Positions 1-64,000 of a DNA stretch of 64,000 nucleotides are shown here, in pieces; the stretch's first letter is position 1, and each line of letters begins with the position of its first letter. The translations under genes and the position numbers were made by a program. The notes under the pieces were generated by a model. That model made no database searches. It was not told the DNA's origin and saw nothing but the letters and a program-made list of their open reading frames with translations. Source of the stretch: Veillonella sp. R32 (lineage in GTDB: Bacteria; Bacillota; Negativicutes; Veillonellales; Veillonellaceae); NCBI RefSeq assembly GCF_010093125.1, contig NZ_NMZQ01000026.1:1-64000 (forward strand), given 5' to 3'.

Positions 1-35
1 GCTGACTGGTACTAATAGATTGAGGGCTTTACTTA
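1..35 (+). rRNA. 23S ribosomal RNA, 3' end (partial)
   Basis: The window opens inside the last bases of a 23S rRNA gene. The block GACTGGTACTAATAGATTG followed by a GAGGGCTT-type ending matches the universal 3' tail of bacterial 23S rRNA, and a 5S gene follows about 130 bases later, as expected in an rRNA operon. The exact 3' end is estimated by analogy and could move by a few bases. Confidence 0.9.
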
Positions 36-164
36 TAAATAGTGAACCAAATTAAAATGGTAGTCACTAGACGGTAGCAACAAACTTCAATCAATGAATT
101 ATCTAATGTGTAATATACAATATCTACACTTCTATGTGGTTTTCAGAGTACAAGCTCTGACAGA

Positions 165-280
<116 letters not shown>

Positions 281-290
281 TAATGAAAAT

Positions 291-326
291 AAAAGGTCGT
301 GTCGAAAGACACGGCCTTTTATTTTT
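291..326 (+). terminator. rRNA operon intrinsic terminator
   Basis: A 13-bp stem (AAAAGGTCGTGTC with GACACGGCCTTTT, one G-T pair), a GAAA tetraloop and a T-rich tail lie just after the 5S gene. This is a textbook Rho-independent terminator for the rRNA operon. Confidence 0.93.
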
Positions 327-426
327 GTTACTCTAACGAGTAACAATCTGTTCAGGCGCTTCCAAGAGGAGCTATTAGTAAGAGTATCTCAATAGGTAGA
401 GGTACAATAGAAGCGGCGTGGAATAA

Positions 427-579
427 ATAGTGAACCCCATTTGAAGGAGCGCTAGCGACGCGCAAATGGGTGTGAATCTTTTAGTTCGCAGCGTAAAATT
501 CTTCGGAGAAGAATTCACAGCTGACGAACAGATAGGAGAGGATACAGTATTTTAGTTTATTCGCTTCTACCTATCCGAC
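427..579. repeat. Structured intergenic repeat, copy A
   Basis: This is the most complete of three related copies. Stem 1 pairs CCCATTTG (436-443) with CAAATGGG (463-470). Stem 2 pairs GTTCG (484-488) with CGAAC (525-529) and AGC with GCT, and contains an 8-bp helix AATTCTTC/GAAGAATT (497-504 with 508-515) closed by a GGA loop. A third pairing joins GATAGG (531-536) and CCTATC (571-576). Open reading frames that cross the copies on both strands look like by-products of the repeat. The function is unknown. Confidence 0.8.
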
Positions 580-590
580 CAGAAGCTGGG

Positions 591-714
591 AATAAGTAGT
601 GAACCGACTTTGAAGGACCAAAGGGACGCGCAAAGTCGTGTGAATCTCTTAGTTCGGGGCGTAAGATTTCTCGGAGAGAAATCCCCAGCATCCGAACAGA
701 CGTATTTAAAACGT
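591..714. repeat. Structured intergenic repeat, copy B (covarying stems)
   Basis: The architecture matches copy A but with different stem sequences. Stem 1 is CGACTTTG/CAAAGTCG (605-612 with 631-638). Stem 2 has GTTCGG/CCGAAC (652-657 with 692-697) and an inner helix GATTTCTC/GAGAAATC (665-672 with 676-683) with the same GGA loop. At least six base pairs differ from copy A with both partners changed, so the fold seems to be what is conserved. The tail CAGCATCCGAACAGA recurs at about 848. Confidence 0.8.
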
Positions 715-727
715 ACTAAGTGCGACG

Positions 728-875
728 CACAAATGGGAGTGAATCTTTTAGTTCGCAGCGTAAAATTCTTCGAAGAAGAATTCACAGCTGACGAACAGAT
801 AGGAAAGAATGCAGTATTTTAGTTTATTCGCTTCTACCTATCCGACCACAGCATCCGAACAGATGTATTTAAAAT
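728..875. repeat. Structured intergenic repeat, copy C plus partial tail of copy B
   Basis: From 731 the copy is nearly identical to copy A: GTTCG/CGAAC at 751-755 and 792-796, inner helix AATTCTTC/GAAGAATT with a GAA loop, and GATAGG/CCTATC at 798-803 and 838-843. The 5' arm of stem 1 is missing, replaced by sequence running on from copy B. From 848 the tail of copy B is repeated. The arrangement suggests tandem duplication and recombination between copies. Confidence 0.75.
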
Positions 876-887
876 ATTTATATAGTT

Positions 888-915
888 GACATCAACTTAG
901 GTTGGTGTCTTTTTT
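888..915 (+). terminator. Intrinsic terminator after the repeat region
   Basis: GACATCAAC, a TTAG loop, GTTGGTGTC and a run of seven T form a Rho-independent terminator. It would stop any transcript entering from the repeat block before moaB. Confidence 0.8.
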
Positions 916-978
916 GTTTATAACGCTCTATCTTCTTTATACCTTACAAAAATTTTACAATTCATAATTCTAATACGC

Positions 979-1008
979 TTAACTATCTTCTCACATTCGT
1001 GGTATACT
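979..1008 (+). promoter_or_regulatory. Probable moaB promoter
   Basis: TTAACT and TATACT are separated by 18 bases, about 65 bases before the moaB start. The -10 box is good and the -35 box is weak. Confidence 0.4.
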
Positions 1009-1072
1009 GATAGTAAAGACTTTGTAAATTATCAAAGATTTGTAAAATATATTCTTATGGGAGGTAAGAAGA

Positions 1073-1570
1073 ATGTCATTGCAGGAAGTATTAGAACGGC
1101 CTTTAGTTTTAGGCGTTCTGACTGTATCAGATACACGTACTCCAGATACTGATAAAGGTGGCGATACAGTTGTTTCATTGGTAGAGGAAGGAGGCCACAT
1201 AGTCAAAGTTAGAACCATCGTTCCTGATGATTTTATAAAGATTACGGAAGTATTGCAGCGATGGATTGCCATAGAAAGTTTAGATGGCATAATTTTAACA
1301 GGTGGTACAGGGATAGCCAAACGAGATGTCTCTATTGAAGTAGTAGCATCTTTATGCCAGAAAGAAATTCCAGGTTTTGGTGAGCTATTTAGGTATTTTA
1401 GTTATACTGAGGATATTGGGACTCGTGCCATTGCTTCTCGTGCTATGGCAGGTGTTTGCGATAATGTATTACTCTTCTCTTTGCCTGGATCTGTGGGCGC
1501 TGTTACTTTAGGTATTAATCGATTAATATTACCTGAAATACGTCATTTAGTGTATGAAATCAATAAATAG
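1073..1570 (+). CDS. moaB: Molybdenum cofactor biosynthesis protein MoaB/Mog family
   Basis: A 165-residue protein of the MoaB/Mog family, which acts late in molybdenum cofactor synthesis by adenylylating molybdopterin in the cytoplasm. The MoCF-binding fold is visible: an N-terminal TVSDTRTPDTDKGGD region, a central GIILTGGTGIAKRD nucleotide/pterin-binding loop, and a C-terminal FSLPGSVGAV segment. Length is typical of a stand-alone MoaB (about 160-175). A GGGAGG ribosome-binding site precedes the ATG. No other moa or moe gene lies nearby, so its partners must be elsewhere. MoaB and MogA are hard to separate by eye; MoaB is the usual name for this short form in Firmicutes. Confidence 0.85.
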   Translation: MSLQEVLERPLVLGVLTVSDTRTPDTDKGGDTVVSLVEEGGHIVKVRTIVPDDFIKITEVLQRWIAIESLDGIILTGGTGIAKRDVSIEVVASLCQKEIPGFGELFRYFSYTEDIGTRAIASRAMAGVCDNVLLFSLPGSVGAVTLGINRLILPEIRHLVYEINK

Positions 1571-1760
1571 TAGCGTTTAAAAATATTATTAAAATATATA
1601 TATTAATTTCACATAATATATATAATGTACTCGTATAAGAATATGGTTTTTGCATACAAGGAACAATAGAAAATAGGTATTTGATGTGCTATAATTAGAA
1701 CGTGCGTTTATTGTAATTCGTTAAATATTAACGAATCCATCACGAGTTATGGAGGATATT

Positions 1761-2390
1761 ATGGCTTTTCATTTAAAAAGCAAAGAAGAAAAATTTTTCA
1801 ATATCTTGAACAATCATGTTGAACTGTGCCATGACGCATCCATTCTTATGGAACAGGCGTTTAAAGGTGAGCTAGAAAAAGAGGAAGCACTACGATTAAT
1901 CGATCAAAAAGAAAAAGAAGCAGATGAATTAGTGAATCAAACAATTGAACGTTTGCGTTCTACCTTCATTACTCCTATGGACCGTGAAGATATTCAATTA
2001 TTAATTGAACAATTGGATACGACCATCGATAGTATGAAAGATATTATGGATAAAATGTGCATGTACAATGTAGGTCAGCCAACAAAAGGGGCTATTCGTT
2101 TGATTGAAATTGTACAAAAATGCTTGAAACATATTACTAAGTCAATTTCCTACATGAACAGTTTGAAAAAAAATCATGTAAAAGTAGAAGGGCGTGTATT
2201 AGAAGTACTTCGCTTAGAAGAAGAAGCTGATGCTGTGTACCATGAAGAAATGGCTGTATTATTTAGAGATTGTAAAGATCCTATTGAAATAATCAAGTGG
2301 AAGGAAATCCTTAACTCCATGGAAGACGTAATTGATGGTTGTGAGGATTTGGTTGGTACATTCCGCCGGGTAGTCTTGAAGTATGCTTGA
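1761..2390 (+). CDS. DUF47/PhoU-like phosphate transport accessory protein
   Basis: A 209-residue, all-helical, charged cytoplasmic protein of the DUF47 (TIGR00153) family, relatives of PhoU that sit next to PiT phosphate transporters and are thought to modulate them. Typical signs are the early LKSKEEKFFNIL segment, repeated acidic helices (EEALRLIDQKEKEADELV) and the PMDREDIQLL motif that likely binds metal. The start was set at 1761 rather than the in-frame ATG at 1749, because GGAGG at 1751-1755 serves as its ribosome-binding site. Its last 8 bases overlap the transporter gene, which implies translational coupling. The role is inferred from family and context. Confidence 0.87.
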   Translation: MAFHLKSKEEKFFNILNNHVELCHDASILMEQAFKGELEKEEALRLIDQKEKEADELVNQTIERLRSTFITPMDREDIQLLIEQLDTTIDSMKDIMDKMCMYNVGQPTKGAIRLIEIVQKCLKHITKSISYMNSLKKNHVKVEGRVLEVLRLEEEADAVYHEEMAVLFRDCKDPIEIIKWKEILNSMEDVIDGCEDLVGTFRRVVLKYA

Positions 2391-3384
2391 TCATTGGTTT
2401 GTGTGGCTAGTGGTGTTTTTAGCCCTAGCGTTTGACTATATTAATGGTTTCCATGATACGGCTAATGCTATTGCTACATCCGTTTCAACACGCGCTATAG
2501 ATCCTAAAAAAGCGGTTATGATGACGGCGGTGCTCAATTTTATTGGGGCCCTTGTTAGTACAGGGGTTGCTAAGACAATTGGTGGTGATTTGGTTACCTC
2601 TGCGAGCCTAATTAATGCTGAAGTTATTAGTGCTGCTTTGTTAGGGGCGATTATTTGGAATCTTGTGACCTGGTGGTATGGGATTCCTAGTTCTTCATCC
2701 CATGCCTTAATTGGTGGGGTAATCGGTGCCGTTATGGTGTCCGTAGGCTATGAAGCATTGAATTTTAGCGGTATAGGTCGTATTTTCTTATCTCTAGTAT
2801 TATCGCCTATTATTGCTATGGTGTTAGGCTATATAATTATGCACATTTTGCTTTTGTTATTCGGCCGTTTTTCACCAATTACCTTGAATGACCGATTCCG
2901 CAATATGCAATTATTATCTGCTACGTTAATGGCATTCTCCCATGGCTCCAATGATGCGCAAAAAGCGATGGGGATTATTACCTTAACTTTACTGAGTGGT
3001 GGTTACATTGATACCTTAGATGTACCTACTTGGGTAAAAATTGCTTGTGCATCCGCTATGGCTTTAGGTACGGCTGCCGGTGGCTGGCGTATTATTAGTA
3101 CTATGGGGACTAAAATTTTTAAATTAGAAACTATCAATGGTTTCGCAGCTGACTTAAATTCAGCTATTACCATTTTTACTGCTACATTCTTACATTTACC
3201 AGTATCTACGACACATGTAGTGAGTGGTTCTATTATGGGTGTAGGCACAGCTAAACGTGTAAAAGCAGTTAACTGGGGTGTAGCTCGCTCCATGGTATTA
3301 GCTTGGTTCGTAACGATTCCGTTGAGTGCTATTATGTCGGGCATTGCGTTTTTGATTATTGATGCAGTTCGTTCAATTATATAA
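2383..3384 (+). CDS. pit: PiT-family inorganic phosphate transporter
   Basis: A 333-residue integral membrane protein of the PiT family, low-affinity phosphate:cation symporters of the cytoplasmic membrane. Both family signature repeats are visible: GFHDTANAIATSVSTRAI in the first half and AFSHGSNDAQKAMGI in the second. They reflect the internal duplication of PiT proteins. About ten hydrophobic segments are present, and the short length is typical of bacterial PiT. The gene overlaps the DUF47 gene by 8 bases, forming the standard two-gene phosphate uptake operon. No Pho box was recognised upstream. Confidence 0.92.
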   Translation: MLDHWFVWLVVFLALAFDYINGFHDTANAIATSVSTRAIDPKKAVMMTAVLNFIGALVSTGVAKTIGGDLVTSASLINAEVISAALLGAIIWNLVTWWYGIPSSSSHALIGGVIGAVMVSVGYEALNFSGIGRIFLSLVLSPIIAMVLGYIIMHILLLLFGRFSPITLNDRFRNMQLLSATLMAFSHGSNDAQKAMGIITLTLLSGGYIDTLDVPTWVKIACASAMALGTAAGGWRIISTMGTKIFKLETINGFAADLNSAITIFTATFLHLPVSTTHVVSGSIMGVGTAKRVKAVNWGVARSMVLAWFVTIPLSAIMSGIAFLIIDAVRSII

Positions 3385-3580
3385 TAATTAGCGGAATTGT
3401 AGTGTTTATATATCTAATCTATGTAAAAGTTTATAATTAACTACATATTTTACAAAAACACTCTTAAATGAGTTATATATTATCTACATTACTGATGACA
3501 TTGACTAAAAACTACTGTAATACTAGGAATTATGGTGTGAATTTTGTATAGTTCTCTTTAGCAAAATTGGCAATATGTTG

Positions 3581-3609
3581 TTGCATTTCCTGCAACTATT
3601 GACTATAAT
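3581..3609 (+). promoter_or_regulatory. Promoter overlapping an inverted repeat
   Basis: TTGCAT and TATAAT are separated by 17 bases. The -35 box lies inside a perfect hairpin GTTGCA-TTTCC-TGCAAC (3579-3596), a possible operator. Predicted transcription would start near 3616 and meet the terminator at 3622-3650 almost at once. Confidence 0.5.
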
Positions 3610-3621
3610 GTAGATGAACAG

Positions 3622-3650
3622 AAAAATGCTCAGAATACGAGCATTTTTTT
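3622..3650 (+). terminator. Intrinsic terminator between pit and the Rrf2 gene
   Basis: AAAAATGCTC and GAGCATTTTTTT form a stem with a 7-base loop and T tail. It may end the phosphate operon or attenuate the promoter 20 bases before it. The rest of the 3385-3746 gap holds only the promoters listed here. Confidence 0.75.
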
Positions 3651-3672
3651 ATGACTGCAAAGTATACTAAGA

Positions 3673-3713
3673 TTGTAATGTTCATTAGAATAATTATAAA
3701 ATCGAATTATTTC
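3673..3713 (+). promoter_or_regulatory. Candidate promoter and operator of the Rrf2-cydAB operon
   Basis: TTGTAA and TATAAA lie 16 bases apart. The -10 region is overlapped by an imperfect inverted repeat (GAATAATT at 3688-3695 and AATTATTTC at 3705-3713), an AT-rich site of the sort Rrf2 proteins bind. Autoregulation by the next gene is an inference. Confidence 0.4.
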
Positions 3714-3746
3714 GAAATGGTTTGTATTAGGTATTAGGGGGCAGTT

Positions 3747-4208
3747 ATGAAACTTAACCAAGCAACTGATTATGCATTCCGTATGGTATTGCATATGTCA
3801 CTCTTGCCAAATGGGACAAAAATTACTGGCGGAGAGTTGGCAAAAGCACAGAAAATTCCTGATCGATTCTTGTTGAAGATTATGAGAAATCTGATTTCAG
3901 GCAACATCATGCAGTCCTTCCGTGGGGTGGATGGAGGCTTTGCTTTAGCACGTAAGCCAAAAGATATTACTTTGCTAGATGTTATTGAAGCTGTAGAAGG
4001 GGCAACGTATTTACAACGTTGCTTATACGATAATGAAACCTGTTCCCGTGGTTGTCACGGTAATTGTTCCGTCCAAGAGCGCTTTTGTCAAATTCAACAC
4101 AATTTGATTAAAGACTTGCAGGCGGTAGACTTTGAATCGTTGGCTAAGCGTGAACGAGAAATTCATTTACAGAGAGTCTGTCCATCTAAGGCGCAAGCGC
4201 GCGATTAA
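3747..4208 (+). CDS. Rrf2-family transcriptional regulator with cysteine-rich sensor
   Basis: A 153-residue Rrf2 regulator with an N-terminal winged helix starting MKLNQATDYAFRMVLHM and the family recognition region FRGVDGGFALARKP. Many Rrf2 proteins sense redox, nitric oxide or Fe-S status through a cluster held by three cysteines. Here the loop after the dimerisation helix carries several cysteines (RCLYDNETCSRGCHGNCS, then another in QERFC), so cluster binding is plausible. It lies 20 bases upstream of cydA on the same strand, which points to control of the oxygen-consuming oxidase in response to oxygen or redox stress. The start has a GGGG-type ribosome-binding site. Confidence 0.88.
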   Translation: MKLNQATDYAFRMVLHMSLLPNGTKITGGELAKAQKIPDRFLLKIMRNLISGNIMQSFRGVDGGFALARKPKDITLLDVIEAVEGATYLQRCLYDNETCSRGCHGNCSVQERFCQIQHNLIKDLQAVDFESLAKREREIHLQRVCPSKAQARD

Positions 4209-4228
4209 TAAGTGAGGAGGTTTTAAGT

Positions 4229-5608
4229 ATGATGGAAGCATTACTGTTAGCTCGATGGCAATTTGCCTTGACATCGATCTATCACTGGCTGTTTGTTCCT
4301 GTGACACTAGGGATGACAGTAGTCGTAGCAATTCTTGAAATTACCTACGTAAGCACTAACAATGAAGTGTACAAAAAAATGGCAAAGTTCTGGGGGAAAT
4401 TATTTTTAATCAATTTTGCCATGGGTGTCGTAACTGGTATCGTACAGGAGTTCCACTTCGGTATGAACTGGGCTGAATATTCCCGTTTCATGGGGGATAT
4501 CTTTGGTGCTCCTTTAGCACTTGAAGCGTTGACCGCATTCTTCCTTGAATCCACCTTTATGGGTGCTTGGATTTTTGGTTGGGACAAATTATCTGCTAAA
4601 GCGCATGCTGTAGTTGCTGTATTAGTAGCAATTGGTACTAACTTATCCGCTTTCTGGATCTTAGTAGCAAGCTCCTTTATGCAACATCCAGTGGGCTATG
4701 TAATTCGCAATGGTCGTGCCGAAATGGAAAATTTTGGAGTTATCTTATCTAATGGGTACGTACCAGGTCAATATGCTCACATTTTCTTTGATGGTTTGAT
4801 GACGGCTGGTGTTATTATTGCAGCTGTTAGTGCTTGGCATTTACTTCGTAATAATGCTGTAGATTTCTACAAACGTTCCATTAAATGGGGGTTAGTATTC
4901 ACCCTCATTGGTGGTGTTTTAGTAATGGGTGCTGGTCATTTACATGGCCAATATGTTACTAAAGTACAGCCAATGAAAATTGCGTCTGTAGAAGGCCTTT
5001 GGGAAACAACTAAGGGAGCTCCATTTAGCTTATTTGCTTCCATTGATGAAAAAAATCAAACTACAAATAGCGCTATTGAAATCCCAGGTTTATTGAGCTT
5101 TGTAGCTACTGATGATTTCAATGGTGAAATGAAAGGTATGAAAGACCTTCAAAAAGCTGATGAAGAAAAATATGGCCCTGGCGACTATGTACCACATGTA
5201 ACTTCCATGTACTGGTCTTTCCGTGCCATGGTATTCTCTGGCATTTTAATGTTCTTAGTAGCTATCGTAGCTTTTGCTATGAATCGTGCTGGCAAGTTAG
5301 AAACTTCGAGCGGTATGCTTAAAACTGTATTCTGGATGTTACCATTTGCTTACATTGCTAATGCAACTGGTTGGTATGTGGCTGAAATGGGTCGTCAACC
5401 ATGGATTGTTTACGGCTTGCAGAAAACAGCTGATGGCGTATCTAGCACAGTAACGGCTGGTGAAGTTTGGACAACCATTATTGGTTTCTCCGCTGTATAT
5501 ATCTTAGCTGCTATCGCTGCTTTATACTTAGCTGTGAAACACATTAAAAAAGGTCCAGAAGGCAATCCATCTCAGGATATTAGAGAGGAGGCAGCATTAT
5601 GGAAGTAA
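4229..5608 (+). CDS. cydA: Cytochrome bd-type quinol oxidase subunit I
   Basis: A 459-residue heme-bearing subunit of cytochrome bd oxidase, a membrane enzyme that oxidises quinol and reduces O2 to water. The heme-ligand histidine in IYHWLF falls at residue 19, the classic position. The WxxQP-type segment MGRQPWIVYG, the GRMP-like C-terminal region and about nine membrane helices are present. It is shorter than E. coli CydA (about 520 residues), consistent with the short-Q-loop type common in Firmicutes. AGGAGG lies 9 bases before the ATG. It overlaps cydB by 10 bases. In an anaerobe it probably scavenges oxygen. No cydDC genes are in the window. Confidence 0.95.
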   Translation: MMEALLLARWQFALTSIYHWLFVPVTLGMTVVVAILEITYVSTNNEVYKKMAKFWGKLFLINFAMGVVTGIVQEFHFGMNWAEYSRFMGDIFGAPLALEALTAFFLESTFMGAWIFGWDKLSAKAHAVVAVLVAIGTNLSAFWILVASSFMQHPVGYVIRNGRAEMENFGVILSNGYVPGQYAHIFFDGLMTAGVIIAAVSAWHLLRNNAVDFYKRSIKWGLVFTLIGGVLVMGAGHLHGQYVTKVQPMKIASVEGLWETTKGAPFSLFASIDEKNQTTNSAIEIPGLLSFVATDDFNGEMKGMKDLQKADEEKYGPGDYVPHVTSMYWSFRAMVFSGILMFLVAIVAFAMNRAGKLETSSGMLKTVFWMLPFAYIANATGWYVAEMGRQPWIVYGLQKTADGVSSTVTAGEVWTTIIGFSAVYILAAIAALYLAVKHIKKGPEGNPSQDIREEAALWK

Positions 5609-6618
5609 TTTTACAGAATTTAGACGTAGTGTGGTTCATCCTCGTATGTGTATTATTTGCAGGATTCTTCACACTTGAAGGGTTTGATTATGGCGTTGGG
5701 ATTTTGCTTCCATTCTTAGGTAAAAACGATGTTGAACGTCGTCAGATGATCAACACAGTAGGTCCTGTATGGGACGGTAACCAAGTTTGGATGATTACTG
5801 CTGGTGGTGCAACGTTCGCATCCTTCCCACATGTATATGCTACTTTATTTAGTGGTTTCTATTTAGCGTTATTCTTAATGCTAGCGGCTTTAATTGCTCG
5901 TGGCGTTGCTTTTGAATTCCGCAGTAAAGATAAATCCTTAGCATGGCGTAAAACATTTGACTATTGCATTTTCTTTGGTTCCTTAATCCCAGCTCTTCTT
6001 TGGGGCGTTACTGTTGGTAACTTAATTCAAGGTACACCAATTGATGGTCAAATGAATTTCGTAGGTGGCTTCTTCGATTTACTTAGCCCTTACACAATTT
6101 TTTGTGGTTTAGCATTTATCTTGGTATTCGTTTACCATGGTGCTTTGTATACCGCTATTAAAACAGTGGGACCTATTGCAGAACGCGCTCGTGCTACTGC
6201 ATTAGTAGAAGGTGTTATCACTGCTGTAGGCGCTCTTGTATTGGTAGGTGCTACTTACTACTACACTGATTTATTCAACAGCATGATTGCTACAGTAGCC
6301 TTTGCACTTTGCATTGTGTTCTTCCTTCTTTCCTGGGGCTTCACACGTGTGCGTCGTCCAGGTGTTGGTTTTACATTTAGCTGCTTAAGCATCATCTCTG
6401 TAACAGCTGCTTACTTTGCTGGTTTATTCCCACGTATCATGGTTTCCAGCTTGAATCCAGCTTGGAGCTTAACTGTTAAAAATGCAGCATCTTCTGAATA
6501 CACCTTAACTTTGATGACGATTGTAGCACTTATCTTTGTGCCAATCGTATTGATTTACCAAGGTTGGACATACTGGACGTTCCGTCATCGTATCGGTCCT
6601 GATGACTTGCATTATTAA
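5599..6618 (+). CDS. cydB: Cytochrome bd-type quinol oxidase subunit II
   Basis: The 339-residue second subunit of cytochrome bd oxidase, an eight- to nine-helix membrane protein that pairs with CydA. The N-terminal FFTLEGFDYGVGILLPFLG and the following GPVWDGNQVWMITAGG segment are hallmarks of CydB. The gene starts within the end of cydA (10-base overlap) behind GAGGAGG and ends just before a strong terminator, so rrf2-cydA-cydB forms one operon. Confidence 0.95.
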   Translation: MEVILQNLDVVWFILVCVLFAGFFTLEGFDYGVGILLPFLGKNDVERRQMINTVGPVWDGNQVWMITAGGATFASFPHVYATLFSGFYLALFLMLAALIARGVAFEFRSKDKSLAWRKTFDYCIFFGSLIPALLWGVTVGNLIQGTPIDGQMNFVGGFFDLLSPYTIFCGLAFILVFVYHGALYTAIKTVGPIAERARATALVEGVITAVGALVLVGATYYYTDLFNSMIATVAFALCIVFFLLSWGFTRVRRPGVGFTFSCLSIISVTAAYFAGLFPRIMVSSLNPAWSLTVKNAASSEYTLTLMTIVALIFVPIVLIYQGWTYWTFRHRIGPDDLHY

Positions 6619-6657
6619 TTACATACTTTGTAATGCTAATTTAGCAATTACAGACTC

Positions 6658-6687
6658 AAAAAGCGTGCCTTTGGGCACGCTTTTTAT
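6658..6687 (+). terminator. cydAB operon terminator
   Basis: A 12-bp perfect stem AAAAAGCGTGCC / GGCACGCTTTTT with a TTTG loop and T-rich tail. Confidence 0.93.
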
Positions 6688-6873
6688 AGTACTCTTATCA
6701 AGGGACTTTAGTTTATGGTATGATAAAAAGTAGATATACTATTAAAACTTTGAAACTATCTTTTGCTGGTAAAGATGATTAATTTAAACTGAGTATGATT
6801 AATTTAGAAGGATTGGTTTCAAAAGTAGTTTCTAAGTAGAAATTTTGTGAACCCATTGAGAGGAGATGTCCGT

Positions 6874-8187
6874 ATGAGTACATATAAAAGTATTGCTTTT
6901 GCTAACGATAATCGTAAGCGTTTTGTAACCTTGCGTCGTGATTTACATCAGCATCCAGAACCAGGTTGGTTAGAATATCGTACGGCCGCTATAGCCGCTG
7001 ATAGATTGACAGAACTTGGTTATGATTTAAAAGTAGGTAAAGAGGTTATTCAACCCGAATCTCGTATGGGTCTTCCTAGTGAAGCTACTATGAAAGCCGC
7101 TATGGATCGAGCTATAGCTGAAGGGGCTAATCCTAAATGGGTTGAAGCTATGGGTTATGGCTTTACCGGCCTAGTAGCCACTTTACATATTGATGAAGAG
7201 GGGCCTGTAGTGGCTTTTCGAGCCGATATTGACTCTAATGATGTGGTAGAAGCAACGACAGATGACCATTTACCAGCTAAAGAAGGATTTGTGTCTCAGC
7301 ATGATAAAGCCATGCATGCGTGTGGTCATGACGCCCATTTAACAATGGCATTAGGCCTAGCAGAGTATATTATGAGCCATAAAGATAAGTTACATGGTAC
7401 GTTTAAGTTAATTTTACAACCTGCTGAGGAAGGCGTTCGAGGTGCGAAAGCCATGCGTGATGCTGGTGTTGTAGATGATGTGGATATTTTCTTTGGTATG
7501 CATATTGGTATTAACAAAGCTATTGCGAATTGTTTAGCTTGTATGAACTATGGTTTTTTAGCTACCACTAAATTGGATGTAGAGTTTAAAGGTTATTCTT
7601 CTCATGCAGGCGCTTCCCCAGAGTTAGGGAAGAATGCTTTGTTAGCTGCTTGTACAGCTGCATTAAATTTACAGGCAATTTCTCGTCACTCCAAAGGGAA
7701 CTCTTGCATTAACGTAGGGGTGTTAAATGCAGGCACGGGCCGTAATGTAATTCCAGATAGAGCATATTTACAGATTGAAACTCGTGGTGAAACAGGGGAA
7801 ATTAACGAATATATTTGTAAGCGTGCGTATGAAGTGTTACAGGGCGCAGCTGCTATGTATGATAATGAAGTGGTTATTAAAGAGATGGGCAGTGCGCCAG
7901 CTTGTGTAAACTCTGAAGAGTTAGCTAAAGAAGTGCAAGTCTTAGCTACTGATATGGGCTTATTCCGTGAGGTACCACTTAGCAATACTGGTGGTGGTAG
8001 TGAAGATTGTGCTTATTTCTTAGAACGGGTCATTGAAAAAGGTGGTAAAGGCACCTATATGATTTTAGGGTCTGATATAAAAGCGCCACATCATAATCCT
8101 CGGTTTGATATTGATGAAACGGATATGATTAATGGCATTGCTTTTGCAGGGGCATTAGTTGAAAAATATTTAACTAATACTAAATAA
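6874..8187 (+). CDS. M20-family amidohydrolase, AbgA-like (p-aminobenzoyl-glutamate hydrolase subunit A type)
   Basis: A 437-residue metallopeptidase of family M20. E. coli AbgA, one subunit of the hydrolase that cleaves p-aminobenzoyl-glutamate from folate breakdown, is the closest relative I can recall. It shares the HQHPEPGWLEYRTA opening, a long insertion with ESRMGLPSEATMK, FRADIDSNDV, the metal-binding MHACGHDAH, PAEEGVRGA and the C-terminal HHNPRFDIDE. The start at 6874 is preferred over an upstream GTG at 6847, since GAGGAG sits 8 bases before it. No AbgB partner or AbgT carrier is adjacent, so the substrate is uncertain. Confidence 0.85.
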   Translation: MSTYKSIAFANDNRKRFVTLRRDLHQHPEPGWLEYRTAAIAADRLTELGYDLKVGKEVIQPESRMGLPSEATMKAAMDRAIAEGANPKWVEAMGYGFTGLVATLHIDEEGPVVAFRADIDSNDVVEATTDDHLPAKEGFVSQHDKAMHACGHDAHLTMALGLAEYIMSHKDKLHGTFKLILQPAEEGVRGAKAMRDAGVVDDVDIFFGMHIGINKAIANCLACMNYGFLATTKLDVEFKGYSSHAGASPELGKNALLAACTAALNLQAISRHSKGNSCINVGVLNAGTGRNVIPDRAYLQIETRGETGEINEYICKRAYEVLQGAAAMYDNEVVIKEMGSAPACVNSEELAKEVQVLATDMGLFREVPLSNTGGGSEDCAYFLERVIEKGGKGTYMILGSDIKAPHHNPRFDIDETDMINGIAFAGALVEKYLTNTK

Positions 8188-8210
8188 TAAGATGAGTTTA
8201 AAATAAAGAA

Positions 8211-8252
8211 GCTCCACAATTAAGGTATACAGCTAATTGTGGAGCATTTTTG
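8211..8252 (+). terminator. Bidirectional-type terminator after the amidohydrolase gene
   Basis: A 12-bp perfect stem GCTCCACAATTA / TAATTGTGGAGC with an 11-base loop, then ATTTTTG. It separates the plus-strand amidohydrolase from the convergent MATE gene. Confidence 0.88.
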
Positions 8253-8295
8253 TTGTATTGGATTAGAGTAGTCTTTTATATAAACTGTTTGTAGT

Positions 8296-9642
8296 TTATA
8301 TGAATCGCTTTGTTTGTAAATACATAACTCGCCAAATATATAATATACCAGCTAAGCCTACGCCACCTAATAAGCCAAGCCATACGCTATAGGGGCCTAA
8401 ATCAGTAAGATATATGAAACTTAAGGCAATAGGGATACAAGCACCCCAGTAAGTGGCTATAGCTATTTTAGAGATAATCGCCACATCTTTATAAGCCCGT
8501 AGAATTCCTTGGACAGGAGTTCCAAAGGCATCAATAATAATAAAGAACGCTGCATAGCTCATAAAGGATGCAATAATATCTACCATGGCAGGGTCATTGG
8601 TGTAAAAACTTGCGAAGAGTGGTAAATGAGTAAAAATTACTAGGCTCATAAGGGCCGCTATAGTTAGAGCAGTACCCCTTGCGATGTATGACATGATTTT
8701 AGCTTCTTTATAGGCCTTAGCACCTACTTGGTAGCCTACTACAATAGTACTAGCCATGCTGATACTGAGGGGAATTCCATAGAATAGATTAACAAAGCTA
8801 ATAGCCGCCTGATGGGCCGCTATTACTTGTGTACCGTAATACGTAATAGCTAAACCAGCTAAACTAAAAATACTACTTTCACAAAAGACAGCGACCCCAA
8901 TAGGGAGACCAATTCGTAATTGTTCACGAAGAGGGAGCCACTGTAAGGACCATCGTTGTTTTAGAAGTTTGTATTGGGTGAACGGTTGTTTATATAGCAA
9001 AAGGCCTAAATAGGCAAGACAATTAAACCAATACGCAATGGCTGTAGCAATACCGGCACCTAAACCACCTAAGGCAGGTAGGCCGAAGTGGCCTAAGATT
9101 AAAGCGTAGTTTAGGGAAATATGAATGATTAGGCCTATGCTCATAATTATCATAGAATAACGTGTATATCCATGGCAGTCTACAGTATTGCGAAGGGTAC
9201 AGGTTAGGATGAGTGGTGGCAGGGCAAAGGCAATGGCTTTCATATATTGTAAACAAATTTCATAGGCGGCTGGCTCTAAGGCAAGATATTGCAGGAGTGG
9301 TTTCAGAAATAAAATGCCACTTATAATTAAGAGGGCACTAAAAAAGAGCGCTAACCATATACCATGAATAATAACCGTAGGTATATTTTCTTCTTTGTGA
9401 GCGCCTAATAATTGCGCTATAATGGGGGCAATACCGAGTAGAATACCCAGGATACCGTAGTAACAGGCAATCCAAATATTAAAACCTACGGAAATACCGG
9501 CCACATCGGTTGTGCTATATTGACCGGTCATGACGACCGAAAAAAAGGAGCCGCCAGTTAAGGCAAATTGGGTAATAATAATGGGAACCGTTAGTTGAAT
9601 AAAGCTTATTATTTTATGATACATAGATACTTTAGTATTCAT
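8296..9642 (-). CDS. MATE-family efflux transporter (MepA-like), copy 1
   Basis: A 448-residue, twelve-helix membrane exporter of the MATE family, which expels cationic compounds in exchange for Na+ or H+. Family traits include the N-terminal LTVPIIITQFALTGGSFFSVVMTGQ, a repeat of the same pattern in the second half, and a near-zero charge in the core helices. It is a clear paralogue of the next gene. A guanidine-IV-type riboswitch lies in its leader, so guanidinium or a related cation is a likely inducer and perhaps substrate. AAAGGAG precedes the ATG. Assignment of the exact substrate is inference. Confidence 0.92.
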   Translation of the reverse strand: MNTKVSMYHKIISFIQLTVPIIITQFALTGGSFFSVVMTGQYSTTDVAGISVGFNIWIACYYGILGILLGIAPIIAQLLGAHKEENIPTVIIHGIWLALFFSALLIISGILFLKPLLQYLALEPAAYEICLQYMKAIAFALPPLILTCTLRNTVDCHGYTRYSMIIMSIGLIIHISLNYALILGHFGLPALGGLGAGIATAIAYWFNCLAYLGLLLYKQPFTQYKLLKQRWSLQWLPLREQLRIGLPIGVAVFCESSIFSLAGLAITYYGTQVIAAHQAAISFVNLFYGIPLSISMASTIVVGYQVGAKAYKEAKIMSYIARGTALTIAALMSLVIFTHLPLFASFYTNDPAMVDIIASFMSYAAFFIIIDAFGTPVQGILRAYKDVAIISKIAIATYWGACIPIALSFIYLTDLGPYSVWLGLLGGVGLAGILYIWRVMYLQTKRFI

Positions 9643-9675
9643 GGGGTACTCCTTTCGTATATCAATAAGATTAAT

Positions 9676-9755
9676 AAAAAAACATCAAACACTCTATCTT
9701 CAATGGCCTACGATAGAGCATTTGATGTTATTTCTTTTATCCGGCGACAAAAGTC
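9676..9755 (-). promoter_or_regulatory. Guanidine-IV (mepA motif) riboswitch with terminator, copy 1
   Basis: Read on the minus strand, hairpin P1 (CTTTT/AAAAG, plus coordinates 9734-9753) holds loop GTCGCCGGAT. A second hairpin follows: CATCAAA/TTTGATG outside, CTCTATC/GATAGAG inside, loop GTAGGCCATTGAA, then seven T. The second hairpin is also an intrinsic terminator. Loop 1 GCC can pair with loop 2 GGC. From memory, two hairpins with a kissing-loop contact and control of MATE genes match the guanidine-IV riboswitch class, an ON switch for exporters. Confidence 0.75.
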
Positions 9756-9892
9756 ATCAAGGTATGAATTTGTAATAAATTGTATAACCTATTTGAACTA
9801 TTTAAATTATTAAAATTATACAAACTATTTAAACGATATATACCGTATGAGTTTAATAGGCAATACATATAAAACTGTTATGTAGTCTAACA

Positions 9893-11266
9893 TTATACAT
9901 AGCTAATGTCAAGTTGCTTGTTTTTTTTGTTTTGAATGAACCATACGCGCCAGGTGAAAAGCATGGCGGCAATTAGAGTACTGCCTAAGAGACCAATCCA
10001 AATGGCATAAGGGCCATAATTAAAAATAAAGGTAAAGATAGCTGCAATGGGAATACTGGTTCCACAGAAGCTTGATAAAGCGATGATAGAAATAATACGC
10101 ACATCTTTATAACCGCGGAGAATTCCTTGGATAGGAGTTCCTAGGGCATCAATAACGGTGAAGAAAACAGCATAGCTTAAGAAACTACCAATTAAATCTA
10201 CCATATTAGGATCATTCGTGTAGTAGCCAGCAATGGTAGGTAGATGGGTAAAGGTATATAGGCAAATCGTCATGGCTAAGACTACAGCTAAACCACGAGC
10301 GATATAGGAATAGACTTTAGCATCTTGCAGTTGCTTAGCACCTACAGCATAGCCTACGGTAATAGTAGCAGCAATGCCAATACTTAAAGGGACGCCATAG
10401 AAGAGGGAGGTGAAACTTAGGGCCGCTTGATGAGCAGCAATAATACTAGTGCCATAGGCGGTGGCGGCAATGCCGGCTAAACTAAAAATACTGCTTTCGG
10501 CAAAAATGGCTAGACCAATGGGTATACCCAGTCGTAATTGCTCTTGAATATATGTTAAGTCAAAGGTGAAGGGGTGAAGGAACAGACGGTACTCCTTGAA
10601 GGGCTTGCCTAGAATTAATACGCATAAAAAGGCTAAAAAATTGAACCAATAGGCAATAGCCGTAGCAATACCAGCGCCTAAACCACCAAGGGCGGGAAAG
10701 CCAAAGTGGCCTAGAATAAGGGCATAATCTAAGAAAATATGAAGGCCTAAGCCACAGAGTATGATATACATAGTATAGTGTGTATAGCCGTGGCAATCTA
10801 AGGTATTTCTTAGGACACAAGTTAAAATAAGGGGGAAAAGGCCGACGGCAATAGCTTTTAAATATTGCCAACATACTTCATAGGCGGTGGGCTCTAGTTG
10901 TAGTTGTGTTAAAATAGGATCTAACACGGTAAGGCCTAATAGTATCATTAAGAGAAAGAAACAGACCGATAAGATGAGCCCATGATAGATGATAGTAGGA
11001 ATGTTATCTTTTTCTTTGGCTCCCAGTAGTTGGGCAATAATAGGTGAAATGCCAAGATGGATGCCAATGATGCCATAGTAGCAGGCTGTCCATAAATTAA
11101 AGCCGACGGAGATGCCCGCTAAATCTACCGTACTGTATTGACCTGTTAATACAACGGACACGAAGGAGCCCCCAGTAATGGCAAATTGTGTTAATATAAT
11201 AGGAATGGTTAAGGCGATAAAATGTTTAATTTTATTAAATGTGTTTAGTTGCTGTATTGTAGTCAT
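9893..11266 (-). CDS. MATE-family efflux transporter (MepA-like), copy 2
   Basis: A 457-residue MATE exporter with twelve predicted helices, paralogous to copy 1 along its whole length (LTIPIILTQFAITGGSFVSV; GFPALGGLGAGIATAIAYWFN in both). The two genes are oriented the same way but separated by about 250 bases that contain the first riboswitch. Each therefore seems to be an independent transcription unit. The leader of this gene has its own riboswitch with the terminator U-tract abutting the GAGGTAA ribosome-binding site, giving tight control. The likely role is export of guanidinium or related cations, inferred from the leader. Confidence 0.92.
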   Translation of the reverse strand: MTTIQQLNTFNKIKHFIALTIPIILTQFAITGGSFVSVVLTGQYSTVDLAGISVGFNLWTACYYGIIGIHLGISPIIAQLLGAKEKDNIPTIIYHGLILSVCFFLLMILLGLTVLDPILTQLQLEPTAYEVCWQYLKAIAVGLFPLILTCVLRNTLDCHGYTHYTMYIILCGLGLHIFLDYALILGHFGFPALGGLGAGIATAIAYWFNFLAFLCVLILGKPFKEYRLFLHPFTFDLTYIQEQLRLGIPIGLAIFAESSIFSLAGIAATAYGTSIIAAHQAALSFTSLFYGVPLSIGIAATITVGYAVGAKQLQDAKVYSYIARGLAVVLAMTICLYTFTHLPTIAGYYTNDPNMVDLIGSFLSYAVFFTVIDALGTPIQGILRGYKDVRIISIIALSSFCGTSIPIAAIFTFIFNYGPYAIWIGLLGSTLIAAMLFTWRVWFIQNKKNKQLDISYV

Positions 11267-11278
11267 ATATGTTACCTC

Positions 11279-11361
11279 AAAAAAAGCATCAAATTATCTA
11301 TCTTCTATGACCTACGATAGATTCTTTGATGCTACATACCTATATCCGGTGACTTAGGTAT
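11279..11361 (-). promoter_or_regulatory. Guanidine-IV (mepA motif) riboswitch with terminator, copy 2
   Basis: The fold is the same as in copy 1. P1 is ATACCTA/TAGGTAT (plus coordinates 11336-11361) with loop AGTCACCGGAT-like. P2/terminator is GCATCAAA/TTTGATGC (11286-11332) with inner TCTATC/GATAGA and loop GTAGGTCATAGAA, then seven T. Relative to copy 1, loop 1 changes GCC to ACC and loop 2 changes GGC to GGT, which preserves the loop-loop pairing. Stem sequences differ while the loop cores are kept. Confidence 0.75.
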
Positions 11362-11512
11362 GGCTTTGTTAGTGATTCAATTAATAATTCGATTAATAAT
11401 TACTCTATTTTTACTGTAACATAGAATATAAGAAAAGTCTATATGGTATGCCTATAGGGCATATGATAAATTTGAAAAGACAGTGTTTAATTCACTTACT
11501 GGGATAACCTAA

Positions 11513-11542
11513 AAAACGACCTATCTTTGATAGGTCGTTTTA
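11513..11542 (-). terminator. Terminator of the PepT-like gene
   Basis: A 13-bp perfect stem AAAACGACCTATC / GATAGGTCGTTTT with a 3-base loop and T runs usable on either strand. It lies downstream of the minus-strand peptidase gene. The remainder of 11362-11610 shows nothing else that I recognise beyond a possible promoter region. Confidence 0.85.
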
Positions 11543-11610
11543 GTTATATAAGTTGTCCTAGCGAATACGTAGTATGTTAATTGTATTCATACTTGAGTTA
11601 CTTATATTTA

Positions 11611-12729
11611 TTATTTAGTTGCTTCAATAATAATTTGGGTAGCTAAGCGCGCTGAATTATATAAATCTTGTTCGAGTAAGCATTCATCTTTCGTATGCAC
11701 ATTAGTCATGCCAACGCCAAGTACCGCCGTTGGTACGCCATAAGCATTGAAGAAACTAGCATCACTACCACCGCCAGATTCAACAACATTTACAGGGAAG
11801 CCTAATGTTTCGGCCGCTTTACTAGCTAGTTTAATCGTTTCAGAATCAACAGCTAAATCAAATGGATCGTAAGCTGGTAGAACTTTTACATCTACGGTTG
11901 TATTAGTTTCTTTAGCGCCAGCTTCAAAAATAGCCACTACATCAGCAGTCAATTTGTCTAGTTTAGCTTTATTACGGCTACGGGTTTCTAATAAAATAGT
12001 TGCTTCGTCAGCTACGATATTGGTAGCACGGCCGCCACTAATGGTACCGATATTGCAGGTTGTTTCTTCATCAAGTCGACCTTGTGGCAATTTAGTAAGC
12101 ATATGACCGGCCGCTACGATGGCATTTATCCCTTTTTCAGGGGCGTTACCGGCATGAGCTGCTTTGCCAGTAATAACGGCACGCACTTTATTTTGGCCTG
12201 GTGCTTTGTGTACAATACGACCAGGGGCGCCAGACGTATCAAATGTAAAGCCTAATTTAGCTTTTAACAAGGAAGAATCCATGTTTTTAGAGCCATTTAC
12301 ACCACCTTCTTCAGCAATCGTAAATACGACTTGAATATCGCCATAAGGAAGGTCTTTTTCTTTAATGACGCGAAGGGCTTCTAAAATAGCCACTACGCCA
12401 GCTTTGTCGTCACCACCTAAGATAGTAGTACCATCAGAGGTAATGAGACCATCTTTTAGTTGAGGTTTGATATTGGCACAAGGTTCTACGCAGTCCATGT
12501 GAGCTGTTAGCATAATCATAGGGGCTTCAGGGACAGTGCCTTTCCGTGTGGCTACTAAGTTGCCCGTATTGCCACCTAGCTTTTCACCGGCATTATCTTC
12601 TACTACGGTGAAACCAAGATCTTCTAAACGCTTGGTAAGTAAATCGGCTACCACTCGTTCATTTAAAGTGGAGCAAGGAATTTGAACAAGCTCAAAGAAT
12701 TCATCAAGGACACGTTTTTCTTGAATCAT
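11611..12729 (-). CDS. M20 metallopeptidase, peptidase T-like (PepT-like/YqjE type)
   Basis: A 372-residue cytosolic zinc peptidase of family M20. The metal-site motifs are visible: MLTAHMDCVEP (His and catalytic Asp), LGGDDKAGVV (bridging Asp), FTIAEEGGVNGS (catalytic Glu) and the late VHTKDECL histidine. The dimerisation lid begins at KAAHAGNAPEKGINAI. Length and motif wording fit the PepT-like subfamily (TIGR01883) rather than true PepT, which is about 410 residues. It probably acts as a tripeptidase or dipeptidase in peptide use. AAGGAGG-type site precedes the ATG. It may be transcribed with the DcuC gene upstream, about 135 bases away. Confidence 0.87.
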   Translation of the reverse strand: MIQEKRVLDEFFELVQIPCSTLNERVVADLLTKRLEDLGFTVVEDNAGEKLGGNTGNLVATRKGTVPEAPMIMLTAHMDCVEPCANIKPQLKDGLITSDGTTILGGDDKAGVVAILEALRVIKEKDLPYGDIQVVFTIAEEGGVNGSKNMDSSLLKAKLGFTFDTSGAPGRIVHKAPGQNKVRAVITGKAAHAGNAPEKGINAIVAAGHMLTKLPQGRLDEETTCNIGTISGGRATNIVADEATILLETRSRNKAKLDKLTADVVAIFEAGAKETNTTVDVKVLPAYDPFDLAVDSETIKLASKAAETLGFPVNVVESGGGSDASFFNAYGVPTAVLGVGMTNVHTKDECLLEQDLYNSARLATQIIIEATK

Positions 12730-12863
12730 GAGAACCTCCTTAAGAGAAAATATATAGAAATAGATAAAGAGAACAACTTAGTACCTAATTTATATAGTAG
12801 TTAACTGTTACGTAGTAGGTAAGCGCCTAATACTACGTAGTAGCGGTTGGAATATGTAGAATA

Positions 12864-14147
12864 TTAGAATAAGATTAAGAATGTAATAACCCCAGCTAGC
12901 ATAGGAATAATATTGCGTTTGGCTAATTCCATAGGGCTTACTTTAGCTAAGGTGGCGCAGATAATAGCGGCACCGGCTACCGGCGAGGTAGAGCGGCCAA
13001 TGGCGCCTGAGATTTGGGCCAAGGAACCAAGGTCTACCATATTCATACCAAAGCTAGCAGCATGTGGTGTAATCGCTCCGTTGAAGGCAAGGGCCGCCGC
13101 ATCACCAGACCCGCAGAGGATAGCGATGATGAAAGGTCCAAAGCTACCAGCGATTTTAGCAATCGATTCAGAATCTTTCATGTAAGTTAATAAAGCATCC
13201 GTAAGGCCCATAGCTTGCATACCTTGCGTGAAGACCGCCGCAGCAATGATAAGCCCGATAATGCTACCATAGGCTTCGCCCATGCCCTTAAAGAAGTCTT
13301 TAGTTACTTCTTGTGGATTAGCACGGGCAATGAGTAAGGCAAGGACGCAACCGATAATCATAGCGGCTGGTACGCTTACTTTAGGAATGCCCATAGCTTT
13401 AATCATTGGTAGATTTAAGTTTGTTACTACTAAGATTACCAATGGGATAATAGGGGCTAAGGCCTTTAATGGATTGATTTTAAGTTTAGCTGTTAAGGAC
13501 GCATCTCCTTGTTCGGCTAAGGCTTGTTGACGAGCCTTATTAGGCCCTTCTTTTTTCACGGCTGCCACTAAGGTAAGGGCAATAGCGACTACAAAGGACG
13601 CAATAATAGCAGGTACCGCTGTTTCTAGCACAACGTACATTACATCGACGCTAGCCATTTTAGAGATAAAAGCGACATGGGTGTTACCCGGGCTAATTGT
13701 ACTCCCCCAGGTACCTGCTAATACAGCGGCACCAGCCATGGCTGGATGTACACCAGCGGCAATTAACGCAGGAATCAAAATGCTGCCAATAGCAGCGGCT
13801 GCCCCAGCTGCACTTGTTACGGCAATGTTAAGCCACCAAGTAATGAGCATGGCTAACGGAATAATAACAGCATGGCTTTTGGAAATGAGTCCGGAGAGCG
13901 CATGAACTAAATGCTGATCACATTCCGTGTGTTTCATAACGAAGGCAAAGCCCATAACAGCACAAATGGTAGGAACTAATGTGCCATGAACCATGGTTTT
14001 CACAAAAGCATCCATAAATTGGCCCATCACACCACCAATCAAGCACATCAAAGCACCTGCGATGAGTAAAACTGTACGTGTTTCATACTTCCGAATGATG
14101 GCGGCAAAGGCGACGATAACGATGACTCCGCCTAATAGTTGCATCAT
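12864..14147 (-). CDS. dcuC: C4-dicarboxylate transporter, DcuC family
   Basis: A 427-residue membrane carrier of the DcuC family, anaerobic fumarate/succinate antiporters or succinate exporters. About twelve hydrophobic segments, the glycine-rich GAAAAIGSILIPAL region and the late AISGAIGRSTSPVAGAA segment fit the family. The start was set at 14147 (MMQLLGG) instead of 14192, because AAGGAGGT lies 8 bases before it and the extra 15 residues are charged and unlike the family. In a succinate-forming and succinate-decarboxylating anaerobe it would handle dicarboxylate exchange. Confidence 0.83.
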   Translation of the reverse strand: MMQLLGGVIVIVAFAAIIRKYETRTVLLIAGALMCLIGGVMGQFMDAFVKTMVHGTLVPTICAVMGFAFVMKHTECDQHLVHALSGLISKSHAVIIPLAMLITWWLNIAVTSAAGAAAAIGSILIPALIAAGVHPAMAGAAVLAGTWGSTISPGNTHVAFISKMASVDVMYVVLETAVPAIIASFVVAIALTLVAAVKKEGPNKARQQALAEQGDASLTAKLKINPLKALAPIIPLVILVVTNLNLPMIKAMGIPKVSVPAAMIIGCVLALLIARANPQEVTKDFFKGMGEAYGSIIGLIIAAAVFTQGMQAMGLTDALLTYMKDSESIAKIAGSFGPFIIAILCGSGDAAALAFNGAITPHAASFGMNMVDLGSLAQISGAIGRSTSPVAGAAIICATLAKVSPMELAKRNIIPMLAGVITFLILF

Positions 14148-14309
14148 AGGTAAATACCTCCTTGAAAATAAAAACCGCTTACTATATAACATGGTATAAT
14201 ACTAATATAGATGAAAATCAGAAAAAATACTATGAAATTATGTAAAATTATAATTTTAATTATATCAATTTCACATACTATATGATTTTTTTATAAAAAG
14301 GAGCGAATT

Positions 14310-14903
14310 ATGAGCACTATGGAGGGACAGTGCACCTGGGCTGGACGCAGTGAATTAGAGCAACTATATCATGATACCGAGTGGGGTGTACCGGTTCATG
14401 AGGATGATAAATTATTTGAAATGCTAATTTTAGAGGGCATGCAAGCTGGTTTGAGTTGGACTATTGTAATTAAGCGCCGTGAAGCTATGCGTGAAGCCTT
14501 TGATGGGTTTGATGTGGCTACGTTAGCACAATATACACCTGAAAAGGAAGCGGCATTGTTGCAAAATCCGAATATTATTCGCCATCGTTTAAAAGTAGCA
14601 GCGTTACGTAAAAATGCAGTGGCTTTTCAGCGTGTACAAGCTGAGTTTGGTTCTTTCGACGCGTATATTTGGCATTTTACAGAGGGGAAGACTATAATCG
14701 GTCATTGGCAAAATCAAGCAGAGGTACCAGCTAGTATACCGTTAGCGGAAACAATTAGTAAGGATTTGAAAAAGCGAGGTTTTACTTTTGTAGGGCCTAC
14801 TATTATATATTCATTTTTACAGGCTATTGGTATAGTTAATGATCATATCGTAACTTGCCCTGTTTATAAGTGCTTAGTAGCTAATACGGAAGCTAATATA
14901 TAG
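14310..14903 (+). CDS. tag: DNA-3-methyladenine glycosylase I
   Basis: A 197-residue base-excision repair enzyme that removes 3-methyladenine from alkylated DNA. The sequence has the family opening CTWAGRSELEQLYHDTEWG, EDDKLFEMLILEGMQAGLSW with the catalytic region, and the zinc-binding residues near the ends (the early CTW cysteine plus the late HIVTCPVYKC). Length matches E. coli Tag (187). GGAG precedes the ATG. It is divergent from dcuC and may be followed in the same transcript by the AraC regulator 70 bases on. Confidence 0.93.
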   Translation: MSTMEGQCTWAGRSELEQLYHDTEWGVPVHEDDKLFEMLILEGMQAGLSWTIVIKRREAMREAFDGFDVATLAQYTPEKEAALLQNPNIIRHRLKVAALRKNAVAFQRVQAEFGSFDAYIWHFTEGKTIIGHWQNQAEVPASIPLAETISKDLKKRGFTFVGPTIIYSFLQAIGIVNDHIVTCPVYKCLVANTEANI

Positions 14904-14973
14904 GTTGGTAAAGGTTTGGTAAAGGCTTGGCGTAAGCCGTTAGAGAGAGTTATTTCAAAGGTTAGGAGGTAGT

Positions 14974-16095
14974 ATGGAGTATTTTAATTATGCTTATGAC
15001 CATGGACATATTCAGTTTAGTCAGTATATCTATCGTATTGGCACATATCATTATAATTGGCATCCTGAAATTGAAATTCTTGTTGTCTTACAAGGGGCTG
15101 TTGAAGTATGTCACGACAGTGAATATACGAATTTAGGGGTGAATGATATTATTATGTTGCCACCGCAATGTGGTCATGCTACCTTGGCTTTAGAGCCCGA
15201 TACGATAGCCATGGTTTTGCATCTACATCCTACTATGTTGGCCCAATATGAAGCGGTGTTTCGCCAGTCCACATTCTTTCTGGCTACCGATACAGCTACA
15301 CGGGATTTACCTATATATGTAGCTTTACGTGAACAATTAGGTTGTTTGATTTTAGCCTTAGCGACGATGGAAAGAGATAAGTCTAGCCGTGATAATTTGG
15401 GGAAGGGGCAAGCTCGTTGCAATCCTAGTAATGCATGGATTGATAGGCCTAATTTAAGAATTGAGCATTTATTTTTACAAGTATTAGAAACTTTGACCAC
15501 AATTTTACTGCCTCATACTCATGAACCACAAGGCAATCCAGTGGCTTTGCAGCAGGAGGCGACATTTGAAAAGATGATTACCTATATAGATAAACATTAT
15601 AAAGAAGCTATTGCCTTAGGGGATATAGCCACTATTGGAGGCTATACTGAGAGCTATGCTTCCCAATTTTTTAAACGACAATTGGGTATATCCTTTAAAA
15701 CGTATGTATTGCGGATGCGACTTCGTGAAGCGGCCGTGCAATTAGTGAATACGAAGCAACAAGTGGTGGATATAGCTAATCAGTGCGGTTTTTCCGATGT
15801 GAAGGCCTTTAATACGGCTTTTCGAAAGCATTTTCATACTACGCCCTCAGAGTATCGACGAATTGCTACGCAAGTAGAGCGTCAAACGATGATGGATAAT
15901 TGGAAGGAGTATATTGCTGTTGATGATGAGACTATTGGTCAACGTTTGAAGGCCTATGTGGCAGATGTGGCGACCTTGAAAGGTGACCAGGTGCATGAAC
16001 AGTCTTTATCTCTTGCAACAGTGCAACAGATTAAAAGCCAATTAGAAGATGCACTGACAACCTTAGCAAAGGTATGTCCACTGGATAAAATGTAG
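14974..16095 (+). CDS. AraC-family transcriptional regulator with cupin sensor domain
   Basis: A 373-residue regulator. Residues about 20-110 form an AraC-type cupin ligand-binding domain (HPEIEILVVLQGAVEV), and residues about 195-290 the double helix-turn-helix DNA-binding domain (IATIGGYTESYASQFFKRQ; CGFSDVKAFNTAFRKHF; TPSEYR). The C-terminal extension of about 75 residues past the DNA-binding domain is unusual and of unknown role. The gene lies directly upstream, same strand, of the DASS carrier and ttdAB, so activation of tartrate or dicarboxylate use is a reasonable guess. AGGAGG precedes the ATG. Confidence 0.88.
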   Translation: MEYFNYAYDHGHIQFSQYIYRIGTYHYNWHPEIEILVVLQGAVEVCHDSEYTNLGVNDIIMLPPQCGHATLALEPDTIAMVLHLHPTMLAQYEAVFRQSTFFLATDTATRDLPIYVALREQLGCLILALATMERDKSSRDNLGKGQARCNPSNAWIDRPNLRIEHLFLQVLETLTTILLPHTHEPQGNPVALQQEATFEKMITYIDKHYKEAIALGDIATIGGYTESYASQFFKRQLGISFKTYVLRMRLREAAVQLVNTKQQVVDIANQCGFSDVKAFNTAFRKHFHTTPSEYRRIATQVERQTMMDNWKEYIAVDDETIGQRLKAYVADVATLKGDQVHEQSLSLATVQQIKSQLEDALTTLAKVCPLDKM

Positions 16096-16203
16096 ATTTT
16101 TGATACTATCTAATAAAAAGAGAATAGGGCGTTTTTGTAGATGAAAAGAGCGCCCATACTATACCTTGAATATAAGAATATCCATAAAATGGCTAGCTTT
16201 AGA

Positions 16204-16227
16204 GACTATAAGGCTAGTCGTTTTTTT
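16204..16227 (+). terminator. Weak intrinsic terminator after the AraC gene
   Basis: A 5-bp stem GACTA/TAGTC is followed by a run of seven T. The stem is short, so termination may be partial, leaving read-through into the dicarboxylate operon possible. Confidence 0.5.
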
Positions 16228-16275
16228 ATATACATTTATACGAAGTTTCATTAAAAGTACTAAAAAAGAAGCTAA

Positions 16276-16292
16276 ATGAAAATTATTTTCAT
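16276..16292. promoter_or_regulatory. 17-base palindrome, Fur-like operator candidate
   Basis: ATGAAAAT-T-ATTTTCAT is a perfect odd palindrome about 100 bases before the DASS carrier. Its core TGAAAAT-T-ATTTTCA has the 7-1-7 layout of Fur-family sites and differs from TGATAAT-N-ATTATCA at one position per arm. The downstream ttdAB enzyme needs a 4Fe-4S cluster, which makes iron control plausible. Confidence 0.45.
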
Positions 16293-16394
16293 AGCATAAA
16301 TTGGATAGCTGATTTTGGATATATGCGTATAATGAAATTATCGAATGCATTCACAGTATCACCAACGTGTATAAGTTAACGAGAGGAGTTCTTT

Positions 16395-17663
16395 ATGGAT
16401 GGTGTTATTGTAACGTTAGTTTTATTAGTTTTTGCCATTATTATGTTTGTATGGGAAAAAATTCCCTTATCGATTACGGCTATGACCGTAGCGGTGTGTT
16501 TAACCTTGACGGGGGTATTAACCCCAAAAGAAGCCTTTTTAGGTTTTGTCGATTCTAATGTGTTATTATTTATGGCTATGTTCATTGTAGGGGCCGCCTT
16601 TTTTGAAACTGGTGTAGCGCATGCCGTAGGGGGCTTAGTGAATCGCTTTGCTAAGACAGAACGGCATGTAATTATTGCTGTCATGGTAATTACTGGCACC
16701 ATGTCGACCTTTTTATCCAATACAGGTACAACGGCGGTACTAATTCCCGTAGCCATGGGCTTAGTTCAACGGACAGGGATTAAAGCGACTAAGTTATTAA
16801 TGCCCTTAGCCATTGCTGCTTCCGCTGGTGGTAATGTAAGTTTAATTGGGTCCCCAGGGAATATGATTGCTCAGTCTGGCTTGGCGCAACAGAATTTAGC
16901 CTTTGCTTTCTTCGATTATGCCTTAGTTGGTTTGCCGGTGCTCTTAGTAGGGATTGCCTATTTTGCTTTAATTGGCCACAAATTACTACCCGAAGAGCCA
17001 ACACATCAAGTAGATACGGAATATAATACAGAAGCTGATTATAGTAAGGTTGCTAAATGGCGTAAAGTGATTGCCGCTGCCACCTTGGTAGGCACGGTAC
17101 TAGGCATGATATTTGAATCTCAATTAGGTATTAAGTTACATGTTATTGCTTGGATTGGTGCACTTATTCTAGTAGCGACGCGTACGATTTCAGAAAAAGT
17201 AGCTGTTAATGCTATTGATATGAAAACAATTCTATTGTTTGTCGGTTCCTTGGCATTGGCACAAGCGCTTGTAAAAACAGGGGCTGGGGTGATGATTGCA
17301 GATACCATTATTAAGAGTTTAGGCGATAATCCATCACCGTTTGTATTGCTCGCTGTAGTATTTATCATTGCGGCCGTGTTAACACAGTTTATGTCAAATA
17401 CAGCTACAACCGCTTTATTAGTACCTATTGGGCTAGCTTTGGCACAGCAAGTTGGGGCAGATCCGAAGGCGGTGCTTATGGCGACCGTAATTGGGGGTTC
17501 TGTAGCGTTTGCTACGCCGATTGGCTGTCCACCAAATACAATGGTTTATAATGTGGCTGGTTACAGCTTTATGGATTATGTAAAAGTAGGCGGCCCGTAT
17601 TTAATTCTCGCTGCTATTACTTCATTGATTTTATTACCAATTTTCTTCCCATTTTATCCGTAA
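16395..17663 (+). CDS. SLC13/DASS-family dicarboxylate:Na+ symporter, probable tartrate or dicarboxylate carrier
   Basis: A 422-residue membrane carrier of the divalent anion:Na+ symporter family. Both SNT-type substrate/Na+ motifs are present: FLSNTGTTAVLIPV in the first half and FMSNTATTALLVPI in the second. The flanking helical hairpins and ATPIGCPPNTMVY match the family. It is 28 bases upstream of ttdA, so uptake of L-tartrate (or succinate/malate exchange) is the likely role, as E. coli TtdT of the same family sits by ttdAB. A paralogue lies at 52728-54029. GAGAGGAG precedes the ATG. Confidence 0.87.
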   Translation: MDGVIVTLVLLVFAIIMFVWEKIPLSITAMTVAVCLTLTGVLTPKEAFLGFVDSNVLLFMAMFIVGAAFFETGVAHAVGGLVNRFAKTERHVIIAVMVITGTMSTFLSNTGTTAVLIPVAMGLVQRTGIKATKLLMPLAIAASAGGNVSLIGSPGNMIAQSGLAQQNLAFAFFDYALVGLPVLLVGIAYFALIGHKLLPEEPTHQVDTEYNTEADYSKVAKWRKVIAAATLVGTVLGMIFESQLGIKLHVIAWIGALILVATRTISEKVAVNAIDMKTILLFVGSLALAQALVKTGAGVMIADTIIKSLGDNPSPFVLLAVVFIIAAVLTQFMSNTATTALLVPIGLALAQQVGADPKAVLMATVIGGSVAFATPIGCPPNTMVYNVAGYSFMDYVKVGGPYLILAAITSLILLPIFFPFYP

Positions 17664-17690
17664 GTACAGTTTATTTTTAAGGAGGCCATT

Positions 17691-18590
17691 ATGGAAAAGG
17701 TTACTCAGAGTCAGGAAATGACTCGCATTATTGCAGATTTTGTAGGCTATATGTCTAAAGTATTGCCAGATGATGTGGATGCTAAAATTAAGGAATTAGC
17801 TGCTGATGAAAAGAACCCATTAGCTAAAACTATTTATGATACTATGCACACAAATATGGAGCTGGCTAAAGAATTGAGTCGTCCTTCTTGCCAAGATACA
17901 GGGGTATTACAATATTGGGTAAAATGTGGGGCTAACTTCCCATTGATTGGTGAATTGGAAAGCATTTTACGAGAAGCGACCTTGACAGCAACACAAGAAA
18001 CTCCATTACGTCACAATAGTGTTGAAACATTTGACGAATTTAATACAAAAAAGAATATTGGTTTAACAGCACCGTATGTATTTTGGGATATTGTTCCCAA
18101 TCGTGATGATGTAGAGATTTTCCCATACATGGCTGGTGGCGGTTGCTCCTTGCCTGGTAGTGGTAAAACCTTAATGCCTGGTGAAGGGTATGAAGGGGTT
18201 GCTAAATTTGTCCTTGATTTGATGACTTCCTATGGTTTAAATGCATGCCCACCATTGTTGGTTGGTGTTGGTATTGCTACGTCCATTGATACAGCGGCAC
18301 TCTATTCTAAAAAAGCTCTTATGCGCCCTGTAAGTTCAAAAAATCCAAATGAAAAAGCAGCTTATATGGAACAATTATTAGAGGATGGTATTAACTCGCT
18401 TCACTTAGGACCACAAGGTATGGGTGGCGACAAATCTGTTATGGGGGTAAACATTGAAAATGGTACCCGCCATCCGTCTGTATTGAGCGTAGCCGTTAAC
18501 GTAGGCTGTTGGAATCATCGTCGTGGTCATTTAGTATTTACTAAAGATGGTAAATGTACTGTATTATCTCATAGTGGGGTGGCATACTAA
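17691..18590 (+). CDS. ttdA: L(+)-tartrate dehydratase subunit alpha
   Basis: A 299-residue alpha subunit of class I Fe-S hydro-lyase that dehydrates L-tartrate to oxaloacetate. It follows E. coli TtdA (303 residues) closely: [29 protein letters not shown], the [17 protein letters not shown] stretch, [13 protein letters not shown] and VGCWNHRRG. Three cysteines in these blocks (CQDTG, GGGC, VGCW) fit the ligands of the 4Fe-4S cluster. The stop and start overlap with ttdB (base 18590) couples the subunits. A fumarase role is possible in principle, but the wording favours tartrate. The enzyme is oxygen-sensitive, which suits an anaerobe. Confidence 0.9.
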
Positions 18591-19207
18591 TGGAAAAGAA
18601 AATTTTAACAACACCAATTTCAGCTAAAGATCTTGAAGGCATTAAAGCAGGCGATATTATTTACTTAACAGGTCATATTACGACTTGTCGTGATGTGGCA
18701 CATCGCCGTTTGATTGAATATGGTCGTGAACTTCCTGTTGATGTACGAGATGGGGCTATTTTACATGCTGGCCCAATTGTCAAAGCGGTTGATGAAGCGA
18801 ATGACAAATATGAAATGATTTCTGTAGGCCCAACAACAAGTATGCGTATGGAAAAATTCGAATACGATTTTGTAAAACATACAGGGGTACGCCTTATTGT
18901 TGGTAAAGGTGGCATGGGGCCTGGTACACAAAAGGCTTGTCAAGAATTTAAAGCGTTACATTTAGTATTTCCTGCGGGCAATGCCGTGTTAGCAGCCACT
19001 GAAGTAGAAGAAATTGAACAGGCTAACTGGAAAGAACTAGGTATGCCTGAAACATTATGGACTTGTCGTGTTAAAGAATTTGGCCCTTTAATTGTGTCTA
19101 TTGATACCTATGGTAACAACTGGTTTGAACAGAAAAAAGTAGAATATAACGAAAATAAAGAAAAGGCCTTGGAAGAAATTTATAAACATGTAAGCTTTAT
19201 TAAATAA
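18590..19207 (+). CDS. ttdB: L(+)-tartrate dehydratase subunit beta
   Basis: A 205-residue beta subunit partnering TtdA. The [20 protein letters not shown] opening, [50 protein letters not shown] and [19 protein letters not shown] all match E. coli TtdB (201 residues) nearly block for block. The gene starts with ATG overlapping the last base of ttdA. With the carrier and AraC gene it forms a tartrate-to-oxaloacetate module that would feed the reductive branch to succinate. Confidence 0.92.
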
Positions 19208-19303
19208 GATAGGTGATGTTTTTTGTTTTAAGGTTAACTTGAATATAGTATACTAATTATAAGAAAGTCATTTTATAAGTCGTATTTACCCTAGGAGGCG
19301 TAT

Positions 19304-19681
19304 ATGAGTATTCAAGTTGGCTTGCGAGGCGAAGCCGTTGTAAAAGTAACAGAGGCAAATATAGCTAAAACTATGAAAAGTGGTGCTTTGCCCGTATTTG
19401 CTACACCTGCTATGTGTGCGTTAATGGAAGAAGCGGCGGTTGCTGCTTTGAGTAATTACTTGGCAGACGGTGAAGGTACGGTAGGGATTTCCTTGCATAT
19501 TACCCATGATAAACCATCGCCTGTAGGTGCTACAATTCGAGCTGAGGCGGATGTAACGGCTGTGGAAGGTCGTAAAATTTCGTATCGTGTAGCCGCCTAT
19601 GAAGGAGAAGTTTGTATTGGTCAGGGAACACATGAGCGCTTTGTAATTAATAACGAAAAATTTATGAGTAAGTTGAAGTAA
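19304..19681 (+). CDS. Hot-dog thioesterase, FlK-like (fluoroacetyl-CoA thioesterase family)
   Basis: A 125-residue single-domain hot-dog protein. The pattern of VPVFATPAMCALMEEAA (here LPVFATPAMCALMEEAAVAA), then THDKPSPVGATIRAEADV and a GTHERFVIN end fits the FlK-like thioesterase family. FlK itself hydrolyses fluoroacetyl-CoA; most relatives have no known substrate and may act on other small acyl-CoAs. It has its own AGGAGG site and begins about 100 bases after ttdB, with a weak promoter-like TATACT upstream, so it may be partly independent. The biochemical substrate cannot be read from the sequence. Confidence 0.82.
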   Translation: MSIQVGLRGEAVVKVTEANIAKTMKSGALPVFATPAMCALMEEAAVAALSNYLADGEGTVGISLHITHDKPSPVGATIRAEADVTAVEGRKISYRVAAYEGEVCIGQGTHERFVINNEKFMSKLK

Positions 19682-19709
19682 AAGTAAGTAAATAGATAAG
19701 TGCGTAAAT

Positions 19710-19774
19710 AGATACAAATTATTAAATGAGTAATTTTCTCAAAAATATTTATCCGAATGGAGCTATTTGTATCT
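19710..19774. other. Widely spaced inverted repeat after the thioesterase gene
   Basis: Perfect 10-base arms AGATACAAAT (19710-19719) and ATTTGTATCT (19765-19774) enclose 45 AT-rich bases. There is a T-run at 19785, but the loop is large for a terminator. The function is unknown. Confidence 0.45.
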
Positions 19775-19790
19775 GAGGCTACCATTTTTT

Positions 19791-19832
19791 TAGAGGATGA
19801 GGTATACAATAAATATACCCCATCCTCTTTGT
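19791..19832 (+). terminator. Terminator of the tartrate/thioesterase region
   Basis: AGAGGATGAGGTATA and TATACCCCATCCTCT form a 15-bp stem with one mismatch and a 7-base loop, followed by TTTGT. It separates the ttd region from the DUF3793-flavodoxin operon. Confidence 0.8.
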
Positions 19833-19912
19833 ATTATATGAGAATATTGATGTATCAAGGATATCGAAAAGTATCGTTTAAGTAGGTGGTATATAGAATT
19901 TGTAAAAATATC

Positions 19913-19967
19913 ATAAATGAAAATAAATGTCATTTATATTGACAGATAACTACTTTGATTGTATGAT
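19913..19967 (+). promoter_or_regulatory. Strong promoter with Fur-like operator for DUF3793-flavodoxin
   Basis: TTGACA (19939) and TATGAT (19962) are separated by exactly 17 bases. One base before the -35 box lies an 8-bp inverted repeat ATAAATGA/TCATTTAT (19913-19937) whose core resembles a Fur 7-1-7 site. Repression by Fur with induction of flavodoxin under iron starvation is the natural inference. The leader is about 140 bases and contains a 10-bp hairpin (20010-20035) and the palindrome AAATCCGGATTT (20041). Confidence 0.6.
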
Positions 19968-20113
19968 GAATGAAGAAGATAGTTAGCTTAATTATTTTTC
20001 GCCAAGTAGATAGTAGCTTGGTAGGAAGCTACTATTTATTAAATCCGGATTTACTAGTATGACAGCCTTGAGAGCAAGTGTTCTCCTGAAAACATTGAGA
20101 GGCAGGGTGAACT

Positions 20114-20683
20114 ATGGTAAGCGAGATAGATTCTATTATCGGTTATCATTGTGCGCCGGCAATACGGGGCATCAAGGTGGCGAATCTTGTGGCAATTCCA
20201 CGAGATAAGGATATACATTTGACAACGGCTTTGTCGGCGTATAATGAAATGTTTAATGAACGTGGCTTGTTCTTTTATGAACTATGTCACTGCGACCAAC
20301 GAAGATTGTTGTTAGTGTTTCGCAAACGGATGTTAGAGGAATATTTACGGCGACCAGAGCACCTAGGATTTTTAAAAATGTATGGCTATTTGCCAACAGA
20401 ATCCTTAGAGGTATGGTTTGAACGCTTGAAACGTCGTTTAGAAGAACGACAGGATTTTCCTCATGAAATAGGTCTGTTTTTAGGCTATCCACTCCACGAT
20501 GTATGCTCTTTCATTCGGTTGAAAGGAAGCGGGTATAAACTATGTGGTGAATGGAAAGTTTATGGCAATCCTATGTCCGCCATGCATTCGTTTCACTGTT
20601 TTCGGGCATGCAGAAATTACTGTCATACCCAGCTTTTAAATGGTAAACAATTAGAGTCTTTAGTAGCCGTAACGGCATGCTAG
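20114..20683 (+). CDS. DUF3793 family protein
   Basis: A 189-residue cytoplasmic protein of the DUF3793 family, uncharacterised. Family signs are the ALSAYNEMFNERGLFFYELC block, LLLVFRKRMLEEYL, and the late cluster IGLFLGYPLHDVCSFI plus KVYGNPMSAMHSFHCFRAC. Several conserved cysteines and histidines (YELCHCDQ, HCFRACRNYCH) suggest metal or heme contact, but this is not established. Members are repeatedly found next to flavodoxin genes in anaerobic Firmicutes, and here the flavodoxin follows 15 bases on under one Fur-like promoter. A role in iron limitation is inferred. Confidence 0.8.
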   Translation: MVSEIDSIIGYHCAPAIRGIKVANLVAIPRDKDIHLTTALSAYNEMFNERGLFFYELCHCDQRRLLLVFRKRMLEEYLRRPEHLGFLKMYGYLPTESLEVWFERLKRRLEERQDFPHEIGLFLGYPLHDVCSFIRLKGSGYKLCGEWKVYGNPMSAMHSFHCFRACRNYCHTQLLNGKQLESLVAVTAC

Positions 20684-20697
20684 TAGGAGGTAATCAC

Positions 20698-21117
20698 ATG
20701 ATTGGTGTAATTTATTGGTCTGGTACAGGTAATACAGCAGCAATGGCAGAAGCTATCGGTAAAGGCATCGCTGATGCTGGTCAAGAAGTAGTAGTAAAAT
20801 CCGTTTCTGAAATTTCCGCTGATGAAGCAGCTGCTTTTGATAAATTAGCATTAGGCTGTGCTGACATGGGTGCAGAACAGTTAGAAGAAATGGAATTTGA
20901 ACCATTTTATACTGCTTTAGAAGGCAAATTATCTGGTAAACAAGTAATTCTTTTCGGCTCTTATGGTTGGGGCGGTACTTGGCTTGATGATTGGGCAGAA
21001 CGCGTAAAAGGCGCTGGTGCTAACATCGTGGCTGATAACCTTCCTGTATTTGGTGCGCCTGATGATGCAGCTTTGGCTGATTGTGAAGCGCGCGGCAAAG
21101 CATTGGCTGAAGCTTAA
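20698..21117 (+). CDS. Flavodoxin
   Basis: A 139-residue FMN-binding electron carrier of the short-chain flavodoxin type, a low-potential stand-in for ferredoxin. The phosphate-binding loop WSGTGNTAAMA sits right after the first strand, the aromatic FMN-stacking loop is YGWGGTWLDDW, and the third contact loop is ALGCADMGAEQLEE. The start at 20698 is set by AGGAGG 7 bases before it; an upstream in-frame ATG at 20677 overlaps the DUF3793 end and lacks a site. It is co-transcribed with DUF3793. Confidence 0.93.
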   Translation: MIGVIYWSGTGNTAAMAEAIGKGIADAGQEVVVKSVSEISADEAAAFDKLALGCADMGAEQLEEMEFEPFYTALEGKLSGKQVILFGSYGWGGTWLDDWAERVKGAGANIVADNLPVFGAPDDAALADCEARGKALAEA

Positions 21118-21147
21118 TACATACGATAATAATACATAACAAATAAT

Positions 21148-21199
21148 AAAGGGACGGAAGCCCACATGGTGAAGTGTGTGGGCTTCCGTCCCTTTTTGT
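21148..21199 (+). terminator. Bidirectional terminator between flavodoxin and aminotransferase
   Basis: A 19-bp perfect stem AAAGGGACGGAAGCCCACA with its complement, loop of about 10 bases and T tail. It serves the two convergent genes. Confidence 0.93.
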
Positions 21200-21236
21200 T
21201 ATAGTATAGAATTGGTTAGTTGTAATAAGATAAGGG

Positions 21237-22403
21237 TTATTTTTTCAATCCATTAATAAACCGTTCAATGCGCACTAAGGCTTCTTGGATTGTTTCACGA
21301 GAAGAGGCGTAGGAGCAACGGATACGACCTTTGCCACATTCACCAAAGGCAGAACCGGGTACGACGGCTACATGCTCTTGTTGTAATAATTGTACAGCAA
21401 AGTCAAAGTCATTTAAGCCACAGCTGGAAATATCAGGGAATACATAGAAGGCCCCTTCTGGTACAGCAATTGGTAATCCCATTTTTTGGAAACCCGCAAC
21501 GATAAGGTCACGACGGGCTTGGTATTCCTCACGCATATTAATAACGCTTTCATCACATTCATTAAGGGCGACAATAGCGGCATGTTGAATAGGGGTAGCT
21601 GGGGCTACAATGCTGTATTGATGAATTTTAATGGCTTGCGCAATGACTTCTTCTGGCGCTAAGAGGAAACCAATACGAAGGCCCGTCATAGCATAGGCTT
21701 TGGAGAAGCCGTTTAAGATAAGGGTCCGTTCTTTCATACCCGGTAAAGAAGCAATACTTGTATGCGTTTGCCCATAAGTTAATTCTGAATAAATTTCATC
21801 ACTCACTACAATGAGATCATGTTTAATAGCAAATTCAGCAATGTCCTTTAAATCCTCTTGGTTTAAAATAGCACCGGTTGGATTGCTAGGATAGCCCATA
21901 AGTAATACTTTGGTCTTAGGGGTAACCGCTTTTTCAAGTTCCGCCGGGGTAATTTTAAAACCTTCTTCTAGTTGGGTAGGGACCATAATAGGAGTACCGC
22001 GATTTAGTTTGACTTCAGCTGCATAGGCTACATAGGAAGGGTCTGGAATGAGGACTTCATCCCCTTCATTAAGGAGCACGCGCATAGCTAGGTCAATAGC
22101 TTCGCTGGCACCGACGGTGAGCATCATTTGATCTTCTGTATAGTCTACGCCATAACGTTTGTTATACCATTGGCGAATGGCTGTACGCAAAGGTAATAAA
22201 CCGGCGTTACTTGTGTAGTTTGTTTCTTTGTTTTCAAGGCTCTTAATGGCTGCTTGCAATACTTTTTCAGGGGGCGCATAATCAGGCTCACCTACGCCGA
22301 GGGATAAGACATTATCCATGGCTAAGGCCATTTCCCAAATTTTACGAATCCCTGAAGCAGGGAGCTCTTGTGATGTTTTTGAAATGTAATTGTTCCAGTT
22401 CAT
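21237..22403 (-). CDS. PLP-dependent aminotransferase, class I (PatA/AspC-like)
   Basis: A 388-residue fold-type I aminotransferase. The PLP lysine is in LNGFSKAYAMTGLRIGF; other family blocks are SLGVGEPDYAPP, TVGASEAIDLAMRVLL, GYPSNPTGAIL, VVSDEIYSELTYG and the C-terminal arginine region GRIRCSYASS. The group includes PatA, N-acetyl-LL-diaminopimelate aminotransferase and aspartate aminotransferases, and the amino acid substrate cannot be settled by eye. It is transcribed away from the RuBisCO-like gene, sharing with it an upstream region that holds a 21-bp-period repeat array. AAGGAGG precedes the ATG. Confidence 0.88.
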   Translation of the reverse strand: MNWNNYISKTSQELPASGIRKIWEMALAMDNVLSLGVGEPDYAPPEKVLQAAIKSLENKETNYTSNAGLLPLRTAIRQWYNKRYGVDYTEDQMMLTVGASEAIDLAMRVLLNEGDEVLIPDPSYVAYAAEVKLNRGTPIMVPTQLEEGFKITPAELEKAVTPKTKVLLMGYPSNPTGAILNQEDLKDIAEFAIKHDLIVVSDEIYSELTYGQTHTSIASLPGMKERTLILNGFSKAYAMTGLRIGFLLAPEEVIAQAIKIHQYSIVAPATPIQHAAIVALNECDESVINMREEYQARRDLIVAGFQKMGLPIAVPEGAFYVFPDISSCGLNDFDFAVQLLQQEHVAVVPGSAFGECGKGRIRCSYASSRETIQEALVRIERFINGLKK

Positions 22404-22512
22404 GTTGAATCCTCCTTCATACCAAGTAGTGCTTCTTAAGGCATTCTTGGCTCTCTCTTTATCCTAGCTATTAGTGTATCACAAATTAGAGAACACTAGT
22501 AGTGCATTTAGA

Positions 22513-22632
22513 AACTTAATAAGTTTCTGGTATAACGTAATAACTTTTTGGCGTAACTTAATAAGGGTTAGGAGTAAATTACTAACTTTTAGGTAAATCT
22601 TAATAATTTTTGGGGAAAACGTATTAAGTGTA
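22513..22632. repeat. Six-unit array of 21-bp-period direct repeats
   Basis: The decamer AAC(T/G)TAATAA recurs at 22513, 22534, 22555, 22576, 22597 and 22618, exactly 21 bases apart each time (variants AAATTACTAA, ATCTTAATAA, AACGTATTAA). The intervening 11 bases share a T-rich stretch ending in GG-type triplets. A spacing of 21 bases is two helical turns, placing all units on one face of DNA. The array ends about 65 bases before the RuBisCO-like gene. It looks like a multi-site operator for a cooperatively binding regulator. Confidence 0.8.
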
Positions 22633-22695
22633 TACAATTAATATTCGATTTATAGTAAAATAAAGAATTAGAGATATATTTAAAAGGAGGCACTG

Positions 22696-23832
22696 ATGAA
22701 GAACTTATGTAGTGAACGGTTCGTAGTGACCTATCAAATAGAAGCGCCTACGTATGAAGAGGCGAAAGCTATTGCATGGGGGGTTCAAGTGGAACAGACC
22801 ATTGAATTTCCTTATGATTTTTTGCAAGATGAAGATATTAAACGAGATGTAGTAGGTCGTTTAGAATCCTTAGAACCAGTTGGTGATGGCGCGCATTTTC
22901 TAGCACGTATTTCTTATGGCGTGGAATGTACGGCGTTAGAGGCGACTCAATTTTTAAATGTTGTGTTTGGAAATTCATCTCTTCAGCCACATATTTGGGT
23001 TGTGGATATTGAATTAGCTCCAGCCTTAGTGAAGGCCTTTAAAGGGCCTCGCTTTGGCTTAGACGGTTTACGCCAGCTTACGGGAACCGCCAATCGAGCG
23101 TTTATTCAAGCTGTCATTAAACCAATGGGGACGCCTGTAACTACGTTGGCTCATATGTGCCGTGCCTATGTGTTAGGTGGGGCTGATGTTATTAAAGATG
23201 ACCATGGTATAACGAACCAAGCATTTTCACCCTTTGTCGAACGGGTAAAACGCTGTGCCGAAGCGGTGGCAGAAGCGAATGCACAATCTGGTCATCATAC
23301 GCTGTATGCCGCTAATGTATCGGCTGATGGGGAAGCCTTATTAGAACGAGCCTATTTAGCTAAAGAAGCGGGTGCTACTGCTCTTATGGTGGCCCCTGCT
23401 TTAGTGGGTTATGGTTGGCTTAATCGGTTGGCTAAAGAGGCTGATTTAGGTTTGCCAATTATATCTCATCCAGCCATGATGGGTGGCTTTGCGTTGCCTG
23501 GGGTATCTGGGATTGCAGATTATTTATGGATGGGCTTCTTGCCTCGTCTATTTGGGGCGGATATGCCTATTTTTGTATCTTATGGTGGTCGTTTTACCTT
23601 TACGGCCGATCAATGCAAGCGCATTCATCACTATTGTACAAAGCCGGTAGCAGGGATTAAGGAGACCTGTCCTTCACCAGGTGGTGGCGTGACGGAGCTT
23701 CGTTTGCCAGAATTGCTTGATTTATATGGCAAAGATACCATGTTTTTGGTTGGTGGTGATATGTTTCGCCGTGGTCCTGATTTAGCCGCTAATATGAAAG
23801 TATTTGTCGATATTGCGAAGCAACATGGCTAA
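22696..23832 (+). CDS. RuBisCO-like protein (form IV)
   Basis: A 378-residue relative of the RuBisCO large subunit. The barrel motifs remain: VIKPMGTP (K142, aligned with RuBisCO K175), GGADVIKDDHG (K167 with the carbamylated K201, D169 with D203), CPSPGGGV and FLVGGDMF phosphate-binding loops. Key carboxylase residues are changed: K177 is replaced by Met, E204 by His (H170), and the HSGT/loop-6 region by SYGGRF. It should therefore not fix CO2, but it may still enolise a sugar phosphate or keto-acid. Known form IV roles include methionine salvage and D-apionate catabolism; none of those genes is adjacent. The gene is followed by larE 50 bases on. AAGGAGG precedes the ATG. Confidence 0.9.
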   Translation: MKNLCSERFVVTYQIEAPTYEEAKAIAWGVQVEQTIEFPYDFLQDEDIKRDVVGRLESLEPVGDGAHFLARISYGVECTALEATQFLNVVFGNSSLQPHIWVVDIELAPALVKAFKGPRFGLDGLRQLTGTANRAFIQAVIKPMGTPVTTLAHMCRAYVLGGADVIKDDHGITNQAFSPFVERVKRCAEAVAEANAQSGHHTLYAANVSADGEALLERAYLAKEAGATALMVAPALVGYGWLNRLAKEADLGLPIISHPAMMGGFALPGVSGIADYLWMGFLPRLFGADMPIFVSYGGRFTFTADQCKRIHHYCTKPVAGIKETCPSPGGGVTELRLPELLDLYGKDTMFLVGGDMFRRGPDLAANMKVFVDIAKQHG

Positions 23833-23882
23833 TAGGGATACTATAAATGAATAATTAATAATAGAGAAAAGAGACGGATTGT

Positions 23883-24701
23883 ATGTTAAATACTGAATTA
23901 CAAACAAAATTAACAAATTTGGAAGCTACTTTGCAGCAAATGGGGAGTGCTGTTGTAGCTTTTTCTGGTGGAGTTGACAGTACCTTTTTAGCCGCTGTGG
24001 CTCATAAAGTACTGGGCAATAAGGCACAAGCTTTTACAGTCAGTTCACCAACTTTGCCAGCGGAAGAAATTGAAGATGCCAAACGCTTTGCCAAGGCGAT
24101 TGGTATTACGCATACGATTGTAGAAATTAATGAATTAGAAATGGAAGATTTTACACGTAATGACCCAGACCGTTGTTATTATTGTAAGAAAAATCGCTTT
24201 CAAAAATTAATTGATTGGGCCGCCGTCAAGGGGATTAATGGCGTACTTGATGGAGGTAATTTAGATGACAAAAAGGATTATCGCCCCGGTATGCGTGCCT
24301 TAGAAGAGCTAGGTACAGTGCAGAGTCCCTTATTAGAAAATGGGTTTACCAAAGATGATATTCGGACGGTGGCTAAAGCGTGGGGGCTTGAAGTATGGGA
24401 TAAACCAAGTTCGCCATGTTTAGCTACGCGTGTACCGTATAATCATGTGATTACCGGTGAAGCGTTGGCGATGATTGAAAAAGGTGAGAAATATTTACAC
24501 CAATTCATTGACGGCCCTTTGCGCGTGCGTTACCATGAAGGTATGGCTCGCATTGAGGTGAGTGAAGCTGATTTTCAAATCTTTGCTGAAGCAAAACGTC
24601 GAGCCATGATTTGTAAAGCGTTTGAAGAATTTGGTTTTACCTATGTAAGTGTTGATTTACAGAGTTTTAAAAGCGGTAATTTGAACCGAGAAGTGAAATA
24701 G
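23883..24701 (+). CDS. larE: ATP-dependent sulfur transferase LarE, three-cysteine type
   Basis: A 272-residue PP-loop ATPase of the LarE family, which adds sulfur to the nicotinate-derived precursor of the nickel-pincer cofactor of lactate racemase. The PP-loop is SGGVDS (28-33). In Lactobacillus LarE a single cysteine gives up its sulfur; here three cysteines (C98 and C101 in DRCYYCKK, C179 in PSSPCLATR) match the variant thought to hold a 4Fe-4S cluster and work catalytically. No larA, larB or larC is present in the window. It follows the RuBisCO-like gene closely, suggesting co-transcription. Another sulfur-transfer target is possible. Confidence 0.88.
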   Translation: MLNTELQTKLTNLEATLQQMGSAVVAFSGGVDSTFLAAVAHKVLGNKAQAFTVSSPTLPAEEIEDAKRFAKAIGITHTIVEINELEMEDFTRNDPDRCYYCKKNRFQKLIDWAAVKGINGVLDGGNLDDKKDYRPGMRALEELGTVQSPLLENGFTKDDIRTVAKAWGLEVWDKPSSPCLATRVPYNHVITGEALAMIEKGEKYLHQFIDGPLRVRYHEGMARIEVSEADFQIFAEAKRRAMICKAFEEFGFTYVSVDLQSFKSGNLNREVK

Positions 24702-24713
24702 AAGGAGTTTTTG

Positions 24714-25595
24714 TTGAGACAACGTGCCATAGAAGAAGCTGTGAATAAATTACAAATGAATACTACGTCGATGGCACTGAAGGAAGCATTGCCTGGGAGC
24801 GAAGAGGGGTCGTCTTTAGCCGCTCATGTACTTGCCAGTGGCAGTCAAGGCAATGCGACGTTGATTACCTATAAAGATACTTGCATTTTAGTGGATGCTG
24901 GTATTAGTGCACGACGGATTACACAAGGTTTAAAAGAGCTTGGCTTAAGTTTAAATCAATTAGCCGGTATCTGTATTACGCATGAGCATACGGATCACAT
25001 GGCAGGCCTTCCTCAATTGCTGAAACAATGTGATGTGCCTGTTTATACTCGCGAAGGAACTATGCGGGAGATTGTAAATCGTAAAGGTCTTACTAGTAAG
25101 GCCTTTTCAGTGATTACTAAAAGTAGCTTTACCCTTGGTGATTTGCAAGTGGATACATTTCGCACCAGCCATGATGCGGCGGATCCTATGGGGCTTTGTT
25201 GTTATGGTGGTGCTCATAAGATTACTTTCATGACGGATACGGGCCTTGTGGATGATACCATGCTTAAGCACATGGATGATAGTGATTTGTTGGTATTAGA
25301 GGCCAATTATGATCCACAAATGTTAAAATATGGGCCTTATCCCTATGATTTGAAACGTCGCGTAGCGAGTCCTTATGGTCATTTGAGTAATGAACATGCC
25401 GCGCAAGCTTTGTTGATGATGAAACGCCCTGCCGATTTACAGGTTATTTTGGCGCATCGATCTGAAAAAAATAATGCCCAGCCCGTAGTGGCTGACACGG
25501 TGATGACTGCGTTACAAGCAGAGGGCTTGGAAGTGAATAAAGATGTTCGTTTATATCATGGACAGCCTAAGGAAAAAGTGTCCATTCACGCATAA
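24714..25595 (+). CDS. walJ: MBL-fold metallohydrolase, WalJ/YycJ family
   Basis: A 293-residue metallo-beta-lactamase-fold protein of the WalJ (YycJ) family, putative DNA exonucleases linked to coordination of cell division and replication in Firmicutes. The metal site THEHTDHMAG, the following TSHDAADPMG, FMTDTG and LVLEANYD blocks are present. It lacks a signal peptide. The start is TTG at 24714, 6 bases after AAGGAG; a TTG at 24711 is also possible but too close. The order walJ-htrA-rlmH is the same as the end of the walRK cluster in Bacillus, although walRK is not in this window. Confidence 0.88.
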   Translation: MRQRAIEEAVNKLQMNTTSMALKEALPGSEEGSSLAAHVLASGSQGNATLITYKDTCILVDAGISARRITQGLKELGLSLNQLAGICITHEHTDHMAGLPQLLKQCDVPVYTREGTMREIVNRKGLTSKAFSVITKSSFTLGDLQVDTFRTSHDAADPMGLCCYGGAHKITFMTDTGLVDDTMLKHMDDSDLLVLEANYDPQMLKYGPYPYDLKRRVASPYGHLSNEHAAQALLMMKRPADLQVILAHRSEKNNAQPVVADTVMTALQAEGLEVNKDVRLYHGQPKEKVSIHA

Positions 25596-25622
25596 ACTAT
25601 TCGGAAGTTAGGAGGTTTTAAC

Positions 25623-26744
25623 ATGGATAGTAAAAAACGTGGTTTATTTATTATATTAGCTATTGTCTTGATTATCGTAGGGGCTGTAGGTGGTTATTTA
25701 ACGAATGACTTTTACAGTAACACGAAACGAACGATTACAGAAACAACGGCGCTTACTGGTGATGGTCCTAAGAAAAATGTGCCTTTATCAGATAATCGTA
25801 ACACACCTATCGTAGAAGCTGTTAAAAAGGCAGGCCCTGCTGTGGTAGGGATTACTACTAAAGTATATGACCGTAATGTATTTGACCAACAAGTATTGGT
25901 TGGTGAAGGCGTAGGGTCAGGGGTTATTATTGATAAAGCGGGCTATATAGTGACAAATTATCACGTAGTGGCACAGGCTAATAATAAAAAAGTAACGGTG
26001 TCCTTAAGTGATGGTTCCTCTCAAGAAGGGGCCATAGTAGGGGTTGACCCATTAACTGATTTGGCGGTTGTTAAAATTGCGCCACCGGATAATATGCCTG
26101 TAGCAACTCTTGGCGATTCTGATCAATTACAAGTTGGCGAACCAGCTATTGCCATTGGGAATCCTTTGGGTTTAGAATTCCAAGGCTCCGTTACAGCTGG
26201 TGTTATTAGCGCCCTTCATCGTACGGTAGATATGGAATCGCAACGGTTTCCTTTAATTCAAACCGATGCAGCGATTAATCCTGGTAACTCTGGTGGTGCA
26301 CTAGTGAATGCTGATGGTGATGTAGTCGGTATTAATAGTGAAAAAATTGCTCATACTGGCGTAGAAGGCATGGGTTTCTCCATTCCGATTAATGAAGTAA
26401 AGCCTATTGTGAAAGAATTAATTGAAAAAGGCAAAGTGGTTCGCCCATACTTAGGTCTTGGTTTATTAGATAAATCAACGGCTGCTAAATATGGTTTACA
26501 ACTTAAGAAAGATGGGTTGTTAGTAGCCCGTGTATATAGTGATGGCCCAGCGGCTAATAGTGATATTAGTGAAGGCGATTTAATCGTAGCCGTTGGTGAA
26601 AAATCAATGACTAACTTAATGGAATTAAAACAAATTTTAGATAGTCATAAACCTGGTGAATCGTTAGAACTGACAGTATTAAGTAATGGGGCTGAACGGA
26701 CTGTAACGATTGTGCTTGGCACAATGCCAGAGGCGACTAATTAA
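25623..26744 (+). CDS. HtrA-like serine protease (S1C), membrane-anchored
   Basis: A 373-residue DegP/HtrA-type protease. Residues about 8-27 form one membrane anchor with a short cytoplasmic N-terminus, so the protease faces outside the membrane. The catalytic triad is H114 (TNYHVVAQ), D146 (PLTDLAVV) and S223 (NPGNSGGAL). One PDZ domain occupies roughly 280-370 (LLVARVYSDGPAANSDISEG). It would degrade or refold damaged envelope proteins. It corresponds by order to the htrC gene of Bacillus. AGGAGG precedes the ATG. Confidence 0.93.
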   Translation: MDSKKRGLFIILAIVLIIVGAVGGYLTNDFYSNTKRTITETTALTGDGPKKNVPLSDNRNTPIVEAVKKAGPAVVGITTKVYDRNVFDQQVLVGEGVGSGVIIDKAGYIVTNYHVVAQANNKKVTVSLSDGSSQEGAIVGVDPLTDLAVVKIAPPDNMPVATLGDSDQLQVGEPAIAIGNPLGLEFQGSVTAGVISALHRTVDMESQRFPLIQTDAAINPGNSGGALVNADGDVVGINSEKIAHTGVEGMGFSIPINEVKPIVKELIEKGKVVRPYLGLGLLDKSTAAKYGLQLKKDGLLVARVYSDGPAANSDISEGDLIVAVGEKSMTNLMELKQILDSHKPGESLELTVLSNGAERTVTIVLGTMPEATN

Positions 26745-26787
26745 GCGATGAATATTTACAATGATTAGGAGGTAGATGTAGCCTAGT

Positions 26788-27264
26788 ATGAAATTTACGA
26801 TTCTTGCCATTGGCAAATTAAAGACCACCTATCTCCGTGAGGGGGTGGCAGAATTTGTGAAACGTCTTACCGTATATGGGGGCGTGACAATTACTGAGCT
26901 CAATGAAAGTAAACTGCCCAGCGCTGATGATAGTAAGCGTCAAGCTATCGTGGTAGAAGAAGGGGAGCGCTTATTGAAACAAGTGAATCCTAAAAGCTAT
27001 GTTGTGCTTTTAGACGTAAAGGGTAAACTATTAGCCTCAGAAGAACTAGCAGCAAAAATTGCTGATTTAGAGGTACAAGGCATTAGTGAAATGACGTTTA
27101 TCATTGGTGGTGCTTTTGGTGTTTCTGAAGAACTTCGACGGCGTGCTGATGTAAGATTATCTTTTAGCCCTATGACATTTACCCATCAAATGGTACGGCT
27201 ATTATTAGTGGAGCAAATTTATCGAGCTTGTAAAATTAATCGTCATGAACCCTACCATTGGTAA
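26788..27264 (+). CDS. rlmH: 23S rRNA (pseudouridine1915-N3)-methyltransferase RlmH
   Basis: A 158-residue SPOUT methyltransferase that methylates pseudouridine 1915 in helix 69 of 23S rRNA on assembled ribosomes. The knot region FIIGGAFGVSEELRRRAD and the invariant ACKINRHEPYHW C-terminus are unmistakable, and the length is standard. It closes the walJ-htrA-rlmH cluster. Confidence 0.96.
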   Translation: MKFTILAIGKLKTTYLREGVAEFVKRLTVYGGVTITELNESKLPSADDSKRQAIVVEEGERLLKQVNPKSYVVLLDVKGKLLASEELAAKIADLEVQGISEMTFIIGGAFGVSEELRRRADVRLSFSPMTFTHQMVRLLLVEQIYRACKINRHEPYHW

Positions 27265-27339
27265 TAGGGAGTTTTGACTATATAGGTAATGTTAATGCAT
27301 TTATTTTATAGTGTATGAGGAGTAGATGGAGGTAATAGC

Positions 27340-28248
27340 GTGACAACAAATGCAGCCAATTTTACTGGTTTGCCGAGCCTTGAGGCATTGTGGCAGGTGC
27401 AACAACAGCAAGGCAGTGATGGTTTTTATGCTGTATATGGGGAAGCCACTGATACAGCACAGACTATTATTCAAGGCAATTTGGATTTATTGAAGGCCCA
27501 ATTTAGTCAGTTACAGGCTGGTAGTGAAGCTTTGTCTGAAGAAACCGATCAAGTGACACAATGGCAAGAGCGCCGAGAGTTTTTACAAAAAACATTGGAT
27601 GAAATTAGTAATACTACTCGCATTGTTAATTCGACTTTAGGTGCTTATGGTGATGCCGCTAAGATGGTACAAACGTTAGAAAAAGGTGGCTTTACACAAG
27701 AGTATATAGTACATCGCAAAGAAGAACTGGGCACACAAAATAAAGAGGTAAATACGTTGTTAATAGAGTTTAGTCGTTATGCGCAAACCCTGTTGGATGC
27801 ACTGAATAATGAAACGAAGACAGCACAGCGATTAGCTGCTAAAGAAACTGTAGCCGATGTGAATCATGGTGTATTGATGGCTTTGTATCAATCGTGGTTA
27901 GAACGAAGCTTTGCGGTCAATAAATTATTGGAAGCTCGTTTAGTTTTCATCAGTGGTTTATTAGAGTCCTTGCGCAAAGATTTAACGACGTTACAGGTTC
28001 ATAAAATGGAACAAGATGTGCAAGAAAGAGCGCGCCAAGTGGCCGCGCGTCGTTATAAAGCGAAGGTAGAAGACGTAACCGATTATGATGATTTGGAAGG
28101 ACAATATCGCCATCGTTATGATGAAGCGGGTAATTTAATCGGCATTGAGGAAGGAGGCCAAGGCGGCAATCGTCGCGGTTGGCAAGTCGTCATTGTAAGT
28201 GCGATTATTGTGATTGCTATTATCACTTATTTTGTAATGAAAGGGTAA
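27340..28248 (+). CDS. Unknown helical protein with C-terminal membrane anchor
   Basis: I do not recognise this 302-residue protein. It starts with GTG behind a GGAGGT site. There is no signal peptide. Residues about 30-230 are strongly helical and rich in Gln, Glu, Leu and Lys, with coiled-coil character (FSQLQAGSEALSEETDQV; HKMEQDVQERARQVAARR). A short polar linker with RYDEAGNLIGIEEGG leads to one C-terminal hydrophobic helix (VVIVSAIIVIAIITYFVM) followed by KG. The layout is that of a tail-anchored membrane protein with its bulk in the cytoplasm. It lies 75 bases after rlmH and may be co-transcribed. Confidence 0.8.
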   Translation: MTTNAANFTGLPSLEALWQVQQQQGSDGFYAVYGEATDTAQTIIQGNLDLLKAQFSQLQAGSEALSEETDQVTQWQERREFLQKTLDEISNTTRIVNSTLGAYGDAAKMVQTLEKGGFTQEYIVHRKEELGTQNKEVNTLLIEFSRYAQTLLDALNNETKTAQRLAAKETVADVNHGVLMALYQSWLERSFAVNKLLEARLVFISGLLESLRKDLTTLQVHKMEQDVQERARQVAARRYKAKVEDVTDYDDLEGQYRHRYDEAGNLIGIEEGGQGGNRRGWQVVIVSAIIVIAIITYFVMKG

Positions 28249-28461
28249 GAAAAACTGCAAATTAAGCAGGAGTTTTAGAAACCTTTGTCTAACATATACT
28301 ATATAACACAGTAGATTTTATGATTAGTATGGCTAGCTATTTAGTCGTTTTTATAAGTGCACTGTTACGCTGTTAGCAGTGGCTAGCTATAACTGTCAAG
28401 GATGAAGTAAGAAGTGTAGTAGGAACGTTAATGTAAGTGACGTTTCAAAGGAGGTAATCCT

Positions 28462-28917
28462 ATGTTAATTGCTGAAGCTATGAACAAATATCCTGTAACT
28501 GTTACGAAAGATACGTCGATTAATGAAGCTGCAAAATTGCTTGTAAAATACAAAGTGGCCGCTCTTATTGTAGTCGATGAGGATAACAAATTAGTGGGGA
28601 TAATTACGGAAGGCGATTTATTGTATAAGAAAGTACGCCCTCATGCGCCTCACTATGTGAATGTATTAGGGGCTAGTATTTACTATAGTGGCATTGGCGA
28701 GTATAATGCGCAATTTAAGAAGTTGTTAGCCGTTCATGTAGAAGAGCTAATGACTCGCGAAGTCATTACTTGTGGCCCTAAAGAAGAAGTAGAACCAGTA
28801 GTGGCGACGATGTTAGAAAAACATTTAAAAACTATGCCTGTCTTAGATGAAAATGGCGTTGTAATCGGTGTCTTTAGCCGCCGTGATGTAGTGGAATTAA
28901 TTGCTAAAGAAAGCTAA
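28462..28917 (+). CDS. CBS-domain pair protein
   Basis: A 151-residue stand-alone Bateman module with two CBS domains. The first spans about 1-60 (EAMNKYPVTVTKDTSINEA; LVGIITEGDLLYKK) and the second about 90-150 (ELMTREVITCGPKEEVEP; VIGVFSRRDVVELI). Such proteins bind adenine nucleotides and sense energy state or form small switches. An insert of about 30 residues between the domains resembles that of other short CBS proteins in Firmicutes. AAAGGAGG precedes the ATG. The partner is not known. The 213-base gap before it has a direct repeat TGGCTAGCTAT at 28330 and 28380. Confidence 0.88.
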   Translation: MLIAEAMNKYPVTVTKDTSINEAAKLLVKYKVAALIVVDEDNKLVGIITEGDLLYKKVRPHAPHYVNVLGASIYYSGIGEYNAQFKKLLAVHVEELMTREVITCGPKEEVEPVVATMLEKHLKTMPVLDENGVVIGVFSRRDVVELIAKES

Positions 28918-28972
28918 TAACATAATTTATCAAAAAAATCTAGAATAAAATGACTTACTTTATCACATAAAA

Positions 28973-29001
28973 TTGCATACATTCAAATTTTATGATAAGA
29001 T
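28973..29001 (+). promoter_or_regulatory. Probable tig promoter
   Basis: TTGCAT and TAAGAT lie 17 bases apart, about 65 bases before the tig start. Confidence 0.5.
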
Positions 29002-29064
29002 AAGGAATGCAATATTAAAAAACAGAAATTTTGGGCATTTAGCCCTCAAGGAGGACATATTTTC

Positions 29065-30372
29065 ATGAATGCAACTGTAACCCCTGTTGATCAACATAAG
29101 GTAACCTTAACTATTGAAGTTCCAGCTAAAGACGTAACGAAAGGTATTCAGCAAGCTGTAAAACGCATTGCTGGTCAGGTTAACATTCCTGGTTTCCGTA
29201 AAGGTAAAGCACCTCGCCGTATTTTAGAAATGAACTTCGGCAAGGAAGCTATTTTAGAAGAAGCGTTTGACACTATCGCTGGCCGTGCGTATCAAGAAGC
29301 ATTAGTAGCTAATGAAATCGTACCTGTAAGTGAACCAGAAATCGAACGTGTAACTTTCGAAGAAGGTAAAGATTTAGTGTTCAAAGCAACCCTTACAAAA
29401 CGCCCAGAAGTAACGCTTGGCGACTATAAAGGCTTAGAAGCTGAAAAACAAGAAGCTAAGGTAACTGATGAACAGATTCAGGAACAGTTAGACAATATTC
29501 GTAATCAGCAAGCTAAAATGGTAGTAGCTGACAAAGATGCGAAATTACAAAAAGATGACTTTGCTGTTATCGATTTCGCTGGTTCTATCGATGGTAAGCC
29601 ATTTGATGGTGGCGAAGGTAAATCCTATCCACTTCAAATTGGTTCCGGTAGCTTCATCCCTGGCTTTGAAGATCAATTAATTGGTCATGCCGCTGGTGAT
29701 GATGTAGAAGTTAAAGTAACTTTCCCTGAAGATTACTTTGTAAAAGAATTAGCTAATAAAGAAGCTGTTTTCAAAACTCATATTCATGACATTAAACGTA
29801 AAGAATTGCCTGAATTGAATGATGAATTCGCTAAAGAAGCTAGCTCTTATGAAACAATTGAAGAATTAAAAGCAGATCTTCGTAAACAAATGGAAGAAGA
29901 TGCTACGCGTCGTGCTATTGATGCATACAATGCGGCACTTATTGAAACAGCCGTTAAAAATGCAACGGTAGATATTCCTGAAGTTATGGTAGAAGATCGT
30001 GTAGAACAGATGATTCAAGAAATGGCTATGAACTTAGAAAGCCGTGGCTTGAAATTAGAAGATTACTTGAAATTCTCCAACAAAACAATGGACGGTTTAA
30101 AAGAAGAACACCATGCGAATGCGGCTGAAAATGTACGCGCTGACTTGGTATTAGAAGCGATTGCTAAAGCTGAAAACATCGAAGTAACTCCAGAAGATAT
30201 GAACATCGAAATTTACACGATGGCTCAGCAATTTGGTGCCGATCCAAAAGAAGTTATGAATATTATTGTTAAAGAAGGCCGTGTAGCTATGTTGAGAAAT
30301 TCTGTAGCTCGTAAAAAAGCAGCTCGTTTTGTTATTGAGCAGGCTAAAGGCGCAGAATCCCAGGAAAAATAA
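29065..30372 (+). CDS. tig: Trigger factor (ribosome-associated chaperone and PPIase)
   Basis: A 435-residue chaperone that binds the ribosome exit tunnel and meets nascent chains. The N-terminal ribosome-binding signature is in IPGFRKGKAPRRILE, the FKBP-type prolyl isomerase domain covers about 155-245 (DDFAVIDFAGSIDGKPFDGG; FIPGFEDQLIGHAAGD), and the helical C-terminal arms follow. Length matches the family (430-450). It heads a classic tig-clpP-clpX-lon proteostasis block. AAGGAGG precedes the ATG. Confidence 0.97.
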   Translation: MNATVTPVDQHKVTLTIEVPAKDVTKGIQQAVKRIAGQVNIPGFRKGKAPRRILEMNFGKEAILEEAFDTIAGRAYQEALVANEIVPVSEPEIERVTFEEGKDLVFKATLTKRPEVTLGDYKGLEAEKQEAKVTDEQIQEQLDNIRNQQAKMVVADKDAKLQKDDFAVIDFAGSIDGKPFDGGEGKSYPLQIGSGSFIPGFEDQLIGHAAGDDVEVKVTFPEDYFVKELANKEAVFKTHIHDIKRKELPELNDEFAKEASSYETIEELKADLRKQMEEDATRRAIDAYNAALIETAVKNATVDIPEVMVEDRVEQMIQEMAMNLESRGLKLEDYLKFSNKTMDGLKEEHHANAAENVRADLVLEAIAKAENIEVTPEDMNIEIYTMAQQFGADPKEVMNIIVKEGRVAMLRNSVARKKAARFVIEQAKGAESQEK

Positions 30373-30412
30373 TCCACGGGCTATATAGGTACATGGACAT
30401 GAGGTGTAGTTT

Positions 30413-31006
30413 ATGTATGTACCGGTAGTAGTAGAGCAAAGTGGACGCGGTGAGCGTTCGTATGATATTTACTCTCGTTTGTTAAAGGATAGAATTGTCT
30501 TTTTAGGTGGCCCTATCAATGATGATGTGGCAAATCTTGTTATTGCACAATTATTATTCTTAGAAGCAGAGGACCCTGATAAAGATATTCATTTGTATAT
30601 TAATAGCCCTGGTGGGGTAGTAACCGCTGGTATGGCGATTTATGATACGATGCAATATATCAAACCTGATGTGTCTACCATTTGTGTAGGTTCGGCAGCT
30701 AGTATGGGGGCTGTGCTCCTTACAGCTGGGGCGAAAGGGAAACGCTATGCGTTACCACATGCTCGGGTTATGATTCACCAACCATTAGGTGGTGTACAAG
30801 GTCAGGCTTCTGAAATTGAAATTCATGCTCGTGAAATCTTACGCATGCGTGAAGAATTAAATGGCTTACTGGCTTCTCATAGTGGTCAACCGATTGATGT
30901 TATCGCTCGCGATACTGATCGTGACAATTTCATGAGTGCACAGGATGCTGTTACTTATGGCTTAATTGATGAGGTATTGACTCGACCTGTAGTAACTAGT
31001 AAATAA
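30413..31006 (+). CDS. clpP: ATP-dependent Clp protease proteolytic subunit
   Basis: A 197-residue serine peptidase that forms the tetradecameric proteolytic barrel of ClpXP. The triad is S97 ([10 protein letters not shown]), H122 (VMIHQPLGG) and D171 (TDRDNFMS). It lies 40 bases after tig and 15 bases before clpX, so the three are likely co-transcribed. The start has a GAGGTG site. Confidence 0.97.
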
Positions 31007-31021
31007 TTAGGAGGACTAAGC

Positions 31022-32272
31022 TTGAAGAAAGACGAGAAAGAAACGTTGCGTTGTAGTTTTTGTGGACGCACCGGTGAGGAAGTCCGCAAGCTAGTGGCAG
31101 GTCCTAATGTATATATTTGTGATGAATGTGTAGAAGTTTGTCAGAATATTATTGATGAGGAACTTGGTCAAAGTAATGAAGTAGGTTTTGCCTTAAAGCA
31201 TGTACCTACACCTCACGAAATTAAGGAATATTTAGATGAATACGTAATTGGTCAAGAGGAGGCGAAAGTCTCCTTGGCCGTTGCGGTATATAATCACTAT
31301 AAGCGTTTGCAAGTGAATAACACCGTGGATGATGTAGAATTACAGAAAGCGAATGTGTTATTTATTGGTCCTACTGGTAGTGGTAAGACCTTATTAGCGC
31401 AAACCTTGGCGAAAATGCTAGAAGTGCCATTTGCGATTGCTGATGCTACAAGTTTAACGGAAGCTGGTTATGTAGGGGAAGATGTGGAAAACATTTTGCT
31501 CAAATTAATTCAAGCTGCCGATTATGATGTAACTAAAGCAGAACGTGGTATTGTATACATTGACGAAATTGACAAGATTGCCCGTAAATCGGAAAATCCG
31601 TCTATTACTCGTGATGTATCTGGTGAAGGGGTACAGCAGGCTTTGCTTAAAATATTAGAAGGCACTGTGGCCTCCGTGCCTCCACAAGGGGGACGTAAAC
31701 ACCCACATCAAGAATTAATTCAAATTGATACAACCAATATTTTGTTTATTTGTGGCGGTGCCTTTGATGGCCTAGAAAAAGTGATTTCCAAGCGTACAGC
31801 AAAGAAAACATTGGGCTTCGGGGCGGATATTCAAAAGCAAGAAGAAAAAGATGTGTCTGCTATTTTGAAGGAAGTTGTGCCTGAAGATTTACAAAAATTT
31901 GGCCTCATTCCTGAGTTTATTGGTCGTTTGCCAGTTATGGTAACCTTAGATCCATTGGACAAGGAAGGGTTAATTCGCATCTTAACAGAACCTCGCAATG
32001 CTTTGACAAAACAATATGAAAAGATGTTATCTTTAGAAGATGTAACATTAACATTTGAGAAAGAAGCGTTAGAGGAAATAGCATCTGAAGCTATGAAACG
32101 AAATACGGGAGCTCGTGGATTACGATCCATCATTGAAAAGGTAATGAAGCAAGTTATGTATGATATTCCGTCACAGGAAGGGGTTACAGACTGCACTATT
32201 ACAAGTGATGCTGTGAAAGGCACAGCAGAACCTATACTCAAGAATGAGTCTACCGTTACAGGTAAGAATTAA
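31022..32272 (+). CDS. clpX: Clp protease ATP-binding subunit ClpX
   Basis: A 416-residue AAA+ unfoldase that feeds substrates to ClpP. The N-terminal zinc domain has C11, C14, C33 and C36 ([16 protein letters not shown]). Walker A is GPTGSGKT, Walker B YIDEIDKI, and the ClpP-contact IGF-type loop is LGFGAD. The start is TTG at 31022, 8 bases after GGAGG. A terminator-like hairpin follows before lon. Confidence 0.97.
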
Positions 32273-32282
32273 TTGTAAGTCT

Positions 32283-32317
32283 AAGAAACTCATTTCCTTT
32301 GGAATGAGTTTCTTTTT
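32283..32317 (+). terminator. Terminator between clpX and lon
   Basis: A stem of 15 bp (AAGAAACTCATTTCC with GGAATGAGTTTCTT) and a short T tail. It lies 28 bases before the lon start and may reduce read-through rather than fully isolate lon. Confidence 0.75.
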
Positions 32318-32345
32318 ATAAATATAAACTTGAAAAGGAGCCTAT

Positions 32346-34658
32346 ATGAGTGAAACGAATTTTTCGTTGCCCTTAGTGCCACTACGGGGCATGGTAGTAT
32401 TTCCTAAAGTTGAAGTACGACTCGATATTGGTCGTGATAAATCCATTCGCGCTGTTGAAGAAGCTATGGCCAATGAACGCTTATTGGCTGTATCGGCGCA
32501 ATTAGATGATGAAGTGGAAAATCCAACTCAGCAAGATATTGCTGAAGTAGGGACTATTGTTAAAATTAAACAAATGCTTCGCTTACCAGGCGGTTTAGTT
32601 CGCATTTTAGTGGAAGGGATTACCCGTGCTAAAGTTGTATCTGTTGATGAAACCGGTACCTATTATCGTGCTACTATGGAAACCTTGGTTTCACAGTATG
32701 ATGATCAGGTAGAAATTGAAGCCTATCGTCGTTTAGCACAGTCTAATTTTATGAAATGGGCGGAAGAAACGAAATTAGTTACGGAAGACGAGATTCGTCG
32801 CGTTATGGAGCGCAGTGAGCCTTCTGAAACAGCGGACCAAATCGTTCAGTTTCTTCAGACTGAATTAGTAACCCGTCAGAGTTTCTTGAGTGAATTAAAC
32901 GTCTTACGCCGTTTAAATATGGTTGTAGGGGCTTTAAATATGGAATTGCAAATCTCTGACTTAGAGAATTCCATTAATAGTCAGGTTCGCCAACAAATGG
33001 AAAAGGCACAAAAAGAATATTTCTTACGTGAAAAAATCCGTGTCATTCATAATGAATTAGGCGACAAATCGGATCCTGATGAAGAAGCTGAAGAATTACG
33101 GGAACAGCTTAAGAAATTAAAAGTATCTGATGAAGTGCGTGAGCGCATTGAAAAAGAAATTAGCCGTTATAGCCGTATGCCTGCTATGATGCCTGAAGCT
33201 AATATTTTACGTAATTATTTAGATTGGGTATTGTCCTTGCCATGGGATAAAGAAAGTGAAGACCGTCTTGATATTAGCGAAGCGGCTAAGATTCTTGATG
33301 AAGATCATTATGGTCTTAAAAAAGTAAAAGAACGCATTTTAGAATTCTTGGCTGTTCGCAAATTATCTGATGCACAAAGTGGCTCTATCCTTTGCTTAGT
33401 AGGCCCGCCAGGGGTAGGTAAGACATCCTTAGCTACGTCTATTGCGAAAGCGATGAATCGTAAGTTTATCCGTGCTTCTTTAGGGGGCGTTCGCGATGAA
33501 GCTGAAATTCGTGGTCATCGCCGTACCTATATTGGGGCTTTGCCAGGTCGTATGATCCAAGGCCTTAAAAATGCAGGGACTCGTAATCCTGTGTTCTTGT
33601 TAGACGAAATTGATAAATTGGCTTCTGATTATAAAGGCGATCCATCGTCTGCTTTATTAGAAGTGCTTGATCCAGAGCAAAACTCGACGTTTAGCGATCA
33701 TTTTATTGAAATTCCTTTCGATTTTTCTGATGTATTCTGGATTACAACGGCCAATGTACCTGGTAATATTCCAGCCCCACTTATGGATCGCATGGAAGTA
33801 ATTGAATTGACTAGTTACATGGAAGATGAAAAATTAGAAATTGCTAAGCGTTATTTGGTGCCAAAACAGATTAAGAAAAATGGTCTGTCTGGTCATTCCG
33901 TTAAATTATCGGATGCTGTTTTACGCAAAATCATTAGCGAGTATACGCGTGAAGCTGGTGTTCGTCGTTTAGAGAAGACGATTGCTAAAGTATTCCGTAA
34001 ATTAGCTTTTGAGATTATTAATGGTTCAGGGGTAGCTCCTAAAGTAACGGTTAAAAACTTATCTAATTATTTAGGTGCGCCTATTTATTTGGAACAAGAG
34101 CGGGAAAAAACAGCGCAAGTTGGTCTTGTGTGCGGTTTAGCCTGGACTTCTGTAGGTGGTGTAGTATTGCCTTGTGAAGCGACTACTATGGCAGGGACTG
34201 GCAAATTATCTTTAACAGGTAGTTTAGGCAAAGTTATGCAAGAATCTGGTCAAGCGGCTTTATCGTACATTCGCCATAATGCGAAGACTTTAAAAATTCC
34301 AGAAGATTTCCATAAAACGATGGATTTACATGTGCATTTGCCAGAAGGTGCTACGCCTAAAGATGGTCCATCAGCGGGCATTACCATGACCTTGGCCATT
34401 GTATCGGCGTTAACCGGTCGTAAGGTACGTTCTGATTTGGCTATGACTGGTGAAATCACCTTGCGTGGCCGTGTGTTACCAATTGGTGGTTTAAAAGAAA
34501 AATTGTTAGCTGCTTTGCGCTATGGCATTAAAGAAGTATTAATTCCTCATGGCAATATTAAGGATTTAGAAGAAATGCCTGCTTCGGTGATTGAAGGGTT
34601 AACGATTACACCAGTTAAAACAATGGATGAAGTATTAGCTAGAGCATTTGTGAAATGA
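32346..34658 (+). CDS. lon: ATP-dependent protease La
   Basis: A 770-residue Lon protease that degrades damaged and regulatory proteins in the cytoplasm. The N-terminal substrate domain is present ([16 protein letters not shown]), Walker A is GPPGVGKTS, Walker [11 protein letters not shown], and the Ser-Lys dyad lies in KDGPSAGIT and [10 protein letters not shown]. Length is typical. AAAGGAG precedes the ATG. Its stop overlaps the start of engB by 4 bases. Confidence 0.97.
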
Positions 34659-35350
34659 TGAAACAGAAGAAACAATCAATTAGAAAACCGCAACCTGTAT
34701 ATACGCGCAAGGAACCAAAGGGGCCACGTATTATTGCATCTAATTACGTGGCGTCCGCGGTGCGACCTGATCAATATCCAGAAGGGGATACGGTGGAAGT
34801 CGCTTTTTTAGGGCGCTCCAATGTGGGAAAATCGTCCTTGATTAATTCCTTGTGTAATCATCGAGGATTAGCCTTAGTCAGTGGTCAACCTGGTAAAACT
34901 AAGACGATTAACTTCTTTACCATTACTTCAAAAGAAGATATTAGTGAAACAGAAGAACGTCGCTATGAATGGTTTTTAGTGGATTTACCTGGCTATGGTT
35001 ATGCTAAGACGGATAAAAGTAATCGCAATATTTGGTCATCTTTTATTGCTGACTATATTTTGAATTCAGAGCGATTAATGTTATTATGTCTGCTTGTAGA
35101 TGGCCGCCATCCAGAGCTACCTATTGACCAAGAGGCTTTTAATTGGTTACAGCAAGCCGGTGTGCCTTTGCAGATTGTAGTGACTAAAATTGATAAATTA
35201 AACAGTAAAGAACGACAGCAAAATCTACGGTTTATCAAGGAGAATTTCCCTTGTGAAACGCCGGCTATTCCGTATAGTTCCTTAAAACATACGGGCCGTG
35301 AATTGTTGTTGAGCCGTATTAATCAAGTAATTGTGGGGGGGGAAGAATGA
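34655..35350 (+). CDS. engB: Ribosome biogenesis GTP-binding protein EngB/YsxC
   Basis: A 231-residue small GTPase needed for 50S ribosomal subunit assembly. G1 is GRSNVGKSS, the G2 region [10 protein letters not shown]3 [10 protein letters not shown]4 TKIDK. An N-terminal basic extension of about 25 residues ([17 protein letters not shown]) makes it somewhat longer than the usual 195-210, and may contact rRNA. It overlaps lon by 4 bases and the next gene by 4 bases, so the three are coupled. The lon-engB pairing is common in Firmicutes. Confidence 0.95.
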
Positions 35351-36318
35351 GTTTGATGAAAGAGATGGCGTTAATTGAACAAGTAAAAGCTGACCTCATT
35401 AAGGTGGAAGCCTATTTAGCGGACTCCTTACATACAGGCTCAGAAGATTTCAACCAATTAATTCGCCCCATATCAGCAGCTGGTGGTAAGCGTTTACGCG
35501 CCCGCCTTTGCTTGTTAATTGCTGGTGCTGGCAATGCGCCTGAAGCTACGCGTATTCCTATTGCAGCGGCGGTAGAAATGTTGCATTTAGCGACCTTAAT
35601 TCACGATGATGTATTGGATCAAGCCGCTGTACGTCGTGGCGCACCGGCCATTCATTGCAGTAAAGGCAATAAAGTTGCTATTTTAAGTGGTGACTATTTA
35701 TTTGCGAAAGCCTTTGATGTGGTTGCGCAGATTAAGTCTGTGGAATGTCTCCGCGTATTTTCCTTTATAATTTCGGCCCTCGTGGAAGGGGAATTTATGC
35801 AAATGGAAGATGTGTTCTGCATCAACCAAGGGACAGAGCGTTATTTAACAAAGACGCAGAAAAAAACGGCTGATTTTATTGAAGCTTGTTTAGAATTAGG
35901 TGGTATTTTGGGCGACTGGACCGAAGCGCAGACGACCTTGTTGAAACAATATGGTCATGGCCTTGGTATGGCGTTCCAAATTACGGATGATATTATGGAC
36001 TACTGTGCTACGTCTGAAACGACGGGCAAGCCAGTAGGTAAAGATTTACGGGAAGGTCTGATTACCTATCCTTTATTGTCAATCGTAACGAAAGAGAATG
36101 AACAATATATTACTGATACAGTGCATGCTATTGCGAAAGGGCAAAGTGCGGATGAGCTCATCGAGTATGTGACGGCTCAAGGTGGCGTAACTAAAGCTGA
36201 GGAGCTTGAAGCCACTTATCGGGAACAGGCACACAATGCATTGACGGCGCTCCCAGAATTTGCAGGCAAATCAGTGTTATATGAAGTATTAGATTCGTTG
36301 GCTCATAGAAAGGTGTAA
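35347..36318 (+). CDS. Polyprenyl diphosphate synthase (trans-prenyltransferase)
   Basis: A 323-residue all-helical trans-prenyltransferase that elongates allylic diphosphates to make the side chain of quinones or other prenyl lipids. The first Asp-rich motif is LIHDDVLD, the second QITDDIMDYC, and GGKRLRARL is the substrate-binding block. Length and wording fit heptaprenyl/octaprenyl synthases (HepT/IspB). It overlaps engB by 4 bases and is 3 bases before tatC. A quinone for cytochrome bd is one possible use. Chain length cannot be predicted confidently. Confidence 0.9.
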   Translation: MSLMKEMALIEQVKADLIKVEAYLADSLHTGSEDFNQLIRPISAAGGKRLRARLCLLIAGAGNAPEATRIPIAAAVEMLHLATLIHDDVLDQAAVRRGAPAIHCSKGNKVAILSGDYLFAKAFDVVAQIKSVECLRVFSFIISALVEGEFMQMEDVFCINQGTERYLTKTQKKTADFIEACLELGGILGDWTEAQTTLLKQYGHGLGMAFQITDDIMDYCATSETTGKPVGKDLREGLITYPLLSIVTKENEQYITDTVHAIAKGQSADELIEYVTAQGGVTKAEELEATYREQAHNALTALPEFAGKSVLYEVLDSLAHRKV

Positions 36319-36321
36319 GTT

Positions 36322-37224
36322 ATGGAATCGTTTCAGGTACGAGAATTTAATGACCCGAAACGAAAGCCTTCCTTGAATAGTGTGTTGGCGCAAAAAGAAC
36401 GCCTAAAAGCAGCAGAGCGGATTCGTCGTGGGGAAACTAAAGATACTGCGGAGACTAATGCGTTAGCCAATGTAGACTTAGAAGCGGTGGAACCTCAATA
36501 TACCCCTTTGGAAGAACAAATTATGGCTGAAAATAAGGCCATGTCTTTGGTAGGCCATTTAGGCGAACTTCGTAAACGAATTATAATTTCTGCTATCGCT
36601 ATTTTGGTGGGCTTTTGTGTAGCCTATTATTATGTAGATGATTTATTGGCCATTATTATTGCACCAGCAGGGAAGCTATATTATATGCGTCCTACGGAAG
36701 CGTTTTTTACCTATATGAAGGTGGCGCTTGTAGCAGGCATTATTGCAGCTTCACCTATATGGTTATACGAGGTGTGGGCCTTTGTCATTCCGGCCCTAAC
36801 TAAACAGGAGAAGCAGTTAACGAATTGGTTTTTGCCATTTGCTATTATACTATTTATCATGGGTATCCTGTTCTCGTATGCTTTGGTGTTGCCAGTAGCT
36901 ATTCAATTTTTTATTGGCTTTGCTACTGATGAACTGCAGCCTTTGTTCTCGATTGGTCAATACATAGATTTTGTAATTGCCTTTGTATTGCCTTTTGGGT
37001 TAATTTTCGAATTGCCTATTGTGATGATTATTATGGCAAAATTAAATCTAATTACGTCCGCCTTTTTGCGGTCTAAACGAAAAATCTTTTTATTTTTAGC
37101 CTTCGTAATAGGTGGTTTGATTTCACCTACGCCAGATATGTTTTCGCAAACAATGATAGCGATGCCTATGATTATTCTTTATGAAGTAAGTCTATGGTTA
37201 GTGGCGAAGGTTATGAAAAAATAA
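36322..37224 (+). CDS. tatC: Sec-independent protein translocase TatC, with long N-terminal extension
   Basis: A 300-residue TatC, the receptor of the twin-arginine export system. The canonical TatC region begins near residue 72 (MSLVGHLGELRKRI) and shows six membrane helices with the conserved FYMKVALVAG-type and SPTPDMFSQ segments. Before it lies an unusual 70-residue, highly charged cytoplasmic extension (DPKRKPSLNSVLAQKERLK...), where most TatC proteins have under 15 residues. A start nearer the core would have to use the Met in EQIMAENK, but no good ribosome-binding site was seen there. No tatA gene is adjacent. It ends the lon operon. Confidence 0.92.
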   Translation: MESFQVREFNDPKRKPSLNSVLAQKERLKAAERIRRGETKDTAETNALANVDLEAVEPQYTPLEEQIMAENKAMSLVGHLGELRKRIIISAIAILVGFCVAYYYVDDLLAIIIAPAGKLYYMRPTEAFFTYMKVALVAGIIAASPIWLYEVWAFVIPALTKQEKQLTNWFLPFAIILFIMGILFSYALVLPVAIQFFIGFATDELQPLFSIGQYIDFVIAFVLPFGLIFELPIVMIIMAKLNLITSAFLRSKRKIFLFLAFVIGGLISPTPDMFSQTMIAMPMIILYEVSLWLVAKVMKK

Positions 37225-37238
37225 TATATACACACCTT

Positions 37239-37293
37239 ATGAAAGTCTGTTAGCTTGCTTGTGAAAAGTAAATTGACAGACTTTCATTTTTTA
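37239..37293 (+). terminator. Terminator of the lon-tatC operon
   Basis: ATGAAAGTCTGT and ACAGACTTTCAT form a perfect 12-bp stem with a 25-base loop, followed by TTTTTT. Its 3' arm contains the -35 box of the next promoter. Confidence 0.8.
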
Positions 37294-37301
37294 GTTATCA
37301 T
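37273..37301 (+). promoter_or_regulatory. valS promoter
   Basis: TTGACA and TATCAT are separated by 17 bases. Transcription would start near 37308, at the front of the T-box leader. Confidence 0.7.
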
Positions 37302-37307
37302 GAGTAG

Positions 37308-37612
37308 TAGAAATACTCTTATAAAGAGAGCAGGCGTTGAAGAGGAAAAATCTTCTCCTAGCGTGGCAGAGAGCGTTGATAAGGTGGGAGCAACGTACGT
37401 GAATAGAAGAGGGTAGCCTTGGAGCTGATGAGATGAACTTACAATGGAGTCTGTCGGTATTACTACATCGGTAGTAAGCCGAGGTGGTATTGTAATGCGT
37501 AGTTTTATCCGGTTAACCCCGTTAACGGTAATGAGTGATTGCTACGGCAATAATCTAGGTGGTACCGCGGAAGTTAAGCCCTTTCGTCCTAATGGACGAG
37601 AGGGCTTTTTTT
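37308..37612 (+). promoter_or_regulatory. T-box riboswitch upstream of valS
   Basis: The leader carries the invariant T-box core AGGTGGTACCGCGG (37557-37570), which pairs with the uncharged tRNA acceptor end, and then an intrinsic terminator (stem AAGCCCTTTCGTCC with GGACGAGAGGGCTT, 37576-37607, then T7). About 240 bases of stem-rich sequence precede it. Uncharged tRNA-Val should favour the antiterminator and raise valS expression. I could not place the specifier codon with confidence; valine is inferred from the gene. Confidence 0.92.
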
Positions 37613-37637
37613 ATATACGATGTAGGAGGAATTTGAG

Positions 37638-40295
37638 ATGAGTGAGTTTAAAAATTTGACAACTTACAACCCTGGCGAGATTGAACAAAATTGGTATGAA
37701 TTCTGGGAAAAACAAGGTTATTTCCATGAAGAAGTAGACAAAAGCAAAAAGCCGTATAGCATTGTATTGCCACCACCAAATGTTACAGGGCAATTACATA
37801 TGGGGCATGCCCTTGATAATACATTACAGGACATTTTAATTCGTTTTAAACGCATGCAAGGCTATAATGTACTTTGGATGCCTGGAACTGACCATGCAGG
37901 GATTGCTACTCAGGTTAAAGTAGAACAAAACCTCATGAAAGAAGAAGGCAAAAGTCGTTATGATTTAGGCCGTGAAGAATTTGTAAAACGCGTATGGGAT
38001 TGGAAAAAAGAATATGGTAGCACCATTGTTAAACAGATTCGTAGCTTAGGGGCTTCCTGTGATTGGACGCGTGAACGTTTTACCTTAGATGATGGTTATT
38101 ATCGAGCAGTCCGTGAAGTATTTGTAAGCTTATATGAAAAAGGCTTAATTTATCAAGGGGAACGCATTACCAATTGGTGTCCAAGCTGTCATACAGCCCT
38201 CAGTGATATTGAAGTAGAACATAGTGACGAAGCAGGCCATTTATGGTTTGTTAAGTATCCCGTAGTCGGTGAAGCTGATCGTTATGTAACCGTAGCAACC
38301 ACTCGTCCTGAAACGATGTTTGGTGACGTGGCTGTAGCGGTTAATCCTGAGGATGATCGTTATAAAGATATTATTGGCAAAACTTTATTATTGCCATTTG
38401 TTAACCGTGAAATTCCAGTTATTGCTGATGATTATGTTGATCCTAGCTTCGGTACTGGCTGTGTAAAAATTACACCAGCTCATGACCCTAATGACTTTGA
38501 AATGGGCCAACGCCATAACTTACAGACCATTATCGTAATGAACCTTGATGGTACGATGAATAGCGAAGCTGGTCATTTTGAAGGGCTAACTCGTGAAGCG
38601 GCTCGTAAACAAGTAGTGGCTGAATTAAAAGAACAAGGTTTGTTGACTAAGATTGAAGAACATGATCATAGTGTAGGCCATTGTTCCCGTTGTAATACTA
38701 TTGTAGAACCATTAGTATCTAAACAGTGGTTTGTAAAAATGGGACCTATTGCGGAACCAGCGCTTAAAGTCGTACAAGATAAAGAGATTGAATTTGTGCC
38801 AGAACGCTTTACTAAGACTTATACAAACTGGTTAGAAGGCATTCGCGACTGGTGTATTTCCCGCCAATTGTGGTGGGGGCATCGCATTCCTGCTTGGTAT
38901 TGCGATGATTGTGGTGAAATTACCGTATCTCGTGAAGATATTGAAGTATGTCCAAAATGCGGTGGCCATGTACATCAAGACGAAGACGTATTGGATACTT
39001 GGTTTAGTTCTGCTATGTGGCCATTTGCTACTATGGGTTGGCCAGAAGAAACTAAAGAATTGGAACATTGGTATCCAACTAGCGTATTAGTAACTGGCTA
39101 TGATATTATCTTCTTCTGGGTAGCGCGTATGATTTTTATGGGCCTTGAATTTGAAAAGGAAATTCCATTCAAACATGTATTTATTCATGGTTTAGTACGG
39201 GACAGCCAAGGTCGTAAAATGAGTAAATCCTTGGGTAATGGCATTAATCCATTAGACGTAATCAATGAATATGGCGCTGATGCGTTGCGTTTTACCTTAG
39301 TAACCGGTAATACCCCAGGTAATGATATGCGTTTCTATATGGAACGAGTAGAAGCTAACCGTAACTTTGCCAATAAGATTTGGAATGCCGCTAAATTCGT
39401 ACTTATGAATTTAGATAATTATGATCCAAACTTTGTGCCTACTGATGATGATTTCACTTTGGCGGATCGTTGGATTATTGATACTTACAATAAAGCCGTT
39501 GAAACGATTACCGCTAACTTAGATAAATTTGAATTAGGTGAAGCGGCATCGGCTGTGTATGACTTTATTTGGAACAGCTATTGTGACTGGTTCATCGAAT
39601 TAGCGAAACCTCGTCTTTACAATAAAGACGGTGGCCGTGACCGTGCTGTGGTACAATATTTATTAGTTACGATTTTGCGTCATATGCTTGAATTATTACA
39701 TCCATTTATGCCGTTTGTTACTGAACATATTTGGCAGCATTTACCTCATGAAGGGGATAGCATTGTAGTGGCTCCATGGCCTACGGCGTTGCCATTTGGG
39801 GATCAAAGTGCTAGTGCAGGGCAGATGAGTATTATGATGGATGCTATTAAAGGCATTCGTAATATGCGTGCTGAAATGAATGTACCAATGGGCAAACGAA
39901 GTGCTGTTATTTTAGCACTTACCGATGAAAGTCTACGGGATGTAGTTAACGAACATCAAGATTATTTCAAAACTCTTGGTTGGGCAGAAACTGTTACTGT
40001 CTTAGGCGCTGCTGAGGCAAAACCTGAAAATGCTACCGTTACGGTAGTTAATGGTCTTGAAGTTTACTTATTGCTTAAAGATTTAATCGACGTAACGAAA
40101 GAACGGGAACGTTTGACTAAAGAAAAAGAAACATTGAAAAAAGAAATCGCTCGCTTGGAAGGTAAGTTAGGTAATCCTGGCTTCGTAGCGAAAGCTCCAG
40201 CTGAGGTAGTGGCTAAAGAAGAAGCTAAATTGGCTGAATATAAACAAAAACAGCAAGCCGTTATCGAACGCGAAGAATTTCTTAAAACCTTATAG
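37638..40295 (+). CDS. valS: Valyl-tRNA synthetase
   Basis: An 885-residue class I aminoacyl-tRNA synthetase. The HIGH-type motif is [19 protein letters not shown] is [12 protein letters not shown], the editing domain contains [17 protein letters not shown], and the valine-specific C-terminal coiled coil ([20 protein letters not shown]) is present. Four-cysteine elements occur (CSRCNTI; CDDCGEI with CPKCGG). It is controlled by the T-box leader. AGGAGG lies before the ATG, and folC follows 9 bases after the stop. Confidence 0.97.
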
Positions 40296-40304
40296 GAGGA
40301 AAGC

Positions 40305-41588
40305 ATGACATATGCAGAGGCAGTGGCCTATTTAGATAGTTGTGTAGCCTTTGGAATTAAGCCTGGTTTAGAGCGCATTAAAGCGCTCTTACAGGCCATG
40401 GATAATCCAGAAACCGCATATAAAACAATTCATATTACAGGGACTAATGGTAAAGGATCAGTTACTGCGTTGGTAGATTCTGTACTCACTCATAGTGGCC
40501 GGCGAGTAGGTCGTTTTACCTCGCCTCATTTGATTAGTTATACAGAACGCATTTGTGTGAATGGTCGTTCAATTACGGAAGAAGCTTTTGGCGAATTGAT
40601 TGCTAAGGTGGCGGAGGTAGTAGCTAAATTAGTAGCGGCTGGTTTAGAACCACCCACTCAATTTGAAGTATTAACGGCGGCGGCTTTCCTATTTTTCCGT
40701 GAACAAGCGGTCGATTATGCAGTTATTGAGGTGGGCCTAGGGGGTTTACTGGACTCCACTAATGTAATAACGCCTGAAGTATCTGTGATTACTAATGTTA
40801 CCATTGATCATCAAGCTTATTGTGGTAATACCGTTGAGGAAATTGCTACCCATAAAGCAGGGATTATTAAGCCGAAAGTGCCCGTAGTAACGGCGGCCCA
40901 ACGTGGTGCACTTGAAGTGATTAAGCAGCAAGCGAAAGAGTTAAAAGCACCTATTTTTGTTTTTAATGAAGATTTTTCCATTAAGAGTCGCAGTGCTATG
41001 CCTGAAGGGCAAATGATTACGTTAGAGGATAAAGCGGGACACAAGGATATGCTCTTTACTACGCTAGCTGGAGTGCATCAAGCGGTTAATTTAGCATGTG
41101 CTGCTGAAGCTCTTAGAGTGCTTATGAAAGCGGATACGGCTATTAGTGAAGAAACATTACGCGAAGGGTTAGCGCGCGCAAAATGGGCGGGTCGTTTTGA
41201 AATTATGAAACGATTGGACCGCATTTTTATCTTTGATGGTGCTCATAATGCAAATGGGGCAGAAGCGTTTCATTTGACTTATGAAGAATTATTTAAAGAT
41301 AAGCCTAAAACGATGGTATTGGCCGTATTAGCCGATAAAGAAGTGCAAGCCGTTGTGGATCAATTAGTGGGCCTTAAGGATACAGTAATTACTGTACCAG
41401 CACCAACACCACGGTCTTGTACGCCAGAAGAATTAGCCAGTCACATTGGTAGTCAAGTGACAACCGCTACGTCTGTAACTGAGGGTCTAGAGAGAGCTTT
41501 AGCAACTACCAAACCGGGGGATATCATTGCAGTTGCTGGTTCATTGTATATTTTAGGGGAAGCTGAGCAGTGGTTAGCTGCTCAGTAA
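40305..41588 (+). CDS. folC: Bifunctional folylpolyglutamate synthase/dihydrofolate synthase
   Basis: A 427-residue Mur-ligase-like enzyme that adds glutamate to folates. The ATP loop is ITGTNGKGSVTALV, with RVGRFTSPHLISYTERI, EVGLGGLLDSTNVI and FDGAHNANGAEAF marking the family. Length is normal. It lies 9 bases after valS, the common valS-folC arrangement of Firmicutes, so it shares the T-box transcript. AGGAGG precedes the ATG. Confidence 0.95.
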   Translation: MTYAEAVAYLDSCVAFGIKPGLERIKALLQAMDNPETAYKTIHITGTNGKGSVTALVDSVLTHSGRRVGRFTSPHLISYTERICVNGRSITEEAFGELIAKVAEVVAKLVAAGLEPPTQFEVLTAAAFLFFREQAVDYAVIEVGLGGLLDSTNVITPEVSVITNVTIDHQAYCGNTVEEIATHKAGIIKPKVPVVTAAQRGALEVIKQQAKELKAPIFVFNEDFSIKSRSAMPEGQMITLEDKAGHKDMLFTTLAGVHQAVNLACAAEALRVLMKADTAISEETLREGLARAKWAGRFEIMKRLDRIFIFDGAHNANGAEAFHLTYEELFKDKPKTMVLAVLADKEVQAVVDQLVGLKDTVITVPAPTPRSCTPEELASHIGSQVTTATSVTEGLERALATTKPGDIIAVAGSLYILGEAEQWLAAQ

Positions 41589-41600
41589 AGGTATTGTAAT

Positions 41601-42833
41601 ATGCCGGGCACAATTTGCCTCGATAGGGGCCAAGATTTGAAACAATATATTACTAGACTCCTATATGCGATTGTCTTAGTCATGCCCTTACACCAATTGC
41701 TAGGGGATATTTTAGTAGTGCTAGCGCTTATTTTAAGCGTGTGGGATACCGTAAAATATAGTCCTTTATCAAGACCGGCGTCTTGGTTACAATGGTGTGT
41801 ATTGGGCTTCATGGGGTGGAGTTTGCTCTCTGCTTTGAGCTCTACTAGGCCACTTTTTACCTTTTATAGTTGGTTATATAATGTAGGCATGTATGGAGCC
41901 ATTTATTTCCTTACGTATCGCTATTTAAGGGAACCTGAGCAATGGCGCATCTTTTTACGCATGTTTGTATGTTCTGCTTTATTGGTGTGCTTAGTTGGGG
42001 TATACCAATATATGAGCATGTCTATGGATCATTTGCAACAATGGGTAGATGCTAAGCATTTTCCATTGCTAAAGCGACGGATGTTTGCAACTTTACAAAA
42101 TCCGAATCTATTTGGCGAGTATTTATTGATTGTATTAGCCATGGCGGGAACTGGAATTTTCCAAGGCTTAAAGGAAAAACGGTGGCGTTTATTGGCCTGG
42201 ATGGTGCCGTCAGCTCTATTTTTCTTAGTGTGCATGACATTAACCTATTCGCGGGCGATTTGGATTAGCTTTGCCTGTATCGTCGTGTACTGGGGGATAG
42301 TAGTTGATCGACGTTTGTTGTTGAGTCTATTAGCGATTCCTGCTATTTTATTCTTCTATCATGGAGAAGTGGCCTCGCGCCTTTGGTCATTGTTTGATGG
42401 CAATGATACCTCTGCTGTGTTGCGCTGGGCGTTGTGGGATAGTACGACTTATATGATTGTGGAACATCCTGTATTAGGTATTGGTTGGGATGCATTTTGG
42501 TTTGTATATCCTCATTATAATTACTTTATTCAAGCACCAGATGTCATCATTTATCATGCTCATAATATGTTTTTAAATGTGCTTGCCGAAATTGGGATTC
42601 CTGGCGCCTTGTTTTACTTTAGTGCTATTTACGGTCATGCTGTGTATGCGTTGCGCTTGCCGAAGGCAACGATTAGTAATATTGTAAAATATGGTATGGG
42701 TGCTGTAGTCGTAGGTGTCACAATAAGTGGTCTTTTTGATCATGATTTATTCAGTCACCAAGTATCGGTTATATTTTGGCAACTATTAGGTTGGGCTTCG
42801 GCGGTGTTATATACCTATAAGAAAAACAACTAA
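41601..42833 (+). CDS. O-antigen ligase/polymerase family membrane protein
   Basis: A 410-residue polytopic membrane protein of the Wzy/WaaL (PF04932) superfamily, which ligates or polymerises glycans on the outer face of the inner membrane. About eleven helices are seen. The large late loop ends in HAHNMFLNVLAEIGIPGALF, the family signature; another block is CMTLTYSRAIWISFACIV. Negativicutes have an outer membrane with lipopolysaccharide, so O-antigen ligation is plausible, but no LPS genes are adjacent. It lies 12 bases after folC with a weak ribosome-binding site, so the start is less certain. Confidence 0.83.
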   Translation: MPGTICLDRGQDLKQYITRLLYAIVLVMPLHQLLGDILVVLALILSVWDTVKYSPLSRPASWLQWCVLGFMGWSLLSALSSTRPLFTFYSWLYNVGMYGAIYFLTYRYLREPEQWRIFLRMFVCSALLVCLVGVYQYMSMSMDHLQQWVDAKHFPLLKRRMFATLQNPNLFGEYLLIVLAMAGTGIFQGLKEKRWRLLAWMVPSALFFLVCMTLTYSRAIWISFACIVVYWGIVVDRRLLLSLLAIPAILFFYHGEVASRLWSLFDGNDTSAVLRWALWDSTTYMIVEHPVLGIGWDAFWFVYPHYNYFIQAPDVIIYHAHNMFLNVLAEIGIPGALFYFSAIYGHAVYALRLPKATISNIVKYGMGAVVVGVTISGLFDHDLFSHQVSVIFWQLLGWASAVLYTYKKNN

Positions 42834-42915
42834 ACGACTTCGTAAAACGTGATAAAATGGGGATTTGAAAACCTTTTATTAAGTATAAAAGTTAACAAAT
42901 GAATATGAAATTTAG

Positions 42916-42952
42916 TAGGTATCATGAATTAATGTCATGATACCTATTTTCT
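42916..42952 (+). terminator. Terminator of the valS-folC operon
   Basis: TAGGTATCATGA and TCATGATACCTA form a 12-bp perfect stem with a 7-base loop, followed by TTTTC. Confidence 0.85.
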
Positions 42953-42983
42953 TTGCGTATGAAATGCCGTTTATGCATATTGG

Positions 42984-43012
42984 TTGACAAAGGCATTTAA
43001 TTCTTCTAATAT
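42984..43012 (+). promoter_or_regulatory. Strong promoter of the propionate cluster
   Basis: TTGACA and TAATAT lie 17 bases apart, a near-consensus promoter. Transcription would start near 43019, giving a leader of about 200 bases before the CoA-transferase gene. No riboswitch class was recognised in that leader; the terminator and this promoter account for the rest of the 42834-43218 gap. Confidence 0.65.
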
Positions 43013-43218
43013 TAGCCATAGTTTGAAGTATAACTTTCTTATCAATATCTAAATATGTCGATAAAAGGGAAGTTTTTCGATACAGTAAAATGTTGGTAAA
43101 AATAAAAAAATATTCACAAAAAAAGAGGATATTTTAAACTTTTGTCGAATATATATAAGTGTTGGAATGCGGAAGTACAATTTAATGTCATTCAAACTTT
43201 TAAAAGGAGATGGTAGTG

Positions 43219-44721
43219 ATGATTAACATCCTCGATCGCGTACAAGGTGAAGCTCTTCAAGCAAAAATTACAACAGCAGAAGAAGCCGCTTTGTTGATCA
43301 ACCCTGGTGACCATGTTGGGATTAGTGGTTTTACCCCATCTGGTTATCCAAAAGCAGTTCCTTTGGCATTGGCAAAACGAATGGAAAGCGATCCATTCAA
43401 AATTGACTTGTGGACTGGTGCCTCCGTTGGTGATGAAGCTGATGGTGCATTAACTCGTGTTGACGGTATTGCTCGTCGATTCCCATATCAGACGAATGGC
43501 GATATGCGTAAAGCGCTTAATGCAGGTAAAGTTCGTTACAGCGATATGCATCTTAGTCAAACAGCTCAAAACGTGCGCTATGGTTTCTATGGTGATTGCG
43601 ACATCGCTATTGTAGAAGCTGTGTGCATTCGTGAAGATGGTGGGATTGTTCCTTCTACTTCAGTAGGTAACACACCAACTTATGTTAGCCAAGCAAAGAA
43701 AGTTATTGTTGAAGTTAACGTAAGTCAACCAATGAGTTTAGTAGGTATGCATGATATTTATGAACCATTGGATCCACCATATCGTCAACCGCTACCAATT
43801 ACAGCAGCTGGCAATCGCGTAGGGACTCCATACATCCCATGTGATCCAGAAAAAATTGTAGCAATTGTACCATGTGATATTACTGATAAGACTCGTCCAT
43901 TAGCACCAATCGATGATGATGCTAAGAAAATGAGCCAACATTTAATCGAATTCTTCGAAAATGAAATTAAACATGGTCGTTTGCCTAAGAATTTATTACC
44001 ATTACAATCTGGTGTAGGTTCTGTAGCAAATGCTGTAATTACTGGCTTGGCTCAAGGTCCATTTACAAACTTATCTATCTTTACTGAAGTAATTCAAGAC
44101 GGCATGTTTGACCTTATTGATGCTGGTAAAGTAGAAGTATGTTCTGGTACCGCCCTTTCACCATCCCCAGATGGTTTAAAACGTTTTTATGACAACGTTG
44201 ATTTGTACTCGAAGAAAATTATTCTTCGTCCGCAAGAACTTTCGAACAGTCCTGAATTAGCTCGACGCCTTGGCGTTATTGCTATGAATACAGCGATTGA
44301 ATTTGATATCTTTGGTAATGTAAACTCTACTCATATCATGGGTAGCAAGATGATGAACGGTATTGGTGGTTCTGGCGACTTCGCTAGAAACGCATATATC
44401 TCCATCTTCTGTACAAACTCTGTAGCCAAAGATGGTGCAATTAGCTCTATCGTTCCAATGTGTTCTCACATTGACCATACAGAACATGATGTAATGGTAT
44501 TCTGTACTGAACAAGGTATTGCTGACTGCCGTGGTTTAGCTCCGGAAGAACGCGCTCGTTTAATTATTAAAAACTGCGCTAATCCAGAATATAAACCAAT
44601 GTTAGAAGACTACCTCGAAAGAGCTTTGGTGGCAACGAAACACGCCCATACACCAATTTTGCTTGATGAAGCTCTTTCTTGGCATAAACGTTTCCTAGAA
44701 ACAGGAAGCATGAAGAAGTAA
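43219..44721 (+). CDS. scpC: Succinate CoA-transferase (propionyl-/acetyl-CoA:succinate type)
   Basis: A 500-residue class I CoA-transferase of the Cat1/ScpC/AarC group, which moves CoA from propionyl-CoA or acetyl-CoA to succinate. The catalytic glutamate is E290 in FTEVIQDGMFDL, the oxyanion/CoA blocks GVGSVANAV and GIGGSGDFARNA follow. The start at 43219 is chosen since AAGGAG ends 9 bases before it; ATG at 43210 abuts the site. It is the first gene of a run that carries out succinate to propionate, regenerating succinyl-CoA for the mutase without ATP cost. Confidence 0.93.
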   Translation: MINILDRVQGEALQAKITTAEEAALLINPGDHVGISGFTPSGYPKAVPLALAKRMESDPFKIDLWTGASVGDEADGALTRVDGIARRFPYQTNGDMRKALNAGKVRYSDMHLSQTAQNVRYGFYGDCDIAIVEAVCIREDGGIVPSTSVGNTPTYVSQAKKVIVEVNVSQPMSLVGMHDIYEPLDPPYRQPLPITAAGNRVGTPYIPCDPEKIVAIVPCDITDKTRPLAPIDDDAKKMSQHLIEFFENEIKHGRLPKNLLPLQSGVGSVANAVITGLAQGPFTNLSIFTEVIQDGMFDLIDAGKVEVCSGTALSPSPDGLKRFYDNVDLYSKKIILRPQELSNSPELARRLGVIAMNTAIEFDIFGNVNSTHIMGSKMMNGIGGSGDFARNAYISIFCTNSVAKDGAISSIVPMCSHIDHTEHDVMVFCTEQGIADCRGLAPEERARLIIKNCANPEYKPMLEDYLERALVATKHAHTPILLDEALSWHKRFLETGSMKK

Positions 44722-44748
44722 GGTATTTTTAGGAGGATGATGAAAACT

Positions 44749-46395
44749 ATGGCTAACGAAGCTCTAAAAGCTAATCTTGCCAAATATGAGGCAGAAGTTA
44801 ATGAAAAAATTGCGAAATTCCCAGAACGCAAAAATTTAAAGTATAACCGTTTATATACTCCACTTGATATTGAAGGTTTTGACTATGAAAAAGATTTAGG
44901 GTTCCCTGGTGAATTCCCTTACACTCGTGGTGTACAACCTACAATGTACCGTGGTCGTTTCTGGACAATGCGTATGTATGCTGGTTTCGCTACTGCTGAA
45001 GAATCCAACAAACGTTATCGTTACCTTATCGAATCTGGTGCAACTGGTCTTAGCTGTGCATTCGACTTACCAACTCAGATTGGTTATGACTCCGATGATG
45101 CTATGGCAGAAGGCGAAGTTGGTAAAGTAGGGGTAGCAATTGACTCCTTAAAAGATATGGAAATTCTTTTCGACGGTATTGACCTTGGTAAAGTTTCCAC
45201 TTCTATGACTATCAATGCTCCTGCATCTGTACTTCTTGCTATGTACATTGCAGTAGCTGAAAAACAAGGTGTACCTGCATCCGCATTGATGGGTACTATT
45301 CAGAACGATATTCTTAAAGAATATGCTGCTCGTGGGACTTACATTTTCCCTCCAAAACCATCCATGCGTTTGATCACTAACATCTTCGAATATTGCTCTC
45401 AGAACGTACCAAAATGGAACACAATCTCCATTTCCGGTTACCATATCCGTGAAGCTGGTTCTACAGCTGCTCAGGAAATCGCATTTACTATTGCTGATGG
45501 TATTGCTTACGTAGAAGCTGCTTTAAAAGCTGGCTTAGACGTTGATGCTTTCGCTGGTCGTTTATCCTTCTTCTGGAACGCTCACAACAACGTACTTGAA
45601 GAAGTTGCTAAATTCCGTGCATCCCGTCGTTTATGGGCTACTATCATGAAAGAACGCTTTGGTGCTAAAAAAGCTAAATCCATGATGCTTCGTGTACATA
45701 CTCAAACAGCTGGTTCCATGCTTACTGCACAACAAGTTGATAACAACATCGTTCGTGTAGCATTGCAGACTGCTGCTGCTGTAATGGGTGGTACTCAATC
45801 CTTACATACAAACTCCCGTGACGAAGCGTTAGCACTTCCTACAGAAGCTTCCGTACAGGTAGCTCTTCGTACACAACAAATCGTTGCTTACGAATCTGGT
45901 TTAGCTGACGTAATCGACCCATTGGGCGGTTCCTACTATGTAGAAGCTATGACTAATGCAATCTATGATGAAGCTGCTGAATACATTCGCAAAATCGACG
46001 AAATGGGCGGCGCTGTAGTAGCTATTGAAAAAGGTTACATCCAGAAAGAAATTCAAGAATCTGCATACAAATGGCAGATGGAAGTTGAATCTGGTCTCCG
46101 TACAATCGTAGGGGTTAACAAATTCCAGGTTGAAGAAAAACCAGTTGAAGGTCTTCTTCGTGTAGATGCTTCCGTAGGTGTTAACCAAGCTAAGAAAACT
46201 CAGAAAGTTCGTGAAGAACGCGATAACGCTGCAGTAGAAAAAGCATTGGCAGCACTTAAAGAAGGGGCAAAAGATGAAAATGTTAACCTTATGCCATTAA
46301 TTCTTGATGCAGTTCGTACATATGCAACATTGGGTGAAATTTGTAACGTATTACGTGACGTATTTGGTGAATACCAAGCTCATTCCACGTTATAA
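44749..46395 (+). CDS. Methylmalonyl-CoA mutase, large (catalytic) subunit
   Basis: A 548-residue TIM-barrel subunit of the cobalamin-dependent mutase that converts succinyl-CoA to methylmalonyl-CoA. Unlike the fused 700-residue MutB of many bacteria, it lacks the C-terminal B12-binding domain, which is encoded by the next gene. Substrate-specifying residues are those of a methylmalonyl enzyme: Y77 in RMYAGF (known Y89) and R195 in [10 protein letters not shown] (known R207), rather than the Phe and Gln of isobutyryl-CoA mutase. ATGs at 44737 and 44740 are too near AGGAGG; 44749 fits better. Confidence 0.92.
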
Positions 46396-46441
46396 TTTCT
46401 AGGTAAAGATAGCGTAACGATTAGTTCGGAGGTAATATATC

Positions 46442-46837
46442 ATGGCAGAAAAACGTATTCGTGTATTAGTAGCAAAACCAGGTCTTGATGGTCATGACCG
46501 TGGTGCCAAAGTTGTAGCTCGCGCACTTCGCGATGCAGGTTTTGAAGTAATTTATACTGGTCTTCGTCAGACTCCAGAACAGATTGTTGAAGCTGCTTTG
46601 TCTGAAGACGTTAATGTAGTTGCATTAAGCCTTCTCTCTGGCGCTCACAACACATTGTTCCCTAAAATTGTTAACATGTTAAGAGAAAAAGGTATGGGCG
46701 ACGTTCTTGTAGTTGGCGGCGGCGTAATTCCTGATGCTGATATCCCAGGTCTTAAAGAAGCTGGCGTAGCAGCTGTATTTACACCAGGCACCCCAACTGG
46801 CGACGTAGTTGAATTTATTAAAGCTAACGTTAAATAA
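46442..46837 (+). CDS. Methylmalonyl-CoA mutase, small (B12-binding) subunit
   Basis: A 131-residue cobalamin-binding domain protein. The base-off His-on motif is [13 protein letters not shown] (DxHxxG), followed by LSLLSGAHN (SxL) and VVGGGVIP (GG). It completes the mutase with the large subunit 46 bases upstream. A separate small subunit resembles IcmB and archaeal mutases. GGAGG precedes the ATG. Confidence 0.94.
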
Positions 46838-46850
46838 GATGTATTAAAAG

Positions 46851-46881
46851 ACAGGCTCGGATTCATTTGGTCTGAGCCTGT
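46851..46881 (+). other. Intercistronic stem-loop between mutase and meaB
   Basis: ACAGGCTCGGA and TCTGAGCCTGT form an 11-bp stem with one G-T pair and a 9-base loop. No T-run follows, so it is not a classical terminator. It may protect the upstream mRNA end or lower expression of meaB relative to the mutase. Confidence 0.65.
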
Positions 46882-46908
46882 ACTATACTAAAGAAGGCGG
46901 TGTAACCA

Positions 46909-47850
46909 ATGGATTTAGTCAAAGAACTGTTAAATGGTTCCCGACTGGCCTTGGCGAGAGCCATCACTGCAGTTGAAAGCGAATATGATGACGCAATCGA
47001 CATTATGAAAGCGATTTATCCTAAAACGGGCCGTGCTCGTATCTTAGGGATTACTGGTGCTCCTGGTGCTGGTAAGAGTACGTTGACTGATAAGGTTGTA
47101 AAACAATACTTACAGCAAGGTAAAAAAATCGGTATCGTAGCGGTGGATCCGACCAGTCCGTTTTCCGGTGGTGCCATCTTGGGTGACCGTATTCGAATGA
47201 ATGATTTGACCTTAAATGAAAATGTATTTATTCGTAGTATGGGTACTCGTGGCAGCTTAGGCGGTTTGTCCAAAAAAACGTCTGATGTTGTTAAATTGAT
47301 GGATGCATTTGGCATGGACCTTGTTATCATTGAAACCGTAGGGGTAGGGCAATCGGAAGTTGACATTGTTAAAAATGCCGACAGTACGCTTGTTGTACTA
47401 GTACCAGGTTTAGGTGATGACATTCAAGCTATCAAAGCTGGTATTTTAGAAATTGGTGATGTATTCGCCATTAATAAAGCCGACCGTGATGGCTGTGACA
47501 AACTAAATGTTGAAATTGAAATGATGTTAGACTTAGACTCTCGTGAGTTAAAATGGCGTCCGCCAATTAAACGTACAATTGCAAGTAAAGACGTTGGCGT
47601 AGATGAGTTAGTAGAAGCACTTGATGAACATTTTGAGTTCTTAGAAGACAGCGAAGAATTAGCTGTTCGTCGTAAAGATAGAACTCGTGATGAAATCATT
47701 GCAATGATTAATGAACAAATTGGTCGACGTGTTGCAGATGTAGTCGTTAAGAGCGACGATTTTACAAGCCAAGTTAACGCTGTTAACCAGCGTGAAAATG
47801 ATCCATACACAGTGGTGAATAAAGTATTGGCAGATGTGTTAAAAATTTAA
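46909..47850 (+). CDS. meaB: Methylmalonyl-CoA mutase G-protein chaperone MeaB/ArgK
   Basis: A 313-residue GTPase that gates cobalamin loading into, and protects, methylmalonyl-CoA mutase. Walker A is GAPGAGKST, the following VDPTSPFSGGAILGDRIRM is the MeaB signature, with IETVGVGQSE and INKADRDG as later GTPase motifs. Its place between the mutase and epimerase confirms the client. It was formerly misnamed ArgK. Confidence 0.95.
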   Translation: MDLVKELLNGSRLALARAITAVESEYDDAIDIMKAIYPKTGRARILGITGAPGAGKSTLTDKVVKQYLQQGKKIGIVAVDPTSPFSGGAILGDRIRMNDLTLNENVFIRSMGTRGSLGGLSKKTSDVVKLMDAFGMDLVIIETVGVGQSEVDIVKNADSTLVVLVPGLGDDIQAIKAGILEIGDVFAINKADRDGCDKLNVEIEMMLDLDSRELKWRPPIKRTIASKDVGVDELVEALDEHFEFLEDSEELAVRRKDRTRDEIIAMINEQIGRRVADVVVKSDDFTSQVNAVNQRENDPYTVVNKVLADVLKI

Positions 47851-47900
47851 TTGATTACAAACCTATGTGGTGTATCAGTTGAAAAAAAGGAGATTTTATT

Positions 47901-48323
47901 ATGGCATTTAAAGTATTAAACGTAGATCATATCGGTATCGGTGTTACTGATTTAGCATCAACAAAAGAATTTTACAAAAATGCATTAGGTATTGAACATC
48001 TTCCAGAAGATGAAGTAGTTGAAGAACAAAAAGTAAAAGTAAGCTTCTTCCCATGTGGTGACGCTGAATTAGAATTCTTAGAATCTACAACTCCAGATGG
48101 CCCTATCGGCAAATTCATTGAAAAAAATGGCGGCCGTAATGGTATTCAACACGTTGCTCTTCGTGTAGACAACATTGAAAATGCAATTGCTGACTTAATG
48201 GCTAAAGGCATTCGTATGATCGATGAAAAACCTCGTTATGGTGCAGGTGGATCTGCTATTGCTTTCATTCATCCTAAAGCAACTGGCGGTGTTCTTCTTG
48301 AACTTTGTCAGAGAATGAAGTAA
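47901..48323 (+). CDS. mce: Methylmalonyl-CoA epimerase
   Basis: A 140-residue vicinal-oxygen-chelate enzyme that interconverts the R and S forms of methylmalonyl-CoA, needed because the mutase makes R and the decarboxylase uses S. Metal ligands fit H in VDHIGIGV, H in IQHVALRV and E in VLLELCQ. Length is typical. AAAGGAG precedes the ATG. Confidence 0.95.
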   Translation: MAFKVLNVDHIGIGVTDLASTKEFYKNALGIEHLPEDEVVEEQKVKVSFFPCGDAELEFLESTTPDGPIGKFIEKNGGRNGIQHVALRVDNIENAIADLMAKGIRMIDEKPRYGAGGSAIAFIHPKATGGVLLELCQRMK

Positions 48324-48373
48324 TATAAAATATATATAATTTATTTATATAAAAATTTTATGGAGGTGTAGTA

Positions 48374-49903
48374 ATGGCAACAGTCCAAGAAAAGATTGAG
48401 TTGTTACACAAGAAGTTAGAAGTTGTGAAACTCGGCGGTGGCGAAAAACGTATTGCTTCGCAACATAGCAAAGGCAAAATGACGGCTCGCGAACGTATCG
48501 CTAAGTTGTTTGACGAAAACAGTTTCGTTGAATTAGATCAATTTGTAAAACATCGTTGTGTAAACTTCGGCCAGGAGAAAAAAGAACTTCCTGGTGAAGG
48601 TGTAGTAACTGGTTTCGGTACTATCGATGGTCGCTTAGTGTATGCATTCGCTCAGGACTTCACTGTAGAAGGTGGTTCCCTTGGTGAAATGCACGCTGCT
48701 AAAATCGTAAAAGTACAACGCCTAGCAATGAAAATGGGTGCGCCTATCATTGGTATCAATGATTCGGGCGGGGCTCGTATTCAGGAAGCTGTTGATGCAT
48801 TAGCAGGTTATGGTAAAATCTTCTTTGAAAATACCAATGCTTCTGGTGTAATTCCTCAGATTTCCGTTATCATGGGACCTTGTGCTGGTGGTGCAGTATA
48901 TTCCCCTGCATTAACAGACTTTATCTACATGGTAAAAAATACTTCCCAGATGTTCATTACTGGTCCTGCAGTAATCAAATCTGTAACAGCAGAAGATGTT
49001 ACAGCTGAAGCTCTTGGTGGTGCAATGGCTCACAACAGCGTATCTGGTGTAGCTCATTTTGCTGCTGAAGACGAAGATGATTGCTTGCAACAAATTCGTT
49101 ACTTGTTAAGCTTCTTACCAAGCAACAATATGGAAGATGTTCCTCTTGTTGACACTGGTGATGATCCAGCTCGTGAATCTGAAGAACTTAATACCTTGTT
49201 ACCAGATAACAGTAACATGCCTTATGATATGTTAGATGTTATCTCCGCTGTTGTAGATAATGGTGAATACTATGAAGTACAACCATTCTACGCAACTAAC
49301 ATCATCACTTGCTTCGCACGTTTTGATGGCCAAAGCGTTGGTATTATCGCTAACCAACCAAAAGTTATGGCTGGTTGTCTTGATATTAATGCATCCGATA
49401 AATCTTCTCGTTTTATCCGTTTCTGTGATGCATTCAATATCCCAATCGTTAACTTTGTAGACGTTCCTGGCTTCTTGCCTGGTACTAACCAAGAATGGGG
49501 CGGCATCATTCGTCATGGTGCTAAAATGCTATATGCGTACTCTGAAGCAACTGTGCCTAAGATTACGGTTATTACTCGTAAAGCATACGGTGGTTCTTAT
49601 CTCGCTATGTGTTCTCAAGACCTCGGTGCTGACCAAGTATATGCATGGCCTACTTCTGAAATCGCAGTAATGGGCCCAGCAGGGGCTGCTAACATTATCT
49701 TCAGAAAAGACGAAGATAAAGAAGAAAAAACTGCAAAATATGTAGAAGAATTTGCTACACCATACAAAGCAGCAGAACGTGGCTTCGTTGATGCTGTAAT
49801 CGAACCAAAAGCTACTCGCCCAGCAGTTATTAATGCACTCGCTATGCTTGCAAGCAAACGTGAAGCTCGGGCACCTAAAAAACACGGTAATATTCCATTA
49901 TAA
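48374..49903 (+). CDS. mmdA: Methylmalonyl-CoA decarboxylase alpha subunit (carboxyltransferase)
   Basis: A 509-residue carboxyltransferase subunit that moves the carboxyl group of S-methylmalonyl-CoA to biotin on MmdC, releasing propionyl-CoA. The two crotonase-type halves are clear: INDSGGARIQEAVDALAGYG with GPCAGGAVYSPALTDF, then VDVPGFLPGTNQEWGGIIRHGAK with KAYGGSYLAMCS. Length matches Veillonella MmdA (509). It is peripheral at the membrane in complex with MmdB, C, D and E. It could be confused with propionyl-CoA carboxylase beta, but the mmdDECB genes behind settle it. Confidence 0.95.
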   Translation: MATVQEKIELLHKKLEVVKLGGGEKRIASQHSKGKMTARERIAKLFDENSFVELDQFVKHRCVNFGQEKKELPGEGVVTGFGTIDGRLVYAFAQDFTVEGGSLGEMHAAKIVKVQRLAMKMGAPIIGINDSGGARIQEAVDALAGYGKIFFENTNASGVIPQISVIMGPCAGGAVYSPALTDFIYMVKNTSQMFITGPAVIKSVTAEDVTAEALGGAMAHNSVSGVAHFAAEDEDDCLQQIRYLLSFLPSNNMEDVPLVDTGDDPARESEELNTLLPDNSNMPYDMLDVISAVVDNGEYYEVQPFYATNIITCFARFDGQSVGIIANQPKVMAGCLDINASDKSSRFIRFCDAFNIPIVNFVDVPGFLPGTNQEWGGIIRHGAKMLYAYSEATVPKITVITRKAYGGSYLAMCSQDLGADQVYAWPTSEIAVMGPAGAANIIFRKDEDKEEKTAKYVEEFATPYKAAERGFVDAVIEPKATRPAVINALAMLASKREARAPKKHGNIPL

Positions 49904-49983
49904 TTTTTAGTAAGTAAAACTTAGTTTTGATTTGGAGTATCACAATTCTTATTCTTTGTATTAATTAGAAAGAGGAATTTATT

Positions 49984-50319
49984 ATGGGAGGAAACGAAGG
50001 TACTATGAACCCGTGGCTATTTATGACAATTAACATGGTTGTCGTATTTGCCGTGTTGGCTATCTTAGGTTTAATTATGGTCATTACTCATAAATTAGAC
50101 CCTACAAAAAAAAAATCTAAAGAGCCAGTGAACGTAGCACCAGCCGCTGCTCCTGTGACTGCAGCAGCGCCAGTGGTAGCCAATGATGAACCTGTAGTAG
50201 CAGCTATTACAGGAGCCATCGTAGCTATGGGTTACTCATCAGATCAAATTGCATCCATTCGTCCAAGCGAAACAAGTCGCAATTGGAGACTAGATGGCAG
50301 ACTAAGTGGTAGAATTTAG
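49984..50319 (+). CDS. mmdD: Methylmalonyl-CoA decarboxylase delta subunit
   Basis: A 111-residue OadG-like subunit that anchors and assembles the decarboxylase. One N-terminal helix (MTINMVVVFAVLAILGLIMVI), an Ala/Pro/Val-rich linker and a C-terminal domain ending IASIRPSETSRNWRLDGRL. That last domain is repeated almost intact in MmdE. AGAGGA lies 7 bases before the ATG; a later ATG at 50005 is possible. Confidence 0.93.
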   Translation: MGGNEGTMNPWLFMTINMVVVFAVLAILGLIMVITHKLDPTKKKSKEPVNVAPAAAPVTAAAPVVANDEPVVAAITGAIVAMGYSSDQIASIRPSETSRNWRLDGRLSGRI

Positions 50320-50340
50320 TCAAATCTAGGAGGTGTAAAC

Positions 50341-50514
50341 ATGAGCAAGGCAGAGAAGAACGCCGGTAACAGCAAATTAAATGATGAGTTAGTTGCTGTC
50401 ATTGCCAGTGCCATTAGCGCTATGGGCTACTCGGTTGATCAGATCGCTAGTATTCGTCCAAGTATTAATAACCACAATTGGAAATTGGACGGTCGTTTGC
50501 GCATGAGTCGTTAA
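50341..50514 (+). CDS. mmdE: Methylmalonyl-CoA decarboxylase epsilon subunit
   Basis: A 57-residue protein, MSKAEKNAGN... ending HNWKLDGRLRMSR, preceded by AGGAGGT 6 bases before the ATG and placed 21 bases after mmdD. Residues 16-53 align with the C-terminal domain of MmdD (LVAVIASAISAMGYS; VDQIASIRPS; NWKLDGRL). Veillonella MmdE is known to be of this size and to resemble MmdD, and it stabilises the complex. It has no membrane helix. Confidence 0.93.
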   Translation: MSKAEKNAGNSKLNDELVAVIASAISAMGYSVDQIASIRPSINNHNWKLDGRLRMSR

Positions 50515-50575
50515 TTGTAATATGGTAAGAAGAAGGAACATATTACATTAAATTTTAAGTTTGGAGGATTATAAA

Positions 50576-50965
50576 ATGAAAAAATTTAACGTTACTGTAA
50601 ATGGTACTGTATATGATGTTGAAGTTAATGAAGTAAAAGCAACTGGTGCAGCGGCAGCTCCAGCACCTGCAGCAGCTCCTGCTCCTAAAGCAGCTCCAGC
50701 ACCTGCAGCAGCTCCAGCACCTAAAGCAGCAGCAGCTCCAGTAGCAGCTGGCGCGCTTACTGTTAAAGCTCCAATGCCAGGTAAAATTTTATCCGTTAAC
50801 GTATCTGCTGGTCAGGCCGTTAAAAAAGGCGATACTTTGTTAGTTCTTGAAGCTATGAAAATGCAGAACGAAATCGCTGCTCCACAAGATGGTACTATCG
50901 CTGAAGTACGCGTAGCAGCTAACCAAACAGTATCCACTGGCGAAGACATGGTTGTATTTGGCTAA
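50576..50965 (+). CDS. mmdC: Methylmalonyl-CoA decarboxylase gamma subunit (biotin carrier)
   Basis: A 129-residue biotinyl carrier. The C-terminal lipoyl/biotinyl domain carries the biotin lysine K95 in LEAMKMQNE. The N-terminal 20 residues (KKFNVTVNGTVYDVEVNEV) form the association segment, joined by a flexible Ala/Pro linker with repeated APAPKAA units at about 25-55. The start at 50576 follows GGAGG; a TTG at 50561 lies upstream of that site and was rejected. Confidence 0.95.
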   Translation: MKKFNVTVNGTVYDVEVNEVKATGAAAAPAPAAAPAPKAAPAPAAAPAPKAAAAPVAAGALTVKAPMPGKILSVNVSAGQAVKKGDTLLVLEAMKMQNEIAAPQDGTIAEVRVAANQTVSTGEDMVVFG

Positions 50966-51032
50966 TAGCTAATTTGTAGTGAAATGTTGATTGAATCATT
51001 ATTTTTGTTCTCGATATGAAAGGGGATCACAC

Positions 51033-52157
51033 ATGGATGCATTTATCGTGGCGGTCACTTCAGTTTGGACAGACAGTGGGTTCGTAAACTTTAACTGGGG
51101 TAATGCTATTATGATTTTAGTAGGTTTACTACTATTGTATATGGCATTCGCAAAAGAATTTGAACCATTATTACTCTCTCCAATCGCTTTTGGTTGTATT
51201 CTCGCCAACATCCCTCGCAACGGTTTTGAAGAAGGGGTTATGGCTCTTATTAGTGCCGGGGTTGCTAATGAAATCTTCCCTCCACTTATTTTCTTAGGTG
51301 TAGGTGCGATGACTGACTTCGGTCCGTTAATTGCGAACCCTAAAACCTTATTCTTAGGGGCAGCAGCACAGATTGGTGTATTCGTTGCTCTTGCTGGCGC
51401 TATGATGATCGGTTTTACCGCTCCTCAAGCAGCTGCAATTGGTATTATTGGTGGTGCCGATGGTCCTACATCGATTTACCTTGCTACTAAATTAGCACCT
51501 GAATTATTGGGTGCCATCGCCGTAGCGGCCTATTCCTATATGTCCTTGGTACCATTGATTCAACCACCAATTATGAAATTGTGTACAACGCAGAAAGAAC
51601 GTGAAGTAGTTATGGAACAGCTTCGCGAAGTAACACGTTTTGAAAAAATCGCGTTCCCAATTCTTTCCACAATTTTCATTTCCTTATTGTTACCATCCAT
51701 TACTTCCTTGTTAGGTATGTTGATGTTAGGTAACTTGTTCCGTGAATCTGGTGTAACTGATCGTTTATCCGATACATCTCAGAATGCGTTAATCAATACA
51801 GTTACTATCTTCTTAGCAACTGGTACTGGTCTTACAATGAATGCTGAACATTTCTTAACATTGGAAACTATTAAGATTATCATCTTAGGTTTAATCGCAT
51901 TCATCTTCGGTACTGCTTGTGGTGTATTGTTTGGTAAAGTTATGTACATCCTTGATGGCGGTAAAACAAACCCACTCATTGGTTCCGCTGGTGTATCCGC
52001 TGTTCCAATGGCAGCCCGTGTATCTCAGGTAGTAGGGGCTAAAGCTAACCCTGGTAACTTCTTATTGATGCATGCTATGGGTCCAAACGTAGCCGGCGTT
52101 ATCGGTACAGCTGTAGCAGCTGGTACTATGCTTGCTATGTTAGGTGGCGGCAAATAA
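51033..52157 (+). CDS. mmdB: Methylmalonyl-CoA decarboxylase beta subunit (Na+ pump)
   Basis: A 374-residue membrane subunit that decarboxylates carboxybiotin and exports Na+. Family features are the [21 protein letters not shown] segment with the Na+-binding aspartate region, [13 protein letters not shown], and [18 protein letters not shown]. Length matches Veillonella MmdB (373). The start at 51033 is 6-7 bases after AAAGGGG, while an upstream ATG (50991) adds 14 polar residues unlike the family. It completes a pump that stores the energy of decarboxylation as a sodium gradient. Confidence 0.95.
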
Positions 52158-52166
52158 AATTTTATA

Positions 52167-52213
52167 AAACTACGGTGGGGAGGGGACTCCCTCCCCCTAT
52201 AGTTTATTTCTTG
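52167..52213 (+). terminator. Terminator of the mmd cluster
   Basis: AAACTA/TAGTTT outer arms and GGGGAGGG/CCCTCCCC inner arms form a GC-rich hairpin with a GACT loop and a T-rich tail (TATTTCTT). The stem has a small internal mismatch. Confidence 0.8.
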
Positions 52214-52345
52214 TCGATTTACAGTAATGTGAAGAGATACTTTGACAATAAGGTTCTGCTCGAAGTATTCTTTGGGGATATTGCAAAACTTGTATCGATA
52301 AATCGTATTACATTTATATTTTCGTAATGTAGAGGTGATTTTGGT

Positions 52346-52603
52346 TTGTTCTCCTTAGAATTGAAAATTTTGATTTGTTTCGTGTGGGCTCTTGTTGTTT
52401 TTTTTATTGTAGCATTAATTATTGGGCCAGAACGAAAAGCGTTATGGTTCAAACGTCGTGATAAGTATTCCTTCTTTAATCGACGTGGCGTCATTAGTGA
52501 ATTATTGTTTTATGGCTATCCTAATACTAAGGAAGGTATTTTTTTAACGACAGGTATGGCACTCGCAATTGCTGTAGTTGCCTATATTTTATATCTCTTA
52601 TAA
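52346..52603 (+). CDS. Small two-helix membrane protein of unknown function
   Basis: An 85-residue protein starting with TTG, 7 bases after AGAGGTGA. Two hydrophobic segments (LKILICFVWALVVFFIVALII and the C-terminal TTGMALAIAVVAYILYLL) flank a basic loop with RKALWFKRRDKYSFFNRR. I do not recognise a family. It sits alone between the decarboxylase terminator and the DASS carrier gene. Confidence 0.6.
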   Translation: MFSLELKILICFVWALVVFFIVALIIGPERKALWFKRRDKYSFFNRRGVISELLFYGYPNTKEGIFLTTGMALAIAVVAYILYLL

Positions 52604-52727
52604 TCCTTAGTATAAGATAGGTTCGAGCTATGCTTGGAGGCTATTATAGATCGTAGATAATAGTCTATAAAATAAGAATTCAATAATACAAAATGTGAAT
52701 ATTGTGTATTAAAAGGAGATGACAAAT

Positions 52728-54029
52728 ATGGATGTAGCAGTACAAACGTTAATCGTACTCGCTATTATGGCGGTTTTCTTTGTAACTGAAATTATTCCTC
52801 TCGCAATTACCTCCTTAGGTGGTGCTATTGCTTTAGCATTGATGGGAATTATTAGTACTAAAGAAGCTTTCTCTGGTTTATCCGACAGTACTGTAGTATT
52901 ATTTGCTGGCATGTTCGTAGTAGGCGGTGCTTTATTCTACACTGGTTTAGCTCAAAAAATTGGGGAAACAGTAGTATCTAAAGCTGGTACTAGTGAAAAT
53001 GGCTTAATGTTCGCTATCATGGCTGTTACAGCTAGTATGTCTGCGTTCTTATCTAACACTGGTACAGCAGCTGCTTTATTACCAGTAGTTGTTGGTATTT
53101 GTGCCGTTGCTAAGATTCCTGCAAGCCGTCAGTTAATGCCATTAGCATTTGCTGCTGGTATCGGTGGTATCATTACAATGGTTGGTACACCTCCAAACAT
53201 CATCGTTAATGGTGCTTTATCTAAAGCTGGTATTGAACCATTTGGTTTCTTTGAATTTGCTTGGATTGGTATTCCTTTGACAATTGCTACTATCGCTTTC
53301 ATGATGTTTGTTGGTAAATATTTCTTACCTAAACATGAAATTACAGATGCAGGCGAAGTAGAACAAGAAGTATCTGCTGAAGATGTTTCTAACGATCCTA
53401 AGAAACAGATGTACTCTGGTTTAATTCTTGGTGCGGTTATCTTGTTAATGATTTTAGGCGATCCTTTAAAAACATACTTTGGTATTAATTTACCATTGAG
53501 CTTAGTAGCTGTTATGGGTGCTATTGCTTGCGTATTAACTGGTTGCTTAAAAGAAAAACAAGCGTACACTTCCATTGACTGGGTAACAATTTTCTTATTT
53601 GCTGGTATGATGCCTGTAGCTGGTGCTATGGACAAATCCGGTGCTGGTCAATTAATCGCTGATGCTGTGCTTGGCGTTATGGGTTCTGACCCTAGCCCTT
53701 ACTTTGCAACAGGCGTATTATTCTTATTATCTTGCGTAATGACTCAATTTATGTCTAACACAGCATCTTGTGCATTGTTAGCACCAATTGGTATTGCCAT
53801 TGCAAAAGGTATGGGCGCTGACCCTCATGCTGTATTGATGGCTATCGGTGTTGCTGCATCTTGTGCATTCGGTACACCTGTAGGTACACCTCCAAATACA
53901 TTAGTACTTGGTCCTGGCCAATACAAATTTATGGACTATGTAAAAGCTGGGGTACCATTGATTGTTGTTTGCTTCATCGTAAGTATCTTAATCATTCCAA
54001 TGGTATGGCCTTTCTTCCCAGGTAAATAA
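52728..54029 (+). CDS. SLC13/DASS-family dicarboxylate:Na+ symporter
   Basis: A 433-residue carrier paralogous to the one at 16395. The two SNT motifs are FLSNTGTAAALLPVV and FMSNTASCALLAPI, with GTPPNIIVNGAL and GTPVGTPPNTLVLGP helical hairpins. The start at 52728 lies 9 bases after AAGGAG; the ATG at 52719 abuts the site. Placed right after the Na+-exporting decarboxylase, it could use the Na+ gradient to bring in succinate, fumarate or malate. Substrate is inferred from family and context. Confidence 0.88.
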   Translation: MDVAVQTLIVLAIMAVFFVTEIIPLAITSLGGAIALALMGIISTKEAFSGLSDSTVVLFAGMFVVGGALFYTGLAQKIGETVVSKAGTSENGLMFAIMAVTASMSAFLSNTGTAAALLPVVVGICAVAKIPASRQLMPLAFAAGIGGIITMVGTPPNIIVNGALSKAGIEPFGFFEFAWIGIPLTIATIAFMMFVGKYFLPKHEITDAGEVEQEVSAEDVSNDPKKQMYSGLILGAVILLMILGDPLKTYFGINLPLSLVAVMGAIACVLTGCLKEKQAYTSIDWVTIFLFAGMMPVAGAMDKSGAGQLIADAVLGVMGSDPSPYFATGVLFLLSCVMTQFMSNTASCALLAPIGIAIAKGMGADPHAVLMAIGVAASCAFGTPVGTPPNTLVLGPGQYKFMDYVKAGVPLIVVCFIVSILIIPMVWPFFPGK

Positions 54030-54064
54030 AATCTGGTTGAGTTAATATCAGTTGATATTTTATA

Positions 54065-54115
54065 ATAAATGTTGAGGTGGTACTGAAGGTACTGCTTCAA
54101 CATTTATTTTTTTAG
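54065..54115 (+). terminator. Terminator after the DASS carrier gene
   Basis: AATGTTGA and TTCAACATT arms with a structured 20-base loop, then a run of T. A Rho-independent terminator. Confidence 0.8.
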
Positions 54116-54157
54116 CGACTTTTATATACGCTATAGTTCTTTTACTGGGAGTTTATA

Positions 54158-54796
54158 ATGAATGTAATTTATAAAGAACGTTCTAAACGAAGTACTGGTG
54201 CAAGTATTATTATTGCTATTTTTGTAATCCTCTTGTTAGTTGCTGTTGTATGGACTACATTACGTAGTATCGACAAAGGGGCTATTATTTTAGATGAATA
54301 TTTTGTTGAAATCGTTGCTATTTTAGTGATATTGAAGTCTGCTATTGCTCAATATACTTATATTGTGACCGATGATAAATTGGTTATCGTAGAAAAGATT
54401 TTATTTTACACGAATAAAATGGAAATCCCATATGCCATGATTGATGGTGTATATGCACATAAAACCGAGTTTATTAGTAAATTTAAATTACGCTATAAAT
54501 ATCGGAAGAGTTCGACTACGGATAATCGGCCAACCTGGGCTTTGATTTATTCGATTGTGAATGGCAAAAAAGTTAAAAATGCTCGCGTTTTAATTAAGGC
54601 TGATAAACCATTCTTTGAAGCATTAGAACGCTTTATACCTAATCGTATTTGCGCCCCTCAAGGCGATGTAGTTCTCTATGCGTATGCGCGCCGTGACGCG
54701 ATTATGCATGGGGAAACCGTAGAAGAGTATTTTAAGTCCTTTGCTGGTGATCCAGAAGAAGAAAGTGAACATACACAAAAGGAGCGTGATGTGTAA
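54158..54796 (+). CDS. Membrane protein with bacterial PH-like domain, unknown role
   Basis: A 212-residue protein with two N-terminal membrane helices (SIIIAIFVILLLVAVVWTTL and YFVEIVAILVILKSAIAQ) followed by a soluble region starting TYIVTDDKLVIVEKILFY, whose pattern of a short strand-rich block right after the second helix resembles bacterial PH-like (bPH2) membrane proteins. The C-terminal tail is acidic. Its stop directly abuts the next start, so the two are an operon. The family call is tentative. Confidence 0.65.
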   Translation: MNVIYKERSKRSTGASIIIAIFVILLLVAVVWTTLRSIDKGAIILDEYFVEIVAILVILKSAIAQYTYIVTDDKLVIVEKILFYTNKMEIPYAMIDGVYAHKTEFISKFKLRYKYRKSSTTDNRPTWALIYSIVNGKKVKNARVLIKADKPFFEALERFIPNRICAPQGDVVLYAYARRDAIMHGETVEEYFKSFAGDPEEESEHTQKERDV

Positions 54797-55195
54797 ATGG
54801 ATAGAAAAGAATTGACGCAGAAACGTAGTGAACTCATTGAACAGCGAGCCGTCTGTGTAAATGAATGGCAAGCACTAGCTAAATTGCCAGACAATCCGTC
54901 TACTACGTCCATGTTAAGCGCCTTTGTATTGATTGGGGCGGCAACAGTACTGTCGTTTTTAACAGAAACACCTTCTATTTATGATCCACAATTTTTAATT
55001 GCTGTTATTTTAATGTTGGTTGGGGTTGGTGTATTTTTTAATAGTAAAGTAACAATTGACAATCGACGCAAGAAAATCAATAAATTACAGGAATTAGTAG
55101 GGGAGATCAATGAGGAATTAAAGGAAGTATCACAAGAGCTAGGACTTCCATTTCCTAAGATTAAATTACCTAAAGCACGTAAAGGTAAGAAGTAA
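54797..55195 (+). CDS. Small membrane protein with coiled coil, unknown role
   Basis: A 132-residue protein. An N-terminal helical segment with heptad-like spacing (KELTQKRSELIEQRAVCVNE) is followed by two membrane helices (MLSAFVLIGAATVLSFL and FLIAVILMLVGVGVFF), another coiled coil (IDNRRKKINKLQELVGEINE) and a lysine-rich C-terminus ending KARKGKK. No family recognised. It starts at the base after the stop of the upstream gene, so the two products may work together. Confidence 0.65.
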   Translation: MDRKELTQKRSELIEQRAVCVNEWQALAKLPDNPSTTSMLSAFVLIGAATVLSFLTETPSIYDPQFLIAVILMLVGVGVFFNSKVTIDNRRKKINKLQELVGEINEELKEVSQELGLPFPKIKLPKARKGKK

Positions 55196-55340
55196 AGGTA
55201 AGACATAATAGTAAAAAGTAAAGAGAAGAAATAATAGTAAGAATTAAAAACGAGTGATAAAACAAGAAGCAAAAATAAAAGGTAAAACAAACGGTAAAAG
55301 AAGAAGTAAAGACAAAAAGTAAAAGCAAAATACTATAGGA
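55196..55340. repeat. Purine-rich low-complexity tract
   Basis: About 145 bases after the gene above are almost all A and G on the plus strand, with loosely repeated GTAAAA-like words (AGTAAAAAGTAAAG; GGTAAAACAAACGG). The tract continues the lysine-rich coding style past the stop. The gap 55196-55650 otherwise holds AT-rich sequence and the ferredoxin promoter. Confidence 0.6.
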
Positions 55341-55539
55341 TTTATTGAGAATAAAAGTCATTTGTTATTTTACCTCTTTTTGCGGTTAAATGAGAATGCA
55401 AGTTTTATAAAGGCTTATACATTTTACTGCTAAAAGTATATTGAAAATATATATCAAATACCTGAAGAATGGCGTAGTTACTATGTAAATTAATCATTTA
55501 AACTTGCAGAAAAATAATAAGAAATCATTATCCATAAGT

Positions 55540-55602
55540 TTGACAAGACGGAAAAATCGTGCCATAATGAGAATATAAAGTTAAGGTAAGTTCCTTAAGG
55601 AA
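55540..55602 (+). promoter_or_regulatory. Ferredoxin promoter with palindrome in the leader
   Basis: TTGACA (55540) and CATAAT (55563) lie 17 bases apart. About 15-20 bases after the expected start is the perfect 12-base palindrome TTCCTTAAGGAA (55591-55602), a possible repressor site. Confidence 0.6.
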
Positions 55603-55650
55603 TTGATAATCAAGAAATTATCTAGTATATTTTTGCGGAGGTGTCCAATA

Positions 55651-55818
55651 ATGAGAATTATCGGTGACGAATGTATTAAATGTGGTTCTTGTGCTTCTGT
55701 ATGCCCAGTAGGCGCTATTAGCGAAGGCGAACTTAAATACGAAATTAACGAAACTTGCATCGACTGCGGTTCTTGCGAATCCGTATGCCCAGTAGGTACT
55801 ATTCATCCAGCTGAATAA
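55651..55818 (+). CDS. 2[4Fe-4S] ferredoxin
   Basis: A 55-residue clostridial-type ferredoxin with two cluster motifs, CIKCGSCASVCPVG and CIDCGSCESVCPVG. It carries low-potential electrons, for example for pyruvate oxidation. The start at 55651 is 8-9 bases after GGAGG; an upstream ATG at 55603 would add a basic peptide not found in the family. It is monocistronic between its own promoter and terminator. Confidence 0.96.
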   Translation: MRIIGDECIKCGSCASVCPVGAISEGELKYEINETCIDCGSCESVCPVGTIHPAE

Positions 55819-55830
55819 TCAACGGATGCC

Positions 55831-55858
55831 AAAGCCCTCTAGTAGAGGGCTTTTTTTA
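55831..55858 (+). terminator. Ferredoxin terminator
   Basis: AAAGCCCTCTA and TAGAGGGCTTT form a tight hairpin followed by T7. Confidence 0.92.
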
Positions 55859-55925
55859 TTTGCCTTGTTTCCCTGTTTAGCCTTATAATAAAATAATAAA
55901 CTATAAAAAAGGATGAGAATAATAG

Positions 55926-56384
55926 ATGGCAATTGTATATGTAGTGATTGGAATTATATGGCTAGTAATTGATCAAGTGACCAAACTTTGGGTGCAGGAA
56001 GGGATGACCTTAGGTCAATCGATTCCTTTGATTCCTAATGTATTTCATTTGACGTATATATTGAATAAGGGCGCTGCTTTTGGCATATTGGCTAATCAAC
56101 GGCTATTTTTTTTATGTATAGTCATGGTATTATTGGCTGTACTGTGGTATTTTAGACAATACATTCGCACTGGAGATGTGTTTACTAAGTTAGGCACTAC
56201 CTTACTTGTTAGTGGAGCCTTAGGCAATGCGTGGGACCGCTATCACATAGGGGCGGTAGTTGATTTCTTTGATTTTAGAATTTGGCCTATTTTTAATGTG
56301 GCAGATATTGGTATTTGTGTAGGTGTTGCTTTATTAGCAATACATGTATGGCGTTCACCACAGGGAGGGAAGCACAATGGATAA
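55926..56384 (+). CDS. lspA: Lipoprotein signal peptidase (signal peptidase II)
   Basis: A 152-residue, four-helix membrane aspartyl protease that cleaves lipoprotein signal peptides. The catalytic aspartates are in GNAWDRYHIGAVVDFFDF and FNVADIGIC; LNKGAAFGIL is another signature. The putative lipoprotein at 59599 would be a client. It overlaps rluD by 8 bases. Confidence 0.95.
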   Translation: MAIVYVVIGIIWLVIDQVTKLWVQEGMTLGQSIPLIPNVFHLTYILNKGAAFGILANQRLFFLCIVMVLLAVLWYFRQYIRTGDVFTKLGTTLLVSGALGNAWDRYHIGAVVDFFDFRIWPIFNVADIGICVGVALLAIHVWRSPQGGKHNG

Positions 56385-57333
56385 TGAAACAATGACAAAT
56401 GTTCATTTTGAACCAGGTAAGACCATTACCGTGGTGGTACCGGCAGAAAAAGAAGGAGAACGGTTAGATATATTTTTAACTGCCCTTATGGAAGGTTCTC
56501 GTAGCTATGTACAGCAATTAATTAAAAGTGGTGCTGTTACTGTTAATCATAAAGTAGGGAAAAGCAATTTAAAATTAACCGGTGGCGCTAATATTACGGT
56601 TGCTGTGCCTAAACCACAGGCTGTGGAAGTAAAGCCAGAAGATATTCCTTTGGATATTTTATTTGAAGATCATGATATTATTATTGTTAACAAACCTCGT
56701 GGCATGGTGGTACACCCTGCGGTAGGAAATTATACGGGCACTTTGGTTAATGCTTTATTATTTCACTGTAAGGATTTATCGGGAATTAATGGTGAAATCC
56801 GACCAGGCATTGTACACCGCTTAGATAAGGATACGTCGGGTGTTATGATGGCTGCTAAGAATGATTTGGCTCATATTGGTCTTGCTGAACAAGTAAAAGT
56901 GCATTCGGCTACACGTACATATTATGCGTTAGTACAGGGGAATATCGTAGAAGAACGGGGCACGATTAAAGCACCTATTGGGCGTCATCCGAAAGACCGG
57001 ATGAAGATGGCCGTTGTATTTGAAAATAGTAAAGAAGCGGTCACTCATTTCAAAGTGCTAGAACGGTATGGCAAACATACTTTAGTAGAATGTGTGCTTG
57101 AAACAGGGCGAACGCATCAAATTCGTGTTCATTTTGCTCATATTGGTCATCCTGTGGTAAATGATCCATTTTATGGGTATCGTAAAATGGAGTTTCCTAT
57201 TGAAGGACAAGCTTTGCATTCTTATAGTTTAGATGTAAAACATCCTATTACGGGTAAGGCTTTACATTTTGAGGCACCTTTGCCAGAAGACTTTTTAGCT
57301 TGTCTTGAGTATGCCAAAACTCATAATGTATAA
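56377..57333 (+). CDS. rluD: RluD-family 23S rRNA pseudouridine synthase
   Basis: A 318-residue enzyme that makes pseudouridines in helix 69 of 23S rRNA, or a close relative (RluA/C/D group). An N-terminal S4 RNA-binding domain (ERLDIFLTALM; SRSYVQQLIKSGAVTVN) leads to the catalytic domain with the aspartate in GIVHRLDKDTSGVMM, plus GRTHQIRVHFAHIGHPVV. The start at 56377 lies 6 bases after GGGAGGGA; an upstream in-frame start at 56344 lies inside lspA. The lspA-rluD pair is common in Firmicutes. The exact target is uncertain. Confidence 0.93.
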   Translation: MDNETMTNVHFEPGKTITVVVPAEKEGERLDIFLTALMEGSRSYVQQLIKSGAVTVNHKVGKSNLKLTGGANITVAVPKPQAVEVKPEDIPLDILFEDHDIIIVNKPRGMVVHPAVGNYTGTLVNALLFHCKDLSGINGEIRPGIVHRLDKDTSGVMMAAKNDLAHIGLAEQVKVHSATRTYYALVQGNIVEERGTIKAPIGRHPKDRMKMAVVFENSKEAVTHFKVLERYGKHTLVECVLETGRTHQIRVHFAHIGHPVVNDPFYGYRKMEFPIEGQALHSYSLDVKHPITGKALHFEAPLPEDFLACLEYAKTHNV

Positions 57334-57343
57334 GGAGCTAGCT

Positions 57344-57865
57344 ATGGAAGAAAAACGGATTCTTATGGATGAGCAAGCTATGATGCGTGCCATTCGTCGC
57401 ATTAGTCATGAAATATTAGAACGAAATAAAGGGTTAGAGAATGCGTTGATTTTGGGTATTGAGCGGCGTGGGATTTATTTAGCTCAGCGGTTGCAGGCTC
57501 AAATTGAAGCCATTGAAGGCGTGCATATTGAAGTAGCCACCATTAATGTAGCTATGTATCGTGATGATCGTTCGACTAAAGGGAAAGAAGGACCGCCGTT
57601 TACAATAGATACAACGGGGAAATTAGTTATTTTAGTGGATGATGTGTTATATACGGGGCGAACCATTCGGTCTGCTTTGAATGCGCTTATGGAAGTAGGA
57701 CGCCCACGGGCTATTCAATTAGCTGTATTAGTGGATCGTGGTCATCGTGAATTACCGATTCGGGCCGATTATGTGGGAAAAAATATTCCTACGTCTCATA
57801 TGGAAACAGTGCGTGTTAATGTAAAAGAACAAGATGGGGAAGACAGTGTGACTATCTCACAATAA
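57344..57865 (+). CDS. pyrR: Bifunctional pyrimidine regulator PyrR/uracil phosphoribosyltransferase
   Basis: A 173-residue PRTase-fold protein that binds UMP and attenuates pyr transcripts, with weak uracil phosphoribosyltransferase activity. The PRPP motif is VILVDDVLYTGRTIRSA, and IERRGIYLAQRL and VDRGHRELPI are family blocks. The start at 57344 follows AAGGAG. It closes the lspA-rluD-pyrR operon. No pyr genes or PyrR-binding leader were seen nearby, so its targets lie elsewhere. Confidence 0.94.
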   Translation: MEEKRILMDEQAMMRAIRRISHEILERNKGLENALILGIERRGIYLAQRLQAQIEAIEGVHIEVATINVAMYRDDRSTKGKEGPPFTIDTTGKLVILVDDVLYTGRTIRSALNALMEVGRPRAIQLAVLVDRGHRELPIRADYVGKNIPTSHMETVRVNVKEQDGEDSVTISQ

Positions 57866-57895
57866 GTTTTGTTCGATAATCCCAAAGGCTTCTTT

Positions 57896-57952
57896 GATAG
57901 TCTTTTCTTTAATAGTCTTTTTGATAGCTTTTTCTGTAATAGTCTTTTATAG
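57896..57952. repeat. T-rich short tandem repeats after pyrR
   Basis: Four imperfect units of 12-15 bases built on (G/A)ATAG(T/C)TTTT, starting at 57896, 57911, 57923 and 57938. Non-coding. Confidence 0.6.
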
Positions 57953-57956
57953 AAGA

Positions 57957-58041
57957 AAAGAACCTCATCTATATAAGGGCTTGGTTGTTACGTATTTTGT
58001 ACGTTTGAGCCAATGCCGTTTGTAGAGTGAGGTTCTTTCTT
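57957..58041. terminator. Bidirectional terminator between pyrR and tmcAL
   Basis: AAAGAACCTCA and TGAGGTTCTTT arms enclose about 60 bases that hold smaller hairpins (TACG/CGTA). T-runs occur on both sides, suiting the two convergent genes. Confidence 0.7.
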
Positions 58042-58043
58042 TT

Positions 58044-59285
58044 TTATTCTTTTTTATTTTCGGGAATATACCAAGGGGTGAAGGTATAATCTAGGCCACC
58101 TTGGCGTGCTTGGGGTGCTTCCATACATAGTTGCTGTATATCGGTAGCCCGCATATCTAGTATAGCTAGGTCTTTGGCTAAACCTTGGGTTTCTTTTAGG
58201 AAAGGAGCCCACTTTTGTACCATAGGAATTGTAAAATTCTTTTGCTGTAACCAAGGTCGGGCCTTTTCCGTGAAACCTAATAAGCGCGCATAAGAAGGAC
58301 CGTGCTGATGGGCCATGTCTTGCAAGTGTTGCGAAATAGCAAGGACTGTATAGCACGCCATGCGTTGCAAACGAGCATAGGAATAGCGTTTGGATTTTAA
58401 CATTTCACGAGCTTCGTGCCAGGTAGGGGCTTGGCTTGCTTTGATCCAACGATTTTCTAGGCCTTCTTTAAAATCACAAAGCCTTTGTAGTTGCTTGGCC
58501 GTGTGTTGACGACTTTCGTACAGAATATAATCCTGATAGCGACTAGGATTGACTAATTCGTTGTGATTTAAGAGGCTTTCATAGGCCGGTAGGAGTGTGG
58601 CGGGCACAAAAGATGTTAAGGGGTGAGTCGTATTCGTTAGCCTGTTTTGAGGATAGCTATTATATAAATAGTTGCGCAAAGCAGAACCAGATGGCCAAGG
58701 GCTAGTGAGATCTTGACTATGGTGTTGCCCCTCGCGCTTCACCGGATATAAGTTGAGATGTAAGTTATAGGCTTGGTTAGTTCGTATATACTCAATGCCT
58801 AAAAGGGCATTAGGTTGCTGTAATAGGGCTTCTAATTGAGGTGCTTCCAGCGCTAAGGCTTGGCGTAAGGCGGCGCCATAGAAAAGCCCTTTTTTTAGTA
58901 ACTTTTGACAATGGTCTTGCACTATGGGAGATTCACTTAGTTGGGCTAGTTGTTGTAAAGCTTTTAGATCAGTGGTTTCACTACCAAAGGAAATCGCATT
59001 GACGCCAACAGCGGCTAAGAGGCGAATGGCACCAGCTGCAAAGCGCTCCGCATTAGCCGTAGCATAGATGGTAGGTAGTTCAATAACTGCATCAGCCCCA
59101 TTGAGGAGCGCCCAGCGGGCTCGAATGAATTTATTAAAGATGGCTGGTTCACCACGTTGCACAAAGGAGCCACTCATAGCAATGATGATTAGAGCATCTG
59201 GATGTGCTTGGCGTAGTTGTTGCAATTGATGGGCGTGGCCGATGTGAAAGGGATTATATTCAGCTACGATGCCGATACAGTTCAT
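58044..59285 (-). CDS. tmcAL: tRNA(Met) cytidine acetate ligase
   Basis: A 413-residue nucleotidyltransferase-fold enzyme (formerly YlbM) that activates acetate with ATP and acetylates C34 of elongator tRNA-Met. The N-terminal HIGH-like motif is AEYNPFHIGHAHQL, followed by AMSGSFVQRGEPAIFNKF and RARWALLNGADAVIELP, all typical. Acetate supply connects it loosely with acetate kinase nearby. AAAGGAG-type site precedes the ATG. Confidence 0.92.
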   Translation of the reverse strand: MNCIGIVAEYNPFHIGHAHQLQQLRQAHPDALIIIAMSGSFVQRGEPAIFNKFIRARWALLNGADAVIELPTIYATANAERFAAGAIRLLAAVGVNAISFGSETTDLKALQQLAQLSESPIVQDHCQKLLKKGLFYGAALRQALALEAPQLEALLQQPNALLGIEYIRTNQAYNLHLNLYPVKREGQHHSQDLTSPWPSGSALRNYLYNSYPQNRLTNTTHPLTSFVPATLLPAYESLLNHNELVNPSRYQDYILYESRQHTAKQLQRLCDFKEGLENRWIKASQAPTWHEAREMLKSKRYSYARLQRMACYTVLAISQHLQDMAHQHGPSYARLLGFTEKARPWLQQKNFTIPMVQKWAPFLKETQGLAKDLAILDMRATDIQQLCMEAPQARQGGLDYTFTPWYIPENKKE

Positions 59286-59348
59286 AGGAATCTCCTTTAA
59301 ATGATGTGTCTTAAGAATAGGTTATAGTGAATGTGACTTAGGGAATAG

Positions 59349-59447
59349 GTTATAAGTTATAAGTTATAAGACATGTGTTGTTGAAGATGTAAATGTCAAA
59401 ACATTGTATTTACAAGTTATTGTATGCTTATTATAGCATATAATAAC
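59349..59447. repeat. Heptad repeat and long inverted repeat between tmcAL and the lipoprotein gene
   Basis: GTTATAA occurs three times in perfect tandem at 59349-59369. An inverted repeat follows with 13-base arms, GTTATTGTATGCT (59416-59428) and AGCATATAATAAC (59435-59447), one G-T pair and a 6-base loop, without a T tail. The site lies in the divergent upstream region (59286-59598) and may be an operator. Confidence 0.6.
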
Positions 59448-59598
59448 TGTTGTCCAGCGAGGGACCATTGATTTTGTATTATTATGTGTAAAATTAATAG
59501 TGAATATGTGTAAAAAGAGAGGTGCAAGGATTGAGAAAGAATGGTATAATTTAAGCGTACGTGATTACTTGTACAGACAAACTGAATCGAGGGATAGT

Positions 59599-60159
59599 AT
59601 GAAGAAATGGTTCACTGTATGTCTTATGGCTCTTATGGTTCTCGTTATGAGCGGCTGTGGCAGTGATAATGCATTAGATTCCTATAGTTTTGGTCACAAA
59701 GTGATTAAAGCCGGTGCTTCAGAGATTACGGTAGCCCTTCCCTATGATATTGGGGTGCAACCTAATACGATACAAAATGCGCTTGGCTATCCAGTGACTA
59801 CTTACTTAGGAGCGGATAAGAATTTTTTAGTATCCATTGAAGCGGTTACGCCGAAAGTGGGGCAGCCGTTACCAACAGCGCAAGCGTATGGAGCGGAAGC
59901 TAAGCAATTTTTTGAAAAAAGCTTTGGAAAAAGCCTAACTTGGTCTGAGGCTACGAAGACGGTTGATGGCGTTTCAGCGTTTACAGCTGATGCAACGCTA
60001 ATGTCTGACAAAGCAAAGATTCGTTTCTTTCAATACACGTTTGTAGATAAGGGTGTATTGTGGAATATAACCTATCAGTACCCAATCGATAGCACTATGG
60101 GTGCTCAGATTTCTGACCTTGTGGTAGGCAAAATTCAAATTACTAAGAAAGAGGGATAA
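59599..60159 (+). CDS. Putative lipoprotein
   Basis: A 186-residue secreted protein. Residues 1-20 form a lipoprotein signal (KKWFTVCLMALMVLVMSGC) with the lipidated cysteine after MSG. The mature part starts GSDNALDSYSFGHKV and has no family that I recognise; it may be strand-rich (EITVALPYDIGVQPNT). The start at 59599 is chosen because longer in-frame starts add residues before the signal peptide. The stop lies 3 bases before ackA, so the two are co-transcribed, an unusual pairing. Confidence 0.75.
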   Translation: MKKWFTVCLMALMVLVMSGCGSDNALDSYSFGHKVIKAGASEITVALPYDIGVQPNTIQNALGYPVTTYLGADKNFLVSIEAVTPKVGQPLPTAQAYGAEAKQFFEKSFGKSLTWSEATKTVDGVSAFTADATLMSDKAKIRFFQYTFVDKGVLWNITYQYPIDSTMGAQISDLVVGKIQITKKEG

Positions 60160-60162
60160 GTA

Positions 60163-61377
60163 ATGAATGTTTTAGTAGTAAACTGTGGTAGTTCTTCCTT
60201 AAAATACCAGCTTATTGACATGGACAAAGAAGCGGTATTAGCTAAAGGACAATTTGAAAAAATCGGTGCTGAAGATGCTATCTTCACTCATAAACGTCCT
60301 GATGCTGAAAAATTAGAACGGGTAGAACCAATTTTGGACCACAAACAAGCACTTAAAATTTTGCTTGATATCTTAATTGATGCTGAATATGGCGTTATTG
60401 CTTCTATGGACGAAATCGACGCTGTAGGTCATCGTGTGGTTCATGGTGCTGAAAAGTTTGCTGACTCCGTATTAATTACACCAGCTGTTATGGAAGCGTT
60501 ACAGGAATGTGCTAAAATTGCACCTCTTCATAACCCACCAAATATTCAAGGTATCGAAGCTTGTGAAGCTATTATGCCAAATGTTCCACAAGTTGCTGTA
60601 TTCGACACTGCATTCCATCAGACAATGCCAGCGGAAGCTTTCCTTTATGGTTTGCCTTACGAAGCATATACTGAATTAGGTGTTCGTCGTTATGGTTTCC
60701 ACGGTACTAGCCATAAATATGTATCTCAACGTGTAGCTGAATTAATGGGTAAACACATGAGTGACTTGCGCATTATTTCTTGTCACCTTGGTAATGGTTC
60801 TAGTGTGGCCGCTATTAAAGCGGGTCGTTCTATTGACACATCCATGGGCTTCACACCATTATCCGGCTTAATCATGGGTACTCGTTGTGGCGACATTGAT
60901 CCTGCTATCGTACCTTTCTTGATGGATAAATGGGATATGACTTACCATGAAATCGACGCTATTATGAATAAAAAATCTGGCGTACTTGGTATTTCTGGCG
61001 TATCCAATGACTTCCGTGTTATTGAAGAAGCTGCTGAAGAAGGCAACAAACGTGCTCAATTAGCGCTTGATATGTTCCACTACAAAGTTCGTTCCACAAT
61101 TGGTGCGTATGCAGCTGTTATGGGCGGTGTAGATGCTATCGTATTTACTGCTGGTATCGGTGAAAATGGTATTGGTAACCGCGATGCTATCTGTAATGGC
61201 CTTGAATATCTTGGCACTCGTCTTGACCGTGAACGCAACAACGTACGTGGTAAAGAAACTGAAATCAGCGTAGAAGGCTCTAAAGTAAAAATCTTCGTAG
61301 TTCCTACTAACGAAGAAATTATGATTGCTCGTGATACAAAACGTATTACAGCTAGCCTTGTAATGAAAAACTGGTAA
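60163..61377 (+). CDS. ackA: Acetate kinase
   Basis: A 404-residue ASKHA-fold kinase interconverting acetyl phosphate plus ADP and acetate plus ATP, a main ATP source in this kind of fermenter. [14 protein letters not shown] at the start, [39 protein letters not shown] and FTAGIGENG are all canonical. Length is standard. GAGGGA precedes the ATG. No pta is adjacent. Confidence 0.97.
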
Positions 61378-61408
61378 TACAAATTCGTGTAAACGACATA
61401 TAATTAAG

Positions 61409-61438
61409 ACGCGCAGTACCTTTGGGGGTACTGCGCGT
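61409..61438 (+). other. GC-rich stem-loop after ackA
   Basis: ACGCGCAGTACC and GGTACTGCGCGT form a 12-bp perfect stem with a 6-base loop. No T-run follows, so it is more likely an mRNA stabiliser or Rho-dependent/partial terminator than a classical one. Confidence 0.65.
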
Positions 61439-61474
61439 TGTAGTTTATCATATGATAGGGGGTAAGAATAAACG

Positions 61475-62062
61475 ATGATATTATATTTAGCATCTGGTTC
61501 ACCACGTCGACGGGAATTGTTAGATCAATTGGGTATTCCGTTTACAGTAGTAAAGAGTACCTACGAAGAGCATAATGAACAATATGAATCACCCTATGAA
61601 TTAGTGGAACAACAAGCCTTAGGCAAAGCGTTAGCCGCTGTTTTGCCAACCGAAGCAAAGGGCAATGCTCATACTGTGCTGGGGGCTGATACCATTGTAG
61701 TGCATAAAGGTCATAAGTTAGGTAAACCCCATGATGTAGAGGGCGCTAAGGCGATGCTGGGTGAGTTAGCTGGTGATTATCATGAAGTTGTGACTGGGGT
61801 AGCTCTTTGTCACTATGATAGTAATGGTGACTTATTGGGGCAGAGTGTATTTCATGTGTGCACGAAGGTGTATTTCTTTGACTTAACAGAAGCTGACATA
61901 GAAGCGTATGTGGCTACGGGTGAACCTATGGATAAGGCGGGGGCTTATGGGATTCAAGGTAAAGGGGCCTATTTAGTAAAGGGCATTGAAGGGTCGTATA
62001 CTAATGTAGTGGGGCTCCCTGTTGAGGTAGTAGCTCGTAAATTAAAAGACGGTAGCCGTTAA
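61475..62062 (+). CDS. maf: Maf-family nucleotide pyrophosphatase
   Basis: A 195-residue house-cleaning pyrophosphatase that hydrolyses dTTP, UTP or modified nucleotides; overexpression in Bacillus blocks septation. YLASGSPRRRELLDQLG at the start, LGADTIVVHKGHKLGKP and AGAYGIQGKGAYLVKGIEGSY (only parts are motif) mark it. It starts the maf-radC-mreB-mreC run typical of Firmicutes. Confidence 0.95.
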   Translation: MILYLASGSPRRRELLDQLGIPFTVVKSTYEEHNEQYESPYELVEQQALGKALAAVLPTEAKGNAHTVLGADTIVVHKGHKLGKPHDVEGAKAMLGELAGDYHEVVTGVALCHYDSNGDLLGQSVFHVCTKVYFFDLTEADIEAYVATGEPMDKAGAYGIQGKGAYLVKGIEGSYTNVVGLPVEVVARKLKDGSR

Positions 62063-62088
62063 GATTTTGTAAGGGAGAAGGGGTTATA

Positions 62089-62787
62089 GTGAAACAAGTC
62101 ATGACAAGTTGTGTGCGGGAGTGGCAACCGTGGCAACAACCAAGGGAAAAGTTTTTAAAATTAGGGCCACATAATGTGAGTACGGAAGAGTTACTAGCGA
62201 TTTTATTGCGTACAGGGCGGCGAGGTTTGTCGGTCTTAGACTTAGCACGAGAAGTTTTAAATTCAGTTCAACATGGTGCCTATGGGCTCAATGAAATAAC
62301 GGTACAAGGGTTACAAGCCATTAAAGGAATTGGCCGTGATAAGGCCGTGACGGTATGTGCAGCCATTGAATTAGGACGACGGTTAGGGCAATTGAAAGTA
62401 AAGCAACGGTATGAAGATTTTAGTAATCCGACAGCGGTGGCTACGTATGTGATGGAACGGTTGCGATATGAAAAGGAAGAGCATGTGTGTGCCGCTTTTT
62501 TGAATTGCAAGAATAAATTAATTACCATTGATACCATTTCCATTGGTGGGCTTACTGGAAGTTTGGCCGAGCAGCGCACTGTGTTCCGCCAAGCTTTACA
62601 GGCCAATGCGGCAAGTTTAATTTTAATTCACAATCATCCTTCTGGCGATTGTACGCCAAGTAAAGAAGATGTCCATATTACTAAAGTTTTTATGGAAGCT
62701 GGTTTGGTCATGGGAATTCCCGTATTAGATCACATTATTATTGGTGATGGCGTTTATACTAGCCTTTGTGAAAAAGGGTTATTATAA
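62089..62787 (+). CDS. radC: RadC family protein (JAB domain)
   Basis: A 232-residue protein with an N-terminal helix-hairpin-helix (LQAIKGIGRDKAVTVCAA) and a JAB/MPN metalloprotease-like domain with the HxH...D site in ILIHNHPSGDCTPSKED. Despite its name its function is not DNA repair in a settled way. The start is GTG behind GGGAG. It follows maf by 26 bases. Confidence 0.94.
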   Translation: MKQVMTSCVREWQPWQQPREKFLKLGPHNVSTEELLAILLRTGRRGLSVLDLAREVLNSVQHGAYGLNEITVQGLQAIKGIGRDKAVTVCAAIELGRRLGQLKVKQRYEDFSNPTAVATYVMERLRYEKEEHVCAAFLNCKNKLITIDTISIGGLTGSLAEQRTVFRQALQANAASLILIHNHPSGDCTPSKEDVHITKVFMEAGLVMGIPVLDHIIIGDGVYTSLCEKGLL

Positions 62788-62810
62788 TGGAATAACTCAG
62801 ACTCCGTTGG

Positions 62811-62840
62811 TTGATTTATCCTTACTGGCAATAGTATAAT
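62811..62840 (+). promoter_or_regulatory. mreB promoter
   Basis: TTGATT and TATAAT lie 18 bases apart, with an expected start near 62846. A GGAG ribosome-binding site follows before mreB. Confidence 0.6.
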
Positions 62841-62872
62841 TAAAAGATGAGTTAAGTAAGGAGACTAAACAA

Positions 62873-63910
62873 ATGATTCGTATATTTTCGTCCTTAGGGC
62901 GAGACTTAGGTATAGATATAGGCACGGTTAATACGCATATTCACGTGCAAGGACGGGGTGTGGTTTTATCAGAACCGTCCTTAGTTGCCACCGATACTAA
63001 ACAAGAAGGTATTGTTGCAGTAGGGGCTGATGCGGAACGGTTGTTATTGCGTACCCCTGATATGCTCGATGAAATGCGGCCTTTAAGAGATGGCTTCATT
63101 GTTGATTATCGAGTGATGTTAACGATGTTGCGACATTTTATGAATAAAGCCTCCCGCACAGTAGGCCGTACACGAGTTATTATGGCTGTACCTTGTGGGA
63201 TTACGGATGTGGAAAAACGAGCCATGACGGACGCTATTATTCAAGCAGGAGCGCGGGAAGCGTATTTAGTAGAAGCTCCTGTGGCAGCTGCTTTAGGCTG
63301 TCATTTGCCTGTGTTTGAAGCCTGTGGTAGCATGGCTGTTGATATTGGTGGCGGTACGACCGATATTGGCGTTATGTCCTTAGGTGGCAAGGTAATTGCC
63401 CATTCAGCCCGCATTGGTGGTCATGATTTCAATGAAAGTATTTTACAATATATTAAAAATACCTTTTCTGTTATGGTAGCCGTAGAAACGGTAGAGGAAA
63501 TCAAATTAGAATTGGGTACAGCCTTACCGCCACAAGAAGAGGCAGAATTATCCTTTTTAGGTCGTGATATTGCTAATGGCCTTATGAAACGAATTATAAT
63601 TCGTAAATCGGAAGTATATCAAGTGATGCAAGAAACTTTGCAACGTATTGTCGATGAGATTAAAGCGGTAGTGGAACAAACACCACCGGAATTAGCCGCA
63701 GATATTATGGAGCGAGGTATGGTTCTCACTGGTGCGACGGCCCTTATGGAAGGCCTAGGGCAACGTTTAAGTGAAGAATTGGGCATTCCTGTACAAGTGC
63801 CGCCAGAGCCTGGTTTTGCTGTAGCCGTTGGGCTAGGCCAAGCGTCTAAGGAATTTGCCCGTATGGAACGGTTTATTATTGCTTCGAAGAATCGGAAAGG
63901 AAGGGCCTAA
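62873..63910 (+). CDS. mreB: Rod-shape determining protein MreB (actin homologue)
   Basis: A 345-residue bacterial actin that guides lateral wall synthesis on the inner face of the membrane. Phosphate-binding loops are DLGIDIGTVNTHI and AVDIGGGTTDIGV; the adenosine region is MVLTGATALMEGL. Length is normal. Its last base overlaps the mreC start codon. The presence of MreB in a Veillonella-like organism, most of which are cocci, is worth noting. Confidence 0.95.
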   Translation: MIRIFSSLGRDLGIDIGTVNTHIHVQGRGVVLSEPSLVATDTKQEGIVAVGADAERLLLRTPDMLDEMRPLRDGFIVDYRVMLTMLRHFMNKASRTVGRTRVIMAVPCGITDVEKRAMTDAIIQAGAREAYLVEAPVAAALGCHLPVFEACGSMAVDIGGGTTDIGVMSLGGKVIAHSARIGGHDFNESILQYIKNTFSVMVAVETVEEIKLELGTALPPQEEAELSFLGRDIANGLMKRIIIRKSEVYQVMQETLQRIVDEIKAVVEQTPPELAADIMERGMVLTGATALMEGLGQRLSEELGIPVQVPPEPGFAVAVGLGQASKEFARMERFIIASKNRKGRA

Positions 63911-64000
63911 TGTTTTCATCAGAACGACGGTTAATCGTTATTGTAGGGCTTTGCTGTGCGTTTTTGGCCCTTTTAGGCTACGCTTGGAAGCAACGCACGA
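63910..64000 (+). CDS. mreC: Rod-shape determining protein MreC, N-terminus (partial)
   Basis: The first 30 codons of a gene that runs off the window. It starts at ATG overlapping the mreB stop by one base and encodes MFSSERRLIVIVGLCC followed by the rest of an N-terminal membrane helix. Position and topology (short basic N-terminus, one helix) fit MreC, which links MreB to the periplasmic wall machinery. The call rests mainly on synteny. Confidence 0.8.
   Translation, partial: MFSSERRLIVIVGLCCAFLALLGYAWKQRT

Follow-up and report, generated by a model that had tools for sequence, protein, structure and literature searches.

Most of what is known about structured interspersed repeats in bacteria comes from enterobacteria, neisseriae and streptococci. 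REP/BIME sequences of enterobacteria and other groups, which are associated with RAYT transposases, are generally understood to be short, many-copy, hairpin-forming repeats that lie between genes, often near stop codons, and show no target duplication. BOX elements of Streptococcus pneumoniae are modular repeats with a conserved secondary structure that form mosaic arrays. Also comparable are 23S intervening sequences, which are short stem-loop insertions tied to rRNA genes, and non-autonomous elements derived from IS200/IS605, which have a left and a right hairpin and for which no target duplication is seen.

Here we describe a structured element of Negativicutes that was found in a 64,000-nt stretch of DNA from Veillonella sp. 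R32 (contig NZ_NMZQ01000026.1, positions 1 to 64,000; hereafter the window) and that shares these traits with each of the systems above. It works like REP and BOX repeats and, as is the case for REP, it is a short hairpin repeat with many intergenic copies. In contrast to REP/BIME, it has a larger fold with two G.A internal loops and adjoins mature rRNA and tRNA ends. It fails the RAYT features of REP, as no RAYT gene is flanked by its copies and Y1 proteins are missing in many carriers. BOX, with which it was compared by description, is set apart by host class and structure, and we know of no tie of BOX to rRNA or tRNA ends. Unlike 23S intervening sequences, the element sits at borders and in spacers rather than within rRNA, and tRNA and protein genes have copies as well; all classified matches lie outside rRNA genes save for a 2-nt overlap with the model end, some rRNA stretches being masked as N. 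Elements derived from IS200/IS605 differ in that our copies have no related Y1 gene beside them, and many carriers have none at all; nor was a full-length IS relative seen beside the copies.

No Rfam family matches the element. At the gathering score, all Rfam 15 matches in the window and at related loci were to rRNA, tRNA, T-box or riboswitch families, and a permissive scan of window positions 300-1080 returned chance-level matches only. No description of the element was found in the open-licence literature, subscription papers being outside this search. Within Rfam 15 and that literature, the sequence-only reading of this DNA was thus right to match the repeat to no named family.

A probably recombined array between an rRNA operon and moaB

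All features of the array are given for the plus strand. The 23S-5S spacer holds an apparent remnant of the element (AAATAGTGAACCAAATT..., 37..60), recognisable as a 29-nt direct repeat of copies A and B with 69% identity; at the matching place, the 23S-5S spacer of a same-genus genome (L044) contains a full copy. The 5S rRNA gene follows (165..281; cmscan RF00001, 82.4 bits), with GATAGGTAGTCGC as its 3' end. Behind it, a hairpin with a T-rich tail (295..326), read from the sequence, is the probable terminator of the rRNA operon; a simple scan lists this hairpin in its minus-strand form only. The array is located downstream of this probable terminator.

The array is preceded by a leader segment (369..424) that recurs ahead of other elements in the genome (L009, L011). 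Copy A (425-532) matches model R1, which comprises hairpin 1 (H1) and hairpin 2 (H2), with 114.8 bits. Its H1 (425..484), also matched at 425-484 by the H1-only model R2, has the stem CCCATTTG/CAAATGGG and internal loops with tandem G.A; its H2 (485..532) corresponds to consensus helices 4 and 5. Between copies A and B, a spacer hairpin (TTTATTC-GCTTCT...AGAAGC-TGG-GAATAAG, 556..596) can be read that resembles an inverted 5S 3' end (548-582 versus 257-291, an inverted repeat of 35 nt with 74% identity). Copy B (594-700) scores 125.9 bits with R1 and consists of H1 (594..652; R2 match 594-652) with the stem CGACTTTG/CAAAGTCG and, according to the consensus structure, H2 (653..700). The tail of copy B (CGTATTTAAAACGTACTAAG, 701..721) forms a junction to copy C that is the same in contigs C33, C53 and C58 of this genome. 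Copy C (722..799) comprises the 3' half of H1 plus H2 and lacks the 5' half of H1; it is 95% identical to copy A, and R1 matches it at 708-799 with 57.6 bits. It is followed by a second copy of the post-A spacer, cut within the hairpin (800..848), so that 722-848 repeats 455-581 with 95% identity. Joined to the cut spacer is a fragment that carries the end of H2 and the tail from copy B (846..875), where 846-874 (29 nt) matches 683-711 with 93% identity. A terminator-like hairpin found by the simple scan closes the array (888..915), and the right-hand neighbour is a moaB/mogA-like gene (1073..1570; PF00994, E 3.2e-27). The three related copies and the partial tail beyond copy C, first noticed from the sequence alone between the rRNA operon and moaB, are thereby located.

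In the Veillonella sp. R32 genome, copies follow 5S at four operon ends (C18, C33, C58, C28), and one cluster adjoins the remnant of an ISL3-type transposase (C53). Downstream of the array on C58, the minus strand encodes a large protein (L011, ~690-2570) that, judging from its sequence, resembles a trimeric autotransporter adhesin with an S-layer-type domain. The 5S end sequence GATAGGTAGTCGC is repeated directly after type-C elements at several Veillonella loci (L009, positions 818 and 1104; L012, position 547 in reverse reading; L046; L052).

Distribution across Negativicutes

Of the genomes searched with R1 and R2, carriers made up 6 of 7 in the genus, 45 of 61 in the order and 83 of 300 in the class, and copy number ranged from 0 to 54; the repeat family proposed from a single locus therefore has further copies in related genomes. 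One same-genus genome (G003) returned no match. There was no carrier outside Negativicutes among 398 sampled genomes of the phylum, and an exact-pattern scan of 84,980 species (257 Gb) gave 92 stretches, which, among the matches listed, come from Negativicutes throughout, including Phascolarctobacterium, Selenomonas and Megasphaera. Plasmids and phages searched with copy A, and viral contigs searched with one exact pattern, gave no match. As far as searched, the element is restricted to Negativicutes.

A fold conserved through compensatory change

Copies A and B share a fold of two hairpins, within which both sides have changed at about eight pairs. Three of these pairs belong to stem 1 and three to the inner helix of stem 2; a further pair lies in an outer helix, where AAA/TTT becomes AAG/CTT, and another in the apical helix, where GC/GC becomes CC/GG. 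The at least six compensatory changes first counted between them are thus borne out. When folding was compared with that of shuffled sequences, z was -4.2 for copy A and -2.5 for copy B.

Across the family, the folded repeat measures roughly 60-160 nt. H1 accounts for ~59 nt; its stem is variable, and both internal loops, with their tandem G.A pairs, are nearly invariant. The consensus of H1 runs from an outer helix AAGY/RCTT through a first loop AGnGA/GARTC, a variable stem of 7-8 bp and a second loop GGA/GAC to an apical GC/GC helix. H2 is the second, lineage-specific hairpin. Together they form a unit of about 90 nt in Sporomusaceae and of 107 nt or more in Veillonella.

Pairs were counted in an alignment of 12 full copies from the Veillonella sp. 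R32 genome and two relatives. Here, 97.7% of cells pair, compared with 32-43% after a shift of one strand by 1-3 columns, and 16 of 33 pairs show double changes. For H1 only, 36 diverse copies have double changes in 14 of 17 pairs. Covariation was then assessed in 76 non-redundant H1 copies using G-statistics with average-product correction, against a tree-based null that redistributes the changes in each column. Six pairs covary at E < 0.05, all six within the proposed stems and none outside; the procedure is our own imitation of R-scape with 60 replicates, in which weak pairs were not judged, and the alignment was built with a model that already holds the structure. In this form, rather than with R-scape itself, the covariation exceeds the phylogenetic background. 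The fold is conserved through compensatory change, and both the six covarying pairs and the slide control argue for selection on a folded molecule, as had been suspected from copies A and B. The further claim that structure rather than sequence is conserved stands for the stems, which change in pairs; it does not for the internal loops, whose sequences are more conserved than the stems.

Several additional structural ideas were dropped. A pseudoknot between an AAGGAG loop and the UCCU tail failed because the pairing bases did not co-vary. The first loop was likened to the hairpin ribozyme, but, compared by eye, the loop sizes differ and the second loop has no correspondence. For H2, a perfect 5-bp arm is present in 53 of 113 copies and 25 in shuffles, a criterion that is too crude.

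Placement at gene ends

Gaps between the gene's 3' end and the element were measured in 150 aligned matches. At tRNA genes, the element begins 1 nt past CCA (11 copies). At 23S, the gap is -2 in 11, 0 in 2 and +1 in 1 of 14 cases, the value of -2 reflecting where the rRNA reference ends; after 16S it is 8 or 16 nt (5 copies). Within 300 nt of a stable RNA lie 22 of 22 copies in G133, 17 of 31 in G093, 11 of 14 in G032, 4 of 7 in G022 and 4 of 4 in G114, counted on matches of the aligned set with some weak ones left out. The expected share is at most 3-5% (at most 3.1% for G133 and G093) if up to 15 rRNA operons are assumed. Away from stable RNAs, copies often begin at a stop codon, the gene being in sense orientation. 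The reading frame at L208 is ended by the element's own TAA, 0-2 nt separate the stop codon from the element at L268, L270 and L242, and at L207 the frame of a cysteine-rich peptide runs, by direct reading, into the element's TGA. Relative to nearby stable RNAs, ~80 copies of one set are sense and 17 antisense, although those at rRNA are not independent; another set has 19 sense and 1 antisense. Antisense copies adjoin 5' borders of 5S and tRNA genes. The copies are thus placed at gene borders, mostly in sense. The initial description of copies that follow an rRNA operon is correct for Veillonella sp. R32 and too narrow for the family, which also occupies borders of 16S, 23S, 5S and tRNA genes and stop codons of protein genes.

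Gene-end placement is not universal, because in Dialister (G014) H1 sits in a mosaic of palindromes away from stable RNAs: 42 of 45 pattern matches have none within 600 nt. In Dialister succinatiphilus (L212-L231), this larger mosaic is made of GC-rich palindromic modules (e.g. TTTGACGGCC..GGCCGAGG) in many copies. Repeated tRNA-Val 3' ends lie beside antisense H1 at L125 and L131 (in a Megasphaera-like genome and Dialister succinatiphilus) and give the impression of a joint duplication of tRNA end, terminator and element.

The placement raises the question whether the element is a host RNA signal by which stable RNAs are processed or their 3' ends protected. In this case, a hairpin directly after 23S or CCA would mark or guard the mature end, whereas at stop codons the copies would stabilise mRNAs. 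Exact placement at mature 3' ends and the sense bias fit such a role, as does the presence of H1 at the 23S 3' end in genomes of Veillonella, Megasphaera-like bacteria, Selenomonadaceae and Sporomusaceae. However, many relatives manage without the element, including the same-genus genome G003, as do sister tRNA spacers within one genome (G151), and antisense copies exist. Moreover, most copies in the window and in the genus lie beyond the probable rRNA terminator and therefore would not be part of the main transcript. We consider a host signal unlikely.

Marks of insertion or copying

In the Sporomusaceae genome G093, loci with unrelated flanks have a unit of 89-91 nt in common, which starts with (A)TAAGCAG and ends near TCCT. 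Paralogous filled and empty sites are seen in the tRNA-Glu/Val spacers of G151, where L279 and L284 are filled and L272 is empty (7 nt); the L272 spacer may have arisen by deletion instead of being ancestrally empty. Elsewhere in Sporomusaceae, these tRNA-Glu/Val spacers contain a different repeat of TTCGA/TCGAA words, which begins soon after CCA (L273, L275, L276, L278, L281, L282, L285, L287, L288). Nested copies occur at L043, L193, L195, L196 and L198. The newer copies begin within older ones after ..GA or ..CA, and at L043 the older copy resumes past the newer one with ~15 nt missing.

Judged from the sequences, nesting, spacers and units of ~90 nt are marks of insertion or copying. The copies are interspersed, some lie nested within others, and their presence is polymorphic. 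The common unit in unrelated flanks, the filled and empty spacers and the nesting therefore describe an interspersed repeat that spreads by insertion or by copying, and together with the arrays they support the recombination or mobility originally suggested by copy C and the partial tail. Mobility rests on this pattern, since neither a target duplication around the copies examined nor an autonomous relative or enzyme was found.

We therefore regard the element as probably a structured, interspersed repeat of Negativicutes that resembles REP and BOX and has an unusual placement at gene ends, with the window containing a recombined cluster of copies. The unit probably carries no genes and would be copied in trans by a separate enzyme, for which the folded transcript or single strand may be the form that is recognised. 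Insertion at gene borders would be tolerated because it damages nothing. Subsequently, rRNA operons could spread copies via gene conversion, and unequal or illegitimate recombination could generate arrays like that of the window. This proposal agrees with the short overlaps seen where segments of the array meet, such as CC(A)CAGC near 845.

Further points weigh against this explanation. Copies at the 23S 3' end in several families might have been inherited from an ancestor and not inserted there, and since operons convert each other, rRNA borders do not supply independent counts. We picked the loci by score and in sets from a few genomes, not randomly.

Candidate enzymes and other origins

If the element were a REP sequence moved by a RAYT or another Y1 transposase of the IS200/IS605 kin, the enzyme would act on single-stranded DNA hairpins. 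This would account for a short, hairpin-forming repeat that has no visible target duplication and is often found beside stop codons, and element-rich Sporomusaceae do encode long Y1 proteins of RAYT-like size. G-T pairs are also rare, with 2.8% of the standard pairs in the element and 6.6% in tRNA stems. In the four most variable pairs, however, they reach about 7%, near the tRNA level; this rarity is thus weak evidence, and we dropped it as proof of a DNA structure. Many carriers have no Y1 protein (among them Veillonella sp. R32, which is G000, as well as G001, G046, G014, G022 and G255), and H1 lies within ~1.5 kb of 0 of 20 Y1 loci, even at E 1. A Y1 or RAYT driver is therefore not supported, and we think this origin very unlikely. 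The long Y1 proteins (250-310 aa), of which there are several in each of the Sporomusaceae genomes G133, G151, G160 and G114, are not associated with H1.

Compensatory changes can also arise without selection, as template switching during replication is a known process that corrects quasi-palindromes and here would have made imperfect ones perfect. The nearly perfect stems are what it would leave behind. Yet the most conserved positions of the element are non-canonical: in 35 of 36 copies, the GGA/GAC loop has tandem G.A, with G.A followed by A.G across the two strands, and the first loop, AGnGA/GARTC, has G.T in 36 of 36 and A.C in 35 of 36. In 7 of the 36 copies, G.A/A.G of the first loop is replaced as a unit by G-C/C-G. 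The retained loop mismatches argue against template switching, because correction would erase them, and we judge it highly improbable as the source of the paired changes.

Scarcely credible is a reverse-transcribed or other RNA-level element that joins RNA 3' ends before insertion, which would suit the mostly sense orientation of the copies and the exactness with which they start past CCA, at the ends of 23S or at stop codons, but which is at odds with the antisense copies at 5' borders of 5S and tRNA genes and with the absence of reverse transcriptase (PF00078) from 6 of 15 carriers tested (Veillonella sp. R32, G001, G046, G032, G022, G255).

Since Y1 proteins are absent from many carriers and reverse transcriptase from several, neither is a universal driver today. 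It is possible that the mobilising enzyme has since been lost from Veillonella or falls outside both families. A repeated gene beside three G093 copies was considered as a transposase and rejected, as its translation suggests a hydrogenase-like paralogue.

Significance and associated observations

A REP/BOX-like repeat of this kind would offer a clean system for how gene-less repeats find safe sites, and allows one to ask whether a hairpin just past a mature RNA end affects maturation. It helps to explain the large length differences of rRNA and tRNA spacers in Negativicutes and would make a useful new family model for annotation. What sets the family apart is its class-wide range, with strong covariation and near single-base placement at the ends of rRNA, tRNA and coding genes, in an element new to Rfam 15.

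A bolder reading, which we hold to be decidedly unlikely, is that of a class-wide parasite or processing module. Its folded RNA would recognise or create mature 3' ends of rRNA, tRNA and mRNA, with insertion via RNA ends, or the element would be removed precisely at the border of the gene, through its own activity or that of a dedicated enzyme, and hence be harmless to the host. To our knowledge, neither RNA-end insertion nor excision at the gene border has been described for bacterial interspersed repeats.

In G022, H1 seemed to lie at the end of a transposable gene (L266, L267), which is in fact a composite repeat of ~290 nt that contains no clear reading frame. Its three copies (L266 97-382 and 1595-1880, L267 985-1320; 98-99% identity) begin at H1 and also bear another structured segment. 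On contig C1 of G114, three H1 matches (26000, 51748 and 77496) are exactly 25,748 bases apart, and the two examined (L261, L262) are antisense and next to 23S. This spacing suggests a tandem, rRNA-bearing duplication of 25.7 kb or an assembly effect. Elsewhere in the window, a T-box leader is present on the plus strand (37328-37594; RF00230, 102 bits).
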